DNA of 64,000 bases, taken from the NCBI GenBank assembly GCA_033065855.1, contig JAVXUO010001497.1, positions 1 through 64,000 on the forward strand, in the 5' to 3' direction. Below the pieces are notes generated by a model, which was not told the origin of the DNA, did no database searches, and saw nothing but the letters and a program-made list of their open reading frames with translations. Origin of the DNA: Escallonia rubra. Taxonomy: Eukaryota > Streptophyta > Magnoliopsida > Escalloniales > Escalloniaceae. The number at the start of each line of letters is the position of its first letter. Position 1 is the stretch's first letter. Below are positions 1-64,000 of this stretch, piece by piece. Position numbers and translations under genes: made by a program.

Positions 1-1639
1 ACAAACTTGATTGTAGGCATAATTGCAAGAGGTATCCTACAATTTATTGCCTGTTGATCACATTAAGTCAGTCAAGAAGTGAATCTTGCAGATTTAGTAG
101 ATTAAAATGTACAGTAAAGCGCAATTTGATTTAGAATCTAAATAGAAGGAACCAGCATCTCAACTATAAAACGATTTGGTATCCAACTAGTGATGCATCT
201 AAATCTAGCCCTTTGTCAACTTGGTTTTGTTATCCATCAGATAAGAGAAAGGGGAAAAAGGTGTTTGGCTACAAACTACAACGGATTAGTGAAACAGATG
301 TTGAGAGCATGCAATGGCAACAATTAAAAAACAACAAAATGGAGGCATGGAGAACAAGCAGAAAGAAGGGCTGGGGATCTTAAAGATAACTGGGTGTGTA
401 TAAATACAGATTATAAGAAGAAGATAAAGTTAGTCGGCATAATGGTATAGGGTTGCAAAGCATTCACTTAGTAACTTAAATTTTAAGATAATTATGGGTT
501 GGTAAAACAGAAAGTGATCAATAGTGATTTAAAAAAATATATCAAGTAAAGATGGATTTGAAGACTCGTGAGAAGTAGAAACTGAAAATATTAATGCAAT
601 CAAGAGGAGTACAAGGTGCAATAAAAGGAGGACAAGATAGAGATAGTAATGAAGATGGTTTTGCTGCTAAGAAAAGCACAAGCCAGACTTGGCAGTAATA
701 CTAGCATGAGTGCATAATGTTTGTGCATATGTGGATAAACAAAACCTATAAAAGTGAATCCAAACCCTAGAGTTCCCACTTTGGAATTATTTTGAAGGCT
801 TTCCTGTGGGACCCTAGCTGTAGCTTTTCTTAAGGTCCCTTGCTTCAGTACTCTCAAGGTTCGGAATGGTGCTCCACTGCTCCTGGTGTTTAGATAAATT
901 AAATTGAACTGTCTAGTCTCTTCATCCCTCTGAAACTGAATCCATGCTGTAAATGCGGGCAGAACCATTTTTTGTGCTTTAGAAATTAAGTTGAGCACAA
1001 AAACAGACAGTGGATATAGTAATAAGGTAGCTTTAGAGAATTACGTGCATCAAAGACTATAATTCAGATGAAATTAGCGACATAATGTGTAAAAAACAAC
1101 ATGTAGATTGAAGGTGAGCTGAAGCGATGAAAGAAGACTAGATGGTGTATTATTTACTCAAATAAATGGTCTTTTAGATAAACCTGAATTGCAAAATTAT
1201 TCAGTTCAACCTCTATCCTTCCATTTCAGGCAGTAACCTAGAGTCAAAAAATCACTACATCCTAGATAAGGTGGAACCCAAGCTTCTTATCTAGCATCAA
1301 TGCATTATATTTATGAGCAAGGCATAATTAGCATCCAATTGAGCTATGCGCACTTGATAATGGTTTAAAGAAAATCCCTACAGCTCCTACACAGCAAATC
1401 GTAATTCATCTTTCTATAATTGTTATCAACTAACCACAACAACCAAACCATTATATGACATTGTTGTTCTCGGTGTCTAGAATTTTGCTCACGTCGCACG
1501 CTATGCAAATATAAGTTATAGAACCTAGCACCGGATCAACTATAATTATCTAAGGTACATGCATTTCATATTTAAAGTCACCTACTTAGTCATAAAAAGA
1601 AGAAAGTTGCATATATCAGATGGGCAGTAGAAGACATAC
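1..1639 (-). other. ERO1 intron 2 (at least 1.6 kb), no recognised exon
   Basis: AT-rich sequence downstream of ERO1 exon 2 in the direction of transcription. A 132-codon minus-strand frame at 600-998 has no recognisable family and ends in hydrophobic low-complexity sequence; I do not call it a gene. I looked for the cysteine-rich ERO1 exon 3 here and did not find it. Confidence 0.5.
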
Positions 1640-2668
1640 CTTGAAGTACCGGAAAAACGGGCTTCTAACAAGCTCATGGAGCAATGGATGCAAAACATCC
1701 TCGTTAAGATGGTCTACTGTCTCAAAATTACAACAACAGTCCTCTACTATCCCGCTATATCTATGAGCGTCCTGCACAATTTCCATGAAATCAAATTCCC
1801 ATTCAATAAACAGGTATCAGGAAAGAAACTACATCAATCCGAACTCAAGGCAACCCCTCAAGGCTAACAGTCCAATAATTCAAATTTTATACCAAAAGCA
1901 AACCACTTTGGTTAGGCTTTAAAAAATGAATTCAGCAACTCAGCTTAGGAGCCCTTTCACTCACCCCCAAGCAAGCCAACAATTGAGTTATTTTTGAACT
2001 TACAAGGCAACACCACCAATTCTTTAAAAGTGCCTCGTCAATTCTCTCTTCTAATTGGGACAAATTCTTTTCGTGCCAACCAGTGCTCCTTTCGTTTCAT
2101 ATTTTTTGTCCTTTTTGACTTTTTTCCAATTTCAGGATGTAAACGTTATTCTAATTCACTGCTTTTACCCAAGTTTGACTTGTCAAACAAACTCGTTGAT
2201 ACCCGTTTACAATGTGTGTTCAATTCAAGTTCCGAACACTCACGTTCTATCCTAAAAATTCGCAACGAATGGGCCCGATTTTAGCGAGCTCAATATGGGT
2301 ACTTTATCCCGTTACACCTGCACAAGACATTGATGAGGTACCGGGAACTCCCTCCAAACCCAAAAAAATTAATTAAAACTTGGCGTTAAATAGCCATAAT
2401 GATAAAATAACAGAATAGAGATATTTTGGTCCCAGAACATTGTGCAATCAAACGGCGGGAGGAGAAAGATGACTGAGTGAAAGAAATTTACCTGGGCGCA
2501 GTGACAGGATTTGTTACTGCGGGTGAAGAGAGAGATTTTCGGAGAGTTTATGGAAGTGAGTGCGACGGCGAAGAAGACGAGGAAGAGAGCTCCAGCGAGC
2601 CAAGTCCATGGTATCCTGTGATTCTTCTTCCTAGTGTCGATTTCAGGTTCCACCATTACTGGTTTCAA
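1640..2668 (-). CDS. ERO1: ERO1-type endoplasmic reticulum thiol oxidase, first two exons (partial gene)
   Basis: ERO1 is the ER-membrane FAD oxidase that reoxidises protein disulfide isomerase. Exon 1 (2492-2668, 59 codons) starts at the ATG at 2668 and encodes a basic stretch, one membrane segment (about residues 20-40) and a lumenal SCHCAQ, then a GTAAAT donor. Exon 2 (1640-1771, 44 codons) follows a CAG acceptor and ends FFRYFK before a GTATGT donor; it contains EDCCCNFETVD, close to the family motif EDCCCDYETVD (N and F replace D and Y here). Both junctions are phase 0. The next exon expected (VKLWCDCPFWPDDG-like) is not visible down to position 1, so the rest must lie beyond the left edge or be lost. 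A second in-frame ATG (codon 5) is an alternative start. Identity is confident; completeness is unknown. Confidence 0.85.
1772..2491 (-). other. ERO1 intron 1
   Basis: This interval lies between a GTAAAT donor (complement of 2491 downward) and a TGCAG acceptor just above 1771. It is AT-rich with a pyrimidine-rich stretch near 2060-2150. No separate gene is seen in it. Confidence 0.7.
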
Positions 2669-3400
2669 CTGAGCAATGCTTTGTATCTTTAAAAAGCCCT
2701 TGTTAACAGCAATTTGGTTGCAGAGAAAATCTGGGGAAATGGCCGACTATTTAAGGTTTCACTTTCCTAGGGAGTTTCCCCGGTTAAGGTTTTAGGTTAG
2801 AAATCTATGGATCCAAATTCCGCGGGTACCATAGATTTCTGTTATTACTATTTGATTATTTGACTAAACGAAGAAAGATGTAGAATTCTTGTCTTTCGGT
2901 GGTAGATTAAAATAATTGAAAATTGTATACTCCCCGTCACAGGCTTTTACTCATGTTGAGTTCTTCAAGTTTGACTCTAGAAATTTTGTTTGACGTACAA
3001 AGGGGGTGATGTATTATGTAGGGTTACCATTTGGATTGGGTTTTTATGAGTTTAATCAACCCGGTTTAAGAACATATAACTTATAAGATCGTATATAACC
3101 CAACTCATTTGTTCGACATTCTTAGTTTTAGAAACATGTCATGAGTTTATCATTGACAACATATTATAGACTTGATTACAAGCTAGCAAAAGGGTATTCC
3201 TACACGCATGAAGCTGGGCCTTGGCCCAAGCTATTTCAAGCCTAATTTCAAATATTGTTCGAAAAATTAATTAATCAGACTCAATCTATTTAGTTATTAC
3301 TCAATAATAGTTAGCATATTGATTGAACTTGTTTATTGATTTGATCGAGATACATGTCTATGATCAGCTTAAATTTTCAATCCCCCCCCCCCCCCCTTTC
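2669..3400. other. Upstream region of ERO1, intergenic
   Basis: Probable promoter and 5' region of the ERO1 gene followed by AT-rich intergenic DNA, ending in a poly-C run of about 15 bases near 3383. No gene or clear transposon ends are seen. Confidence 0.4.
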
Positions 3401-3479
3401 CCTCCTTTAGGGTTGCTTGATTAGTTACAAAAAAAACCATGGACCTAGACCTAAACCTAAACATCTCAAGCCGAACATC

Positions 3480-3840
3480 CAGATTCCAAGCGCCTAAGCC
3501 AAAGGGAGGATGCTTCGTTTTTGGAAAACCAAGTCATCGTGTTGCTTAATGCAATTACAAGAATGAAGGCTACGAGTGGCTGAGGTGAATGATTTTGTTG
3601 TTGTGGTTCTCTTTGAAGTGAAAACTGTTACTAGGAAGATTCTGGGGTGGTTGACTCTAATGCCACAAGGCACATCGGGGGCAATCGAAGTGTTTTAACC
3701 TCATACATTCCAGTAAGTGAAGGCGGACAACAACTGTTCATTAAAGACTCTAGAGCTACTTTAGTAATAGACAATGGCAAAATGAACTTGAAGCTCACAT
3801 CTGGGAAGACTCTATCCTTGGCTGATGTCTGCACGTGCTG
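3480..3840 (+). pseudogene. copia gag knuckle and protease remnant
   Basis: A degenerate CCHC knuckle (CFVFGKPSHRVA, then a stop, then CNY) is followed by a protease-like stretch with VDSNATRHIGG, which corresponds to the usual VDSGATRHIC motif. In the catalytic triplet G has become N. The frame 3647-3841 (63 codons) continues with LADVCTC, where the family has a DVLHVP-like segment, and is then cut by the hAT-like insertion. Confidence 0.65.
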
Positions 3841-3844
3841 ACAT

Positions 3845-4995
3845 TTAGACCTAGCGAAAAATTACCCGGATTTATGGGTCCACCTAACCTGTTTAAAAAT
3901 ACCTAGGTAAGGGTACCAAAAATCAAGACACGTTAAAATTTTACCCATACCAGGACTAGCCCATAAATCCTGGTTCGGTCCAGGCAGGGTACGTGTTACC
4001 CTGGTTTACCCAGATTTTGATACGATACAGATTTAGGCTTAGCGGGTTCAGACTCATTTATCTCATCCCCATCTATTTTCCTCCGTCGCCCCTCCTTTCT
4101 CTCTATCTCTCTGCCGCCCTTCTCACTTTCAACCCGCCGTCGCCCCTCTTTCCAGCCATCGCCCCCCCCCCCCCCTTCAGTTATCGTCCACCCCATAGTC
4201 CACATACCGAGTCCACACGGCAACTGTAGATCCACTATCCGGATGTTGTCGATGCATTGTTGATCAACCATCCACACGTCGTTGATCCACCATCGTAGAT
4301 CTACCATCGTAAATCTACCATCCACATGCCAAAGATCCACCTCGATCCTTCCCCTATTTCAGAGATTGACCCAGAGTGTGTTGATCCATCGGCCACACGT
4401 CGTCGATCCACCACCATGGATCTACCGTCCACACGTCGCAGATCCACATCGACCCATTGCCGCAAATCTACCATCCACATGCTACAGATTCACCGTTGAT
4501 CCTTCCCCCAGTTCAGAGATGGATCCACCGTCTATCAATCGACAATCTACATGTCGTCGATCCAGCGCTACAGATTTACCGTCCATACACTACAGATCCA
4601 CCTTTGATCTTCCCCATATTCTATTTGTTAGTTGTTATTTGTTGTTTTTTTTTTTTTTTTTGTTATTTGTAACTACTTAAAACTAAGTTATTAATTTATC
4701 TCAAAACAAATAATTCCTCTAACAACAAAGTAATAAAGAATTCCTCTAACAACAAGTAATATTCTTAGTAGTAAAATAGAAAGAAGCAAGTATTAGAAAA
4801 TATGTATTCTATCATAATTAGAACAAAAAAGAATAAAATTTTGAAATTTTAGGGTTTACCAACAGGTTTACCCAGACAACCCGAGTAAGATACAGGTGTA
4901 AGTAAGGACTACTAGGAAAAATTCGGGTAATTTTTACTCAGACCCGTTTCGGCCTAGTATTAACTGTACCTGATGGGTCGACCCGTTTGCCAGGT
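3845..4995. mobile_element. hAT-like non-autonomous element, approximate ends
   Basis: The left end begins near GACCTAGCGAAAAATTACCC. The right end, read on the minus strand, begins GACCTGGCAAACGGGTCGAC, and the GACCTGGCAAACGGGT start recurs at about 44826 in another element. It carries no transposase. I did not find a convincing 8 bp duplication, so the boundaries are approximate. Its centre holds the short repeats annotated separately. It sits inside the copia protease-integrase interval. Confidence 0.5.
4205..4615. repeat. Degenerate short tandem repeats (ATCCACC / TCTACC / CACACGTCG)
   Basis: A run of related words such as GATCCACC, ATCTACCGTCC and CACACGTCG recurs about every 20-40 bases. 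The open frames across it are products of the repeat and I do not count them as genes. Confidence 0.6.
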
Positions 4996-4999
4996 CAAA

Positions 5000-5650
5000 T
5001 AGCATTCATTGGAACCTGAATTCTTTGTTTATTCTATGAAAAATTAGGTGAAACTTTCGTTTGATTCTAATAAGGTTCCTTTGACCAAGGGTGGAGTATT
5101 TGTTGGCAAAGGTTATGAATGAGAATGCAAGTACATGTTCTATTTCCTTGGTTGATTGCCTTGATGCTTAGCATGCTAGGTTAGGACATGTAAACTTTTC
5201 ATGTATCAAGAAAATGAAACATTTAGGAACACGAAGGATATAAAAATTACCAAAATCGAGAAATTCAAGTATGTGTTGAACCCAAACCAACCAAGAAAAC
5301 TTTTAAGCCAATGACCAAAAGAGAAACCGAACAAGTTACTCTAGTTTACATAGAGTTACGAGATATGTCAAGGAATATTTTGTAGAAGTAGTAAGAAATA
5401 TTATATCATTTTTGCAGATGACGGATTTAGGTAAACCAAGGAATACCTCCTTAGATGTAAGGATGAAACTGAAGAGAAGTTCACTACTTATAAGGCTGAG
5501 GTTGAGAACAAGTTTGATAAGTAAATAAAAAGGTTAGATCTGATGGATCAAGCGACTATGATCTGGACCCTTTAAAACATTTTTGTGGAAAGAATGGAAT
5601 AGTTCATAAGGTGAAACCCTTATCCTCTCGAGTTTAAAATAATTTAAAAA
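5000..5650 (+). pseudogene. copia integrase remnant
   Basis: Stop-interrupted reading on the plus strand gives fragments typical of copia integrase, including VRTCKLF (from the ARLGHVNF motif) and TYKAEVENKFDK followed by IKRL, where the family has TYKAEVENQ...KIKRIRSDRGGE. Several stops and shifts make it inactive. The segment ends where the LTR-like repeat is inserted. Confidence 0.6.
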
Positions 5651-5699
5651 AAAAACCTAGTTTTTAGATTTTGAGTAGGATTTCTAATCATGCCAAGTC

Positions 5700-5900
5700 C
5701 ACACTCGTGGCCAAGAAAGGGGTGAGGTAGCCTTAAGTGTGTTTTCTAGTAGGCCAAAGGATGCAACAAAGGCCAATCATGCATGCAAAGGCTGCCAAGG
5801 CCTCGTGCGCTCTAAAGGCTGCTAAGGCCACGGTTGCCTAGGCCAAGGCAAGGCCCTGATAAGGCCATACCATGGTTGGCCTTAGCCTTGGCTTTGTTAT
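5700..5900. repeat. AGGCC/AAGGC-rich low-complexity block
   Basis: The words AAGGCC, GGCCAAGG and AAGGCTGC recur irregularly about every 15-20 bases. I see no gene. It lies between the copia integrase remnant and the LTR-like repeat. Confidence 0.45.
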
Positions 5901-5929
5901 AGAGTCAATGAGCTAGTGATAGACATGTC

Positions 5930-7240
5930 ATAAAACAACCTGGGGGAGGAGATAGGGTTTTCAAACAGTAATGGGGTATTTAAACTAAACAACAAGCATG
6001 TATTTCAATTAAACTAATTAACAATTTCAACCAATATGCTAACTAACAATCGCAAACAATTATAAAGCAGTAAGTAAAAAAGATTAACTTATAAATGCTT
6101 GACAAGGAGATTTAAATGGTCCAGCTTGAACTACCCTTAAGCCTAAATCGACTTCTTTAAGGAAGTTCCTTACAAGAGCAATAAACTCCACTAAAAACAT
6201 TCTTCTTCCGGGCCAAGACCAAAACCCTTATAAACAGTTGGTTATATCCCCACACCAAGCCCATGTCCATAAATCTAACCAAGACTTGATAACCCAAGCT
6301 TTGATCACAATCATTTTACAAAAATTAATCGTTTATAAAGAAATCCTCTTAGAAGGAAATGAGTACGAATAAAACTCTAGTACAGTAGAGAGATGGAAAA
6401 ATTGATGACTTGAAGACATTCACTCTCATTCAAATAATTGTTCGAAAAGATGCTCTCATTGATGATATAAAATCATGAAGATGAGGAGATAAATTTTAGT
6501 CCTTGAGACTTGATGTTTCTCTAATGAATGGGGTCAGAATATGCTTTCTGTAGTGTATAATGAAGCCCTAAATTATTTTATGATATAAAATAAATGCGTT
6601 ATAGGAGGATTTAACATGATTTTAGCAAAATCAAGCGCTATTTCAAATCGAGGAGCTTACAATGACTATAACAAAATGCATCAACTACAATCCACTTTTA
6701 GAGGCCTGTTGACCCAATATAATGGGCAGTATTGCCAATGAAGTCAATTGCTATGGTTATCTCACGAAAATTACCTTCTTATTTTGAGTATAACTTCTCC
6801 AGAAAAATATAATTAAAGGGTCGTTTTTTTTTTCTTTTCTTTTTTTTTTGTTTGAAAAGATAAAGAATTGGTTTATTAGAATATGAGAAGATTACTCGAA
6901 AATCATTTTAGAAATAGCTCCAAAGTTTTTTTTTATTTTTCATGAAACACACTTGTTTGAAAGATTTTGAACTCACATGCTTTGCATGAGGTGTCCTAAG
7001 ATCATTCTAGGCCATAATCATTAATCCAACCAGCAAACCAAGACTAGATATATACATAATAGTAAAAATCAATCTCAAGTGTTTGATTCCAAACCACATG
7101 TCCAATTTCTCAAATATGTCTTCATGAGTGTCTATGTATATACCTATTAAGCATCAACTTAAAGCACATATTAGAAAACAATCAATATGTTATTATCATC
7201 AAAACAAGATGTAAGCCTAGGTTATCCAATCATAGGGTTA
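5930..7240 (-). repeat. LTR-like interspersed repeat, copy A (inverted)
   Basis: The complement of this stretch aligns along its length with 12960-14310. Shared landmarks are TTAACCCTATG followed by GGATAACCTAG near one end, CATCTTGTTTTGATGATAA, GATATCCCCACACCAAGC (on this strand), the ATGATCTTACATCATTGA region, and a terminal run of Cs followed by GTTGTTTTAT. The layout and size suggest a solo LTR, but I found no flanking duplication. Divergence between the copies is high, so both are old. It interrupts the copia element. Confidence 0.6.
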
Positions 7241-7299
7241 AACTGACCATATTCAAGAAAATTAGCGAAACGAAAAATGAACTTTATGAAAACCATATG

Positions 7300-8465
7300 T
7301 CAAATACCTTAAAGTGTGGGGGTTACTTGCCAAGTTTATGCTTCCTGAACCTAGGAAGAGGCAAAAAAGCTATAAGACCTCTAATCACTTATTTATAGGT
7401 TATGCTGAGCATAGTGCTGCTTACTGGTTCTTGGTTCTTAATACTGATGTCCTGAATACCGAGACCATCACAAAATTAAAGAATGTTAACTTCTCTGAGT
7501 ATATGTTTCCTTTCAAATCAAGGGTGCATAGACCTATTCAAATAACTGAAAATGGGGGAACTCGGGATATAGATTTAGAATTGCAAGTATGTAGGAAGAC
7601 TATAAGAAGACCTATTTGGAGATGATTTCAGTACCTTCTTGATGGATAATGATCCACTAACTTCTCGTGAGGCTGTGAGTCATCTGGATACTACCTTTTG
7701 GCGAGAGACTATAAATAGTGAGATAATATAAATTGTGACAAATCACAAGTCAGAATTCAAGAGAAAGATGAAATCTAATGGTAAGACCGAGAAATTTAAA
7801 ACTAGGTTGGTAGAAAAGGGTTATAAACAGAATAAAGACCTCGACTACTTTATTTCTATTTACGAGTTGCTAGAACTTCCTTTGCAAAAGTGTTGATTGC
7901 TTTAACACAACTCAAAAAATTATTATACACCAAACTAATTTTAAGACTGCATTCCTCGATGAAATTTGGAGGAAAAGATATACATAGAACAACTTGAAAG
8001 GTTTGTATCTCCAGGGAACGAAAGCAAGTTATGTAAATTGGTGAAGTCTTTATATTGTCTTAAGCAAGCCCTTAAGTAATGTCATGGTAATTGTGATAGT
8101 GTGATGACTAGTAGTGGGTATAAAATGAATGAGGCGGATAAATGCATATGCACCAAGTATGATAATAGCAACATTGGACTTGATTTTTTGCTTATATGTT
8201 GATGTATGCTTATAATTCGTACGAGCCTTGAGGTGATTAATGAGACCAAAACTTTTCTATCCTCTAAGTTTGATAGGACTTAGGCAAAGGCATGTGATAC
8301 TTGGTAGTAAATTAGCTAGAATTCATGATGCATACATAATTTTTACAAGAGCACCTTTTGGAGAAAGTGTTCAAGAAATTTAGACATTTTGAGGCTTTCA
8401 CTATTGGTACACAAAAAAAATCTAGCTTACACCTACTGAAAAATACAGGTAGTAATGTATCATAA
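7300..8465 (+). pseudogene. copia integrase C-terminus and reverse transcriptase remnant
   Basis: The frame 7314-7625 reads VWGLLAKFMLPEPRKR then IGYAEHSAAYWFLVLNTDVL, the usual end of copia integrase. Further on, out of frame with each other, come FKTRLVEKGYKQ (fingers, family KARLVAKGFKQ), LVKSLYCLKQALK (family LVKSLYGLKQAPKQW) and a CLYVDDMLI-like block broken by a stop. These are the order and motifs of copia reverse transcriptase, with many stops. Confidence 0.75.
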
Positions 8466-8470
8466 ACTAA

Positions 8471-8966
8471 GGCCCTGTTTGACACAAAAAATAAAAATTC
8501 TAGTTTTTTTTTTTCAGTTTTGGAAATTAGAAAAAAAAGTTGCGTTTGGTAACCAAATTTTTTTCTTCTTCAGATTAAAAAACCAGCTTTTAAACTAAAG
8601 AAGAAGAAAAAAAAAACTCCAAAAATGAGTTTTTTTTTTTTTTAGACCACCACCGCCACCCTCTCGGCCCACTGTCGGCAGCCACCGCCCACCGCCGGTT
8701 ACCACCGCCGACCGGCAGCCACCTCCGGCCACCACCACCAGCGGTTGCCGGCGGCCAACTCCGACCATCATCGTCGGCGGCAATCTCCGGCGACCACAAC
8801 CGTCAGCCAAAAAACTCAAAATAAAAAATAAAAAATGGGTTATCAAACACCCAAATAAAAACTGAGTTATCAAACATCCACTTGTTTTTGTAAAAAAAAA
8901 ATATTAGGCTGCTCTTTAATGTTTTTTAAAAAACTGAAAAAAAAAAAAGTGTTATCAAACAGAGTC
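8471..8966. mobile_element. Tourist-type (PIF/Harbinger) MITE
   Basis: The left end reads GGCCCTGTTTGACAC. The right end, complemented, reads GACTCTGTTTGATAACAC. Both ends are bordered by TAA (8468-8470 and 8967-8969), the target triplet of this superfamily. The inside is A/T-run rich with a GC-rich core (CCACC/CCGCC words). It encodes nothing and is inserted in the copia element between reverse transcriptase and RNase H. Confidence 0.7.
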
Positions 8967-8974
8967 TAAGTATG

Positions 8975-9540
8975 CCCCAAGTGATTGGTGACCTAATGTA
9001 CTTGATGATTGCACCTCACTTGATATAGCCTATGCAGTTAACAGACTTAGGGACACAACAAAACCCTAATACAAATCATTGGACTTTGTTGACTGAAGTG
9101 CTTAAGTATCTTACGGGAACTATGGATTTTGAGTTATTCTACAGTGGGAAACCTACAATATTAGAGGTGTCTTGTGATACCAACTGGAATTTTGATTCAA
9201 ATAAGACCAGCTCTAGTAGTGGCTACATCTTTACCCTAAGAGCTAGTGCAATTTCTTGAAAATCTTGCAAACTTATACATTCCACTACGAAATCTGAGTT
9301 TGTAGCCATAGAGAACACAAGTTCTGAAGCAAAATGGCTCAAAAACCTGTTAGCAGACATCACTCTACGAGCAAGACCAATTCCATTTGTGTCACTGCGT
9401 TGCAATAGACAAGCTGCGATGGACACTCAAAGAATAAAAACTATAATGGCAAGAGCAGGCATATATTATCATAAGATAGCTATTGAAATGATGGGACTAT
9501 ATCTCTTAACTAAGCAAAGTCAAAATTAAATCTTGCGGGT
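8975..9540 (+). pseudogene. copia RNase H remnant
   Basis: Plus-strand reading gives HWTLLTEVLKYLTGTMDFEL, a CDTNWNFD block (family CDANW), SGYIFTL, then after a stop KSEFVAIENTSSEAKWL (family ESEFIALxxAxxEAxWL). This order is diagnostic of copia RNase H. Stops follow the AIS segment and occur near the end of the domain. Confidence 0.75.
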
Positions 9541-9659
9541 CCACTTACTAAACCATTTTGCAAGATACATGTGTGTAATACATCAAGGGCTGGAACATAT
9601 GCATATTACAGGACCAAATTGATGGAAACAAACCTATGCCAATGATAATGCCCGGGTGT

Positions 9660-10590
9660 ATGTTCATACAGGTAATAATAAGTTATTAGGTGGTCTATCA
9701 AGGAACTATTCTTTTATATCTCTATTCAGCCCATTCCTAGGGTGAATGATAATGCATTTCTACAATGAATGTGATTAAGCTTTAAGCTATTAATGGTTTT
9801 CCATAGACCTCGTTTAGGTGGTGTTTACAGTTGTAATACACACTTGATGGAGTCAACTATGTAGGTGTGGAGGTGGGGCCGCCTCCTATGAGTACATAGG
9901 CATGTCCTCTAGAGCACTCATAAAATTCCCGGTATGGTGCATGGCCAAAATGTGCCAAGCTGCGAGAAACAACCTTGCTTAGAGAACTTAGCGTGGGTGA
10001 TATGTATTATGGCTCACTTTCGGGAATGAGGTTCAAAGAAATGTTAAATTTCACCAAATATATGTGGTGCAAAGGTTAATTACTCTATGCATAGGTTCAT
10101 AGTCCATAAGACGCCAAAGTTTACGCGCTACTTTCTCGTGTTCCTTTTATTTGTACCTTGTTTGTTCTTTCATTTTGCCTTTGAAATATGTGGGGAATTG
10201 CATCTAGATTTATGGTATTTGAAAGTTGTTTTGTTAAAAACTTCTTGTCCCACGTGTTAGCTTGAGAGACATTTAATTAGTTTATAACCGACAATCTATT
10301 ACGAACTTTGTAAAACAAGCTAGCATATAGGTACTCCCATGTGCAAGTGAGCAAGCCATATGAGAAAATTATGCGAAAACCCAATAAATCAGGAAATTAT
10401 GAGGGCATATCAGAAAATTATGCGGACACCCAATAAATCAGGCGCCTTACGTGTTTCTTCTGTGGGGGAGGGGGGAGGGGGGAGGGAAAATGCAACCCAA
10501 AATGCCTGCATGTGGGTACTCAGTTAAGGCTCGTTTCTGCTACTCATTTGTTTATCACTTGTAGAAATTTTGGGCCTCTGATAATTACTT
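9660..10590. other. Intergenic, tail of copia element and unknown sequence
   Basis: This may contain the decayed 3' LTR of the copia element. No LTR ends could be fixed. A short G-rich run (GGGGGAGGGG-like) occurs near 10465. I see no gene. Confidence 0.3.
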
Positions 10591-10593
10591 AAA

Positions 10594-11817
10594 GGATCAT
10601 TTGCACATAAAACCCTATAGTTTGAGAGTATGTGCGCATTTCACCTTACTATTTCAATTTTGGCTCAATTCACCACATCGTTTCTCAATTTGTGTTTAAT
10701 TTACCAATTGACGGCTGAACTGCAATTTCTTGGATGCCCGTCAAATTTTCAAGGATAAAATTGTAACTTTGCCCTTTTTTCCTATCATGACAGCCATGTC
10801 ATTTCAGTATCTCTCAACCCCCCCACCCGACACCCTGCCTTCAACCCCCACCCCCTGCCTTGCCTGCCCAGAGAGCACCACCACCATCTAAACCGAACCA
10901 CCACTCTCAAGTCTCAACACCCACTCTCTATCCACCATCACCGCATACACCATCACCATCAACATCACCATCACCGCACACACCAAAAAGCCATTCTATC
11001 TCCTTTCCCAACTGCCACTATCCCTTTAATACCCCCAATTACATCTAGATCCACCAGATCTACCACACCAAAAAGTCACCATAATCGTCGCGAAGCCCAT
11101 GGCCGCACTGCAGCAATACTTCATCCACGACTACAAACCCCACCGGCATCGGGCAATAGACTGCCAGTTCATGGCCCAGCCTGGTGCTACAGGCCAGTCC
11201 CCTTCCACATCACGACGGCGGCACCAGGTTTGATGCTAAGCATATGTAGATCTGTGAGGGAGGTGCTAGATTTGAAACATTATGGAAAGGGGAGAGCTTT
11301 TGGGTTGTGACTTTGTTGTTACGGCTGTGTAGTGTGGTTGTGGCGGTGGTTGTGTATGAAAGGTTGATGGTATTATGTGTAACGAGCGGCAAAGGTAATG
11401 GTACTGTGGTGGTGGCAGAATCAGGTACGCATGGTGATGGTGGTGGTGGCGGCAGAAAAAATGGGTATGGTGGTGTTGTTGGCGGCGACGGCAGAAGTAG
11501 GTATGGTAGTGTTGGTGGGCGGTGGATCAACTGAAACATGAAGGGGAAGATGAAGATGGTCAAATCTTGACCTGGTTCCCACGTGTCAACCCATTATTGG
11601 CAAATGCTGATGACGTGGCTGCCATGATGGGAAAAAGGGGAAGTTACAATTTTATCCCTGAAAATTTGACGGGCATCCAAGAAATTGGAGTTATGCCCGT
11701 TAATTGGTAAATTTAACACAAATTAAGAAATAATGAGGTGAATTGAGCCAAAATTAAAACCCGGAGATGAAATGCGCACATACCTTCAAACTATAGGGTT
11801 TTATGTGCAAATGATCC
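10594..11817. mobile_element. Long-TIR non-autonomous element (Mutator-like)
   Basis: Both ends carry a long inverted repeat of roughly 200 bp starting GGATCATTTGCACATAAAAC. Further in, AATTTGACGGGCATCCAAG at the right is matched by its complement at the left. Flanks are TTACTTAAA and TTTATTAAA, a 9 bp duplication with two mismatches. The core is CACCATC/GGTGGTG-rich and gives long meaningless frames on both strands. There is no transposase. Confidence 0.65.
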
Positions 11818-11820
11818 TTT

Positions 11821-12955
11821 ATTAAATCATCATACGATACATGTTTTTTCAAACTGATTAAAATGAGATTATCTAACCTTTGTGTCCTAATTGAATAGCA
11901 TGTGTGTTTCTCCTCGTTTTTCCTTCATTGCCTTTGATATATAAGATTATCATTTCTAGTCATTCCAGACACCAACCTTCAGCACCAAGGCATTGTCCTC
12001 GAGCGCTGAAATTAGCTTTCAAGGACAATGCTATACATGCTTCAATTCTCATCTTCCAATCTGATAAGTACTTTCCAATTTTACTTTTGGTCTCATGATG
12101 GTTTTCAATACCCTATTTCCAAAAAAATTAACGGCGCGTTTTCTCAAACATTTTGAGCTGATGATAACTTAAGAATAAAGCATGAGAAATTTTAATGTTT
12201 ACTTTGAAGTTTATTCCATAAGATGATGGGCTCATCTCTGCCTCTTGCTTACCACTTATCTCAATTGTGGGACGTAACAACTCATACATAACTTCACAAC
12301 CTTTTCTTTAAGCATGGGTCTACTGCATTAGGCTTCTCCAACCAGTTTTTATTCTTAACAAATTCATTTTTAATTCATTTCTTTATTTATTTGTGAGGTT
12401 AGTATCTAAATAAACAAAAAAAAAATTAATTCAACCCGGCCAACCTGGTGTAGTTAAATCAATTAGGTTATAATATAAGTTGAGTTAGTTGACACAATGA
12501 ATATAACCATAAATGATGTAATGCCAAATATATAAAATCACAACCTATAGAGGATAAATTTCACGCTCATATATCACAATAATAACATCATATGTTGAAA
12601 TGTCATGAAAATTGTTTGCAATGCATATTAAAATTGTCTCGTGTGCGTACAGTTTACGAATATGATGGATTATCCCCCCCCCCCCCCCCTATTTTTTGAA
12701 AAGTATGAGAAATATCTATCATCGTGGTAGAAATATGAAGCCAACATCCCTGGCCTCAGAGATTATAGTGTGGCAACGTATAAATAAATAAAAATGAAAT
12801 ACAAATAAACAACAAGTTTAAGGTCTAACACCCTTGGACCTATAGGGAATAAAAGAAAGCACAAATGAAATTTAAAAGTGCACAAATTAACCTTATCTCT
12901 GACTTCGAACTCCTCTATTGACCCGAATATTATCTTCAAAATGCGATTATTTCTA
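11821..12955. other. Intergenic, no gene recognised
   Basis: AT-rich DNA with a 14-base poly-C run near 12676. No coding motifs or transposon ends are seen. Confidence 0.4.
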
Positions 12956-12959
12956 ATTG

Positions 12960-14310
12960 TTAGCCCTATGGTTGGATAACCTAGGGCTTACATCTTGTTT
13001 TGATGATAACTACGCATTGATTATGTTCTAATGTGTGCTTTGAGTAGATTCTTAGTAGGTATATACATTCACACTCATGAAGGTACATTTGAGAAGTTGG
13101 ATATATGGATTAAAGCCAAAGAAGCATAAAGTTATAGTGGACATGATATCGAAGCTTTATCAAATCCAATGTTAAAGAGCAACAAAAATGCATAAGCTAA
13201 GTTACTATCAATTATGATTGATCTTTATTATTATATAACTAGTCTTGGTTTGATGTTGGATTGATGAATATCGCCTGTCAAGCACATAGGAAACCTTGCA
13301 TTGCATGTGAATTCATAATCATTCACACAAGTGTGATTCTTGAAAATGAGTAAATTTTGGAGATTACTTAGATTTTCTCAAAAACAATTTTGGTGGTAGT
13401 CTTTTCATATTTTGATAAAACTTTTCATTAGTTTGTCAACGTAAAAAACGGGGCCTCAATCCGATTTTTTTAGAAAAAAGTTATGCCCAAAGTAAGAAAT
13501 GTAGTTTCGTGAGACATTCGAGAAATGAGCAATAAGGTAATACAGTCAACTACATTGGGAATGAGTGGAATTTATTGACCGTTGGTTGAAAAATAGTAGC
13601 TAGTTTTGCCCAAAATCATGGCAAATTTTTCAATAACGACTATATTTGATATCTACCCTATAAAAAGGATTTGGGCTTCATCATACACCACGAAAATCAC
13701 ATTTTAAGCCTTCATTCATTAGGAAAACATCAACGATCATGGATTAAACTTTTCTCCCTTCGTCTTCATGATCTTACATCATTGAAGAGAGCATCTTTGT
13801 AACCAATTCTTTGATTGAGAGTGAGCATTATTCAAGTCATCAATTCTCACATCTCTCTGTTGTACTAGAACATCATTTGTACTTCCTTTCAAGAGGGTTC
13901 CTTTTACACAATTGATCTTTGTAAAAGGATTGTGATCAACACTTGGGTTTGTCAAGTCTTGAGTAAGCTTTGTGGATTCAAGGCTTGTGCTTGGTGTGGG
14001 GATATCACTAAGTGTTGTAAGGATTTTGATCTTGACCTAAAAGAAGATTGTTGGAAGTAGATTTTAGTGCTTTTGCAAGGACTTCTTTGAAGAGGTGGAT
14101 GTAGCCTTAAAGGTAATTCAAGCTGAATCATTTAAAACTCTTAGTCAAATATCTCTAACTTAATCTCTTTACTTATTGTTCTATAATCGCTTGAGATTCT
14201 TCATTGATATATTGCTTGGTTTGCCCTGAGATTAGTGGCTATGTTTAGTTTAAATTTCCATTAATATTCAAAGAACCTATTCATCCCCCTCGAATGTTGT
14301 TTTATTGGTT
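12960..14310 (+). repeat. LTR-like interspersed repeat, copy B
   Basis: Direct-orientation counterpart of the inverted copy at 5930-7240. It begins around TGTTAGCCCTATGG, passes CATCTTGTTTTGATGATAA, contains a TATAAAAAGG motif (13659) that could be a retroelement TATA box, and ends near CTATTCATCCCCCT. The CCCC-rich run just before the end resembles the sequence found next to copia LTRs. I see no internal coding region on either side, so it looks like a solo LTR. Confidence 0.6.
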
Positions 14311-15472
14311 TCACTATCATCTAAAACCACATAGCCACCATGCACTACCTTTAAACCGATTTGATCCGTCCCAACCCAGTGCCACCCACCGATTACGTGC
14401 CACCACACCACCACTGCGTCCGTGCATCAGCCCACATTACCACCCACTAAACAACAAACAGATGCTGCTTGCCTCAACCACGCCACCCCACACTACGACA
14501 CCACACACAATGACGAAAATGCACCACACCGAGACCACTAATCACCAGACCAACAACTAGCAATAGCACCAAGCTAAGAGGAGGGAGATAATAAGCACTA
14601 GCATAATATTACACCGCTGCGCTTAGTAGCCAAATACAATACAAACTATAAACAAAAAGGGCACCACGCTAGGAGGGAAGGGATTAAAACCCTAGCATCA
14701 AACTACCCCATTACCTCAATTGTTGTTGTTATTGTTGTTGTTGTCGACATCGCTGCTACCTCCGCTGTCGTTGTCGCCTTTGCCGTTGCTGCCATCGTCG
14801 CCAGCAGGCCACACCCTAAAAGACAATGGGGAGGATGCACCCGACCACCTAGCTAACCTACATGCAATCGTTTTTGCCCCATCACCCAAACCACTAACTC
14901 GCCTAATAAACCACTCCAAGACATGGGCAGATTTCAGATCTATTCTCCAGTTAAACCACTAGCCCGTTATCCAATACGAAACCATCTCCAGGTCATCTGA
15001 AGAGTAATCCAGCCAAGGAAAATAACAAACAAAACAAACCTTAAAAAACTAAAAGAAGTACCACACCACCATCAGCCGATGAAAACAAGCAGTGGCGGTG
15101 GAAACAAGGGCTACGAAAAGCAAAATTATGGGGGGAGAGAGGAATTAGAGCGTGCGGCCCTCTTAGTAGTGTCTAATGGATTATCTATGTTCAGAAAAAA
15201 GATGTTAAGCATTGATAAGGAATTAAAGTACATGCACATCGTAACGTGTATAGACGTAAAGAATATCAACCATCCAAATGACAAAATTAGATAAAGCTTT
15301 ATTTGGTGTAGGACGGGTTTTCAAATAAGATTGTGAACTTTTCTTACTTTAACTGTAGCTCGTTACTTATGAGCCATATATCTTAATAGTAAAAAAATTA
15401 GCAACAAGCTATGTTGCTGCCAACGACAGTAAAACGACCTTAGTACTTAAAAATCCACGACTATCATTATAT

Positions 15473-15480
<8 letters not shown>
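14311..15480. other. Intergenic with CAC-rich and (TTG)n sequence
   Basis: 14330-14560 is CCAC-rich. 14718-14750 is a GTTGTT-type trinucleotide repeat. Open frames across both reflect the skewed composition. No gene is recognised. Confidence 0.4.

Positions 15481-15483
<3 letters not shown>

Positions 15484-15552
<69 letters not shown>
15484..15552. repeat. (AT)n followed by (GT)n microsatellite
   Basis: About 36 bases of AT repeat run into about 28 bases of GT repeat. They are followed directly by a segment (15553-15660) with the palindrome ACCGCTAC..GTAGCGGT, related to the GTAGCGGAC family. Confidence 0.9.
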
Positions 15553-15884
15553 AGGGGCCGATCTATGTCTCTAACTGTCATATGACCGTCCACTAGAGGT
15601 TGTGGACCGCTACACTTAGTAGCGGTTAGGAGCCCACAAACTGACAGACAGCTCAAATCCAACTTGATTCCTAGGAAAATTTGGGAGGGGGGGGGGGAGG
15701 GTAGCAGTTAGCCAGAGAGCTAGATAATTCTAGCGTTAGATATGGATCAGCGCATATGCACACACACATACACACGGGAGGAGCAGATCCACATCTATCG
15801 GTGGAGATCTCCAACTCCCCGCCTACCGCTACTCTTAGTAGCGATTAGTCTTACCCTCCCTATTTTCGTGGTAGATGTGGATCA

Positions 15885-15886
<2 letters not shown>

Positions 15887-15961
<75 letters not shown>
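15887..15961. repeat. (AT)n microsatellite, about 36 units
   Basis: Uninterrupted AT dinucleotides following GGATCAGCC. It is the longest AT run in the window and adjoins palindrome-bearing repeat sequence on its left. Confidence 0.95.
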
Positions 15962-15963
<2 letters not shown>

Positions 15964-16259
15964 CAGTGTACATTTGATTCTTATATTAACTCCAATATTC
16001 AGTTTATATTAAGTTTTGTAGTGTATATGTAATTTAATTTTTGTAATAATTTTCTCATGTCATCAAAAATCATGTGCAATACTCACAAACTCAAGATTAT
16101 ACGCAAATAAAGCATTGGTTTATAAACTTACGTGATCAATGAGACGATTTAAAGAATTCTTTGGAAGATTCAAGGGCTTGAGGATACACAAATCACAAAT
16201 CTAGCTGCTAGTGCTGCTGGGAAGATAGTGAAGAAGAAGAAGACTTCCGAAATAAGGAT

Positions 16260-16690
16260 TTTCTCGTATATATATATAATACCGTTCGCTACAATGTCTA
16301 GCGGACGTGTAGGAGTTTGGATGAAGACAAACAGCCTCACTGTCCGAGTGATAATGTAGCAGACGGTGAGGGGACAGATACGACTTGTTGGCCGCCAAAA
16401 GTCATCTGCTACATTATGTAGCGGACAACTTTGGCTAACAACAGGTCAAGTCAAAAAGTCGTCATCTACATAATGTAGCAGACGGGTACTATTCCATAAA
16501 AAGGACCGTTACATGGGGGCATTTTGGTCCAAATGACCGTCTATTACATTATGTAGCGGACGACTTTCTTTTAGAAAAAAGAAACTAGATCTGGTTTGTC
16601 CATCCTTAAAGGATGGACGACCAGACCGTGATCGCAACTTAGCTAAAGTTGCATGCACTGTCAATGGATCAGCTCCCTTTAAACATATGT
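16260..16690. repeat. GTAGCGGAC palindrome-bearing repeat, cluster 1
   Basis: Contains at least five copies or half copies of a palindrome built from GTCCGCTACAT and its complement ATGTAGCGGAC (around 16278, 16351, 16404, 16461, 16538). Its right end has TCCATCCTTAAAGGATGGA and GCAACTTAGCTAAAGTTGC hairpins and the terminal-like word GGATCAGCTCC. The same set of words recurs at 62.4-63.6 kb. It encodes nothing. Confidence 0.65.
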
Positions 16691-16743
16691 TCGCTCCCGT
16701 CCGGGCGCGCGCGCGCACACACACACACATGCATATATATATT

Positions 16744-16805
<62 letters not shown>

Positions 16806-17170
16806 TACGTACACAAACATATAATCCGTATTATATTATTATCATAAATATGCAAAAAATAGTGTCGTACCAGTTGGTTTGATTTGATTTTTTTGTGACA
16901 ATCTAGAAAAGATTGAAAAACAACTAGTGATCGCAACTTAGCTGAAGTTGCATGCACTGTCAATGGATCATCTCCCTTTAAACATATGTTCGCGTGCGCG
17001 CGCACACACACACACATGTGTATATACACACACATGCATATATATACACACACACACACACACATAATTCGTATTATATTATTATCATAAATATGCAAAA
17101 AATAATGTCGTACTAGTTGGTTTGATTTGATTTTTTTGTGACAATCTAGAAAAGATTGAAAAACAACTAG
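16627..17170 (+). repeat. Tandem duplication (about 300 + 244 bp)
   Basis: The block 16627-16926, from GTGATCGCAACTTAGCT to GAAAAACAACTAG, is repeated at 16927-17170 with few substitutions. The copies differ mainly in the length of the inner GC/CA/TA dinucleotide runs. Each copy starts with the CAACTT..AAGTTG hairpin word and GGATCA(G/T)CTCCC. Confidence 0.85.
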
Positions 17171-17174
17171 CTGC

Positions 17175-17849
17175 TAATTAAGATAAGTTACCCCCAGCAC
17201 CATCCGTTCTGGGGATTGGTTGAGATAAACAAAACTCTCTTCTTGGTTTGTATCTGTACATTGTTTGTTAATTCCGTTCATGCAATACATGCATAATGTT
17301 GCAGTTTTTTTTTTTTTTGGGGAACCAAAAGATGAATTATTTAAGCAACAACTTGAATCACATAATGTGGGGTGACTTTCCTGTTAACATCAAAGTACAG
17401 GGGGATGAAAAAATTAATGTTGCATTACTAGTTAGTTGATGTTGCAGCACAATGTTCTAAATTGTCAATACATATTTTAATCCCACTAGTAACATACTAA
17501 TTAATAAACCTTTTGGTACATTTGTTTTTTATACTCAATAGCATTACTCGCTCAAGAAACAACCAATCTATCCACCAATTTTCGGATCTATGTCCTAAAG
17601 TAAAGGAGGTCGTGAATCATATTCCCTAAAATGAACTAACAACCAACACAATCTTCTCTCTCCCTCCCTCCACAAGATCATCAACCAAGCCAAGCAACAA
17701 ACGAATGGACAACCCATTTCTCTCCCTTTCTTCTTCACCTTGAGTGCCATAAGCTAACCAAGCAAGAGATGCATCAACCTCTTTAACCTTGTAGCATCTA
17801 CATTTTTCGATCCATTATGCCTAAATCCACAACCAAATCAACCACTTAA
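17175..17849. other. Upstream region of the 17.85 kb gene
   Basis: AT-rich, with a pyrimidine-rich stretch (CTCTCTCCCTCCCTCC) near 17655 that is typical of a plant 5' leader or core promoter. No clear TATA box position could be assigned. Confidence 0.35.
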
Positions 17850-18257
17850 ATGACCTTCAACATGGAAACAGAACTTCAAAAGCTGAGATTACTACGTTCA
17901 TTCAAGCTGAGAACCGATTCTACGAGTACTAGAGAAGATCCCGACATTGATTATCATGGATATACGAGCTTGAAGGACATCATCCTTCATTCTCCACCGT
18001 ACCATGCAACGAGCTATGAGGGCAACACTGCCTTCAATTCTTCTGACATTTCCATTAGAAATGAGCTCGTCAAGCATGCGGCCTCGGCCTACGTTCAGTC
18101 TGCGATTCTTGCGAATCGAAATCAAAACTGCTTGGGTGATCTTTTGGCGAGGATCAAGAACAAGGTTGTGCGTTGTTGCTCATGCTGGTCATGGCACTTC
18201 TATGAGAGCATGCCTTTTGGCCCTTGTTTTGAAGTAATATATCGAATCTTTGGCTAG
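17850..18257 (+). CDS. Small plant-specific protein of unknown function
   Basis: A 135-codon single-exon frame. The ATG at 17850 is preceded directly by an in-frame TAA; the second ATG (codon 5) gives METELQKLRLLRS and may be the true start. The protein has a basic N-terminal helix, then YTSLKDII, a central SIRNELVKHAASAY segment and a Cys/Trp-rich C-terminal part (RCCSCWSWHFYESM). It resembles a family of short uncharacterised plant proteins with the NxLVKHAASAY..SAxxL pattern, a family I recall only loosely. No signal peptide or clear membrane span is seen. Codon use and composition look genuine compared with the flanks. The function is unknown. Confidence 0.65.
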   Translation: MTFNMETELQKLRLLRSFKLRTDSTSTREDPDIDYHGYTSLKDIILHSPPYHATSYEGNTAFNSSDISIRNELVKHAASAYVQSAILANRNQNCLGDLLARIKNKVVRCCSCWSWHFYESMPFGPCFEVIYRIFG

Positions 18258-21200
18258 GTTTAATAAGATTTTGAGCAGCATAGCATGATGCCTAACTACC
18301 TCGGTCTGTAGAGAAGGATGATCGAGTGCAAGAGACCCATGCAGGATCTGGATATAGAATTTAGGAATTTTTTTTTCTTCCTATTTTCTCTTATATATAA
18401 TTGTCTTACCTGCTATTTTGTTTGTACCTTGTAAGAGCATTATTCAATTATTTGATTTACATTACATATGGTTGCAACAGTTATAGAAGAAGATATGGGA
18501 GAATTTAAGGACAAATGCCAATTGGCACATTGGTATCTTATGGTCAAATCATTCAAATTTGAGGCGTTTCAGGTTTATTGCATACATGTGAGATGTAAAG
18601 AAGCAAAGGGTTAGTTTGATGTCATGTCTGTTTGTATTGTTTGGCATGAAAAAGCTCCAGATCATGGCATAAAAATGCATTAAGGAGATGTAGATGTTGT
18701 CCAGAAACATAGTTTGGTGTGGCAGACGGGAGATTGAGACAACGGCGAGCTTTTGAGCGACCTTTGCCGTTGGTCAATTTTTAGTTTGATTTCCTTTTGC
18801 TATTACGAGGCTAACTTAGGCACATACTCGTAAGTTGATTCCTCGACGACTTTGTACGTAGTATCTTCGTTCAACCTCCGGACGACTTTACTCTCCATTT
18901 GCTTTTTGTTATGTATATATAAATGGTGCATTTTTACCACGACGGATACTTGTTTTTTTGTTGTAATTTTAACCAAAGAAAATTAAGAAATTAGTTCTAC
19001 TCTCCTATTTTCGGTTTGGTCGTAAGCTAAAGGATTTGGAAAGGGGTCATAGTGTTGGAAAATGGGAAGGAACCAAGTGTCACACTGACATCAAAGATTC
19101 GTGTTCTTTGCAGATGTTTCAATTTTTGATTGGGAACCTTTGTCCTAGCCCGTCAAAACTGTATGGAAAAGTTTAGACTGCTACGTACCATGGCCCTAGT
19201 AGCAAATGTGTATCCCATAATTTGAATAACATGGTGGTACGATTGGAAACAAGAGCATTAGTTACAACAGTTTTGAATGTGACATAGTACAGTTGGAAAA
19301 TTTTCTTCGACTCGTCGTACCATTTTGGCTATCCGTCAATTATGTTTGGTATGCATTGTGGTCATTTCTGGTTGGACCGACGATATCAAATGGGTCATGG
19401 TTAGAATCAAGAATCTGTTCCTTAGGATTAATTTTTGTCCAATGACATGAACTAAATAAAAAGAATCTACTCCTTAATTAATTAATTAATCGCTAAGCTA
19501 ATTAAAATTTCTAACCAAATTGAATCATATAACAACGCAATTCATATCAACGTAAAGTTAAACCATTTTTAGTTAAAAAGGAATCATTCATCAATCTCAA
19601 AAAGGAAAATGGACAGAAGACCTAAAGCAGATGAAAAAGCTGGGGGCAAAGTTTCATTTTTCTTTTTTGCTTCTGGGGGGTGTATCTGACGCGGTGACGC
19701 TATTCAACTGTGCCCCCTAGGCGAACTAGCCGCTACACCACCCTGCAGAGGAAGGAAAGCGACCAACTGACACTCCGTCGTCATCCGCCGGCGTGCTGTA
19801 CGATCCCTGTCGGCTTGTCGTCTCCCTCCTCTCTTCTCTCTCCTCTCTGCTCGATCTGGGCATCACATGCATGTATGCATGCAAGAATCAATCAATCCCA
19901 TATACATACATATATGCACCTGCGTTCAAAGGGACAAATGGGGGTGGTCTCTGACCGTGTCCGTACGAGTCTTACGCCTCCACTGTACTGACTGAGCCGC
20001 TCATACTTTGACACTTGTCATCTTTTGCCATTCTCTCTCTCTCCTGCTCCCGAACCGGTTCAGGTTCAGGTTCAGGTAATTTGAGTGAGGTGACCAGAAA
20101 TTTTTTCTGTTGGGATTCGGGAGTGCTGAAAATGGTGGGGGAGACCCGATGAGGTGTGTGTGTGTGTGTGGCAGTAGTCATGGGTGTCATGTGGGCGGCG
20201 CGTGACTTTGACCGTGAAGTCAGCTTTTAACTAAAGCAATTCTTTTTACCCATTTTCTATGCAATCTTTTCAACTTCAATATGTTGTAACCCCCCCCCCC
20301 CCCCCAAATTTATTTATTTTTAACCTAAATCACCATTATAAAGCCATAATTTTCATTTTCGGTTTTTATGCTAATGACCAAACATATTATTTTTATCGTG
20401 TATATTTATCATTTTCTGTTTTTGGGTGAGAAAGTTTAATTCAAACAGTACCAAAATGTGAAAACATATTTTACCTTTTTTCGACCGCATCTCACCCATT
20501 GTCTTTAAAAATCAGATAGAAACGTTTTGTCAGAATGATGAAAGTACGCAACCATATTTTTTAACTGGATACGAAAATGACGAAAAAGAACAAGGTAAAC
20601 GGACAAGCCATAAGAAATCCAGATGTTTCAAGGTAAATAATTTGAAACTTTGAAGATACACTCCTTAAACATCTTGAACTTGGGAAAGAGTATGGTCCAA
20701 TGCAACCGAGCCATTGTCATCAACAGAGCTGAAGTGAATTGTAATTAAAAAAACACGCATTCATTCTAATTAGTTGTGCAATAGCTAGTATCAGCTATCT
20801 GATCCGTGATCGAAAACCGACATTGTCGTGGACCGGACTTAAACCATTCTAAAAACTTAGTCCACTTTTCGAAAGTTAACTGTTTCACCAATAATACGAC
20901 ATTGTAATTTAGCTATTGAACGTTGTGGTAGACTTAGGACCTCACTCCACAATTATATATTTGGATTTGCATGCCAGCCACCCTGCGTGTGTGGACACAA
21001 TCATATGCATATAATCACAGTACATTATACATGTACACATGAGATCATATAGGTAATCGAGGGTTAACACGTCTGCCAAGGGGCCGAGGCATGCTTTTAA
21101 AGTTGGCTGATTAAGAGGCCGTACACCCAAACCACGCTCAGAGCTTGCCGGCCGCACCACTCCACACACACACGAGATCCCCTTGCAGCTTTCATATCCC

Positions 21201-21530
21201 CTCTCTCGCTCTCTCTCTCTCCTCTCTCTCTCTCTCTAAAAGTAACGCTTGAACTTAATATTTTCCGAGCCCTAGGAAACGGTTGGTCTTTCACTACCGA
21301 TCGAACAACGTGCCTTCATCTTGACTGACTTTATCTATCTCTCTCTGCTTTTGTAAAGTACTTTCAAACTCAGAATTCCAAAAATGTTGTAGAACACACG
21401 CCTAGTGTGAGCCTTTTTTGTGCTAAGTACACACCGTACCGTGGTTGCAAAGGTGTCGAGAATTCTGTTTTTAGTGACAGATTAGAGTGACGTTAGTGAA
21501 AAAAGAGCGTGGATTTAGCGATGTATGATG
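18258..21530. other. Intergenic region, 3.3 kb
   Basis: Contains the 3' region of the small gene, a TTAATTAATTAATTAAT stretch (19474), a poly-C run (20289-20305), a probable degenerate Tourist-like segment (about 20345-20605, sharing TTTTC/GTAAACG words with the MITE at 26206) and a CT-rich tract at 21195-21237. Short frames at 19710-20190 show no family features. No gene is recognised. Confidence 0.45.
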
Positions 21531-21555
21531 TTTATATATCTATATATATATATGC
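21530..21555 (+). promoter_or_regulatory. AT-rich TATA-like element upstream of the glutaredoxin gene
   Basis: TATATATCTATATATATATATG lies about 155-180 bases before the ATG at 21709 and is followed by a pyrimidine-rich leader. It could be the core promoter, but an AT microsatellite would look the same. Confidence 0.35.
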
Positions 21556-21708
21556 CATACTTTCTTTGCTCTTCGAACCTGAAACAAAGCCCTGCTGCCC
21601 TTTATCCAACTAGGGTTTTTGGCAACCCCTGCAAACCACTTTTACTCGTTCCAGAAATCCTGACCCTGATTTTGGTTTTGTTGTAGTTTTGATATCCAGA
21701 AAGAAGAC

Positions 21709-22110
21709 ATGCAGCTGGTGACACAAGCACCGGGGATTCAGGTGGACGGCTGCGATCAGCCGGGGGCGACGAAGACGGAGACGGCGTACGAACGGATCCG
21801 CCGCCTGGCAGCGGGGAACGCGGTGGTGGTGTTCACCGCCGCCGGCTGCTGCATGTGCCACGTGGCGAAGCAGCTCCTGTTCGGCCTCGGGGTGGGCCCC
21901 ACCTTCGTGGAGCTCGACCGGGAGGCCGCCGGCCCCGAGATCCTCGCCGCGCTCTACGGCCTCACCGGGGACGCCCGGCACCAGCAGCAGCCGGTTCCGG
22001 CAGTGTTCGTCGGCGGCAAGTTCTTGGGCGGCGTCGAAACCCTGATGGCCTGCCACATCAACGGCACCCTCGTCCCTCTCCTCAAGGACGCCGGAGCTCT
22101 GTGGCTCTAA
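21709..22110 (+). CDS. CC-type (ROXY-class) glutaredoxin
   Basis: A 133-residue, intronless, GC-rich frame. It has a variable N-terminus (1-27), then the thioredoxin fold with active site CCMC at residues 47-50, the conserved cis-proline segment PVPAVFVGG (about 95-103) and the GGKFLGG glutathione-contact loop. It ends in ALWL, the C-terminal motif that CC-type glutaredoxins use to interact with TGA bZIP factors. This class is land-plant specific and acts in the nucleus and cytosol in flower development, jasmonate/salicylate crosstalk and nitrogen signalling. The strong GC content against AT-rich flanks is usual for this class. Long frames on the other two plus frames and on the minus strand are shadows of this GC-rich gene. 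Which paralogue it is cannot be told. Confidence 0.93.
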   Translation: MQLVTQAPGIQVDGCDQPGATKTETAYERIRRLAAGNAVVVFTAAGCCMCHVAKQLLFGLGVGPTFVELDREAAGPEILAALYGLTGDARHQQQPVPAVFVGGKFLGGVETLMACHINGTLVPLLKDAGALWL

Positions 22111-23787
22111 TGATCTGTTGCTGCCTACCGGCCGGAATACTAACCCTCGTCACCGGAATATCCTTTAAAATATAGGTTTCTATTTGATAATATAGTTAAC
22201 TAACAAGCTGAAGGCGGTGATTAGCTGTATGAAAATGCTAAACCGGCCGGAGATATCGATGTTGTCGAAACCCTGATGTTTTCATGTCTTGATGTAGTTG
22301 AAACTGATTGGAAGTTATATACCGAAAGTTAATAGTGCTACTTAAATTTACAAATATATACTATATTAATGCTTTAATTTCTGGTTTTGAAGATTTTGAG
22401 TTTCTGTTCGTTTATTCTGTTTTCCTAAATTCTTTGGGTTGGTTGAGAATGTTGCTATCTTGGAATTGTTCTGAGGTTTTGGCCGGAATTTATGGTGGTA
22501 AAGTCGGTAGAGGGTGGCCGCCGGGGGAATATAAAGCGGTGACACGAGCCATGCAGAGATGGTACCAGTGATGCAGCATTTAGTACGATTGCACACGTCA
22601 TTTCTTCCGTAGGCAATTTTTTTTTAATTGTATGCAGTGGGAAATAACCCAATAATAATGATAAGGGTATAATTTAATGATGAGAATGAGAATGTGGGTG
22701 AGATGATCAGAGTCCTGATGCCTCTTGGTAATCTTCCGAGGACAGTTAAGTTAAGGTGGTCCCCGAATGTTTAAAACCGTTAGATGATCGAAATACGCAA
22801 GTTATTATTTTATACATCAACGGTGTTAGATAATCATTAGTTATTATCTAATTTCTTCTGAAGAACATGTTAATTACATAATTTTTTATCTGGTGGGGAA
22901 TAAAGAAATTAATGACAAGTGATAGTTGTGCCTTTTGATGGGAATGTGGGTAAGAGAATCGTAATCTTTATTCTTCCCGGTAGTTTTCTAAAAATAGTCA
23001 AGATGGTCGCGATATCTAGAACCATTGGATGAGAGAAGTTGATTCGATAGAAACAATGGTTATAACACTAAGCATATATGGCGTAAGTTATAATCATGAC
23101 CATTTGTTTCGGACTATACAATTCTTAAAGAAGAACATGTCATGACAACAGTAATTTTGCTTACTATAGTTGTCTCTTGAATACGGCATTGTTAGGAATA
23201 TGTTTCATAACAAGTATTACGAAGTCCTATGAAAGTTGTTTTCCCACGTCTTGCATCTCTATTTAATTCCCATGTCATAATTCAAATATCAAAATGAACG
23301 AAGTTAGAATCAAGAACTGTGTTTAAAATTGTTGCCTTCGATCGGATGATGTCTCTTCAAACGTCCAATGGTTAACAAAAGTAGTTCCTGGTCATATTGT
23401 GGCTCAAGAGGAGTGGACCTGTTACTAAGATATGTCTCTCTTTGTCCATTCAAATGCTATCGAGCAATTGAAAGTAATAGCTCCAGGTTCAAGATTTATA
23501 ATCGAATCAAATATTTAGCTGGCAAGAAGCTCGTGAACGGCCTAGCTCGATCTGTTAATCCGTAAAGTAGTCCATCAAAACTCTGTAATCTCGTAACTCT
23601 ATCTAGGGTGTGGCAATTCTTTGACTCAACTACAATAGCCTAACAGCCTAAGTAAATTGCCTGTAGTAAAATTAGAAAAGATTATACCTGATTTAATTTA
23701 GATTAAATTAAATTTGACAATTTGAAAATTTAATCCGAAACATCCCCTAACTCTTCTCTAGCAATTTTATTCAGTAAATGAGAGGTC

Positions 23788-23878
<91 letters not shown>

Positions 23879-24316
23879 CAAAATCAAGAAGAGATGCATA
23901 GCAGGAGAGAAAGCAAACAGTACGTTGCAGACCACCATTATGAGATACCAGCAGAGGCCGCCGTAGCTACAAAAACTTTTGGACTTCTATCATTGACTGG
24001 AGTCCACTATTCACAAAGCTTCTACTATTATTATTAGTACTAAAAAATAATGTAGCAGCTGAAAGACTAATCAAGCTACCCCTACCTCTCACAATTACAG
24101 CAGAGGTGCAAATGACTGATCAACACCATGCATTGAGACTAATCAACACCATTACCGTTAATTTTAACAAAATCGACAAAATATTTTTACTGACAATTTT
24201 TAACTAAAGATGCTACGATCAAAATGCCGACAAAAGATCCTTAATCCAGCTTTTCAACTGGGTTTAGCTCCATGGACTGAAGTTGCATATGGGGGCATGA
24301 GCATTTTGAACCATTA
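22111..24316. other. Intergenic, 2.2 kb
   Basis: Includes the 3' region of the glutaredoxin gene. Two related stretches near 22685-22800 and 22930-23040 (both with GGGAATGTGGGT- or GAGAATGTGGGT-like starts and a CGNNAGATGATCG or CATTGGATGAGAG end) look like an old direct duplication. A long (AT)n(AG)n run follows at 23793-23876. No gene is recognised. Confidence 0.4.
23793..23876. repeat. (AT)n(AG)n compound microsatellite
   Basis: About 32 bases of AT repeat followed by about 50 bases of AG repeat. Confidence 0.95.
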
Positions 24317-24324
24317 CATGCAAT

Positions 24325-25011
24325 CAGGGGCGGAACCGGGATTTTTTTTCAGGAGGTGCAAAAAATATATCGAATTCACAAAAAAAAAATATTAGTAAAA
24401 TGGAATGTGAATTCCAGTGCATGCAAGGGTTTCAATTCACCCTCTTCCTTTCCACAAAAATGGTGCAACAAAAATGGAAAGAAGAACAAGATAATGTATG
24501 AACGTAGTTCTCTAGAATTGTTTGTGCTTGGAAGGACATGCCCCCACAAGAGAACTAGTAATCATCCCAAAAGAGAAGTACGCACAGAGAGAAGTGATTA
24601 GTGTGGAATTCACACCAAAGCCAAGCACTAAGGCAAAAGAAAGAACACAAATTAAAGACACTACCCAGAGAACTTAAACGGTGCAAAACATTTGGCAGGT
24701 GGAAAGCCAATTTGGTTGTTTCCTTTTTCCTTTGATTTGGCCCCAAAACTTTTGATTTGCCTCCAAGCAAATCCACTTGATCACCTCTTATACATGTATG
24801 TATGCCAGATGTTAAGCAGAAAATTGATGCTTTGAATGCTGAAATAGAGAAGTCTGGAGGGGAGTTGGATCAGAGGGCCTGAAGGAAAATTTGTGCAGGT
24901 TAAGGAATTTCTTTGATACACTATGCAGGTTCACCACATATTTTTGCTATCAAATTTCAAAATTTAGGGGGTGCACTATCCCCCCCTAGTCACAATGTAG
25001 TTCCGCCCTTG
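24325..25011. mobile_element. Non-autonomous hAT element with 8 bp target duplication
   Basis: The ends are CAGGGGCGGAACC and its imperfect complement GTTCCGCCCTTG. Flanking 8 bp repeats are identical, CATGCAAT at 24317-24324 and at 25012-25019. The CAGGGGCGGA terminus and 8 bp duplication are hallmarks of hAT elements. At 687 bp there is no transposase. Confidence 0.85.
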
Positions 25012-25447
25012 CATGCAATATACATACCTATTCATTCTCACCCTAATTGCATGCATGCCTTCCTTTTTGTTTTTAAGGGACATACCTTGCTTTCTAATTA
25101 AGCAGTCTTAGTTCGGAGTAAACCTTGCGTGGTCCCTACCATCTAGGATTAAAGTTGTGGACCGTTGTGTCTGACCATCTAGAATTGTTCGACATGATGG
25201 TGGGCTTTATGTGATAGGTGGATGCGTTAAAGAAGGCAAGAAGTTTTTCTTACGATATATTATTGGTCCTTGACTACTCAATATTTTCTACTTAGTTTGT
25301 ACATCATTCCAAGTGAATTTTGAAATATCATGATGTACTTGTTTGGGGGCATATATGGTTGTTTGATCAACATAAGGTACTTACAATAACATTTCATTGA
25401 TCCAATTTTTAGCTAAAGAGTACATTTTTTAACTTTGAAAACATATA

Positions 25448-25809
25448 CTCCTCCCGTCCCACATAAATTGATCATTTGTTTTACACGCAAATTAAGAATT
25501 TAAGTCATATATGGTGTATTTTTTATTTTATCCTTTAGAGAGAAGAGATGAAGAGAAAGAAAATGAGTTAGTTGAGTATTAAATATGAAGAGAAAAATAA
25601 GATAAAAAAGTATAAGAAAGTGGATCAGGAGAGAGAAAATAAGTTGGTGGAGATTTCTATGTGAAAATAGAAATATAATAAAAAAATAATAAAAGGTAAA
25701 TATGTAAAAAAAAAAAAAATTACAGAATCTTTCTTAATTAAAAAAAAATGAGTAAATTTTGTGAGACCCTAAAAAAAGTAATATATTATTAATTTTCGCG
25801 ATACGGATG

Positions 25810-25812
<3 letters not shown>
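25448..25812. mobile_element. Stowaway-type (Tc1/mariner) MITE
   Basis: The left end CTCCTCCCGTCCCACATAAA and the complement of the right end (TTCCATCCGTATCGCGAAAA) match the Stowaway terminus CTCCCTCCGTCCCA. The element is bordered by TA dinucleotides. The inside is A-rich and non-coding. The right end runs straight into an (AT)n tract. Confidence 0.75.

Positions 25813-25857
<45 letters not shown>
25813..25857. repeat. (AT)n microsatellite
   Basis: About 22 AT units immediately next to the right end of the Stowaway element. Confidence 0.95.
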
Positions 25858-25859
<2 letters not shown>

Positions 25860-26205
25860 ATTAGATCATGTGTTTTTGCATTTTCAAAATCATTCTTTAT
25901 TAGCACGAGCTGAAAGCAAGAAGCGGAGAAAATAAAGAAAAAGAGAAGAAAACCAAAGAAAGGAAAAGGCAAATTACTTTTTCAAGGAAGATGTTGAGTG
26001 TAGTACATCATTATTCTGAGTTTTAGGTTTAGCAGTACCTTCTTCACCCAAAGCTGACCAGAGGAAGAAAATAGGTCTGCGACGTAGGAACAGTTAAAGA
26101 ACCAAAATGGATCGGTACTTGCGTCAGCATATCCCATTTGATAATGCAATCAATGTCTAGTGCATATACTAGGTAATGTTACGTTAAAATTAATGTAAAA
26201 CCTAA

Positions 26206-26515
26206 GGTCCCGTACGTTTACCATATTCGTTTTCTGTTTTAGCAATGATGATGAAAAAGTTTCTTTTTTATGTACTTTTAACATTATCTATTTTCGTTTT
26301 GGATAAAATTACTCAAATAGTAACAAAAAACTGAAAACGCGTAAAAGGTGTTTTCAGCTTTTTTCACTAAAACTTAACCCAATATAAGAAAAAATTGCTA
26401 ATTTTTTTTTTTGAAAATGATAAAAGTACATGAACAGATTTTCAAACTGAATATGAAAATCATGAAAATAAAAATAGAAAATGAAAACAGAAAATAAATA
26501 TGGTAAGCGTACTAG
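26206..26515. mobile_element. Tourist-like MITE, about 310 bp
   Basis: The left end GGTCCCGTACGTTTACCATA and the complement of the right end (CTAGTACGCTTACCATATTT) form terminal inverted repeats. TAA borders both sides (26203-26205 and 26516-26518). The inside has TTTTC-rich left and GAAAA-rich right halves that are themselves complementary. Non-coding. Confidence 0.65.
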
Positions 26516-26518
26516 TAA

Positions 26519-27484
26519 TCGTACAGTTTTTAGAGCAAAATCGAAGTCAGCGATGTAGTGCGTGGTCATTGGAAAAAATTTGCAAACTAATTGAGGCTGG
26601 CAGCTTTAGCGAGACAATGTTCAGCCACAATATGCCTTGTGCACATTTGATTTCTCTCGTTGTACCATTCTCACACGGGTTTTCAAATGAACCGCTTCGC
26701 ACTTAGATCGAACGTGATCTCTAAGAATGGCAATAAAGTGTAGTCTTAAGAATCATGTGGAGTACTCTCTTACATGAAGGAGGTTTTTCTTTATTTGAAG
26801 TTGGCTATCGTAGGATAAGGATTCACTGGGTAACAGTTTTAGTGGAAGAACATTGCGAGTAAGAATATATTATTGCTAAAATTTGTAATAACAACCTTTT
26901 GTTACTGAAATGCACTTAGCGATATTTTTATAATACAGCATAAGTATTTTATAGCGAAAGATTCTAAGTCTCAGACTTCATTGAAGGATGTTATATTGCC
27001 AAAGCAAATAATGAAGCTTGTGGCGGTCGATGGTTCTTTGAGGTTATTTCTACATCGTTTCATATGGTTAGATATTTTTAAATCACCATAGACACAAATT
27101 TAACTTTGAATAACTGAATATTATGAAAACAATTACCGACAGACTGTATAAATTTAATTTTGACTATTCTTCAAAAAAAAAAAGGAGAGAAAACAATGTA
27201 TATAATTTCAAGAGAGAGAGAGAGAGATGAGATGAGCCGATGAGGCACTGAGTAGGGCAGGTCAGTGAAGGTAGGTAGTCCTAAGTGGTCAATGCATGGC
27301 ATGCTAATGATTACATGGAGAATGGGTGGATTGGCTCTCAATTTTGAGGCCCTTTGATTCACCGAAGTCGTTTGTGAATCATATAGGAGTGAGATCAGTG
27401 AGACCTCAGAGTTTTGACCACGAATCCTAACTTCCACAAACAGAAAGAACTTGTGAATCGCCAGTGCCAACACTGCAGCAGGCT

Positions 27485-27535
<51 letters not shown>

Positions 27536-28715
27536 GACTAGAATTGCTAACCTGGGGAGTGGACAGTGGTCCCGTCCATGATATATGTAGTCATCTGATG
27601 TGAACTGTGGAGCCATGTATAAGGCACTGGACAACAGAAGTAAGCACCATAGTTCAGTGAAATGTGGGCGACTCCAGCTGCGTATTGGACCACAAAATTT
27701 GGAGTGTGCTCGCATGTATTACTGTTAAAGTGTATAATGGCCTCTTGGGTTTTCATTTGTTTCAGGTGGCTTTCAATGCCGTTTATTTTGTGAAAATGGT
27801 TAGAGAAGTCGTCTAAATTGATGGGTAAAAATAACACAAGCCTAAAAAGTGCATTTTGAGAAATGTAATATGAAGAAATGACTTTATTGTTTTACATTTA
27901 TATCTTCCCTTTCATGTTCCTTTTTTCTTGGAGCTTAACTTCTGCTCAATTGATAGGAGTGAGGGACTAATCACCTCAGGACAATTAGGGGATTGTATGC
28001 ATGATACAAATTTATAGAATTGGTTGTTGTGCCATAACGACAGAACTTTCCTACTTATTTAAGCTAATGAGCACTCCTGGCCAGCTTTTATATAGAGTAG
28101 ATTAGTGAACTTTGCGCGTATGATCTTGACCAATATTTGTTGCGGTGTGGCTCTGATGTGGGTTTTAATTAACTCTATTGGGCCTAGTCTCCCTCGGTCA
28201 ATAACAGAGTTGTAACATAGCCCCAATTGTTACAGGCTTGGCTAGAAGCTTAGAGATATAAACGGGCTTCCACATTCACGTGTTTCATGAAATGGAACAG
28301 ACATAAACTTAGGAAGCTTGGCAAGCTGGTTCGATGATTCGGCCACGTCTAGTATTGACATTCCTCCGCTTCAACAGAAACGTCAGTGCAAGTTGCACCA
28401 CAAGAATGAACCCGCAAACAGCAGTGCAGTTAGCCTATTTCCTAGCAATGACTAGGATAAGCGTCATCAGTTCTAACAGGAGTTATTCAACACCTTTCAA
28501 AGAACACTGTAGATCGAGAGATGGAGACCCTAAACCCAAATAATCCTTAAGCAAGCTATTGCATGTGCAACATGCCATTTATGTAGAAAATGCAGCGAAA
28601 CTTTGCAGGGCGACATTTTGTGTTGACTTATAGTAAGGAATTGCATTATTTTTTGGTAATCATCAAGTCAAGGCAAACTTATTGCTGAATTGAAACATGT
28701 ATTGTTGCCAAGATA
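26519..28715. other. Intergenic region, 2.2 kb
   Basis: A (CT)n(AT)n compound microsatellite lies at 27485-27535 and an AG run near 27211. Frames in this stretch carry no family motifs. I see no gene; the part next to 28716 is the 3' side of the methyltransferase gene. Confidence 0.4.
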
Positions 28716-28751
28716 CTAGAGATGCACTTTCCCTGCCAACATAAACGCCTT

Positions 28752-31619
28752 TTAGGCAACAGACCTGATCAATTTAGACCCACCCCATGCACTCTCAAAC
28801 TCCTTGACGACTTCTTCAGATAACAAATCTATGCCTCTTTCCTTAGCCGTGATAACTGCGGACCACGATCTCACCATCCCCACAAACCCATCAAAGGACA
28901 GTTGTTTTGGTATATCCAGCTGCAATGGTTTCCCTTCAAATCCCAGCCCTACATCCTCAAAAGGAAATGGAAGGGTGCGGTAACCATCAAATATGTATTG
29001 GATGTTCGGGTGCCAGAAAGGAAGAGTTGAATTGTGGAAGCGCTTCATTACTGGATCAAACGTAGGGCTGACCAAAATGTCATTATATCCCCAAACAGCG
29101 AGCGTACCTCCTGGCTTCCTTAGCAAGTGTTTTACGAGTGAGTAGAACCTTGGGAGGTCAAACCAGTGCACGGCTTGAGCCACAGTCACCAAATCAACTG
29201 AACCCTCACCCCCCAACAAAGTGACTAGCTCATCATCTGACATGGATAATTGGGTATGTATGTATTTGACCCGAGGATGTGGCATAGCGCATGTTAACTG
29301 AGCTTCACTCAAGTCAGATCCCATCACCTGCTCATAGTGCTCAGCAACCTAATAACAGCAACACGAAATGATGAGAACTTAATAGTTTTGATCGATTAAA
29401 AATTAACGGAAACACAATAGTAGGAGATAAAACTAATTTTCATGTTACTGTGTTCTATGACCAGCATCTACTTCATTTCATGGCGAGAATAAAACATGGA
29501 AAAGTTTGCCATACTAGGATTCAAGGATACTATCAGTGATATCCTTGAGTTTAGGGTGTAATTTATCTTAAGAACACACTTTCGGCTTAATATCACTTCT
29601 GTCATGAAACTGAACACACGTTTTCCTGTAAAATACACTATTGCCCACCAGCTTAAAAGAAACAAGATATTCACACCAACTCATTTCTCTGTTTGTGTCA
29701 TGTTCCTCACCAAGCTTTTCACTCTCTTCTCCCGTGGCCACTTCGCAGCCTCGACCACAAACACTTCAATCCATCATCGCCGACCCTGGCACCTCCACCC
29801 AACATCACCTCCAGATCTAATTGCTACTGGCAACACACACTCATCCATATTATCCCCACCGAAAGGAAAAAAAAAATTTGAAACCTTGTATATAGTTCTG
29901 ATCTGAGATTGCACTAAGACAAATATAGACAACATTATAACATCCCTCCACACCTGCACCCTCCAACACACAGACACGCCCCCCACCTCCTCCACCCCCC
30001 CCCCCCCCCCCCTCTCTCCCCGCAAGCATTCATGTTGTCAAAAAGGCAATGCTGTTGGTTGTTCTTTTGAAACAAATCTATTTTTGTCTGATTTACTAAT
30101 CCCCTTCGCACCCCCCCCCGCCCCCCCTCCCTCCTCCCTTTTTCTAACTGTACAAAGAGGTGAGAAATGATCAGTAGTAATGCTTCCAAAAGAAGTTGTC
30201 AGGGGACTGAAGGTGGTTTCAGGATTTTACAAGTGCGAAAATTATTGGATACCAAATTTCTATCAAGTTCAGGGAATCAAAAGATAGTTACCCTTCACTT
30301 GGATAAGAATCACCTGTTTGAATCATATGGAGAATGCAACCAACCAAAGGAAAATGCGGGAAGCTTCCTAGAAGATAAAATTATGACAAAATCATGCTAA
30401 GATATTAAACACAATAAATCTAAAATTTTCAACAGAAAAATTACAGTCAAATCACAATAGCACCCCCGACAACCTCCCTCTGTCACCATATAAGTGAACA
30501 CTTAAAATAATTACCGGGTTGCCCACATCTCATGTAAAAAGAATAAGAGAAATCGCTACAAACACATGAGCATGACAATTGGTTTGTTTGAATCACCAAT
30601 CAATTGACATGTGAGTTTGCCACCGCACACGAACATTGTAAAAAAACATGGATAACTTTGTCAGTAGATTTCTCTTATATACGGAAGTAATTTGTGGAGC
30701 CATTGCATTTTCTAGCTCCTCTCAAATAATATTCAAGAAGTTTCTGGGGAATCTACAAAGACTAGAGTAGGTTAACATTCTTGTGAGGTTTTTATTGTGT
30801 TTTGGAGATGAATGTCTTCTTTTCTAGAAGAATGTCCCAAAGATAATTAGTATATGAATATAGGTTGAGTTTCAAGAGTGTCCAAATAGAAGTAGATAAA
30901 AGCACACCATAGTCATTTTCATGCTGAAACCAATATGGAGGCTGTGAGATGGCATCAGTTACAGTTAAACGACAGAACGCATGCATCAGATTATAGTATT
31001 TATTCTATGGCCAAGCAATTGAACAAAGGGACTGCGAGTCACAAATGTCTAGGACCAGAGGTTTGTATTTGAGTAATATGAAGGGGCTTTGGTTTTTTTT
31101 TTTTACTTACAGTATATTACTATTCTACGATCATGTAATTTTGACATAAAGCTAGTTTTGAAGGTTCTAAATTAAGAGTTCAAATTAGCACTGAGGTGAA
31201 AACCAACATTTGAACTGGCTGGCGTGTACTAAAAGTCAAGAATGTGAACGTCTAATAGTGCAACGGTGACAGCGATGACGTGGTAAAACAATCAGTGAGG
31301 GCGGAATTTAACAAAATGAAGGGATTCTCAGAGCTCAAGGTTTTATTGTTCCAGCATGTCATCCGACGGATGTGGCACTACCTATGGGTAGAACTCTGAT
31401 GACAAAAATGAAGGTAGGATCCAAAATCATCTGCAAGAAAATTGAGAGGGTAAAGAGAGTGGAACTAACACCGAGCGCAGCTTGGCCGTTGCCAGTGCCG
31501 ACATCCCAGGCAAGACTGTGAAAAGGGGTCCGATCAGCCAGCAACTTGTACCATTCGCTTGGGTAATTGGGCCTCGCATCCAAGTAGATCTCCGCTTGCT
31601 TGTCGAACAGTCCAGCCAT
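28752..31619 (-). CDS. SAM-dependent methyltransferase (embryo-abundant-type), two exons, C-terminus cut by TAA
   Basis: A class I methyltransferase of the small soluble plant family often named embryo-abundant-like; the substrate is unknown. Exon 1 is 31470-31619 (50 codons, MAGLFDKQAEIYL to GQAALG, motif I DVGTGNG at residues 39-45). A donor GTTAGT follows. After a 2.1 kb intron, exon 2 is 28752-29348, starting VAEHYEQVMGSDLSEAQL and including DLVTVAQAVHWFDLPRFY and LRKPGG. The joined product has 248 residues, about a dozen short of the family's usual length. After the TAA at 28752-28754 the same frame goes on as KAFMLAGKVHL and then TAG at 28716-28718; relatives have YKAFMLAGKV there, so TAC or TAT has apparently become TAA. 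Whether it is functional is open, since only the tail is lost. The 5' region is GA/CT rich. Confidence 0.88.
29349..31469 (-). other. Methyltransferase intron, 2.1 kb
   Basis: Bounded by GTTAGT at the donor and TTATTAG at the acceptor. It contains poly-C runs at 29994-30012 and 30110-30127 and low-complexity sequence. No nested gene is recognised. Confidence 0.75.
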
Positions 31620-31700
31620 TTTCCAGATCTCTCTCTCTCTCTCTCGCTCGCTGTTTATGTATGATTTACCTTCAACTCTGAAAGGTGAAAACTGGAAAAT

Positions 31701-31737
<37 letters not shown>

Positions 31738-31760
31738 CTTTTTAGACTTCGAGTTACATG
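31620..31760 (-). promoter_or_regulatory. GA/CT-rich leader and proximal promoter of the methyltransferase
   Basis: A CT run at 31628-31650 and a GA run at about 31701-31733 precede the ATG at 31619 on the minus strand. Such GA/CT tracts are common in plant 5' leaders. No TATA box could be assigned. Confidence 0.35.
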
Positions 31761-32029
31761 AGTTGAATTGACTCTGGGTCTCCGGCCATTTGCGTCCTTT
31801 CTAAGGAACCCGTAACGCCATTCTAATACATTAATCGAAAATTCCGTCTCTGCTCTTGTTTTTTCCTTTCTCGTTTGATTCTTGAGCTCCTTTTACCAAT
31901 TAAGAATGGAAAAGGGACGACTCAGTCAGTCTTCTTCTTTGAGTTTTTTCTCTGAATAATATTAATTTAAAACTTAATCACCTATTTACTCTATTTTTAA
32001 ATTTATTTACTCGCATATTATATTTTTTA

Positions 32030-32785
32030 AAATCGCGATTCAGAACTGCAACTTCAAAGAGAAAAACGTGATTTGGAACCACGTTTTCAGTCTATATATA
32101 TATGTTTCCCATTTTATTTGTCTAATTTAAACAAAATTGAAAGAGAAAATTGGAAAGAAAAATATATTCTGTTGGGAAATGTAAAATCGCATTTTGAAAC
32201 AGCGTCTTCCGAATAAATAACAACCTTTTGGCATAGACAAAATTTAAAAATAGAAATCATGGTTCCTAAAGGCGTTTTCCTTGAAAGTCGTGGTTGCTAA
32301 TCACGACTATTTATGAAATGAAACCAAGGTTCAATAATATAAATCGCGTTTGAGAAACACGCTTTCAACTGAAATTTTGGTTCTCAACCACAATTTAAGT
32401 GGAAGTCGTGGTTTTGTACCCCGATTTTCGTTGAAATGAAAACCAAGCTTCAACTGAAACCGTACCACGTTTTCAACAAAAAACGTGGTTACAAAAGGCG
32501 TTTTTAATGGAACCCGTGGTTCAAACCACGATTTTCGTTGAAGTGAAAACCAAGCTTCCAGTGAAACCGTACCATGTTTTCAACAGAACGCGTGGTTACA
32601 AAAGGCGTTTTTAGTGAAGCCGTGGTTTACAACCACAATTTTCGTTGAAAACCAAGCTTTTAGTGAAAACGTGGTTACGAAAGGCGTTTTCAATTGAAGT
32701 CATGGTTTACAACCATGATTTTCCTTGAAGTGAAAACCAAGCTTCAGCAGAAATCGTTGTTACGAAACGATTGTGCTTTGCAACT
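32030..32785. repeat. Hairpin-forming tandem repeat array, left block
   Basis: Degenerate units of roughly 85-110 bp share GAAGTGAAAACCAAGCTTC, GGCGTTTTC and a short inverted pair CGTGGTT..AACCACG with a 3-6 base spacer. The same family, in the same orientation, makes up the block at 35055-35785. The frames across it are repeat artefacts. Confidence 0.8.
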
Positions 32786-32789
32786 GTAA

Positions 32790-34668
32790 TTTTGATGAAT
32801 GCTGCATTGTGGTTAGAGGAACTTGTTGCCGGATTGGTACAGCCTGTGGCCTCTTCTGCAAACTTGACAATCAAAACATTTTCCTCTCCTATTGCCCTCT
32901 GGAGGTGAGTTTTAGTTGCGTTAAGATATGGGCCCTGAAGTGACAAAAACAAAATAGGTACGACAATGTGGCAATAAGCTTTTTGAATGGACACAGAATG
33001 ACCACTATACTTGCTATTTATTGTAAGTAAAAAAAAAACAATATTATGTTCACAAACAAATACCAAAGCACATCAAACTTTCCTATGTTGCATTGAAAGG
33101 TGGAAATTTAAATCTTGTCGCATAAGAACATGGCATTATGTCCAAAATCATAAGATGGAGAAGTTGTACGCATTGAGAAGACGGTATTAGGCGGTTGCAT
33201 ATCCTCTTAACCTCACACCATTAGCAATTGAAGCCATAAAACAAGAGAGTAGATTCAAGAAAAACATTACAAAAACACAATATTATACGTTTGATTTTGA
33301 ACTTTTCGCTCCATAATACTTAGCAATCTCGAACATGGAAGTAAGCGAAAAAGATAATTGACCCGACTTGAATGTGCCTTCCAGTTCTATGCATCTTGGC
33401 ATAATGGTAAGTATCTCTGATGCATCTAATACTTACAGTCTATAACTGGAGAGGAACCACACTTATCATGTATTTAAATTTGGGATTTAGTCTTGTGCTG
33501 CAGATATTGCAAAGATGGAAATATATTGAAGTTTTGCTACAAGCTCTTGTTTCACCGTGCAAATTAACTGATAATGCCTCAAATGCCAACGTTTATATAT
33601 CCATGACTACCATAGAGAAAAAGTAAATACGGACACAAATAGGTAAAGCTTATGCGTATATCTTTATAACCCAAAAGTAGAACTTTGCAATATTGTAATC
33701 TCTCCCTCCCTCCCTCCGTCCCTCCCTAGTCCCCTCCATCTATCTCCCTCTCCCACCTGCACACTTGAATGTTTCTATGTGTATTTTGATACTTCGTTAT
33801 ATTCTGCAACGAGCTCAAGAATTATCACACCATAAATAGCATTATGTCATCTCATTTTCAAGAAATAACACATTATTTCTTCAGTGATGCTCTTTCATCG
33901 TGGCACTGTTGTAAAACACTATACTAACAACATGGTACAAGTAAATGGACTTTTGTTCAGTAACTATTACATTTGAGCATCTCACAACAAGCAAAGAAAC
34001 AAAAAGATGTCATTGAAAATGTGAAAGCACAACATGATTATGCTTTCTGCTAAGTAGAATAAATCCGCGAACCTTGAAAGAGTAACTTCCATCTCGAGAT
34101 ACATGACAATAATGAAAATGGGTCTTCCCCGAATCCCCATCAAGACACTGCAAGACAAAAAGATAACTTCAAAAACAGTTGTTGCATTAGATTACATGAA
34201 GGCACTATGATGATATTATGCTCTACCAGGAAAAGGTAAATTTCATTACTCATGATTAAGATAGTCCGCCAACTAAACTTCAGTCCTACTACACACATAT
34301 AATATAAGACAACTAAGTACAAAAAGAATGTTACTATCTCTATTATTAAGTCATACTAGAAGTTTAGGACAATCATGCTTTAAAAAATTGCCTTGTTCAA
34401 TCATAACTAAACTAACTTTTGTTCCTAGAGGTTGTGACTAAGATAACACTTGCGGGTTCAGTTGGTCTCAACTTGAAGAGAGCAAGAATAAGCGTAGTAT
34501 TCACCTTTGCCCTATCTTTAATGTCATCACATAGCTTATTCCCATAATCACTAGCTACATAATGCTAACTCAAAAAGCCTCATAGGCAGATCTAGATTTT
34601 TGAGTTTTAAAATTTCATCAACGGACATAACATCCTCCAACTTTTTCCTGCGGCCGTGCCGCATATAC
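32790..34668 (-). pseudogene. RDR-gamma (RDR3/4/5-type) RNA-dependent RNA polymerase relic
   Basis: Three consecutive exons of the N-terminal part are visible on the minus strand. Exon A (34505-34668) reads GRRKKLEDVMSVDEILKLKN then LPMRLFE; a +1 shift near 34585 is needed to go on with HYVASDYGNKLCDDIKDRAK before a GTGAAT donor. Exon B (34073-34147, 25 codons) reads DSGKTHFHYCHV then DGSYSFK. Exon C begins at 32934 with GPYLNATKTHLQRAIGEEN then VLIVKFAEE. The order and the phase-0 B/C junction fit the RDR-gamma family (SGKTH..CHV.DGSY.FKGP..HL...GD.NVL.VKFA). After VKFAEE the homology fades and the repeat array begins near 32785; no catalytic DLDGD domain is present. It is a truncated, frameshifted copy. 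Confidence 0.75.
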
Positions 34669-34849
34669 CTAACACATGACTTACACCCAATGCACCAAAA
34701 GTGTGAAGAACTCACATTCTTTAAACACAAAAACAGAGAGAACGGGAAAAAGCAGAATGGCAAAAATTGCACTTCTTGAAATCTGAATGGCAGTAGATAA
34801 TTTTGGTGAAAATGACATTTCTTGAAATCTGAAAAGAGACCCACTAACC

Positions 34850-35054
34850 AGAAACAAAATCATGCTACACGGCCAATAAGAGAAACATGAAATCAAGAGA
34901 ATAGAGAATAGAACATTGTGGAGAACCAGTGGTATTCTAAGAAGAAGAGAAAGAAACATTCTCGGACAATGAACACCTTCCCATGGGAGACAAACACACA
35001 CGCTCTTTGCACTAAGTGCCCATCTCTGAGGAGCCATAGAAGCACCCCCCCCCC
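34850..35054. other. Unassigned sequence between RDR relic and right repeat array
   Basis: Short stretch without recognised motifs, ending in a poly-C run at about 35044-35056 where the repeat array starts. Confidence 0.35.
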
Positions 35055-35785
35055 CCTGTGGTTTGCAACCACGAGTTTTGTTGAAGTGAAAACCAAGCTT
35101 CAACTGAAATTGCACAACGCTTTTAACAGAAATCGTTGTTACAAAAGGCGTTTTCCAAAGAAGCCATGGTTTGCAACCACGATTTTTGTTGAAGTAAAAA
35201 CCAAGATTCAAATGAAATGCACAACGTTTTTAACAGAAATCATCGTTACAAAAGGTGTTTTTCCAATCGAAGTCGTGGTTTTCAACCACGATTTTAGTTG
35301 AAGTGAAAACCAAGCTTCCAGTGAACATGTTTGCAACATAAAATGTGGTTACAAAAGGCGTTTTCAGACCACCAGTATTGTTGAAGTGAAAACCAAGCTT
35401 CAACAGAAATTGTGATTACGAAACACGTTTTCCCGGAAGTCGGGTTTTTCAACCACACTTTAATATAAATCGTTGTTACGAAACACGTTTTCTTATAAGT
35501 CGTGGTTTTCAACCACGATTTTTATTGAAGAAGCTTCAACGGAAACAATTCGACTGAAATGTTTTTTTATGAAAGGCGTTTTCGCTTTAAGTCGTGGTTT
35601 GCAACCACGACTTTTTTGTTGAAATGAAAACCAAGGTCCAATAATATAAATCGCGTTTCAAGAAAGGCGTTTTCAACGAAAGTCATTTTTCTTAAATACG
35701 TTTTATTAAAAGTCGTTGTTAGGAAGGACGATTTAAGTTGAAATTTTAAATCGTGGTTCTTAAACACGTTTTCAAGATAAACATT
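35055..35785. repeat. Hairpin-forming tandem repeat array, right block
   Basis: Same family as the left block: GAAGTGAAAACCAAGCTTC, ACAAAAGGCGTTTTC and repeated CGTGGTT..AACCACG inverted pairs, about seven degenerate units. It stands in direct orientation to the left block, with the RDR relic between. Confidence 0.8.
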
Positions 35786-36208
35786 TTTTTCTTTTCACAA
35801 TCATAATGATTGCTAACAAAACTTTAGAGGCTTATCAACTTTCCACAACCAAACGGTTTGAGCAAGTAAAAATGGACATGGTTTTAATGGTCTTGCACTG
35901 CAACGGCTGAAAAAGCTTGTGACTAGTTATTGTTTAAAGGTAGTGATAAAATTAGGATTTCGACACTAAAGAAAATATAGGTTCACCGTTGGTTGTGACC
36001 ATGTAGATGGTCTAGTGTCACGAAACACTTGGTACTCAGCCATATTCATATTAATGACGTGCATTGTTGACCACTAATCATTTGTAGCCATCTTCATCTG
36101 AACATAAGGAAATACAACATAGAAATTTTACTAATGTATCTTTCAAAGAAGCAGTATTGGTTGACATGACCACGCTGATAAACAGGTCAGCCCCAACACT
36201 AACCATTT
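35786..36208. other. Intergenic, no gene recognised
   Basis: AT-rich sequence between the repeat array and the 3' end of the minus-strand ORF at 36209. No motif is recognised. Confidence 0.35.
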
Positions 36209-36640
36209 TTAGTCATCTTCATCAGACACTAGAGCATCAGAAACAGATTCAGGTTCAAAGCTCATGTTCCAATATAAACATGCTTCGTTGTTGTTGCCAT
36301 CTGCATAGCTTTCATGTGCCATACGACGTATGTTATGCCTACTTTGACGAACTCTCATTCTATTGTTTTCTTCATGTATACAATGCAGTGCCCTCTCAAG
36401 CTCTATATGTGTATTCCGAGGCATGTTGATTGCTTTTTGCCGAGGTACGGGTATATTCATGCGTCGAGAATCAGCTACGAGGACCTCATATTCATTCAAT
36501 CGATAAGACCATTCTGCATGTGATGTATTAACATATCGTGATGAGTAACGCAAACTTGGACGCAACGAATAATGAAATTCATCTTCGCCCGCCCAATAAC
36601 GACCCATTGCTTCAAAAATGTCTCGGGGAGTATATGACAT
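36209..36640 (-). CDS. Unknown 143-residue protein, acidic tail
   Basis: Uninterrupted frame from the ATG at 36640, with a TATATAA motif on the same strand about 70 bases upstream (near 36710-36716). The protein is rich in Arg, Tyr and Glu (GRYWAGEDEFHYSLRPSLRY), then ELERALHCIHEENNRMRVRQ, and ends with the acidic SDEDD. I recognise no family. The segment ExxxAxxxIxxENNxMxxRxxR recurs in the plus-strand ORF at 42725-43036, which also ends acidic. The two stand divergently on either side of the 626 bp tandem array. It could be a genuine gene, a captured fragment or part of an unknown element. Confidence 0.45.
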   Translation of the reverse strand: MSYTPRDIFEAMGRYWAGEDEFHYSLRPSLRYSSRYVNTSHAEWSYRLNEYEVLVADSRRMNIPVPRQKAINMPRNTHIELERALHCIHEENNRMRVRQSRHNIRRMAHESYADGNNNEACLYWNMSFEPESVSDALVSDEDD

Positions 36641-36974
36641 TTCCAGATTTCTTACACAACAAAGATTATAGCACTCTATGCCCTTTGCCCTTCATCCAAT
36701 ACACATACTTATATAATGCTTGACAAGGGTCCACTTCAATAAATGCCACATGTTAATTTTTTTGAGATGTCACAAGTCGCTGCAAGTTTCTTTAAAGTAG
36801 TTGATGAAAAGCCTTTGCAGATATATTAGTTGTTGAAAGGATAATACCTCATTAAGAGCTTCATCAATCCTTGAACTGTCATTCCAGAGTGAAGGACAAT
36901 TCACCGTGAAAGGTCTATAGCTATAGTAAAATCAAAGCAAAGTTGTTGCTCGTTAGATTGATATGACGTGCTAG

Positions 36975-39900
36975 TTTAGAAGTACCTAAGTTTGTCTTTT
37001 TAGCGGTTTAGGACAGACAGGCACATGACGTTACAACAACAAAAAAATCCTTTTAAATTAGTTGATTTAAAACAAACTATTGACCGCCAGATAACTCTAT
37101 GTCAAGTTTTAAAATTATGTAGTTAAAGTACATATGAAACCCACAATCGGTCTTTCACTATATGCAAAAGCGCAAGAATGATGTAATACTTCGTTGGAAA
37201 AAGCCTTAGAATACCTATGAAAGAAGTTATCGGTGAGTAGAGCTTAAGTATTCTGGCGATAGATCATGCTTGTGTCTATTTTCTTCTCGCCGATTTAAGA
37301 AACCGTCCAACTAATTAAATCAGCTGTTTGAACACAAATTTGCCACCGACAAATAACCTCTTTGAAAGCCTTGAACCTTTATGGCTAAAGTACAAATGAG
37401 AAAAATGAGATTGGAGATTACTTTAGACAAAGGCACGTGGTTGATGTAGCATTTCACTGGAAATGCCTTGGGCTACCGATAAAACAGAGTGTATAGTGGC
37501 CAGAGACTTGTCTTGTGACTCACTTGTCTTGTCTAGTTCTCACAATAATGTATGTTGTGTACGTGTGATGGTCTTGGTTATATAAATTGGTCATGCTCAT
37601 CTCATGAGAAGTCCCTAAGTTTGTCTTTTTAGTGGTTTGGACATGCCAGGCACGTGATGTTACAAAAAAAAAAGCCTTTTAAATTAGTTGATTCAAAACA
37701 AACTTTTGATCGCCGGATAACTCTAAGTGAAGTTTTAAAATTATGTAGCTAAAGTACATATGAAACCCACAATCGGTCTTTCACTACATGCAAAAGCGCA
37801 AGAATGATGTAATACTTCGCTGGAAAAAGCCTTAGAATACCTATGAAAGAAGTTATCGGTGAGTAGAGCTTAAGTATTCTGGCGATAGATCATGCTTGTG
37901 TCTATTTTCTTCTCGCCGATTTAAGAAACCGTCCAACTAATTAAATCAGCTGCCAGAACACAAATTTGCCACCGACAAATAACCTCTTTGAAAGCCCTGA
38001 ACCTTTATGGCTAAAATACAAATGAAAAAAATGAGATTGGAGATTACTTTAGACAAAGGCACGTGGTTGATGTAGCATTTCACTGGAAACGTCTTGGGCT
38101 ACCGATAAAACAGAGTGTATAGTGGCTAGAGACTTGTCTTGTGACTCACTTGTCTTGTCTAGTTCTCACAATAATGTATGTTGTGTACGTGTGATGGTCT
38201 TGGTTATATAAATTGGTCATGCTCGTCTCATGAGAAGTACCTAAGTTTGTCTTTTTAGTGGTTTGGACATGCCAGGCACGTGATGTTACAAAAAAAAAAG
38301 CCTTTTAAATTAGTTGATTCAAAATAAACTTTTGACCGCCAGCTAACTCTAAGTGAAGTTTTAAAATTATGTAGCTAAAGTACATATGAAACCCACAATC
38401 GGTCTTTCACTACATGCAAAAGCGCAAGAATGATGTAATACTTCGCTGGAAAAAGCCTTAGAATACCTATGAAAGAAGTTATCGGTGAGTAGAGCTTAAG
38501 TATTCTGGCGATAGATCATGCTTGTGTCTATTTTCTTCTCGCCGATTTAAGAAACCGTCCAACTAATTAAATCAGCTGCCAGAACACAAATTTGCCACCG
38601 ACAAATAACCTCTTTGAAAGCCCTGAACCTTTATGGCTAAAATACAAATGAAAAAAATGAGATTGGAGATTACTTTAGACAAAGGCACGTGGTTGATGTA
38701 GCATTTCACTGGAAACGCCTTGGGCTACCGATAAAACAGAGTGTATAGTGGCTAGAGACTTGTCTTGTGACTCACTTGTCTTGTCTAGTTCTCACAATAA
38801 TGTATGTTGTGTACGTGTGATGGTCTTGGTTATATAAATTGGTCATGCTCGTCTCATGAGAAGTACCTAAGTTTGTCTTTTTAGTGGTTTGGACATGCCA
38901 GGCACGTGATGTTACAGCAAAAAAAAAAAAAAAAGCCTTTTAAATTAGTTGATTCAAAATAAACTTTTGACCGCCGGCTAACTCTAAGTGAAGTTTTAAA
39001 ATTATGTAGCTAAAGTACATATGAAACCCACAATCGGTCTTTCACTATATGCAAAAGCGCAAGAATGATTTAATACTTCGCTGGAAAAAGCCTTAGAATA
39101 CCTATGAAAGAAGTTATCGGTGAGTAGAGCTTCAGTATTCTGGCGATAGATCATGCTTGTGTCTATTTTCTTCTCGTCGATTTAAGAAACCGTCCAACTA
39201 ATTAAATCAGCTGTTTGAACCCAAATTTGCCACCGACAAATAATCTCTTTGAAAGCCTTGAACCTTTATGGCTAAAGTACAAATGAGAAAAATGAGATTG
39301 GAGATTACTTTAGACAAAGGCACGTGGTTGATGTAGCATTTCACTGAAAAGGCCTTGGGCTACCGATAAAACAGAGTGTATAGTGGCGAGTGACTTGTCT
39401 TGTGACTCACTTGTCTTCTCTAGTTCTCACAATAATGTATGTTGTGTACGTGTGATGGTCTCGGTTATATAAATTGGTCATGCTCATCTCATGAGAAGTA
39501 CCTAAGTTTGTCTTTTTAATAGTTTGGACATGCTAGGCACGTGATGTTAAAAAAAAAAAGCCTTTTAAATTAGTTGATTCAAAACAAACTTTTGATCGCC
39601 GGATAATTCTAAGCGAGGTTTTAAAATTATGTAGCTAAAGTACATATGAAACCCACAATCGGTCTTTCATTATATGCAAAACGGCAAGAATGATGTAATA
39701 CTTCGCTGAAAAAGGCCGTAGAATACCTATGAAAGAAGTTATCGGTGAGTAGAGCTTAAGTATTCTGTCGATAGATCATGCTTGTATCTATTTTCTTCTC
39801 GCCGATTTAAGAAATCGTCCAACTAATTAAATCAGCTGCTTGAACACAAATTTGCCACCGACAAATAACCTATTTGAAAGCTCTGAACCTTTATGGCTAA

Positions 39901-42598
39901 AGTACAAATGAGAAAAATGAGATTGGAGATTTCTTTAGACAAAGGCACGTAGTTGACGTAGCATTTCACTGGAAAGGCCTTGGGCTACCGATAAAACAGA
40001 GTGTATAGTGGCCAGAGACTTGTCTTGTCACTCACTTGTCTTGTCTAGTTCTCACAATAATGTATGTTGTGTACGTGTGATGGTCTCGGTTATATAAATT
40101 GGTCATGCTCATCTCATGAGAAGTACCTAAGTTTGTCTTTTTAATAGTTTGGACATGCTAGGCACGTGATGTTAAAAAAAAAAGCCTTTTAAATTAGTTG
40201 ATTCAAAACAAACTTTTGATCGCCGGATAATTCTAAGCAAAGTTTTAAAATTATGTAGCTAAAGTACATATGAAACCCACAATTGGTCTTTCATTATATG
40301 CAAAACTGCAAGAATGATGTAATACTTCGCTGAAAAAGGCCTTAGAATACCTATGAAAGAAGTTATCGATGAGTAGAGCTTAAGTATTCTGGCGATAGAT
40401 CATGCTTGTATCTATTTTCTTCTCGCCGATTTAAGAAACCGTCCAACTAATTAAATCAGCTGCTTGAACACAAATTTGCCACCGACAAATAACCTATTTG
40501 AAAGCTCTGAACCTTTATGGCTAAAGTACAAATGAGAAAAATGAGATTGGAGATTTCTTTAGACAAAGGCACATAGTTGACGTAGCATTTCACTGGAAAG
40601 GCCTTGGGCTACCGATAAAACAGAGTGTATAGTGGCCAGAGACTTGTCTTGTCACTCACTTGTCTTGTCTAGTTCTCACAATAATCTATGTTGTGTACGT
40701 GTGATGGTCTTGGTTATATAAATAGGTCATGCTCATCTCATTATAAGTACCTAAGTTTGTCTTTTTAGTGGTTTGGACATGCCAGGCACGTGATGTTATA
40801 AAAAAAAAAGCCTTTTAAATTAGTTGATTCAAAACAAACTTTTGATCGCTGGATAACTCTAATTGAAGTTTTAAAATTATGTAGCTAAAGTACATATGAA
40901 ACCCACAATCGGTCTTTCACTATATGCAAAAATGCAAGAATGATGTAATACTTCGTTGGAAAAAGCCTTAGAATACCTATGAAAGAAGTTATCGGTGAGT
41001 AGAGCTTAAGTATTCTGGCAATAGATCATGCTTGTGTCTATTTTCTTCTCGCCGATTTAAGAAACCGTCCAACTAATTAAATCAGCTGCCAGAACACAAA
41101 TTTGCCACCGACAAATAACCTCTTTGAAAGCCTTGAACCTTGATGGCTAAAGTACAAATGAGAAAAATGAGATTGGAGATTACTTTAGACAAAGGCACAT
41201 GGTTGATGTAGCATTTCACTGGAAATGACTTGGGCTACCGATAAAACAGAGTGTATAGTGGCCAAAGACTTGTCTTGTGACTCACTTGTCTTGTCTAGTT
41301 CTCACAATAATGTATGTTGTGTACGTGTGATGGTCTTGGTTATATAAATTGGTCATGCTCATCTCATGAGAAGTAGCTAAGTTTGTCTTTTTAGTGGTTT
41401 GGACATGCCAGGCACGTGATGTTACAGCAAAAAAAAGAAAAAGCCTTTTAAATTAGTTGATTCAAAATAAACTTTTGACCGCCGGATAACTCTAAGTGAA
41501 GTTTTAAAATTATGTAGCTAAAGTACATATGAAACCCACAATCGGTCTTTCACTGTATGAAAAAGCGCAAGAATGATGTAATACTTTGCTGGAAAAAGCC
41601 TTAGAATACCTATGAAAGAAGTTATCGGTGAGTAGAGCTTAAGTATTCTGGCGATAGATCATGCTTGTGTCTATTTTCTTCTCGCCGATTTAAGAAACCG
41701 TCTAACTAATTAAATCAGCTGTTTGAACACAAATTTGCCACCGACAAATAACCTCTTTGAAAGCCTTGAACCTTGATGGCTAAAGTACAAATGAGAAAAA
41801 TGAGATTGGAGATTACTTTAGACAAAGGCACATGGTTGATGCATCATTTCACTGGAAAGGCCTTGGGCTACCGATAAAACAGAGTGTATAGTGGCCAGAG
41901 ACTTATGTTGTGTACGTGTGATGGTCTTGGTTATATAAATTGGTCATGCTCATCTCATGAGAAGTACCTAAGTTTGTCTTTTTAGTGGTTTGGACATGCC
42001 AGGCACGTTATGTTACAAAAAAAAAAAGCCTTTTAAATTAGTTGATTCAAAACAAAGTTTTGATCGCTGGATAACTCTAAGTGAAGTTTTAAAATTATGT
42101 AGCTAAAGTACATATGAAACCCACAATCGGTCTTTCACTATATGCAAAAGTGCAAGAATGATGTAACACTTCGCTGGAAAAAGCCTTAGAATTCCTCTGA
42201 AAGAAGTTATCGGTGAGTAGAGCTTAAGTATTCTGGCGATAGATCATGCTTGTGTCTATTTTCTTCTCGCCGATTTAAGAAACCGTCCAACCAATTAAAT
42301 CAGCTGCTTGAACACAAATTTGACACCGACAAATAGCCTCTTTGAAAGCCCTGAACCTTTATGGCTAAAGTACAAATGAGAAAAATGAGATTGGAGATTA
42401 CTTTAGACAAAGGCACGTGGTTGATGTAGCATTTCACTGGAAAGGCCTTGGGCTACCGATAAAACAGAGTGTATAGTGGCCAGAGACTTGTTTTGTCACT
42501 CACTTGTCTTGTCTAGTTCTCACAATAATGTATGTTGTGTACGTGTGATGGCCTTAGTTATATAAATTGGTCATGCTCATCTCTAAGAAGTACCTAAG
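36975..42598 (+). repeat. Nine-copy tandem array of a ~626 bp unit
   Basis: The landmark CCTAAGTTTGTCTTTTTA recurs with TTTGTC starting at 36991, 37620, 38246, 38872, 39507, 40132, 40756, 41382 and 41973, and the partial landmark CCTAAG closes the array near 42598. Spacing is 624-635 bases except for one 591-base unit that lost the CTCACTTGTCTTGTC area. Each unit carries a variable A-run after GTGATGTTA, an AACCCACAATCGGTCTTTCA block, one or two CACGTG words (GGCACGTGATG, GGCACGTGGTTGATG) and TTATATAAATTGGTCATG near its right end. Copies are nearly identical to each other; the first unit is the most diverged (GGCACATGACG). There is no long open frame in the unit. Confidence 0.95.
42558..42575 (+). 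promoter_or_regulatory. TATA-like motif of the last array unit
   Basis: TTATATAAATTGG lies about 160 bases upstream of the ATG at 42725 and is the only array copy of this motif that leads directly into an open frame. The same motif in the other units points into the next unit. A start site some 30 bases downstream would fall at the end of the array. Confidence 0.4.
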
Positions 42599-42724
42599 CT
42601 CTATGATAGGAGTTCCTAGTAGTTCTAATTATCAACGACGTGAGAATGTGTGGTTGTTGTGTGAAAGGAACGATGACTACAAAAAAATGAAGTATACAGA
42701 TCCGAGAAAGAATTATGCAGGTTT

Positions 42725-43036
42725 ATGAAGAGAATGGCACATAGAGTTAAGGAATTAGGAGAACTACACCAAGATTTCATCGCGCTGAGAGCACCCGTGT
42801 TGCATCGTCATTCACTTAGTATGTCACGGCCTAAAGTTAAGGAGTGTAGGAAAGCTGTGTGCCGAATTCGAAAGGAGAATAACCCGATGTTGCTGCGTAA
42901 AAAACGATTTTACATGCTTCAACTTTCCGAAAAAATGACAGAGGCTAGTGTGAGGCACCTCAGTTTAGACGAGAGAAACACTATTTTAACCAATGATCAA
43001 TACTTATCTGATGAATATATGTCAAATGAAGAGTGA
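42725..43036 (+). CDS. Unknown 103-residue basic protein with acidic tail
   Basis: Frame from the ATG at 42725 to the stop at 43034-43036. It is Lys/Arg-rich with ECRKAVCRIRKENNPMLLRK in the middle and the acidic end SDEYMSNEE. The region ExxxAxxxIxxENNxMxxRxxR is shared with the ORF at 36209-36640. A 13-codon frame starting at 42687 ends with a TGA that overlaps this ATG, which would act as a short upstream frame. I recognise no family. It follows the end of the tandem array by about 125 bases. Confidence 0.4.
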   Translation: MKRMAHRVKELGELHQDFIALRAPVLHRHSLSMSRPKVKECRKAVCRIRKENNPMLLRKKRFYMLQLSEKMTEASVRHLSLDERNTILTNDQYLSDEYMSNEE

Positions 43037-43808
43037 AATATACCTCTTCCCACTATGTGTTAGGATTTTATTCCGTTGTCAGTTTTGCACGTCATTGTAA
43101 TAAGCGAACCTTGCCACTGCGTTTGTCTGTTATTTTAAAGCATTTGTTTATGTACTACTTTTGTGGCTACACACGTGTACTTTGCATAATTGGTAGGTTC
43201 TATTACAACACCTATGCAACTTCTAATCTATATCTATCTATACATGTATAAAAGCACGTATGAGCTTAAATGGCTAATTTTTTCTTTCCTTAAGATACCA
43301 TTTTTAAGTTGAAGTCTTTTTCCAAGATTAGGGGTGAGTAGGGGTGTTTTTGACTTAAAACATTTTCTTTCCACTAAATTCTAGATGTTGAATATGTACA
43401 AATTGGTGTAAGGAATACCACATGACCAATCAACATAACCCTAGATCTACCGTCTCCGACCTATAAAACCAGAAAAACCAAGAATCATTGAAGAAGACAA
43501 TGTATTTAGGCATCAAGATTGTCAAATCCATGAAAGAGGTGCACTTGGTAGTTGTGGGATGAGAATGGTGTAATTGGTGATCGCGAGGGAGCCACCATCT
43601 AGTTGCTGGGGCGGCGAGGTGGGGCTGAGGGAGGGGGCGGCGTTGGTTAGGGGTTGGGAGCAGCGACGACGTGAGTTATGGGTTGGGGGTGGCGGCGACA
43701 GAGTAGAGGGTGTGTATGATAGTGTTTGAAAATTAGGGTTTTTAAACCCTAATTTTCAAACAAGGTGCAATTATTCAGTATATACAATACAAAGGTAGTA
43801 TTGACATT
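43037..43808. other. Intergenic, no gene recognised
   Basis: AT-rich with a G-rich segment (GGGGCGGCGAGGTGGGGCTG-like) near 43608-43700, and AAAATTAGGGTTT followed by its complement AAACCCTAATTTT near 43730-43757. Confidence 0.35.
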
Positions 43809-43817
43809 TTGAAAATA

Positions 43818-46040
43818 GGGTTAAATAAATATTAGTACCCTGAAACTACTTTGAATCTCACATGAGGGTCCAAAAGTTTATTTCTCACACCAAAGGGTCT
43901 GTAGTTTTAAATAATAAGTAAGGACTTATGTCCAAATTCCTAACAATCTCGTCAAAACCATCAGGGGCAATTTTGTCAACTCGGGTTTGTCTTAGGGTTA
44001 AATACACTATAGTACCATGAAACTACCCCGAAATCTCACCCGAGGGTCCAAAAGTTTATTTTTTACATAAAAGGATCTGTAGTTTCAAGTTCGCAATAAG
44101 GACTTCCGTCCAAATTCCACCACCATAACCACTCCTTGATGCAAGTGTATGACATTTCTCTATCATCACCCATCCCATGACCACCATTAACACCATGTCA
44201 CCACCATAACATCCCTCGTTCCTACTTCCCGGTCTCTCTCCCTAATACCGCTATCACATATTACCAATTGAAACCACTATCCTACACCACCACAAATATT
44301 CCAAACTAAACACTCAATTAAATCAGATCAAAGGAAAATGTGTTAATCGAAGCTTTGAACAAAAAGTTGTAAGTTCTAGAAATGAGGGATGATCAGGATT
44401 GTAGATCCAATTAGAAATAGATAAATAAAATAGAGGCGCCGATCGCCAGTTACGAGCCGTAACTGGTCGTGTATGGCAGTGGTTGATGCTGATCGTGGAG
44501 TGGTGTGGCTTGGTGGAGGTCAGCGATGGGTCTATGTCGGTGGGTCAGGTGGTGGAGATCTGGCCGATCTGGTGGTCCTCCAGCTATGATGTTGTGCCGA
44601 TTGTTGACAGCGACTATGTTGATGTCACCGCAATGTTGTGGTATTGGGCGTTGGTGGCTATGTTGGCACCAACGGTGATGTGATGAGATAGTGCCCGTGG
44701 TGATGTGATGAGACGGCGCCGATAGCGACACCGCCGCATGGTGGTGGTTTGGTACTGGTGATGTCGGTTTGTGTGATTTGGTGTCTTTTTGTATTTTAAC
44801 CGTTGTTGGGGCTTAGGTAAGGGTAGACCTGGCAAACGGGTATACTCGCCGCCGGGTACGGGTAAAACCCGGTCAGGTCCAGATAAAAATAGGTCGGGTA
44901 ATTTTTACCCGGGTTTTTTCAGGTAGGATTTTTCTAGATCCGTACTCTACTCTTGCGAGTAGGGTATTACCCGCGGGTACATGCCTTTTTTTTTTTTGTT
45001 GACAAACAGATTTTAATACTTTTGTTGGTTAATAGTTACTACTTAGTACTTACTGACATTTTTTTCTTTTACTTATTTTGCCAACACATTTTATGTATTT
45101 GAATGATTATATGAGTTCAAATAAATCTCAAAAACTCCAAAAAAACCACCACAAAATTAATTGATTTAATTCCAACATAATTAATCTCAACACTTCCTTC
45201 TGCTTCTTTTTTAACTACAAACTTACAAAAACACTTGTTTCATATTGATCTCAAATACTCAAAAAAAAAAAAAAAAAACCACCACAAAATTAATTCCAGC
45301 AAAATAAATCTCAAAACTCCATAACTAATCATCACACCAAGAAGGAAATCTGAAATAAAAAAGAAAGAACTGTCGGTGATGGGATGACATGAAGTGGATT
45401 GCCGAGTCGCTGCGGAAGGTGGAAATTGAACTGTGACGGAGTGAGATGACTGTGAGTGGGATGGTGGTGTCGTCGAGTGGAGTTGTTCGTGAAGCAGTGG
45501 TTGTGACCTTCGGTTGGTGGATCTGTGACAGGGAGCAAAATGAACGAGAGGGTGATAGTGGAGATCAAAGGGCGGGGACAGCGTCAAAGAAAAAATGGAG
45601 AGAGATGAGAGATCTGAGGAAGAAGAGAAAAGGAAGGGTTAGGGAATTATGGCCGGCACATGAGTGATGAGAGATATGAGGGAGAAAAGAAAATGAAGGG
45701 TTAGGGGATTAGGGTCGGCACCAAGAAAGGTATATATATATATCTTGAAAATCCGGGTAAAACGGGTAACCTGTAACCCAACCCGGACCAACTCAAAAAT
45801 TAGTTGATCCTAAGGTGAGATTTCGAGGTAGTTTTAGAGTATTAAAGTGTATTTAACTCAAAAACAAACTTGAGTTGACAAAATGCCCCTGACAGTTTAG
45901 ACGAGATCGTTAGAAATTTGGACGGAAGTGCTTATTTATTTCAAATTTGAAACTACAGGCCCTTTTGTGTAAAAAATAAACTTCTGGACTCTCAGGTGAG
46001 ATTTTGGGGTAGTTTCAGGGTACTAATCTGTATTTAACCC
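43818..46040. mobile_element. Long-TIR Mutator-like non-autonomous element with perfect 9 bp duplication
   Basis: The ends GGGTTAAATA..TATTTAACCC are the tips of long inverted repeats (left 43818-44120, right about 45800-46040) with shared words such as TAGTACCCTGAAACTAC, GTCCAAAAGTTTATTT and GACTTCCGTCCAAATT or their complements. The flanks are identical 9 bp repeats TTGAAAATA at 43809-43817 and 46041-46049. It has no transposase. A hAT-like element is nested inside. Confidence 0.85.
44822..45785. mobile_element. Nested hAT-like element, approximate ends
   Basis: Starts near GACCTGGCAAACGGGTATAC, the same terminus as the right end of the element at 3845-4995. The right part has GGGTAAAACGGGTAACCTG and AACCCGGACC, complementary in style to the left. 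It lies wholly between the arms of the surrounding long-TIR element, so it inserted later. Its 8 bp duplication could not be fixed. Confidence 0.5.
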
Positions 46041-46049
46041 TTGAAAATA

Positions 46050-46730
46050 CATAATTAAGAAAATACACTTTTTGGACAAAACCCTGACAGATGGACATAA
46101 ATGTTGCATTTTTAACGTTTTTTGTCACAATATTTACATTTTGAAACTTAGTACTTTTTACTGTAATTTTACCCTAACCTTAGGGACATTGTTGTAATTA
46201 TCCCTTTTTTTAATGTCTTGAATCTCAGGTGCGGCTCGGTTGCGTATCGGATAAGTGAAAAGACTATTGTGGCAGATCTGTGACCACCGGCGACCATCAT
46301 AAACTTCGGCGACCACCGACGACCACCATCAAGGAATCTAAGAGGAGACTGGAGGGAAAAAGGAGAATGAGAAGGAAGAAGGACCCACAAGAGACCCAAG
46401 GCGGCATGCAACGTGTGGCAATGTGGGTGCGGTTGATTGCAGAGAAGAAGAAGCACATGGAATAGATGTTACCGATGTTGGCTGGAGAGACTTTTGACTT
46501 TTTGCATCCACAAATTTGTTATTTCCTTTAAGTACCTAATAAAAGTAATACTATGTACAAACTTTATCCTGTTCAGCTATACAATTTTAATATTTTTTTA
46601 TAAAGCAACATATTAAACTAAACAAATTCTCACTAATTTGGTTGAAAACTTCAAAATTTACGAAACAACACATTATACTTAAAAAATCACTACTTTGTTT
46701 GGAATATTAATATCTTTTGACACACACACG
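46050..46730. other. Intergenic, no gene recognised
   Basis: AT-rich, with a short CGGCGACCACC-rich part near 46280-46330 similar in composition to the MITE core at 8650. No coding motif. Confidence 0.35.
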
Positions 46731-46767
<37 letters not shown>

Positions 46768-47060
46768 GGGGAAAGCGAATATAAGGCTAGCCTCACGCAA
46801 GTTGCATGAGGCTAGCGGCAAAAACTATGTAGTTTCGTTAAAAAAAAGAGCTCAGTATTGTGCTTTTTTTTTTTCCTGTTTTTCTGTCCCGTTGTTTCTC
46901 TCTCCCTTCCCCCTGTTTCCTCTCATCTCCTCCCCGTTTTCTATCGCAGCAGCCCACAGGCCCTACCAACCGCATCCACCATCAAAGCCGCCACAACCTT
47001 CCTGCGCCGGCGTCAACCTTCCTGCACCAGCCAACATCACGCCCACCAACACCCATCCTC
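46768..47060 (+). repeat. Left terminal inverted repeat of the Mutator-like element
   Basis: Begins GGGGAAAGCGAATATAAGGC and contains a subterminal hairpin: GCTAGCCTCACGCAA and its complement TTGCATGAGGCTAGC (one mismatch). A pyrimidine-rich part follows. The match to the complement of 52920-53208 is near perfect by eye. Confidence 0.9.
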
Positions 47061-47291
47061 CTGTCGCGACAGTGCGCCACCAACACCACAGACCAACGCC
47101 ACAGTTTCCCTCTCGTCTCCTCCCAGTTTTCTCTGTCGCAGGCCCTACCAACCGCAGCCACCATCAAAGCCTCTGCAACCTTCATGCGCCTGCGTCAACC
47201 TTCCTGCCCAGGCCAACATCACGCCCACCAACACCCATCCTCCTGCCGCGACAGTGCACCACCAACACCACAGACTAACGCCACAGTTTCC
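46920..47291 (+). repeat. Tandem duplication inside the left arm (about 188 bp unit)
   Basis: The segment from CTCTCATCTCCTCCC through CCCTACCAACCGCA, CATCACGCCCACCAACACCC and CACCACAGACCAACGCCAC occurs twice (about 46920-47107 and 47108-47291). The proline-rich frames on the plus strand come from this C-rich repeat and I do not call them genes. Confidence 0.8.
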
Positions 47292-47486
47292 CTCTCATCT
47301 CCTCCCACCGCAGCCACCCATCTTCCATCGCCGGTCACCGTAGACCAACAACCTTCCATCTCCGGCCATCATATATATCCATTCTTGCAGCAAACATTCT
47401 CTACCGCCCACTGCCTCCATAGTTTCCACTCCCCACGAGCAACCCACCGTGTAAGGTACGCGTAGAATCAAGCTAAGTTGTTATTA

Positions 47487-48445
47487 TCTGATGGGTACAT
47501 GGTGTATCAAGGACCCCGAGTGAAAGTTGTGGAGTTCTTTGAGTCGTTAAGTTTTCGGCTTCCCTGTTGCAGATTTTCTTCAAGAGGTTTTTATCATTTG
47601 ACGAGCTTTCTATCTCTTCCTCATTTAAATTGACCAGGCAAGGCCCAACTCGTTATGTTTCTAGGTTATATCAAAAAAGGATCAAGCACAATACTGGACG
47701 GACTCTTTAAAACCATATGCTTTCCTTCCTGTATCAAAAGTTGATGAAGCTTTTATAAATTCAAAATATGGAAGTTCTTTGAAGTCCTTTATTTCTGTTC
47801 CATATGATAAATGCAACAGTCATCCTTCTGCTTTATCTAGAACCAAGTTTGTTATATCAAAATGGGAGCCTTTTAGAACATGCTTTACCAGAGAATGGTT
47901 TCTGATTAACAAACACAGTTTTCTTTATATTTTCAGAACATGCCAGGTTAATTTTACGTTGCTATTTGATTCTTTTGATGCTTCTAGGTTAGGATTTCAT
48001 TTACCATATAATCATCTTTACTGATGTGCAGGATATCAAAATCTGTAATTCTAGGAGAATTTATAGCTATATGTAGTTGACTTGAATAGTTACATCTTGA
48101 TCAATTTCAACTATATATAGTTTTCGCAGTCACTTGATGGATGCATTCTGGATCTCTACTATTGCATGGAACTCATCATGTCTATGGCGTCTCTTATCAG
48201 TTTGATTTTTGCATATGGATACATGTAATACATTCCTTTTACGTATTGTACAGGTTGCCTTTGTCGGATCTGTCACATGCACAATGTTTTTACGAACAAG
48301 ACAAAATCATATAGATGCGATAAATGGCAACCTGTATCTTTCTTGTTTGTTTTTTGGACTGGTGCATATGATGTTCAATGGATTTTCTGAGCTACCTATT
48401 ACAATATTTCGATTACCAGTATTTTATGCTTATCTGGCTGATTTT
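47487..48445 (+). pseudogene. Captured fragment of a PDR-type (full-size ABCG) transporter
   Basis: Three exon-like pieces match, in order, the stretch between the first nucleotide-binding domain and the first membrane domain of plant PDR transporters. Piece 1 (47487-47600) reads [19 protein letters not shown], then, shifted, VADFLQEV. Piece 2 (47671-47946, 92 codons open) reads [39 protein letters not shown] and FLYIFRTCQ before a GT donor. Piece 3 (48254-48445) follows a CAG acceptor with VAFVGS, TMFLRTR and [19 protein letters not shown] then RLPVFY. Walker motifs and most membrane helices are absent and there is a frameshift, so it cannot transport. Introns are kept, so it was copied from genomic DNA. 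It lies just upstream of the transposase in the same orientation. Confidence 0.85.
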
Positions 48446-48492
48446 TGTAAGTTAATACTTACATGTTTTTTGTTGAACGCTTGTGTCGGCAG

Positions 48493-48560
48493 GTAACCCA
48501 GCAAAGTTCCTGAGAAAGCTAACTGATGAAGAAATAGCTTTCCTCTCCCAGTCAAGCCAG
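48493..48560 (+). pseudogene. Captured exon of a mitochondrial gamma carbonic anhydrase (complex I subunit)
   Basis: After a CAG acceptor the plus strand reads NPAKFLRKLTDEEIAFLSQS. In plant gamma carbonic anhydrases of mitochondrial complex I the C-terminal part has NPAKFLRKLTEEEIAFISQS. The match stops at the next codons (SQVQLHDS then TAG). Only this one exon is seen. It lies between the PDR fragment and the transposase start. Confidence 0.65.
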
Positions 48561-48570
48561 GTTCAATTAC

Positions 48571-51066
48571 ATGACTCATAGTAGAAGCACATCAATGGGT
48601 TCACACAGTTTTCAGTTGATTGAGGAAATTGATGCTGTTGAAGGTTTGACTGATTTTGATATTCTTGATACTCATGTCGGTGATGAACCTAGGGTAGATG
48701 ATGTTTATGATCTTTCACAATGTGATGACGAGGTTAGAACGCCTAGAGAAAATGAAGGTTATGAAAATTTTGACAATGATAGTCAACCGATAGATGGAAA
48801 AACATTTAATACGCTGGAAGCAGCATATGACTTCTACAATCGGTATGCTCTTTTAAATGGTTTCGGTACTCGCAAACACAATGCACATAAGATTAGGGCC
48901 ACGAGTGCAATTTTTAGGAGACAATTTGTGTGCAATAAGGAGGGCTTCAAGAAAGTGAATGACAAGAGACCGAATGTGAACGAAAAAAGGTGTAGGGACT
49001 TGAGAACCGGTTGTGAAGCGATGATGCAAGTTACATTGTCAAAGATGCTTGGAGTGTGGGTTGTCGACAAGTTTCAAGATGTTCATAACCATCCTCTCAC
49101 TACTACTCCATCAAAGGTAATCAAGCATCGTTCTCACAGTAAGTACCATCGTACAAACGTATGTAAGTCTCTAGTATCTGACCTTAACCATGAGGGCCTG
49201 AAAGCTTCTCAGATTACTAGGGTTGTGAATGTGATGAAGCCCAGCGAAGAAGCTGACGTAACTCCAAGACAATGTTCTAGTATTATACGCATCGAAAGAA
49301 AAAATAATGTGGGAAAAGAATGTTATGGAATTATTAAACATTTTCAAGAGAATGCCACGTTGGATGACAGTTATTATTTTGCTGTAGATTTAGCTATAGA
49401 TGGTTCTCTCAGAAGTGTTTTTTGGGCAGATGGAAGGTCAAGGGCATCATATGCACAGTTTGGTGATGTTATTGTATTTGATGTGACTTACATGACTAAC
49501 AAATTTAGGATGCCATTTGCTCTATTTGTTGGAGTAAACCACCACCGCCAGTCTATATTGTTTGGAGCTGCATTGTTGGAGGATGAGACAGAGACAACAT
49601 TTGTGTGGTTGTTTGAACATTTTTTGCGTTGCATGTTTGAGAGGCCACCAACTGCAATCATCACTGACTAGGATGGAGCAATGAGAAATGCAATTGCAAA
49701 AGTGTTTCCAAATACGCGACATCGTTTTTGTGCATGGCATATTAAGAAGCACGTCATGGAGCATCTACAACCTTTGCGATCCCGTTATGATGACTTTCAT
49801 GAAGCCCATAACAACTGGACAAAAAGTGAGACTGTTGAAGATTTTGAGGCCAGATGGGTGGATTTGAATGACAAGTATGACTTAAAAGAAAATTGGTGGA
49901 TTCAAAATATGTACAACATACGTGCACATTGGGCTAAGCCTTTTCTCAAAGATACTTTTTTTGCTGGCATGACCACGAGTGGACGAAGTGAAAGCATACA
50001 TTCATTTTTTGATGGGTATGTGAATTCTAATACTATGTTGAATGAGTTTGTTGTGAAATATGACAATGCAGTTTATAATCGAAGGTATGCCGAGGAAGAT
50101 GAAGATTTTAAGACAATGAATTCAAGAGCGGTCTTATCATCTGATCATCCAATTGAAGCAAGAGTCGGAGAATGCTATACTCGGAGCGTGTTTGAGATCT
50201 TCAAGAAAGAATGGAATGCTAGTGTTAGTTGTTCGCACATAACATTGAGTAAGGAGACCGACGTCACATGGTACAGGGTGGGTTTGATAACTGTTGATAA
50301 GGAAAAATGGCGAACAGTTCACTATTATTCGTCAGAAAATGTTAACGCTACTTGTTCATGTGCTAAGTTTGAGACGGCGGGAATATTATGCAAGCATATC
50401 ATTTATATATTGAAGAAAAAGAAAATAACTGATCTTCCTGAATATTACATTTTGCCCAGGTGGACAATTCATGCTCGATATAAGGTGGGAGATGTTGGTG
50501 ATCGAATGGACGAGATCGGTAGACATTCAACTGACAAAGGAGTAAGCTTTTTAACGTTGTGGTCTGTTCGAGCAAAGTTTTCAAAAGCGATAGATAATGG
50601 AAGAAATTGCCCTTCAGAAATACATGAGATTGATGCATGGCTTAGTAGCTTCTTAGAAAAGCAAGCAGCGAGAAACAACGTGGAGAAACTTGTTGGAGAC
50701 AAAATGGTTAGTCAAGTTGGTTCAAGTATATGCGTTTCTCAAACGGAAAGTATGCATCAGATTTCTATACGTGACCCTGCTGCCCCTATTAAGACCAAAG
50801 GACGCCCAAAGGTTGCTACTAGGTTGAAATCTTCTATTGAATTGGCGAAAGAAGAAAAGAAACAAAGAACTTGTGCATATTGTCATGGGAAAGGCCATTA
50901 CCGAACTGGTTGTGCTAAGCGAAAGGTATATTTTGAAATCAACTCCACATACTACTTTATTTTTCAATGTAATATTATGTTGTGTGAATCATTTGAGAGA
51001 TGTATACTAACTTATAAACGTGCATGATCTCAGAGAGATGAAGGAGAGGGCAATTTTGTTCAATAG
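48571..51066 (+). CDS. FAR1/MURA-type Mutator transposase, interrupted by an in-frame TAG
   Basis: Exon 1 is 48571-50925 and exon 2 is 51034-51066 (AAG|GTATAT donor, TCTCAG acceptor), 795 codons in all if the stop is counted through. Domains: acidic N-terminus (1-75); FAR1-type zinc finger with Cys, Cys and HNH (about 80-175); MULE DDE core with DVTYM (D304), TD-stop-DGA (D368) and GRSESIHSFF (E474); SWIM zinc finger CSC..CKH (595-609); and a zinc knuckle CX2CX4HX4C (768-781). Codon 367 is TAG (49669-49671) where the family has Gln (TDQD); CAG to TAG is a single change and the frame runs on intact. The host FHY3/FAR1 factors share this architecture, but the position inside terminal repeats argues for the transposon's own protein. 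ATG 48571 is the first in frame; the true start could be later. Confidence 0.85.
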
Positions 51067-51718
51067 CTGCAGATTTGCGTAAGATTTGGTTTAACGTTAT
51101 TATTTTCTGACGTTGTTCTTCCACTCTTCCTACTTCTTTGTTGACATAACTGATTACTCTTGTTTGTATGTAGGACCAGTGCAAGAAAGGAGTTTGATTA
51201 CATTATGAATAGGCGTTGTAGACATGCAAAGGCAATTGCCAGGGAATTATGTGGAGAGACCAAGTTTAGTTTTGGACTATTCATTGTTTTTTACTTTCTT
51301 GATTATGGATATTTGTTGCTTATTAAGAGTTGATGATTTGTTGAATCAAGAGTGTCAAGGATTAACTCTACACTGATTGGGGCTTTCTTAGCGTACAGAT
51401 TTACACAGTGTCTTGTTATTCAATATGGTTGCAGACATCTTTATAAAAAACATGTCCTAATTTTGACATTTTGGAGATGTGTTCAATACAATTTCAATTC
51501 GGATTTGCAAGGTCTATTCGTATCAATTATGTCTATTTTATAAGATTCACATTTTGGCACCTTCCTTTTTTTTTATCTTTTTATGAATACCGTTGCGTTT
51601 TATTTGGTAAAATCTGTAATCCTACTCATTACACTATAAGTAGAACTCACTCGTTCAAACTTCAAACAACAAACTGTTATTGCAATAGAAACAAAATTTT
51701 ATACAACATTTAAAGAAG
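51067..51718. other. 3' region of the transposase gene inside the element
   Basis: Contains a short open stretch TSARKEFDYIMNRRCRHAK after an AG near 51174, possibly a further 3' exon, and otherwise AT-rich DNA. No host-gene fragment recognised. Confidence 0.35.
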
Positions 51719-52300
51719 TTAATGCAAAATTTCGCTGTTAACATGGTCTGAAACTTCTTTAAATGACGTTACTGCTTGAACAAATGCAAGTTCAGCTTTG
51801 TCCAATTCTTTTCTTGCAAGTCTATTTCGACCCAATTCATTGCAAACCCATCCTTTCTTTTTAGCCACAGATTGCAGTTCCAAGGAACCAGTAGGCTGCC
51901 CGCCCAATGCTGTTCTAGCTTCTTCGTAACAGCTTAACGTAGTTGAGAGATTCAAATCAGCATCTTCAATCATCGAACCCCGAAGGTACTTGAATATACC
52001 ACCACTTTTTGCCTTCACTTCTCTCGGAGCAGTTACAGCAACTGTGAATTCTGGATTATACATTTCCATAGGACACTCAACTCTTAGGCTAGCTGCCCAG
52101 GACTTTTTGCCAGCATCAGTCCTTTTACCAAAAGTTTCTTCTAGGGGGTCAATTGTATTGTGCTTCAGGTATGCAAGTTCAGAGCTGGTTCCATCTTCCC
52201 CTTTCTGATGAACATGAAGCTCTTCAGGGTTTGCAAATTGCATAGGGGAAATGCCTTTGGCATATGTGTTATCGTCAATTTTATAAAAATTGACGGAAAC
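51719..52300 (-). pseudogene. Captured EDRF1-like exon
   Basis: After an AG acceptor at about 52301, the minus strand is open for 193 codons: VSVNFYKIDDNTYAKGISP, MQFANPEELHVHQKGED, SWAASLRVECP, GIFKYLRGSMIEDADLNLST then LSCYEEARTALGG, KKKGWVCNELGRNRLARKEL and FKEVSDHVN, then SEILH and a stop. This resembles the middle, TPR-containing part of plant erythroid-differentiation-related-factor-1-like proteins, where FKEVxDHTN is followed by a further exon. Here the match ends at that junction. The frame is intact, so a chimeric product is conceivable with the SEC6 exon upstream. Identification is from memory of the family. Confidence 0.65.
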
Positions 52301-52469
52301 CTTGCCACATCATTTTAGAATGTAGCGCTTTGATGTTGCAAGTCACATGTTTTTACGTTTCAATTGCAATTCCCTTAAAGCAAAAACACCAATCATCAGC
52401 TCAGAATCGGGGTTGGATATGCATAATTACATAAAACCAGAGATAGACGCAGTATCACAAAAAGCATAC

Positions 52470-52597
52470 CTGCTGGCGAGCAATGTAATCGCATTGATCG
52501 AAGCAATGGACTGTAAGAGCTCGGGAAGTGCTAACAGCTTCGCCACATCCCGAATCGCCGCCTCCTTAGCTTCGACGCCGAGATCTTCAACCATCAT
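52470..52597 (-). pseudogene. SEC6: Captured first exon of exocyst subunit SEC6, one-base deletion
   Basis: Starting at the ATG at 52597 the minus strand reads MMVEDLGVEAKEAAIRDVAK, LLALPELLQSIASI, then a GTATGC donor. Plant SEC6 begins MMVEDLGVEAKEAAVREVAK and continues LLPLPELLQSI.SIKADYIARQQ. Here the DNA after GCG reads ATTACATTGCTCGCCAGCAG, which lacks one G needed for ADYIARQQ, so the exon is 128 instead of 129 bases. It stands upstream of the EDRF1-like exon on the same strand, suggesting a chimeric transcription unit with the SEC6 start codon. Confidence 0.8.
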
Positions 52598-52919
52598 CTT
52601 GTATAAAGTTATAATCTACTCCAAGAAATCAATCTACTGTGCAGAACTGGAAACTTGAGCACCATGATTTGGCGGAAATGGCAGTGTTGTGGCGGTGATA
52701 GGTTTGACTGATTGTGGCTTTCATCTGTGGTGTTGGCGATGTACTGTCGCGGCAGGAGGATGGGTGTCGGTGGGAGTGATGTTGGCCGGTGCAGGACGGT
52801 TGACGGTAGCCGGCGAAGGAAGGTTGCGACAGGAATGGCTGTTTACGGCGGCGCCGACGGAAGGTTGGTGGTCTACGGTGGAAGGTTGGGGCCTTGATGG
52901 CGGTTAGCCTGTTACGGTT

Positions 52920-53208
52920 GCGGCAGGATGTTGGGGCGTGATGTTGGCTGGTGCAGGAAGGTTGACGCCGACGCAGGAAGGTTGTGGCGCCTTTCATGGT
53001 GGCTGCGGTTGGTAGGGCCTGCGGGCTGCAACAGAAAACGGGGAGGAGATGAGAGGAAACAGGGGAAAGGGAGAGAGAAACAACGGGACAGAAAAACAGG
53101 AAAAAAAAAGCACAATACTGAGCGCTTTTTTTTTTTAACGAAACTGCGTAGTTTTTGCCGCTAGCCTCACGCAAGTTGCGTGAGGCTAGCCTTATATTCG
53201 CTTTCCCC
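52920..53208 (-). repeat. Right terminal inverted repeat of the Mutator-like element
   Basis: The complement of the left arm, ending CGCTTTCCCC. Its subterminal hairpin is a perfect 15-base stem, GCTAGCCTCACGCAA and TTGCGTGAGGCTAGC, around a single G. More arm-related sequence (CATCACTCCCACCGACACCC on the minus strand) extends inwards to about 52680. Confidence 0.9.
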
Positions 53209-53212
<4 letters not shown>

Positions 53213-53242
<30 letters not shown>

Positions 53243-53319
53243 GATTCTTAAGATTTAATTGTTGAGAAATTCAATACTAAGTGTAATATTTATAAAATTT
53301 GACGTATATCCGCAGCACC

Positions 53320-53378
<59 letters not shown>

Positions 53379-53458
53379 GATTCGTAAGATTTAATTGTTG
53401 AGAAATTCAATACTAAGTGTTATATTTATAAAATTTGATGTATATCGGCAGCACCCGT
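53213..53458. repeat. Direct duplication with (AT)n tracts
   Basis: The segment ATGATTCTTAAGATTTAATT to GCAGCACCCG (53240-53322) recurs at 53376-53458 with a few changes. Both copies follow an AT microsatellite (53213-53240 and 53323-53375). Related words (GCACCCGTA, AAAATGCGGTATCCGCACC) recur near 54950-55010. Confidence 0.8.
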
Positions 53459-56400
53459 ACCTTAAAATTTAAAAACAAATGCAGTATCCGCGTATTCGCA
53501 CCCGCATCCGTGTCCGTTCTTCATAGAAAAACACTAGTTGGATTACAGCGAAGCAGAGAGGTGAGATGTTTTCTCAAATTTTAGGCTTTTGGGTATCGTA
53601 AGATGTTATTTCGGTTCCTGAGAATGAAGATTCTTAATAAGATTTTTTAATAGGGGCTTTATGTTTTTTTTATTCTAATTAATGGAGGGTCTGACCTGAA
53701 AATTTGATGTCGGGGAACTCGACGTAACGTCTAAACCCAACATGACAGACACTGTTTGCAGTAAATGAATGGGATTTAAGTTCAACGCCAATCTTGCTGT
53801 TTGCATCGCTACGCTGATCAAATGGTCACGTATCCAAACCTAATCTAGTCAAAAGGTCTTAAACACCTGTGTTATAAACACACCCCTCAATTGGCTCCCA
53901 ATATGGTGCCATTGCCTTCTCCATCAGTAGCAATACGGATGTGTTATTGATTTTACTATGAGTACATTAATGTGTAGGTTCATGCATTATGATCCACATA
54001 TTTGTCTTATATGCTTTTCCCTAGCCTAGATTTGAGATCACATCTCGATCTTAGGAAATTAGGGTTTTGTGCTTTCCTAGCTGTTATGAAGCACGAGTGC
54101 TTCAAAAGGGGGGGGAAGTGTCGGGGTTCGGTGCGAGTTACAGTGCGGGTGCGGCTTGGGTGCGTTCCAGGTGTGGATCCGTTATTTTCCTTTCCTTTTA
54201 TTTATTTTCTGAAATTCGAGTGCGGATCGGGTGGGGATAGGATACGGTTCGGGTGCGGATCCGGTGCTTTTGGGTCAAAAACATAATTTTCGAAAGGTGT
54301 CTCGGGGGTTGAAACATAGAATCTCAGTTTTGTGGGGGTGGGGGGTGAAAACATAAAAGAATAATTTTAACGAACCAATTTAGGGCAGATCGACTCAGAG
54401 AGAGAGAGAGAGAGAGGCGGCGGCAGTCCTCTTCGCAACGACCCGGCGACTTCGACGAGACCGGCGACCACCCGCGAACTGGGGTGACCACCCACGACAT
54501 CCGCGACCACCGACGACCACTCGCCACTCACCTCCGGCAGCATTTCTCCAAAGGTAAGTCTCTGACTCTCTGTCTTCCTCTCTCTTTGTCTTCAAATTCT
54601 CTTTGCTACCTACTGTTACTCTGTTAGTGACTTGGTCGTGGAACTACTTTGTTAATTATTGTAGAAAGTCCTCTCTTCTCACTTCTTAGTAAATTAGAAC
54701 CAATATATAAACAGTGGGTTTGTTCTCACTTCTCAATAAATTACAACAGTGTGTTTGATGTTACCTTGGTACTTTTGTTATGAATATGATATATTGTGGT
54801 TGTTACTATGTATTTGATGGTATTTACTACTCTTAAATGGTTAAATTAAGTTGCACTATGTCTTTCTATGCATTTCTTAAGATCTAAATTGTTTAGAAAG
54901 TCAATACTAGGGTGTGTGTGTGTGTATATATATCCCCGCCGCACCCGTATCCTAAAATTTTAAAAAATGCGGTATCCGCACCTATATCGTATCCCCACCC
55001 ACACCCATGTCCGTGCCTCATAGGCTAGCTGTTTGGTCAGGTACTACAAATTTTGCCAATTCTAGGGTTGCTAGTTGTTCTAGATATCATGAATAAGATG
55101 TGATTGAGTCGATTATTTGCTCAGGTTATATATAATCTATTACGTTAATAGGCGAGGCTGCCTGAATAAATTTTAGCGATAAGGCAAATACTCAGGTGGA
55201 TGAGTGGCACATATGGACGAATGTAATAAGAAATGCTACTGGGAAGGAGTTGGGGATGGAACGTCTCTTGAGATGTTTTCATTATGTTGAACATTGGAGC
55301 GTAAAAGTGAAAAATTGTGCCAAGATACGATATATAAACATATATTGAACATACCATTGAAAATGCAAGCATTAAAACCATCTAGAAATGACCTAATTAA
55401 AGGTTAAGTGTCTATAAGTACCCATCTGCCAAACTATATATTGTAAGAAGTAAAACAAATGGCGAAGATTGGTTAAGTTACAAGGACTGGTGTTTATGTT
55501 TGCGGTAAATTCTTGGCGTTTTACTTCACTTGCCTTAGTTTACCGCAGAGAGTGTCTGTCGTGTTGGTTTTAGACTTTTTGTCGAGTCACCTTGACATCA
55601 AACTGTCGGTCAGACATTTTGCTGCCGTCCATTAATCGAGATTTATATATCTTACCATCCGCAGCCCAAAATTGAGCAAATGCCTCATCTCTTTGGTTAC
55701 TATAATACACTTCGGGTTTTATGTGTCTTGTCCAGATTCTCTCCCTTCTCTGTATTTTGGAAAGCTTCCCGCTCTCTTTCTTCCTTTCTGCAAAGTGCAG
55801 TTTTGCGTACGCGTAGCCAATCTCTCTGTGTGTGTGCATGTGTTTGTGTTTGTGTGTATTCTATCTCTCGTACATTTATGTATAAATGGACATTTGCACA
55901 TGCACTCTTCATTACATGCTTGGATGGTTTACATGATCAGTAATCGGTGCATTAGCTCGTCTATCTGATGCCTATAGCTAAATGGAGTCTGGGTAAAATG
56001 GGATCTGTTTTGCTCGCCTTGAGAGTTTGAAATAGCTCTCCACTCTCGTGAGTCATAAGTATTATTCTAGTTTGTTTCAGCAGCTGTCTGACACTCACTT
56101 TCTTGCTCATTCGAAGTGCCACCACCATCGCTGGCCAAGTATACGTCCCTCCTCCCCCAGCCAAGTATACATCCCTCTCTTTCTTTTTCTTCATCTTTGT
56201 TGCAATCCCAATTACATTCAATTCTGAAATCAGATTTGGTTATGTAGGTACCAAATTATTGAAACCAATTTTGGTTCTAGATATCTTGCAAATTAAATTT
56301 TCTAATTATTATTTTGACTACAACTTAAGTTGTCTCCCCGATCAAAAAGATTTTAGATATTGAAAAGAAAAGAACAGGCCATTTGGGTGGGGCGAGATGG

Positions 56401-56480
56401 GGTGCCATCCCTAACTACCAATTCTTAAGAAATAATCTGGAAAGCACTTTCGAAGTTTGAGGTGGTGAAGCATTACTTGT
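53459..56480. other. Intergenic, 3 kb, with GGTGCGG-rich segments
   Basis: GTGCGGATCCGG-type words at 54120-54260 and CGCACCCGCATCC-type words at 53495 and 54955 look like the two sides of an old transposon whose ends I could not fix. A GA run occurs at 54396-54417 and a GT run at 54911-54926. Frames at 55570-55840 carry no recognised motif. No gene is called. Confidence 0.4.
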
Positions 56481-56486
56481 ACATTG

Positions 56487-56850
56487 TGTAACGTATCGAG
56501 CCCGAGACGTTACCGGCCATGGCTTAACAGGGCTGTGGTTGCCTGGTTAATGGACTTGATGAACTGAAAATTGAAGAGCAGAGAAGGAGAATGACGAGAG
56601 AGAGAAAAAACTTCAGAAATGATAGAGAGAGAAAGAGAGAGCAAAGAAACAGCTTAAAGAGAGAAAGAGGCTTTGGTCATTATAATCCACATTTCCCTAT
56701 CTCAGTTATAGATTCACCCCTCTTCTATAGAGAGGGTGGTAGCAAATTGAAACAACAGTAAATGTCGTTAATTATCAAGTTTAGAACGGAATAACAAAAA
56801 ATGCAGTAAACGGCTGCTTTTGGTGTTGGATTCTACCCCAGTATGTGACA
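56487..56850 (-). repeat. 3' LTR (left on the map)
   Basis: 364 bp, TGTAACG to GTGACA, with AG-rich central sequence (AGAGAGAAAGAGAGAGC). It differs from the other LTR by a TAACAGGG-type insertion near 56525 and scattered changes. Confidence 0.93.
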
Positions 56851-57652
56851 TTCCCAACCCCTTGAAATCATCCCTGTCCTCAAGGATGGGAACCCAAGCT
56901 GCCCAATCATTTTTCCTTTTATTTCTTCCACCCGGATCTAACACAAACGTAGTGAGGGAACTTTGAGCACCTGCACCAACAGCTTCCGAGCAGAATCCCT
57001 TGTTCTCCTCATCAAGCTGGCTCTGAGCTTCATTTTCATCTCTTGGAGCAAAAGACACTGTAATAAAGTCTTTGTCCACTAAATAGCCACCAAAGCTAGC
57101 AACACCACAACCAACATCTAAAATATACCTTGTGTGCTTCGCCCAGTCAGTGATAGGCAGTATCTTCTCTATATAGTCAATGTAATGATTTACTCCGTCC
57201 TTAAATTGAGTACCACTTCCAGGAAAAACAAGATAATCACCATCTTCAATACTTGGTGAGTATTCTCGCGCTTCCGATGCATCTCCATTTGCCGCTGTAT
57301 TGTGTATTGAATCATTTGTCCTTTCCGTAGTGTGAGTTGTTGATTCAGAAATGGAAATAAATGAGCAATCGCCAGTGAGCATTCTCTTGGACCTTTCGTC
57401 AAACACCTTGGCTTCACAAGCAGTTTCCACGTATTTGGCCACAAAAATGGCTGTTGATAAGGTCAAAGGACTCCATTTATGCACCCGATCTTTGATTTTG
57501 GCCTTGAGACCTTCAACAAAACATTTGACATTGATTTCTTCAGAAGGTTCTTGTCCTAGATAAATTGAAACCCAAGACCTGAGTAGCAAAAAATCATCGA
57601 CATATTTACGGACGGATGACATTTGTTGTCGATACGAGAAAAGGTTCATCAA
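56768..57652 (-). CDS. Chimeric gag / PMT-type methyltransferase frame of the LTR element
   Basis: A 294-codon frame. Residues 1-90 are gag-like (QMSSVRKYVDDFLLLRSW, VKCFVEGLKAKIKDRV), the pattern of plant gypsy-type gag. Residues 140-212 (about 57017-57235) match plant PMT/QUA2-type putative methyltransferases (DUF248): YLVFPGSGTQFKDGVNHYID, then LDVGCGVASFGGYLVDKD and FAPRDENEAQ, that is SAM motif I and flanks. Residues 213-294 are element-specific and run into the 3' LTR. Host PMTs are Golgi pectin methyltransferases of about 600-800 residues, so only a tenth is present. The capture joins without breaking the frame. Expression is uncertain. Confidence 0.8.
   Translation of the reverse strand: MMNLFSYRQQMSSVRKYVDDFLLLRSWVSIYLGQEPSEEINVKCFVEGLKAKIKDRVHKWSPLTLSTAIFVAKYVETACEAKVFDERSKRMLTGDCSFISISESTTHTTERTNDSIHNTAANGDASEAREYSPSIEDGDYLVFPGSGTQFKDGVNHYIDYIEKILPITDWAKHTRYILDVGCGVASFGGYLVDKDFITVSFAPRDENEAQSQLDEENKGFCSEAVGAGAQSSLTTFVLDPGGRNKRKNDWAAWVPILEDRDDFKGLGMSHTGVESNTKSSRLLHFLLFRSKLDN
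57017..57235 (-). pseudogene. Captured PMT (DUF248) methyltransferase segment
   Basis: The 73-residue segment contains the SAM-binding motif DVGCGVASFGG at residues 179-189 of the surrounding frame and the flanking TQFKDGVNHYIDYIE. It is collinear with the host family, and no intron is visible within it. It ends abruptly after NEAQ where hosts continue with QFALERGIPA-like sequence. Confidence 0.85.
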
Positions 57653-57667
57653 TGAAATATTGTGTGA

Positions 57668-58357
57668 TTACTCGATCTGCCAAATATCATCTTCCTTCAG
57701 ATTTCGACCTTGTGTTCGGCACTCGATCTCACAGCAGCGTAGAGCATCAATGAATTGATCCTCTTCTTTATCGAGCTCCATTAGATATTCTATAGTATAG
57801 TTGTGACACTGAATGATAGGAGGTGGTGTACCTTGTAGATGCTCCAGAGAGTACTGCATTTCGCTCGTCCTTGCACGATTCGCCGACTGTGTGCTGGTTG
57901 CGTTTAACTTTGCATTTGATTGAGTAGAGTTTTGCATATCCATGTAATCTGATGCATTAATGAGCCGTAAGTCACCCAAGGTAGCCTCAAAGGAGCCGTG
58001 TTGCAGATCGTATGATGGATGGTTGTGCTCCCAGTCTTCATGTCTAGCTTGAGTGGAGGAATTGTAATTAACACGAGGCTTACACTGGAATTGGCTTTGG
58101 CTAGATTCACCTCGATCTTGACGCGGTGGAGGTTCTATGGTGGAGTTGATCTGTGCCATGCAGTTCCTTAACTGAAACTTGATTTCTGTGAGACTCTGGA
58201 GCAAGGCAGAGTTGCTCCATTGAAGGTCCCCCATAGTAGCTTTGACTGAACTCATCCTTACGTCGTATGCCGCAAATCGATTTTCCATTACTTCCCTGAG
58301 TTCATGCATCTCAGTTTCAATGAACTGGTTCTTCTTCATAGAACGAGGTATCTTCAA
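57668..58357 (-). CDS. gag-like N-terminal frame of the LTR element
   Basis: A 229-codon frame just downstream of the primer site. It contains a coiled-coil-like N-terminal part (EMHELREVMENRFAAYDVRM), a Gln/Ser-rich middle with PPPRQDRGESSQSQ and an acidic end (ELDKEEDQFIDALR), closing with a stop at 57668-57670. The gag domain proper follows in the next frame from 57652, a 15-base gap after the stop. In retroelements of this kind the two parts are normally one gag, so a shift or stop may separate them here. Confidence 0.65.
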   Translation of the reverse strand: MKIPRSMKKNQFIETEMHELREVMENRFAAYDVRMSSVKATMGDLQWSNSALLQSLTEIKFQLRNCMAQINSTIEPPPRQDRGESSQSQFQCKPRVNYNSSTQARHEDWEHNHPSYDLQHGSFEATLGDLRLINASDYMDMQNSTQSNAKLNATSTQSANRARTSEMQYSLEHLQGTPPPIIQCHNYTIEYLMELDKEEDQFIDALRCCEIECRTQGRNLKEDDIWQIE

Positions 58358-58438
58358 TTGCTCTTACAAGAATTTTGGAAATGGTGAGGCTCAGAAGAAA
58401 TTCCTACAGCTAACGACTAGTTCAGGCCCCAATTAAGA

Positions 58439-58451
58439 GGCTCTGATACCA
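58439..58451 (-). other. Primer binding site (initiator Met-tRNA)
   Basis: TGGTATCAGAGCC, read on the minus strand two bases after the end of the 5' LTR. This is the canonical plant retrotransposon primer site. Confidence 0.93.
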
Positions 58452-58453
58452 TT

Positions 58454-58820
58454 TGTAACGTATCGAGCCCGAGACGTTACCGGCCATGGCTTGGCTGTGG
58501 TTGTCTGGTTAATGGACTTGATGAACTGAAAATTGAAGAGCAGAGAAGGAGAATGACGAGAGAGAGCTAGAGAGAGAGAAAACTTCAGAAATGATAGAGA
58601 GAGAAAGAGAGAGCAAAGAAACAGCTTAGAGAGAGAAAGAGGCTTTGGTCATTATATTCCACACTTCCCTATCTCAGTATCAGATTCACCCCTCTTATAT
58701 AGAGGGTGGTAACAAATTGAAACAACAGTAAACGTCGCTAATTATCAAGTTTAGAACGGAATAACGAAAAATGCAGTAAACGGCTGCGTTTGGTGTTGGA
58801 TTCTACCCCAGTATGTGACA
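58454..58820 (-). repeat. 5' LTR (right on the map)
   Basis: 367 bp, same termini as the 3' LTR, followed by the CATTG target duplication. A TATATAGAGGGTGG-like part could be the core promoter on the other strand; no firm TATA assignment is made for the minus strand. Confidence 0.93.
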
Positions 58821-58941
58821 CATTGATCCACCTGCAGATTCATTTTGAATTCCTTATAAGATGTATTTTTCATTAATTATAAGGGAAATGAGATTGTTTC
58901 TGTAGGTATATAACATCTCATTTGGGTGTATAAGAGACACA

Positions 58942-59129
58942 TAATTTGTAGAAGAAAGAAGTGCAGCTTATCCAGCTTTTAATCTTGGTCCTTCCAAAAC
59001 AAAGGATCAACCCCTTTATCCGACTCTATCCATCGTAATTTGTAGAAGAAAGAAGTGCAGCTTATCCAGCTTTTAATCTTGGTCCTTCCAAAACAAAGGA
59101 TCAACCCCTTTATCCGATTCTATCCATCG
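58942..59129 (+). repeat. 94 bp tandem duplication
   Basis: TAATTTGTAGAAGAAAGAAG to CTATCCATCG occurs at 58942-59035 and again at 59036-59129, nearly identical (one visible change, CGACTC versus CGATTC). Confidence 0.9.
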
Positions 59130-60886
59130 GATACCATTTTCTTGCTTATCCCGCTATATGCTAACTTGTTTATTCAACTAAACTCATCGTTCGAATCAAG
59201 AAGCTGTCAAATTTTTAGAACTATGACAGAGTGTCTTCAACAAACATATGCATAATTTGAGCACAGAGCTTTACGCAATTCTATACTCTAATCGATTAAA
59301 AATTTGGGCATTACATGCATGGGTAGAATGTCGCACTTAATATCTGATTCAACAAAGATACTAAGTTACTTTTTCTGGGTGTGGGTGAGGGGCTTGCGAG
59401 GAGAAGAGGTGGGCTACTACTTGAGACAAAGTAGAGATAACGCTTGTGTTTCCTTTGTTATAGTAAGCTTGGAAAAGGGCGGTCCCAAGGTTGTTAAGAC
59501 AATCTTATATAGGGGTATCATAAATGTGATTTACGTAGAGGAGCTAGAGTGGCTTAGTTGGTTAAAGAGGATTATTAAGCACAAAGGTTAGAGCAGGAGT
59601 CGCTGAGTTGGTAAGAGTTTGTAGCTGTTGAGCAGAAGACCTTAGCTTCACACCCTTCCCTTAATACTCTATGTATTTCCATGTTCCTCTCTTGGGCCAT
59701 TTTAGCATAATTATACTGATTAATGAAAAGAAGATATTAGATGATTATATCAATTCTTCAGTAGGCGAGAAATACTTCTTGGAGTGAGGTTTTGGGTGCA
59801 TTGGTGTCTTCTAGCAATAACAAAGTCATTCCTTATAAGGATGGAAAGATTAAACAAATGTCTTGTTTGGGTAAATTATTTGAGAAGGAAACATAATTTG
59901 GCCCTTGAAATTTATTTGCAGGATGAATTCTTTCATTAACCATGAAATAATGCGAAATGGTTATGTAATAGAATCTTGAAATGATGTTAATCTGCAAACG
60001 ATCTTGAAGTGGAAAGAGCAGCTTAAGAAACTGAGCACGAGGCCCTTCTTTTGCTCTTTTCTCTGAAATGATAATGTATTATTTAGGTTGAACTATACAG
60101 TTAAAATTTTGCTGTCATATAAGAAAAAAATTTCCTTTTTGAATGTTAATTGTATTATCAACGAAGGGGTCGAATCCCATGTATTAAGAGTGCAATGGGA
60201 AAAGATATATGAATATTCTTTCGTGTGCGAAGGCCTAAGAGCATTTCATCACTACCTGCAAAAAACATGAATTCTTGGTTTATTCACTTTGAGATGTTGA
60301 AGCTTAAAATGTTTTGTTAACTAACGGGCATATAGCATAAAACCATAGCTTACGTAGACTTTAAAATGCACGATAAAAGATAATGGATAAAATCACTGCA
60401 CTTCACTCCACAAACCACTTGATTTGGACTAAGAAAAGCTCAACAAGAGGAGCTACCAACTGACGTTCCTGAATGAGTAAAATTGTGGTATATGTGTGTG
60501 AGGAAGAGAGGGGGGAGGGGGAGGAAGTATTATTCTATTCAAATAACAATAAACAGGAGTTTGAAAACATAGTTCAGTATTATTGGGAAACAAAAACAAG
60601 AAATTTGAGTATTCTTGACATGTTTCAAGTTGGGTGTCATGCCATGTTTGTCTTCATGTACTTGATGTGCATAGTGCCATAGGGTAACAGCACTATCCTT
60701 TTTCTCCTTACTGTGCTGATATGCTTAACGCTGTAGGCAAAAGCACAAACCCTTTATTAGTCTTGATATCTGCCATGTTTAAGTCCATGTACTTGATATG
60801 CATATTTGCCGTAGGCAAACAGCACTATCCTTTCTCTCCTTTCTGTTCGGAAAAGTAACACTGCAATTGGTTCTTCATGCAGCCAA
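59130..60886. other. Intergenic, 1.7 kb, upstream of the small membrane-protein gene
   Basis: Contains a possible SINE-like segment (59545-59700, see findings) and two related stretches near 60660-60720 and 60780-60850 (both with TACTTGAT(G/A)TGCATA and CAGCACTATCCTTT). A CTTCATGCAG near 60881 could be an acceptor of a 5'-leader intron. Confidence 0.4.
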
Positions 60887-60934
60887 GTGACAGAAGATAG
60901 AGTTCTCTGTGCATTGTCCATTTATAGAACACAA

Positions 60935-61276
60935 ATGGCAACCCAACAAGAAGAGGGCAGTCAACAAGCAGCGGACGATAAGCAGCTACCAAGCCCGTCG
61001 GCTACTGGCTTGAGAGGGATGATAGAAAATCAGTATAGGAGAATCAGAGAAAATGCAGAAACATACCCATATGTGTGGGGTTCCTACATTGTTGTATATG
61101 GTGGATTTGGCCTCTGGTTAGCTTACAGATGGAGAAAGCTCCGCAAGACTGAGGACAGAGTTCGAGTACTTCAAGAGAGACTCCGAAAAATTGTTGAAGC
61201 TGAAAAGTCATCAAGCTCTGCTGCAACGACTGACAAAGCGTCATCATCTTCCGAGAAACCCACCTCAAATAATTAG
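60935..61276 (+). CDS. Small single-pass membrane protein with coiled-coil tail, unknown function
   Basis: A 113-residue product is predicted from the ATG at 60935 (MATQQEEGSQ). An upstream in-frame ATG at 60887 is less likely, since it would add a non-conserved MTEDRVLC-type leader. The N-terminus is polar, then come GMIENQYRRIRENAETYPYV, one membrane span at about 46-64 (VWGSYIVVYGGFGLWLAY), a positive flank RWRKLRK and a coiled-coil EDRVRVLQERLRKIVEAE, with a Ser/Thr-rich end. I recall short plant proteins with the ENAETYPYVWGSYI..YGGF pattern that have no assigned role. The positive-inside rule would place the C-terminus in the cytosol or matrix. Confidence 0.8.
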   Translation: MATQQEEGSQQAADDKQLPSPSATGLRGMIENQYRRIRENAETYPYVWGSYIVVYGGFGLWLAYRWRKLRKTEDRVRVLQERLRKIVEAEKSSSSAATTDKASSSSEKPTSNN

Positions 61277-62400
61277 TTATGCTCTATTGAACTCCATACT
61301 TAACTCAAAATTGCTACAATTTTTGGGGAACGTCCTTTTCGTCGAAGCACGGCTAATTATATAAAAAGCTCCAGGTTTTGCCAGCGGAACAAGTAAAATT
61401 GTCAAATTAACGGTTTGAGGAAGCTGAGGAAAGAAAATGAACTAAAAACGTGGTTGCTCCCCATGTATGAGCTCAAGTGGACTAGTCAGGGAGCAGAGGT
61501 AACTGACTTGGTTTTGAACTTCTCAGGAGTTACAGATACCTCATGCAGGGGTGATTTTGCATGTCTAGGATTTTACTTGAGTGCTTGGAATAGAATGATC
61601 GCCGTCTATAAATCTCTGCACAATATTCTTGTGATTGGTTGACCAGGTTGTGGTCGACTTGGGAGTGGGGAATATATTCAGCAATCTGTAGCCTTGAAAC
61701 ATTGTAGACGGTGAGCAGGTTGTGGTCGACTGGGGAGTGGGGAATAAATTGTAACAGAAGAGAAAATTGGACTTGAATTAACTATTTAGTGTACACAATC
61801 ACCAAATTGACCGTCCATTGAAATGAAAGAAAATCGTGTCCTCCAGTTAATTACAGTAAATAAGCAGGTTTCAACCAAGCTGCAGGTTGATCAGACTTCC
61901 TGCCAAATGGTGATTGTTGGAAGGATTCCCATTCAATGGGCAGCCTTGCCCTCCACACAAATTTCTTCTGAAGCTCTACGGTTCATTTGATACGGAATTG
62001 GTTTTATTTTGGTGCAACGATGCCTGGTTCCCGCATTTGCATATGCAAACCATTAATTTGGAGGGATAATCAGATTTTTATGTACTGTAACTTTTAAGTC
62101 TAGCAGTGCTACTGCATTAATGTTTGTTTTTATATATTACTATCTCGGCTTGTACTTTTTGTTTTGTCAATATTAGAAACTTTTCATTGATTATAGAGAT
62201 GTTACAAAGCCGTCCCCACTAATAGGAGGTTTACCAAATAATATTACAAACCCAAATAGATGGAACGCTCATGTTTTACTATTAAAACTCGAATCGAGTA
62301 GTCCAGACCATAGATACATGTGATCTACTATGCACAAAAAAATACTGAGCGTGACTGCTTCAGTCAGCAGTCTCTTACTTCCTAATCTAACTTGTTGTAC
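61277..62400. other. 3' region and intergenic sequence
   Basis: The word CAGGTTGTGGTCGACTNGGGAGTGGGGAATA occurs at about 61645 and again at about 61716, a short direct duplication. The 75-codon frame at 61415 has no family features and probably belongs to the 3' untranslated region. No further gene. Confidence 0.4.
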
Positions 62401-62409
62401 AAACATAAA

Positions 62410-62411
<2 letters not shown>

Positions 62412-62447
<36 letters not shown>

Positions 62448-62657
62448 GTGATCTGTTAATAGCGTTAGCAAATTGCTTGCGCGATCTGATCGTCTGCTAC
62501 ATTGTAGCGGACGAAAATTTACCGTCCGCTACACTATGTAGCGGACGGTGAAAAAAATGCGCAGTCGTGACGCGCGATCTGACCGTCCATTCTCGCACGT
62601 GGACGGCCAGATCGCGCTAGCAACTTGGGTTAAGTTGCTAGTGCTATCAACGGATCA

Positions 62658-62711
<54 letters not shown>
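62412..62711. repeat. Palindrome-bearing MITE (62446-62659) between two (AT)n tracts
   Basis: The left tip CGTGATCTGTTAATAGCGTT and the complement of the right tip (CGTGATCCGTTGATAGCACT) are inverted repeats. Inside lie two palindromes of the GTCCGCTACA type (62489-62511 and 62521-62545) and the hairpin TAGCAACTTGGGTTAAGTTGCTA split as TAGCAACTT and AAGTTGCTA. The element is 214 bp and is bordered on both sides by AT runs (62412-62443 and 62660-62711). Confidence 0.75.
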
Positions 62712-62715
<4 letters not shown>

Positions 62716-62719
62716 AAGC

Positions 62720-63010
62720 TGTTAGTCGTCCGCTACACTATATATCAGACGGTTTTTTTTATCGTATTGCCCTTCCCTCCTCGTCCGCTACACTGTGTAG
62801 CGGATGGCTTTTTGACTGACGGCGCGTCAAGTCATCCACATCCCCCCTGGCAGTTGTCACATCCCTAACAGTGCCCCGTCCGTGAGATTGTGTAGCAGCC
62901 ATTATTTAAATAAAAACTAAATAAATGATGTCCGTTACACTGTCTCGCGAAGTGACTTTACTGTCTGCTATACTGTGTAGCGGACGGTCCATATATTTAT
63001 GCCAAAACCT
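62720..63010. repeat. GTAGCGGAC palindrome-bearing repeat, cluster 3
   Basis: Palindromes around 62727, 62780 and 62963 (the last as CTGCTATACTGTGTAGCGGA) with partial copies near 62890 and 62932. It follows an AT microsatellite. No coding capacity. Confidence 0.6.
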
Positions 63011-63249
63011 AACTTCGAAACTCTTATTCGTTCTTTCTTCTCACAAATTTTTCTAGCGGGCGTTGGCAAGCAGATCTGCGCAATTTCTTCTCAAGAAATC
63101 TTTTAATCGTCTCATCATTCACGTAAGTTCACAAACCAATCCTTTATTTGTTCATAATCTAGAGTTGTTATGAGTATTGCGGCTTATGCATGGCTTTGAA
63201 TATGTATTGAGCATGTGCTAGCGTTTGTCAATATATATATATATATATA

Positions 63250-63570
63250 TGGAGCTGATCCGTTGAGAGCGCTAGCAAAATAGGATAAGTTGCAAACGCG
63301 ATCTGGCCGTCCATCCCGAAAGATGGACGGCCCATATTTTTTTTTTGTTGCATTTTTTTAAGTCCGTCCGCTACATTATGTAGCGGACAATTTTTTGACA
63401 AAAATACCCTTTGTGCCCATCCGCTACATAATGTAGCGGACTATCGAGGCACTACTGTTCTGACTTTTTTAAAATCCGTCCGCTACATTATGTAGCGGAC
63501 AATTTTTTGACAAAAATACTCTCTGTGCCCATCCGCTAAATAATGTAGCGGACTTTCGAGACAGACTTTT
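63250..63570. repeat. GTAGCGGAC palindrome-bearing repeat, cluster 4, with 113 bp duplication
   Basis: Begins GGAGCTGATCCGTTGAGAGC right after an AT run (63231-63249), the complement-type match of the right tip at 16690. It holds four palindromes (63363, 63418, 63476, 63530); the pair 63363-63455 is repeated at 63476-63565 with few changes (for example CCTTTGTG versus TCTCTGTG). Confidence 0.7.
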
Positions 63571-63888
63571 TCTGACTATCTCTTTCTCTGTCCTTTCTTT
63601 CTTCTTTCTGTTCTGACACACTCTCTCCCTCTCCCATCAATTTTCTGACTATCTCTCTTTCTCTCTCTCTCTCTCTTGCTGTCCCCACTCCACTCCCCCA
63701 TTCCTCCTTTGCTTCTTCTTCAAGCGAATAAATTCACCTGCTCCCTCTTACTTTTCAACATCTGAAATCTCTTTTTGTTTACCAAGGAGTCTACACGACC
63801 CCACGAGGACCAGGGGATCAGTCTCTTCTTGCCAAAAGGTGAGGGGGCGGCTGTAGATGCATTTTCTTTTCATCTGTGCTTTGCTTTT
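63571..63888. other. Pyrimidine-rich upstream sequence of the right-edge gene
   Basis: TCTCTCTTTCTCTCTCTCTC at about 63650 and further CT-rich DNA suggest a promoter or 5' leader. An AAAAGGTGAGGG (63833-63844) could be a donor and CGGGCCAG (63897-63904) an acceptor of a short intron. Confidence 0.35.
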
Positions 63889-64000
63889 CTTTTCATCGGG
63901 CCAGACTCGGGCTTCGAGCTCGACGAATCGGACGTGTGGAGCTCGGTCGGCGGCGGCGTCGTCTCGCCGGACTACAGGAAACCGGTGGTGAGTTCGAGGA
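63889..64000 (+). CDS. Probable S40/DUF584 senescence-regulator protein, 5' part, runs off the edge
   Basis: The plus strand reads GPDSGFELDESDVWSSVGGG then VVSPDYRKPVVSSR up to the edge, in GC-rich DNA unlike its surroundings. The ExDESDVW motif followed by SP(D/E)xRKPVxSSR is typical of the plant S40 (DUF584) family of small nuclear proteins linked to senescence. No start codon is visible in frame close by, so the start is either upstream of a short intron or outside the resolved part. It could also be a captured fragment. Confidence 0.5.

Follow-up and report, generated by a model that had tools for sequence, protein, structure and literature searches.

Pack-MULEs, as known from rice, Arabidopsis, maize and Lotus, combine long arms with host gene fragments that retain introns and may derive from several donors, and they are amplified after capture; by definition, they are devoid of a transposase (PMC8903248, PMC4858842). 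Two surveys remove transposase-matching elements from the gene-fragment class, following the packFinder rule (PMC8903248) and the genic-MULE rule (PMC4858842), respectively. MULEs that possess a transposase and have taken up host sequence have already been described, namely the ULP1/KAONASHI MULEs and, in grapevine, the cellulose-synthase MULE family (PMC2528002), with section 10 of that source not spelling out a transposase in each copy of the latter. For the Abermu MULEs, the authors state that the element could spread its extra ORF (PMC9168764). The element of Escallonia rubra described here shares the structural features of Pack-MULEs, but contains a recognisable transposase gene.

Within the window, i.e. 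the whole 64-kb stretch of DNA analysed, a single MULE of 6,441 bp was found at 46768-53208, with the terminal sequences read as GGGGAAAGCG at its start and CGCTTTCCCC at its end (Table 1). Its modules are ordered arm-PDR-gammaCA-transposase-EDRF1-SEC6-arm. The module matches and the ends, lying at exactly these positions, bore out the original prediction of a Mutator-like element with pieces of a PDR transporter, a gamma carbonic anhydrase (gamma-CA), EDRF1 and SEC6 along with a transposase; the arms, claimed to be near-identical, are so in their outermost 80 nt (95% complementary) but not over their whole length (91.7% over 290 columns). Long terminal inverted repeats, here of about 285 bp, are a feature of TIR-MULEs, the range for MULEs being 100-500 bp (PMC3903597), and so are a MURA-type transposase with a MULE domain (PF10551 with E 9e-17, PF03101 and PF04434) and dispersed copies that share their ends, both of which are present. 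Host gene fragments between MULE arms, derived from four donors with parents found for two, are a feature of Pack-MULEs; since a FAR1-MULE-SWIM gene resides inside the element, it is not filed as such. We consider it very probable that the element is one defective member of an E. rubra TIR-MULE family, in which fragments of four unrelated host genes were captured and then spread as a unit with the element's transposase.

Table 1. Features of the E. rubra element and its insertion site (positions in the window).
Feature	Position	Strand	Remarks
Left (TA)n target	46750-46767	.	adjoins left arm
Left terminal inverted repeat	46768-47052	+	~285 bp; starts GGGGAAAGCG; 91.7% to 53208-52926 over 290 columns
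Subterminal direct-repeat pair, left side	46957-47307	+	169-170 nt each, 92-93% alike
PDR-type ABCG fragment, degenerate	47480-48445	+	outer limits set by eye
Retained intron of PDR fragment	47947-48253	+	GT..AG borders read from sequence
Single mitochondrial gamma carbonic anhydrase exon	48493-48560	+	22 aa; AG/GT borders read from sequence
FAR1-MULE-SWIM transposase gene	48571-51067	+	profile matches; intron 50928-51034 inferred from sequence
EDRF1 fragment	51736-52266	-	within one parent exon; 97.0% over 531 aligned bases to C825 parent
Filler between EDRF1 and SEC6 pieces	52267-52279	.	13 bp; set by homology ends
SEC6 fragment	52280-52703	-	5' flank, exon 1, part of intron 1; 89.7% over 418 aligned bases to C1041 parent
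Right terminal inverted repeat	52926-53208	-	CGCTTTCCCC at end; paired with left arm
Right (TA)n target	53209-53240	.	adjoins right arm

The PDR piece was identified via a typed spliced join of the window's own translation, which matched TIGR00956 (E 1.5e-19) and PF01061 (E 2.3e-8); the unspliced frames matched no ABC family in Pfam, and neither these frames nor the spliced join had an ABC match in the PDB. The gamma-CA exon matched Arabidopsis CA1 (PDB 7ar7_z, E 2.1e-7). At the amino acid level, the EDRF1 piece is about 91% alike to EDRF1 of E. herrerae and the SEC6 piece, for which the PDB gave no match, is 89% alike to E. herrerae SEC6 over 36 residues. The SEC6 piece contains an ATG at 52597, and its exon 1 has a 1-bp deletion in comparison to the parent.

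Parent loci outside the element were found in the E. rubra genome for two of the four donors, namely EDRF1 (97%) on C825 and SEC6 (90%) on C1041, with sharp homology ends in both cases. When the full-length EDRF1 and SEC6 proteins were compared with the 64-kb window at E 0.01, no other match was obtained; the two pieces therefore do not belong to any neighbouring gene. In EDRF1, all seven copies of the family share 10 substitutions and lack 6 bases of the parent; in SEC6, they share 38 substitutions, lack 27 bases and have 5 additional ones, the 1-bp exon deletion included. As these changes are absent from the parents, each piece was captured once, before the spread. The retained intron and 5' flank, the sharp ends and the 13-bp filler, which is of equal length in the five copies with an exact anchor (the window copy, C49, included), reveal that EDRF1 and SEC6, the two donors with parents found, were captured at the DNA level, as originally predicted. 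Divergence from the parent is 11-15% in noncoding sequence for SEC6 versus 3% in coding sequence for EDRF1. An older capture of SEC6 was considered and not adopted, as the coding pieces alone (exon 95.2% versus 97.0%) do not settle the order.

Further copies, which the original prediction had named as support for capture, were recovered: the five internal modules are present at no fewer than seven loci, each on its own contig (C49, C1250, C982, C1658, C1514, C616 and C203), with partial modules at two of them. In C203, 868 of the 2497 bases of the transposase are present in the stretch of DNA examined, and in C616 the PDR piece is split by an insertion; altogether, the chain is rearranged or interrupted at three of the seven loci, and two deletion derivatives exist besides these. 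The assembly is a Nanopore draft of 3,233 contigs (PMC10759652), in which dispersed repeats are a risk, so that four gene pieces might have been joined by collapsed repeats. The recurrence of the same modules at seven loci is a strong argument against such misassembly, the 70 nt surrounding the left junction between arm and PDR piece are identical in 7/7 copies, and the element is shorter than the mean read length of 9.4 kb (PMC10759652), leaving an assembly artefact barely conceivable.

Outside the arms, most of the remaining sequence differs by ~1% between copies. The copies are mosaic in the transposase, with a tract of ~6% divergence at about 49277-51737 in C1514 and one of ~5% at about 48510-50165 in C616. 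The proposed explanation is that the transposase swapped tracts with more strongly diverged relatives, and the captures may have arisen likewise, by gap repair with ectopic templates; the mosaicism could also reflect homogenisation of the flanking modules instead of an exchange of the transposase.

The ends of family members lie next to (TA)n microsatellites in 32 of 36 cases (control 0.6%). In its insertion in (TA)n, the family resembles Micron of rice, a microsatellite-targeting element. TIR-MULEs are further characterised by target site duplications of 9-11 bp. A candidate 9-bp target duplication, tatatatat/taaatatat, matches at 8/9 positions inside (TA)n, where it is uninformative; a duplication is unprovable because the site is a TA repeat, and it was dropped as proof of transposition. 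Family members were found inserted side by side in one (TA)n tract on C616 and C2355, which would be in line with a composite origin, where a transposase element and a Pack-MULE became neighbours in one microsatellite and were mobilised by the outer arms, as in a model published for Pack-TYPE elements (PMC8903248). Such an origin is improbable, since a repeat and arm comparison detected no internal arm pair inside the 6.4-kb element and fragments occur on both sides of the transposase; moreover, among the loci examined, which were chosen by arm similarity, no half-element flanked by a pair of arms of its own was noticed.

The transposase gene matched the FAR1 (E 1.4e-23), MULE (E 9e-17) and SWIM (E 2.1e-5) domains; a few other families, which scored under their cut-offs, were set aside. 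The first named matches outside Escallonia were from Cichorium, Tanacetum and Lactuca (about 54-59%). The gene resembles the Jittery/FAR1-type MULE transposases, with which it shares the FAR1, MULE and, in some matches, SWIM domains. In the window copy, an in-frame TAG, absent from the original prediction, was found at 49669-49671 within the MULE (catalytic) domain. Of 15 E. rubra transposase gene models, 14 skip the catalytic core, which is covered by 105/105 other proteins (120 matches listed). A family-wide stop or read-through, suspected from these models, was rejected, as the TAG is present in 0/5 other copies examined and C982 is open; a literature search on read-through returned no title or abstract about plant transposases.

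The state of the transposase was assessed in six copies, namely all except C203. An autonomous MULE requires an undamaged frame together with an intact DDE, and this was found in 0/6 copies. Besides the stop codon in C49, C1250 has lost 34 nt in two gaps and gained a 1-nt insertion in and just past the FAR1 domain, with its DDE letters intact; C1514, C616 and C1658 have frame shifts; C982 and C1658 have N in place of the second catalytic D, and the first D is replaced by E in C1514 and by G in C616. The 'self-mobile' unit of the original prediction was thus not upheld. As no assessed copy has an intact transposase, recent copies would have moved mainly in trans.

The fragment-laden element may have been autonomous formerly, or may still be so in an unsampled copy, and have moved itself and the four pieces by its own transposase. 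In favour of this, C982 retains an open frame of 785 codons, open through the catalytic core, at least part of the transposase is kept in 7/7 copies, and the transposase dN/dS is 0.46-0.72 in the six pairs among C49, C1250, C982 and C1658; the stop, gaps, frame shifts and DDE changes above count against it, making it possible but rather doubtful. In the nine pairs with C1514 or C616, dN/dS is 0.30-0.43, mosaic tracts included; these values were first read as purifying selection acting on the transposase once the captures had taken place, a reading withdrawn when the tracts concerned turned out to be mosaic. We only tentatively entertain an 'autonomous Pack-MULE' lineage, which would target microsatellites, have gained four host pieces at a time when its transposase was functional and be rebuilt by exchanging transposase tracts with relatives. 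If true, one element would mobilise itself and also shuffle exons of the host, among other places into the vicinity of NLR genes.

For the family member with captured and co-spread modules favoured here, expression can be proposed by analogy with MuDR: the left arm would drive the transposase, with the PDR and gamma-CA pieces in the leader, and a convergent transcript driven by the right arm would include SEC6 and EDRF1. The captured pieces might even be in use: for example, EDRF1 or SEC6 could be targeted by small RNAs or by transcripts from the right arm, or a piece could serve as a new exon of the neighbouring NLR gene on C616. In the annotation, a TIR-NB-ARC gene (C616:40863-42169) and the SEC6 piece of the copy are fused into one E. 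rubra protein, RJ640_002548. Such use is unlikely, as the fusion extends over about 4.8 kb and could be an error of the gene finder, the reading frame of the SEC6 piece is shifted, and the EDRF1 ratios among copies (0.28-1.72) are based on too few changes to tell, with one stop in C1514.

Under the survey rules, which put transposase matches outside the fragment class, the E. rubra element would be classified solely by its transposase. The family combines fragments and a transposase with two known parents, shared capture changes, mosaic tracts and TA targets, and provides a clean system for studying the mechanism of gene capture by MULEs and for asking whether an element that captures genes can also be autonomous. 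The ULP1/KAONASHI and grapevine cellulose-synthase MULEs are likewise transposase families with host-derived DNA, but where the E. rubra element has four donors, they have a single donor or else a conserved ULP domain (PMC2528002), and section 10 of that source contains no statement on TA-repeat targets for the ULP1 and cellulose-synthase MULEs. The Abermu MULEs, too, carry a transposase and an extra, possibly host-derived reverse ORF; they differ in that the donor of this ORF is unknown and the three target duplications given are not TA repeats (PMC9168764). As far as seen, the combination of four donors and a transposase is unusual, as had been claimed, but MULEs with both transposase and host sequence are known as such (PMC2528002); four donors and a transposase amplified as one unit are a variant of these known elements.

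The element carries pieces of four host genes together with a transposase between its terminal inverted repeats (arms), as the original prediction had it; this was confirmed by the module matches and the exact ends (table). The arms had been called near-identical, which holds for the outer 80 nt (95% alike), the similarity across the whole ~285 bp being 91.7%. Subterminal repeats of 169-170 nt occupy the left side of the element. Directly right of it, at 53209-53457, TA-repeat together with flanking sequence forms a direct repeat of 113 nt (96%). Elsewhere in the window (21670-22110), there is an open frame which we take to resemble a CC-type (ROXY) glutaredoxin.

Features of the window element and of related entries in the E. 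rubra assembly (C, contig; L, fetched locus; P, protein in the homology listing)
Feature	Position	Strand	Details
Element	46768-53208		starts GGGGAAAGCG at 46768, finishes CGCTTTCCCC at 53208
PDR/ABCG piece, degenerate		plus	TIGR00956, E 1.5e-19, next family 2.3e-8 (query: typed join)
Gamma-carbonic-anhydrase exon		plus	E 2.1e-7; single exon, both splice borders present
FAR1-MULE-SWIM transposase		plus	inside element
EDRF1 and SEC6 pieces		minus	right arm inward
NLR-SEC6 region	C616:22445-42169		L034/L035/L040
Gene models skipping the catalytic core			P0241-P0248, P0252, P0266, P0269, P0270, P0274, P0308

The assembly searched comprised 566,129,122 bases in 3,222 contigs; the draft genome report gives 3,233 contigs and 566 Mb (PMC10759652). 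The left arm matched at least 96 places, at least 10 of them (nine loci including the window's own) at ≥93% over ≥643 bp, both counts being lower bounds because 40 of 482 candidates were scored. The eight other strong loci were fetched for comparison with the window. Further copies with the same arms and fragments had been proposed as a check, and all five internal modules were indeed found at seven loci, on C49 (the window copy), C1250, C1514, C982, C616, C203 and C1658. The C616 copy has ~8 kb inside its PDR piece and lacks ~400 bp around 50905-51302, the C1658 copy has ~8 kb near 51675, and the C203 copy is rearranged, with 868 of 2,497 transposase bases present in the fetched DNA. Deletion derivatives lie on C759 (1.06 kb) and C2261 (1.35 kb), and nine more distant arm relatives held none of the internal modules in the 2.8-3.5 kb examined at each. 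The C2261 derivative (C2261:339939-341289; L037) is palindromic, with two left arms face to face around a short centre.

Using 51700-52700 as query, nine places were matched, namely the seven copies and two parents, i.e., host genes outside the element. The EDRF1 parent (C825) matches over 537 bp within a single exon, and the gene corresponds, in the stretch fetched, to residues 73 to 1432 of E. herrerae EDRF1; identity to the window piece is 97.0% over 531 aligned bases (95.9% counting gaps). The 445 bp matching the SEC6 parent (C1041, traced as far as residue 200 in the stretch fetched) span the 5' flank and exon 1 and reach into intron 1, with an identity of 89.7% over 418 aligned bases (83.1% counting gaps), or 95.2% in the exon, 88.8% in the intron and 84.8% in the 5' flank. 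Homology to both parents breaks off abruptly at either end of each piece. Every one of the seven copies shows the same 10 substitutions and 6 missing bases in EDRF1; in SEC6 the shared changes, a 1-bp exon deletion among them, amount to 38 substitutions, 27 missing bases and 5 extra ones. The filler between the two pieces is 13 bp, a length kept in the five of seven copies with an exact anchor, and 70 nt at the arm-PDR junction are identical in all seven. Given the sharp ends, the retained 5' flank and intron and the common changes, we conclude from sequence comparison that EDRF1 and SEC6, two of the four donors, were captured as DNA, each once and earlier than the spread, in line with the predicted DNA-level capture and parent loci.

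RJ640_002548 (P0121), annotated as an NLR protein, joins a TIR-NB-ARC gene (C616:40863-42169) to the SEC6 piece of the copy there. This piece is frame-shifted and ~4.8 kb away from the TIR-NB-ARC gene. The model is probably a gene-model fusion, a real chimeric transcript being a possible alternative.

Termini (n = 36, paired ends of a single insertion not being independent) were located in 27 of the fetched loci and the window, and 32 adjoin 12 bp with ≥80% TA/AT steps; two of the others face each other with five bases between, and two score 0.73. As a control, 0.57% of 20,000 random window positions reached 80%. The element family targets (TA)n microsatellites, and target duplications are therefore unreadable. 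On C616 and on C2355, neighbouring family members share one TA tract.

The suggestion of a self-mobile unit is not supported for the window copy. The window transposase has an in-frame TAG (49669-49671) inside the MULE domain, and none of the six transposases assessed (C203 excluded) is intact. Frame shifts affect C1514, C616 and C1658; C1250 has two gaps totalling 34 nt deleted and 1 nt inserted, with the DDE letters intact; and C982 is open for 785 codons. Of the presumed catalytic residues, the first D is altered in C1514 and C616 and the second in C982 and C1658. Autonomy of a living copy would be a less likely reading. The catalytic core, open at least in C982, is skipped by 14 of the 15 E. 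rubra transposase gene models listed.

Compared with C49, the PDR, EDRF1 and SEC6 pieces of C1514 differ by ~1% and the stretch from ~49277 to ~51737 by ~6%, dense differences stopping ~110 bp before the EDRF1 junction; C616 differs by ~5% from ~48510 to 50165. We infer that transposase tracts may have been exchanged with more diverged relatives; homogenised flanks would give the same pattern. Gap repair with template switching could account for both such exchange of tracts and the gene captures. The dN/dS was 0.30-0.43 in nine pairs involving C1514 or C616 and 0.46-0.72 in six pairs among C49, C1250, C982 and C1658. A selection argument from these ratios is void because the low-ratio pairs involve C1514 and C616, which are mosaic in the transposase.

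Overall, the predicted observation is confirmed and its interpretation partly supported. Premature stops are common among coding MULEs (rice 159/476, maize 173/530; PMC3903597), captured host sequence together with transposase is described from grapevine and as ULP1 MULEs, a grapevine Mutator family contains intronic and exonic cellulose-synthase sequence (PMC2528002), and Abermu has an additional ORF of unknown origin (PMC9168764). A MULE with four identified donors plus transposase was not met in the literature covered. Pack-MULEs, according to PMC8903248 and PMC4858842, lack a transposase by definition, whereas the E. rubra element has one of the FAR1-MULE-SWIM type.
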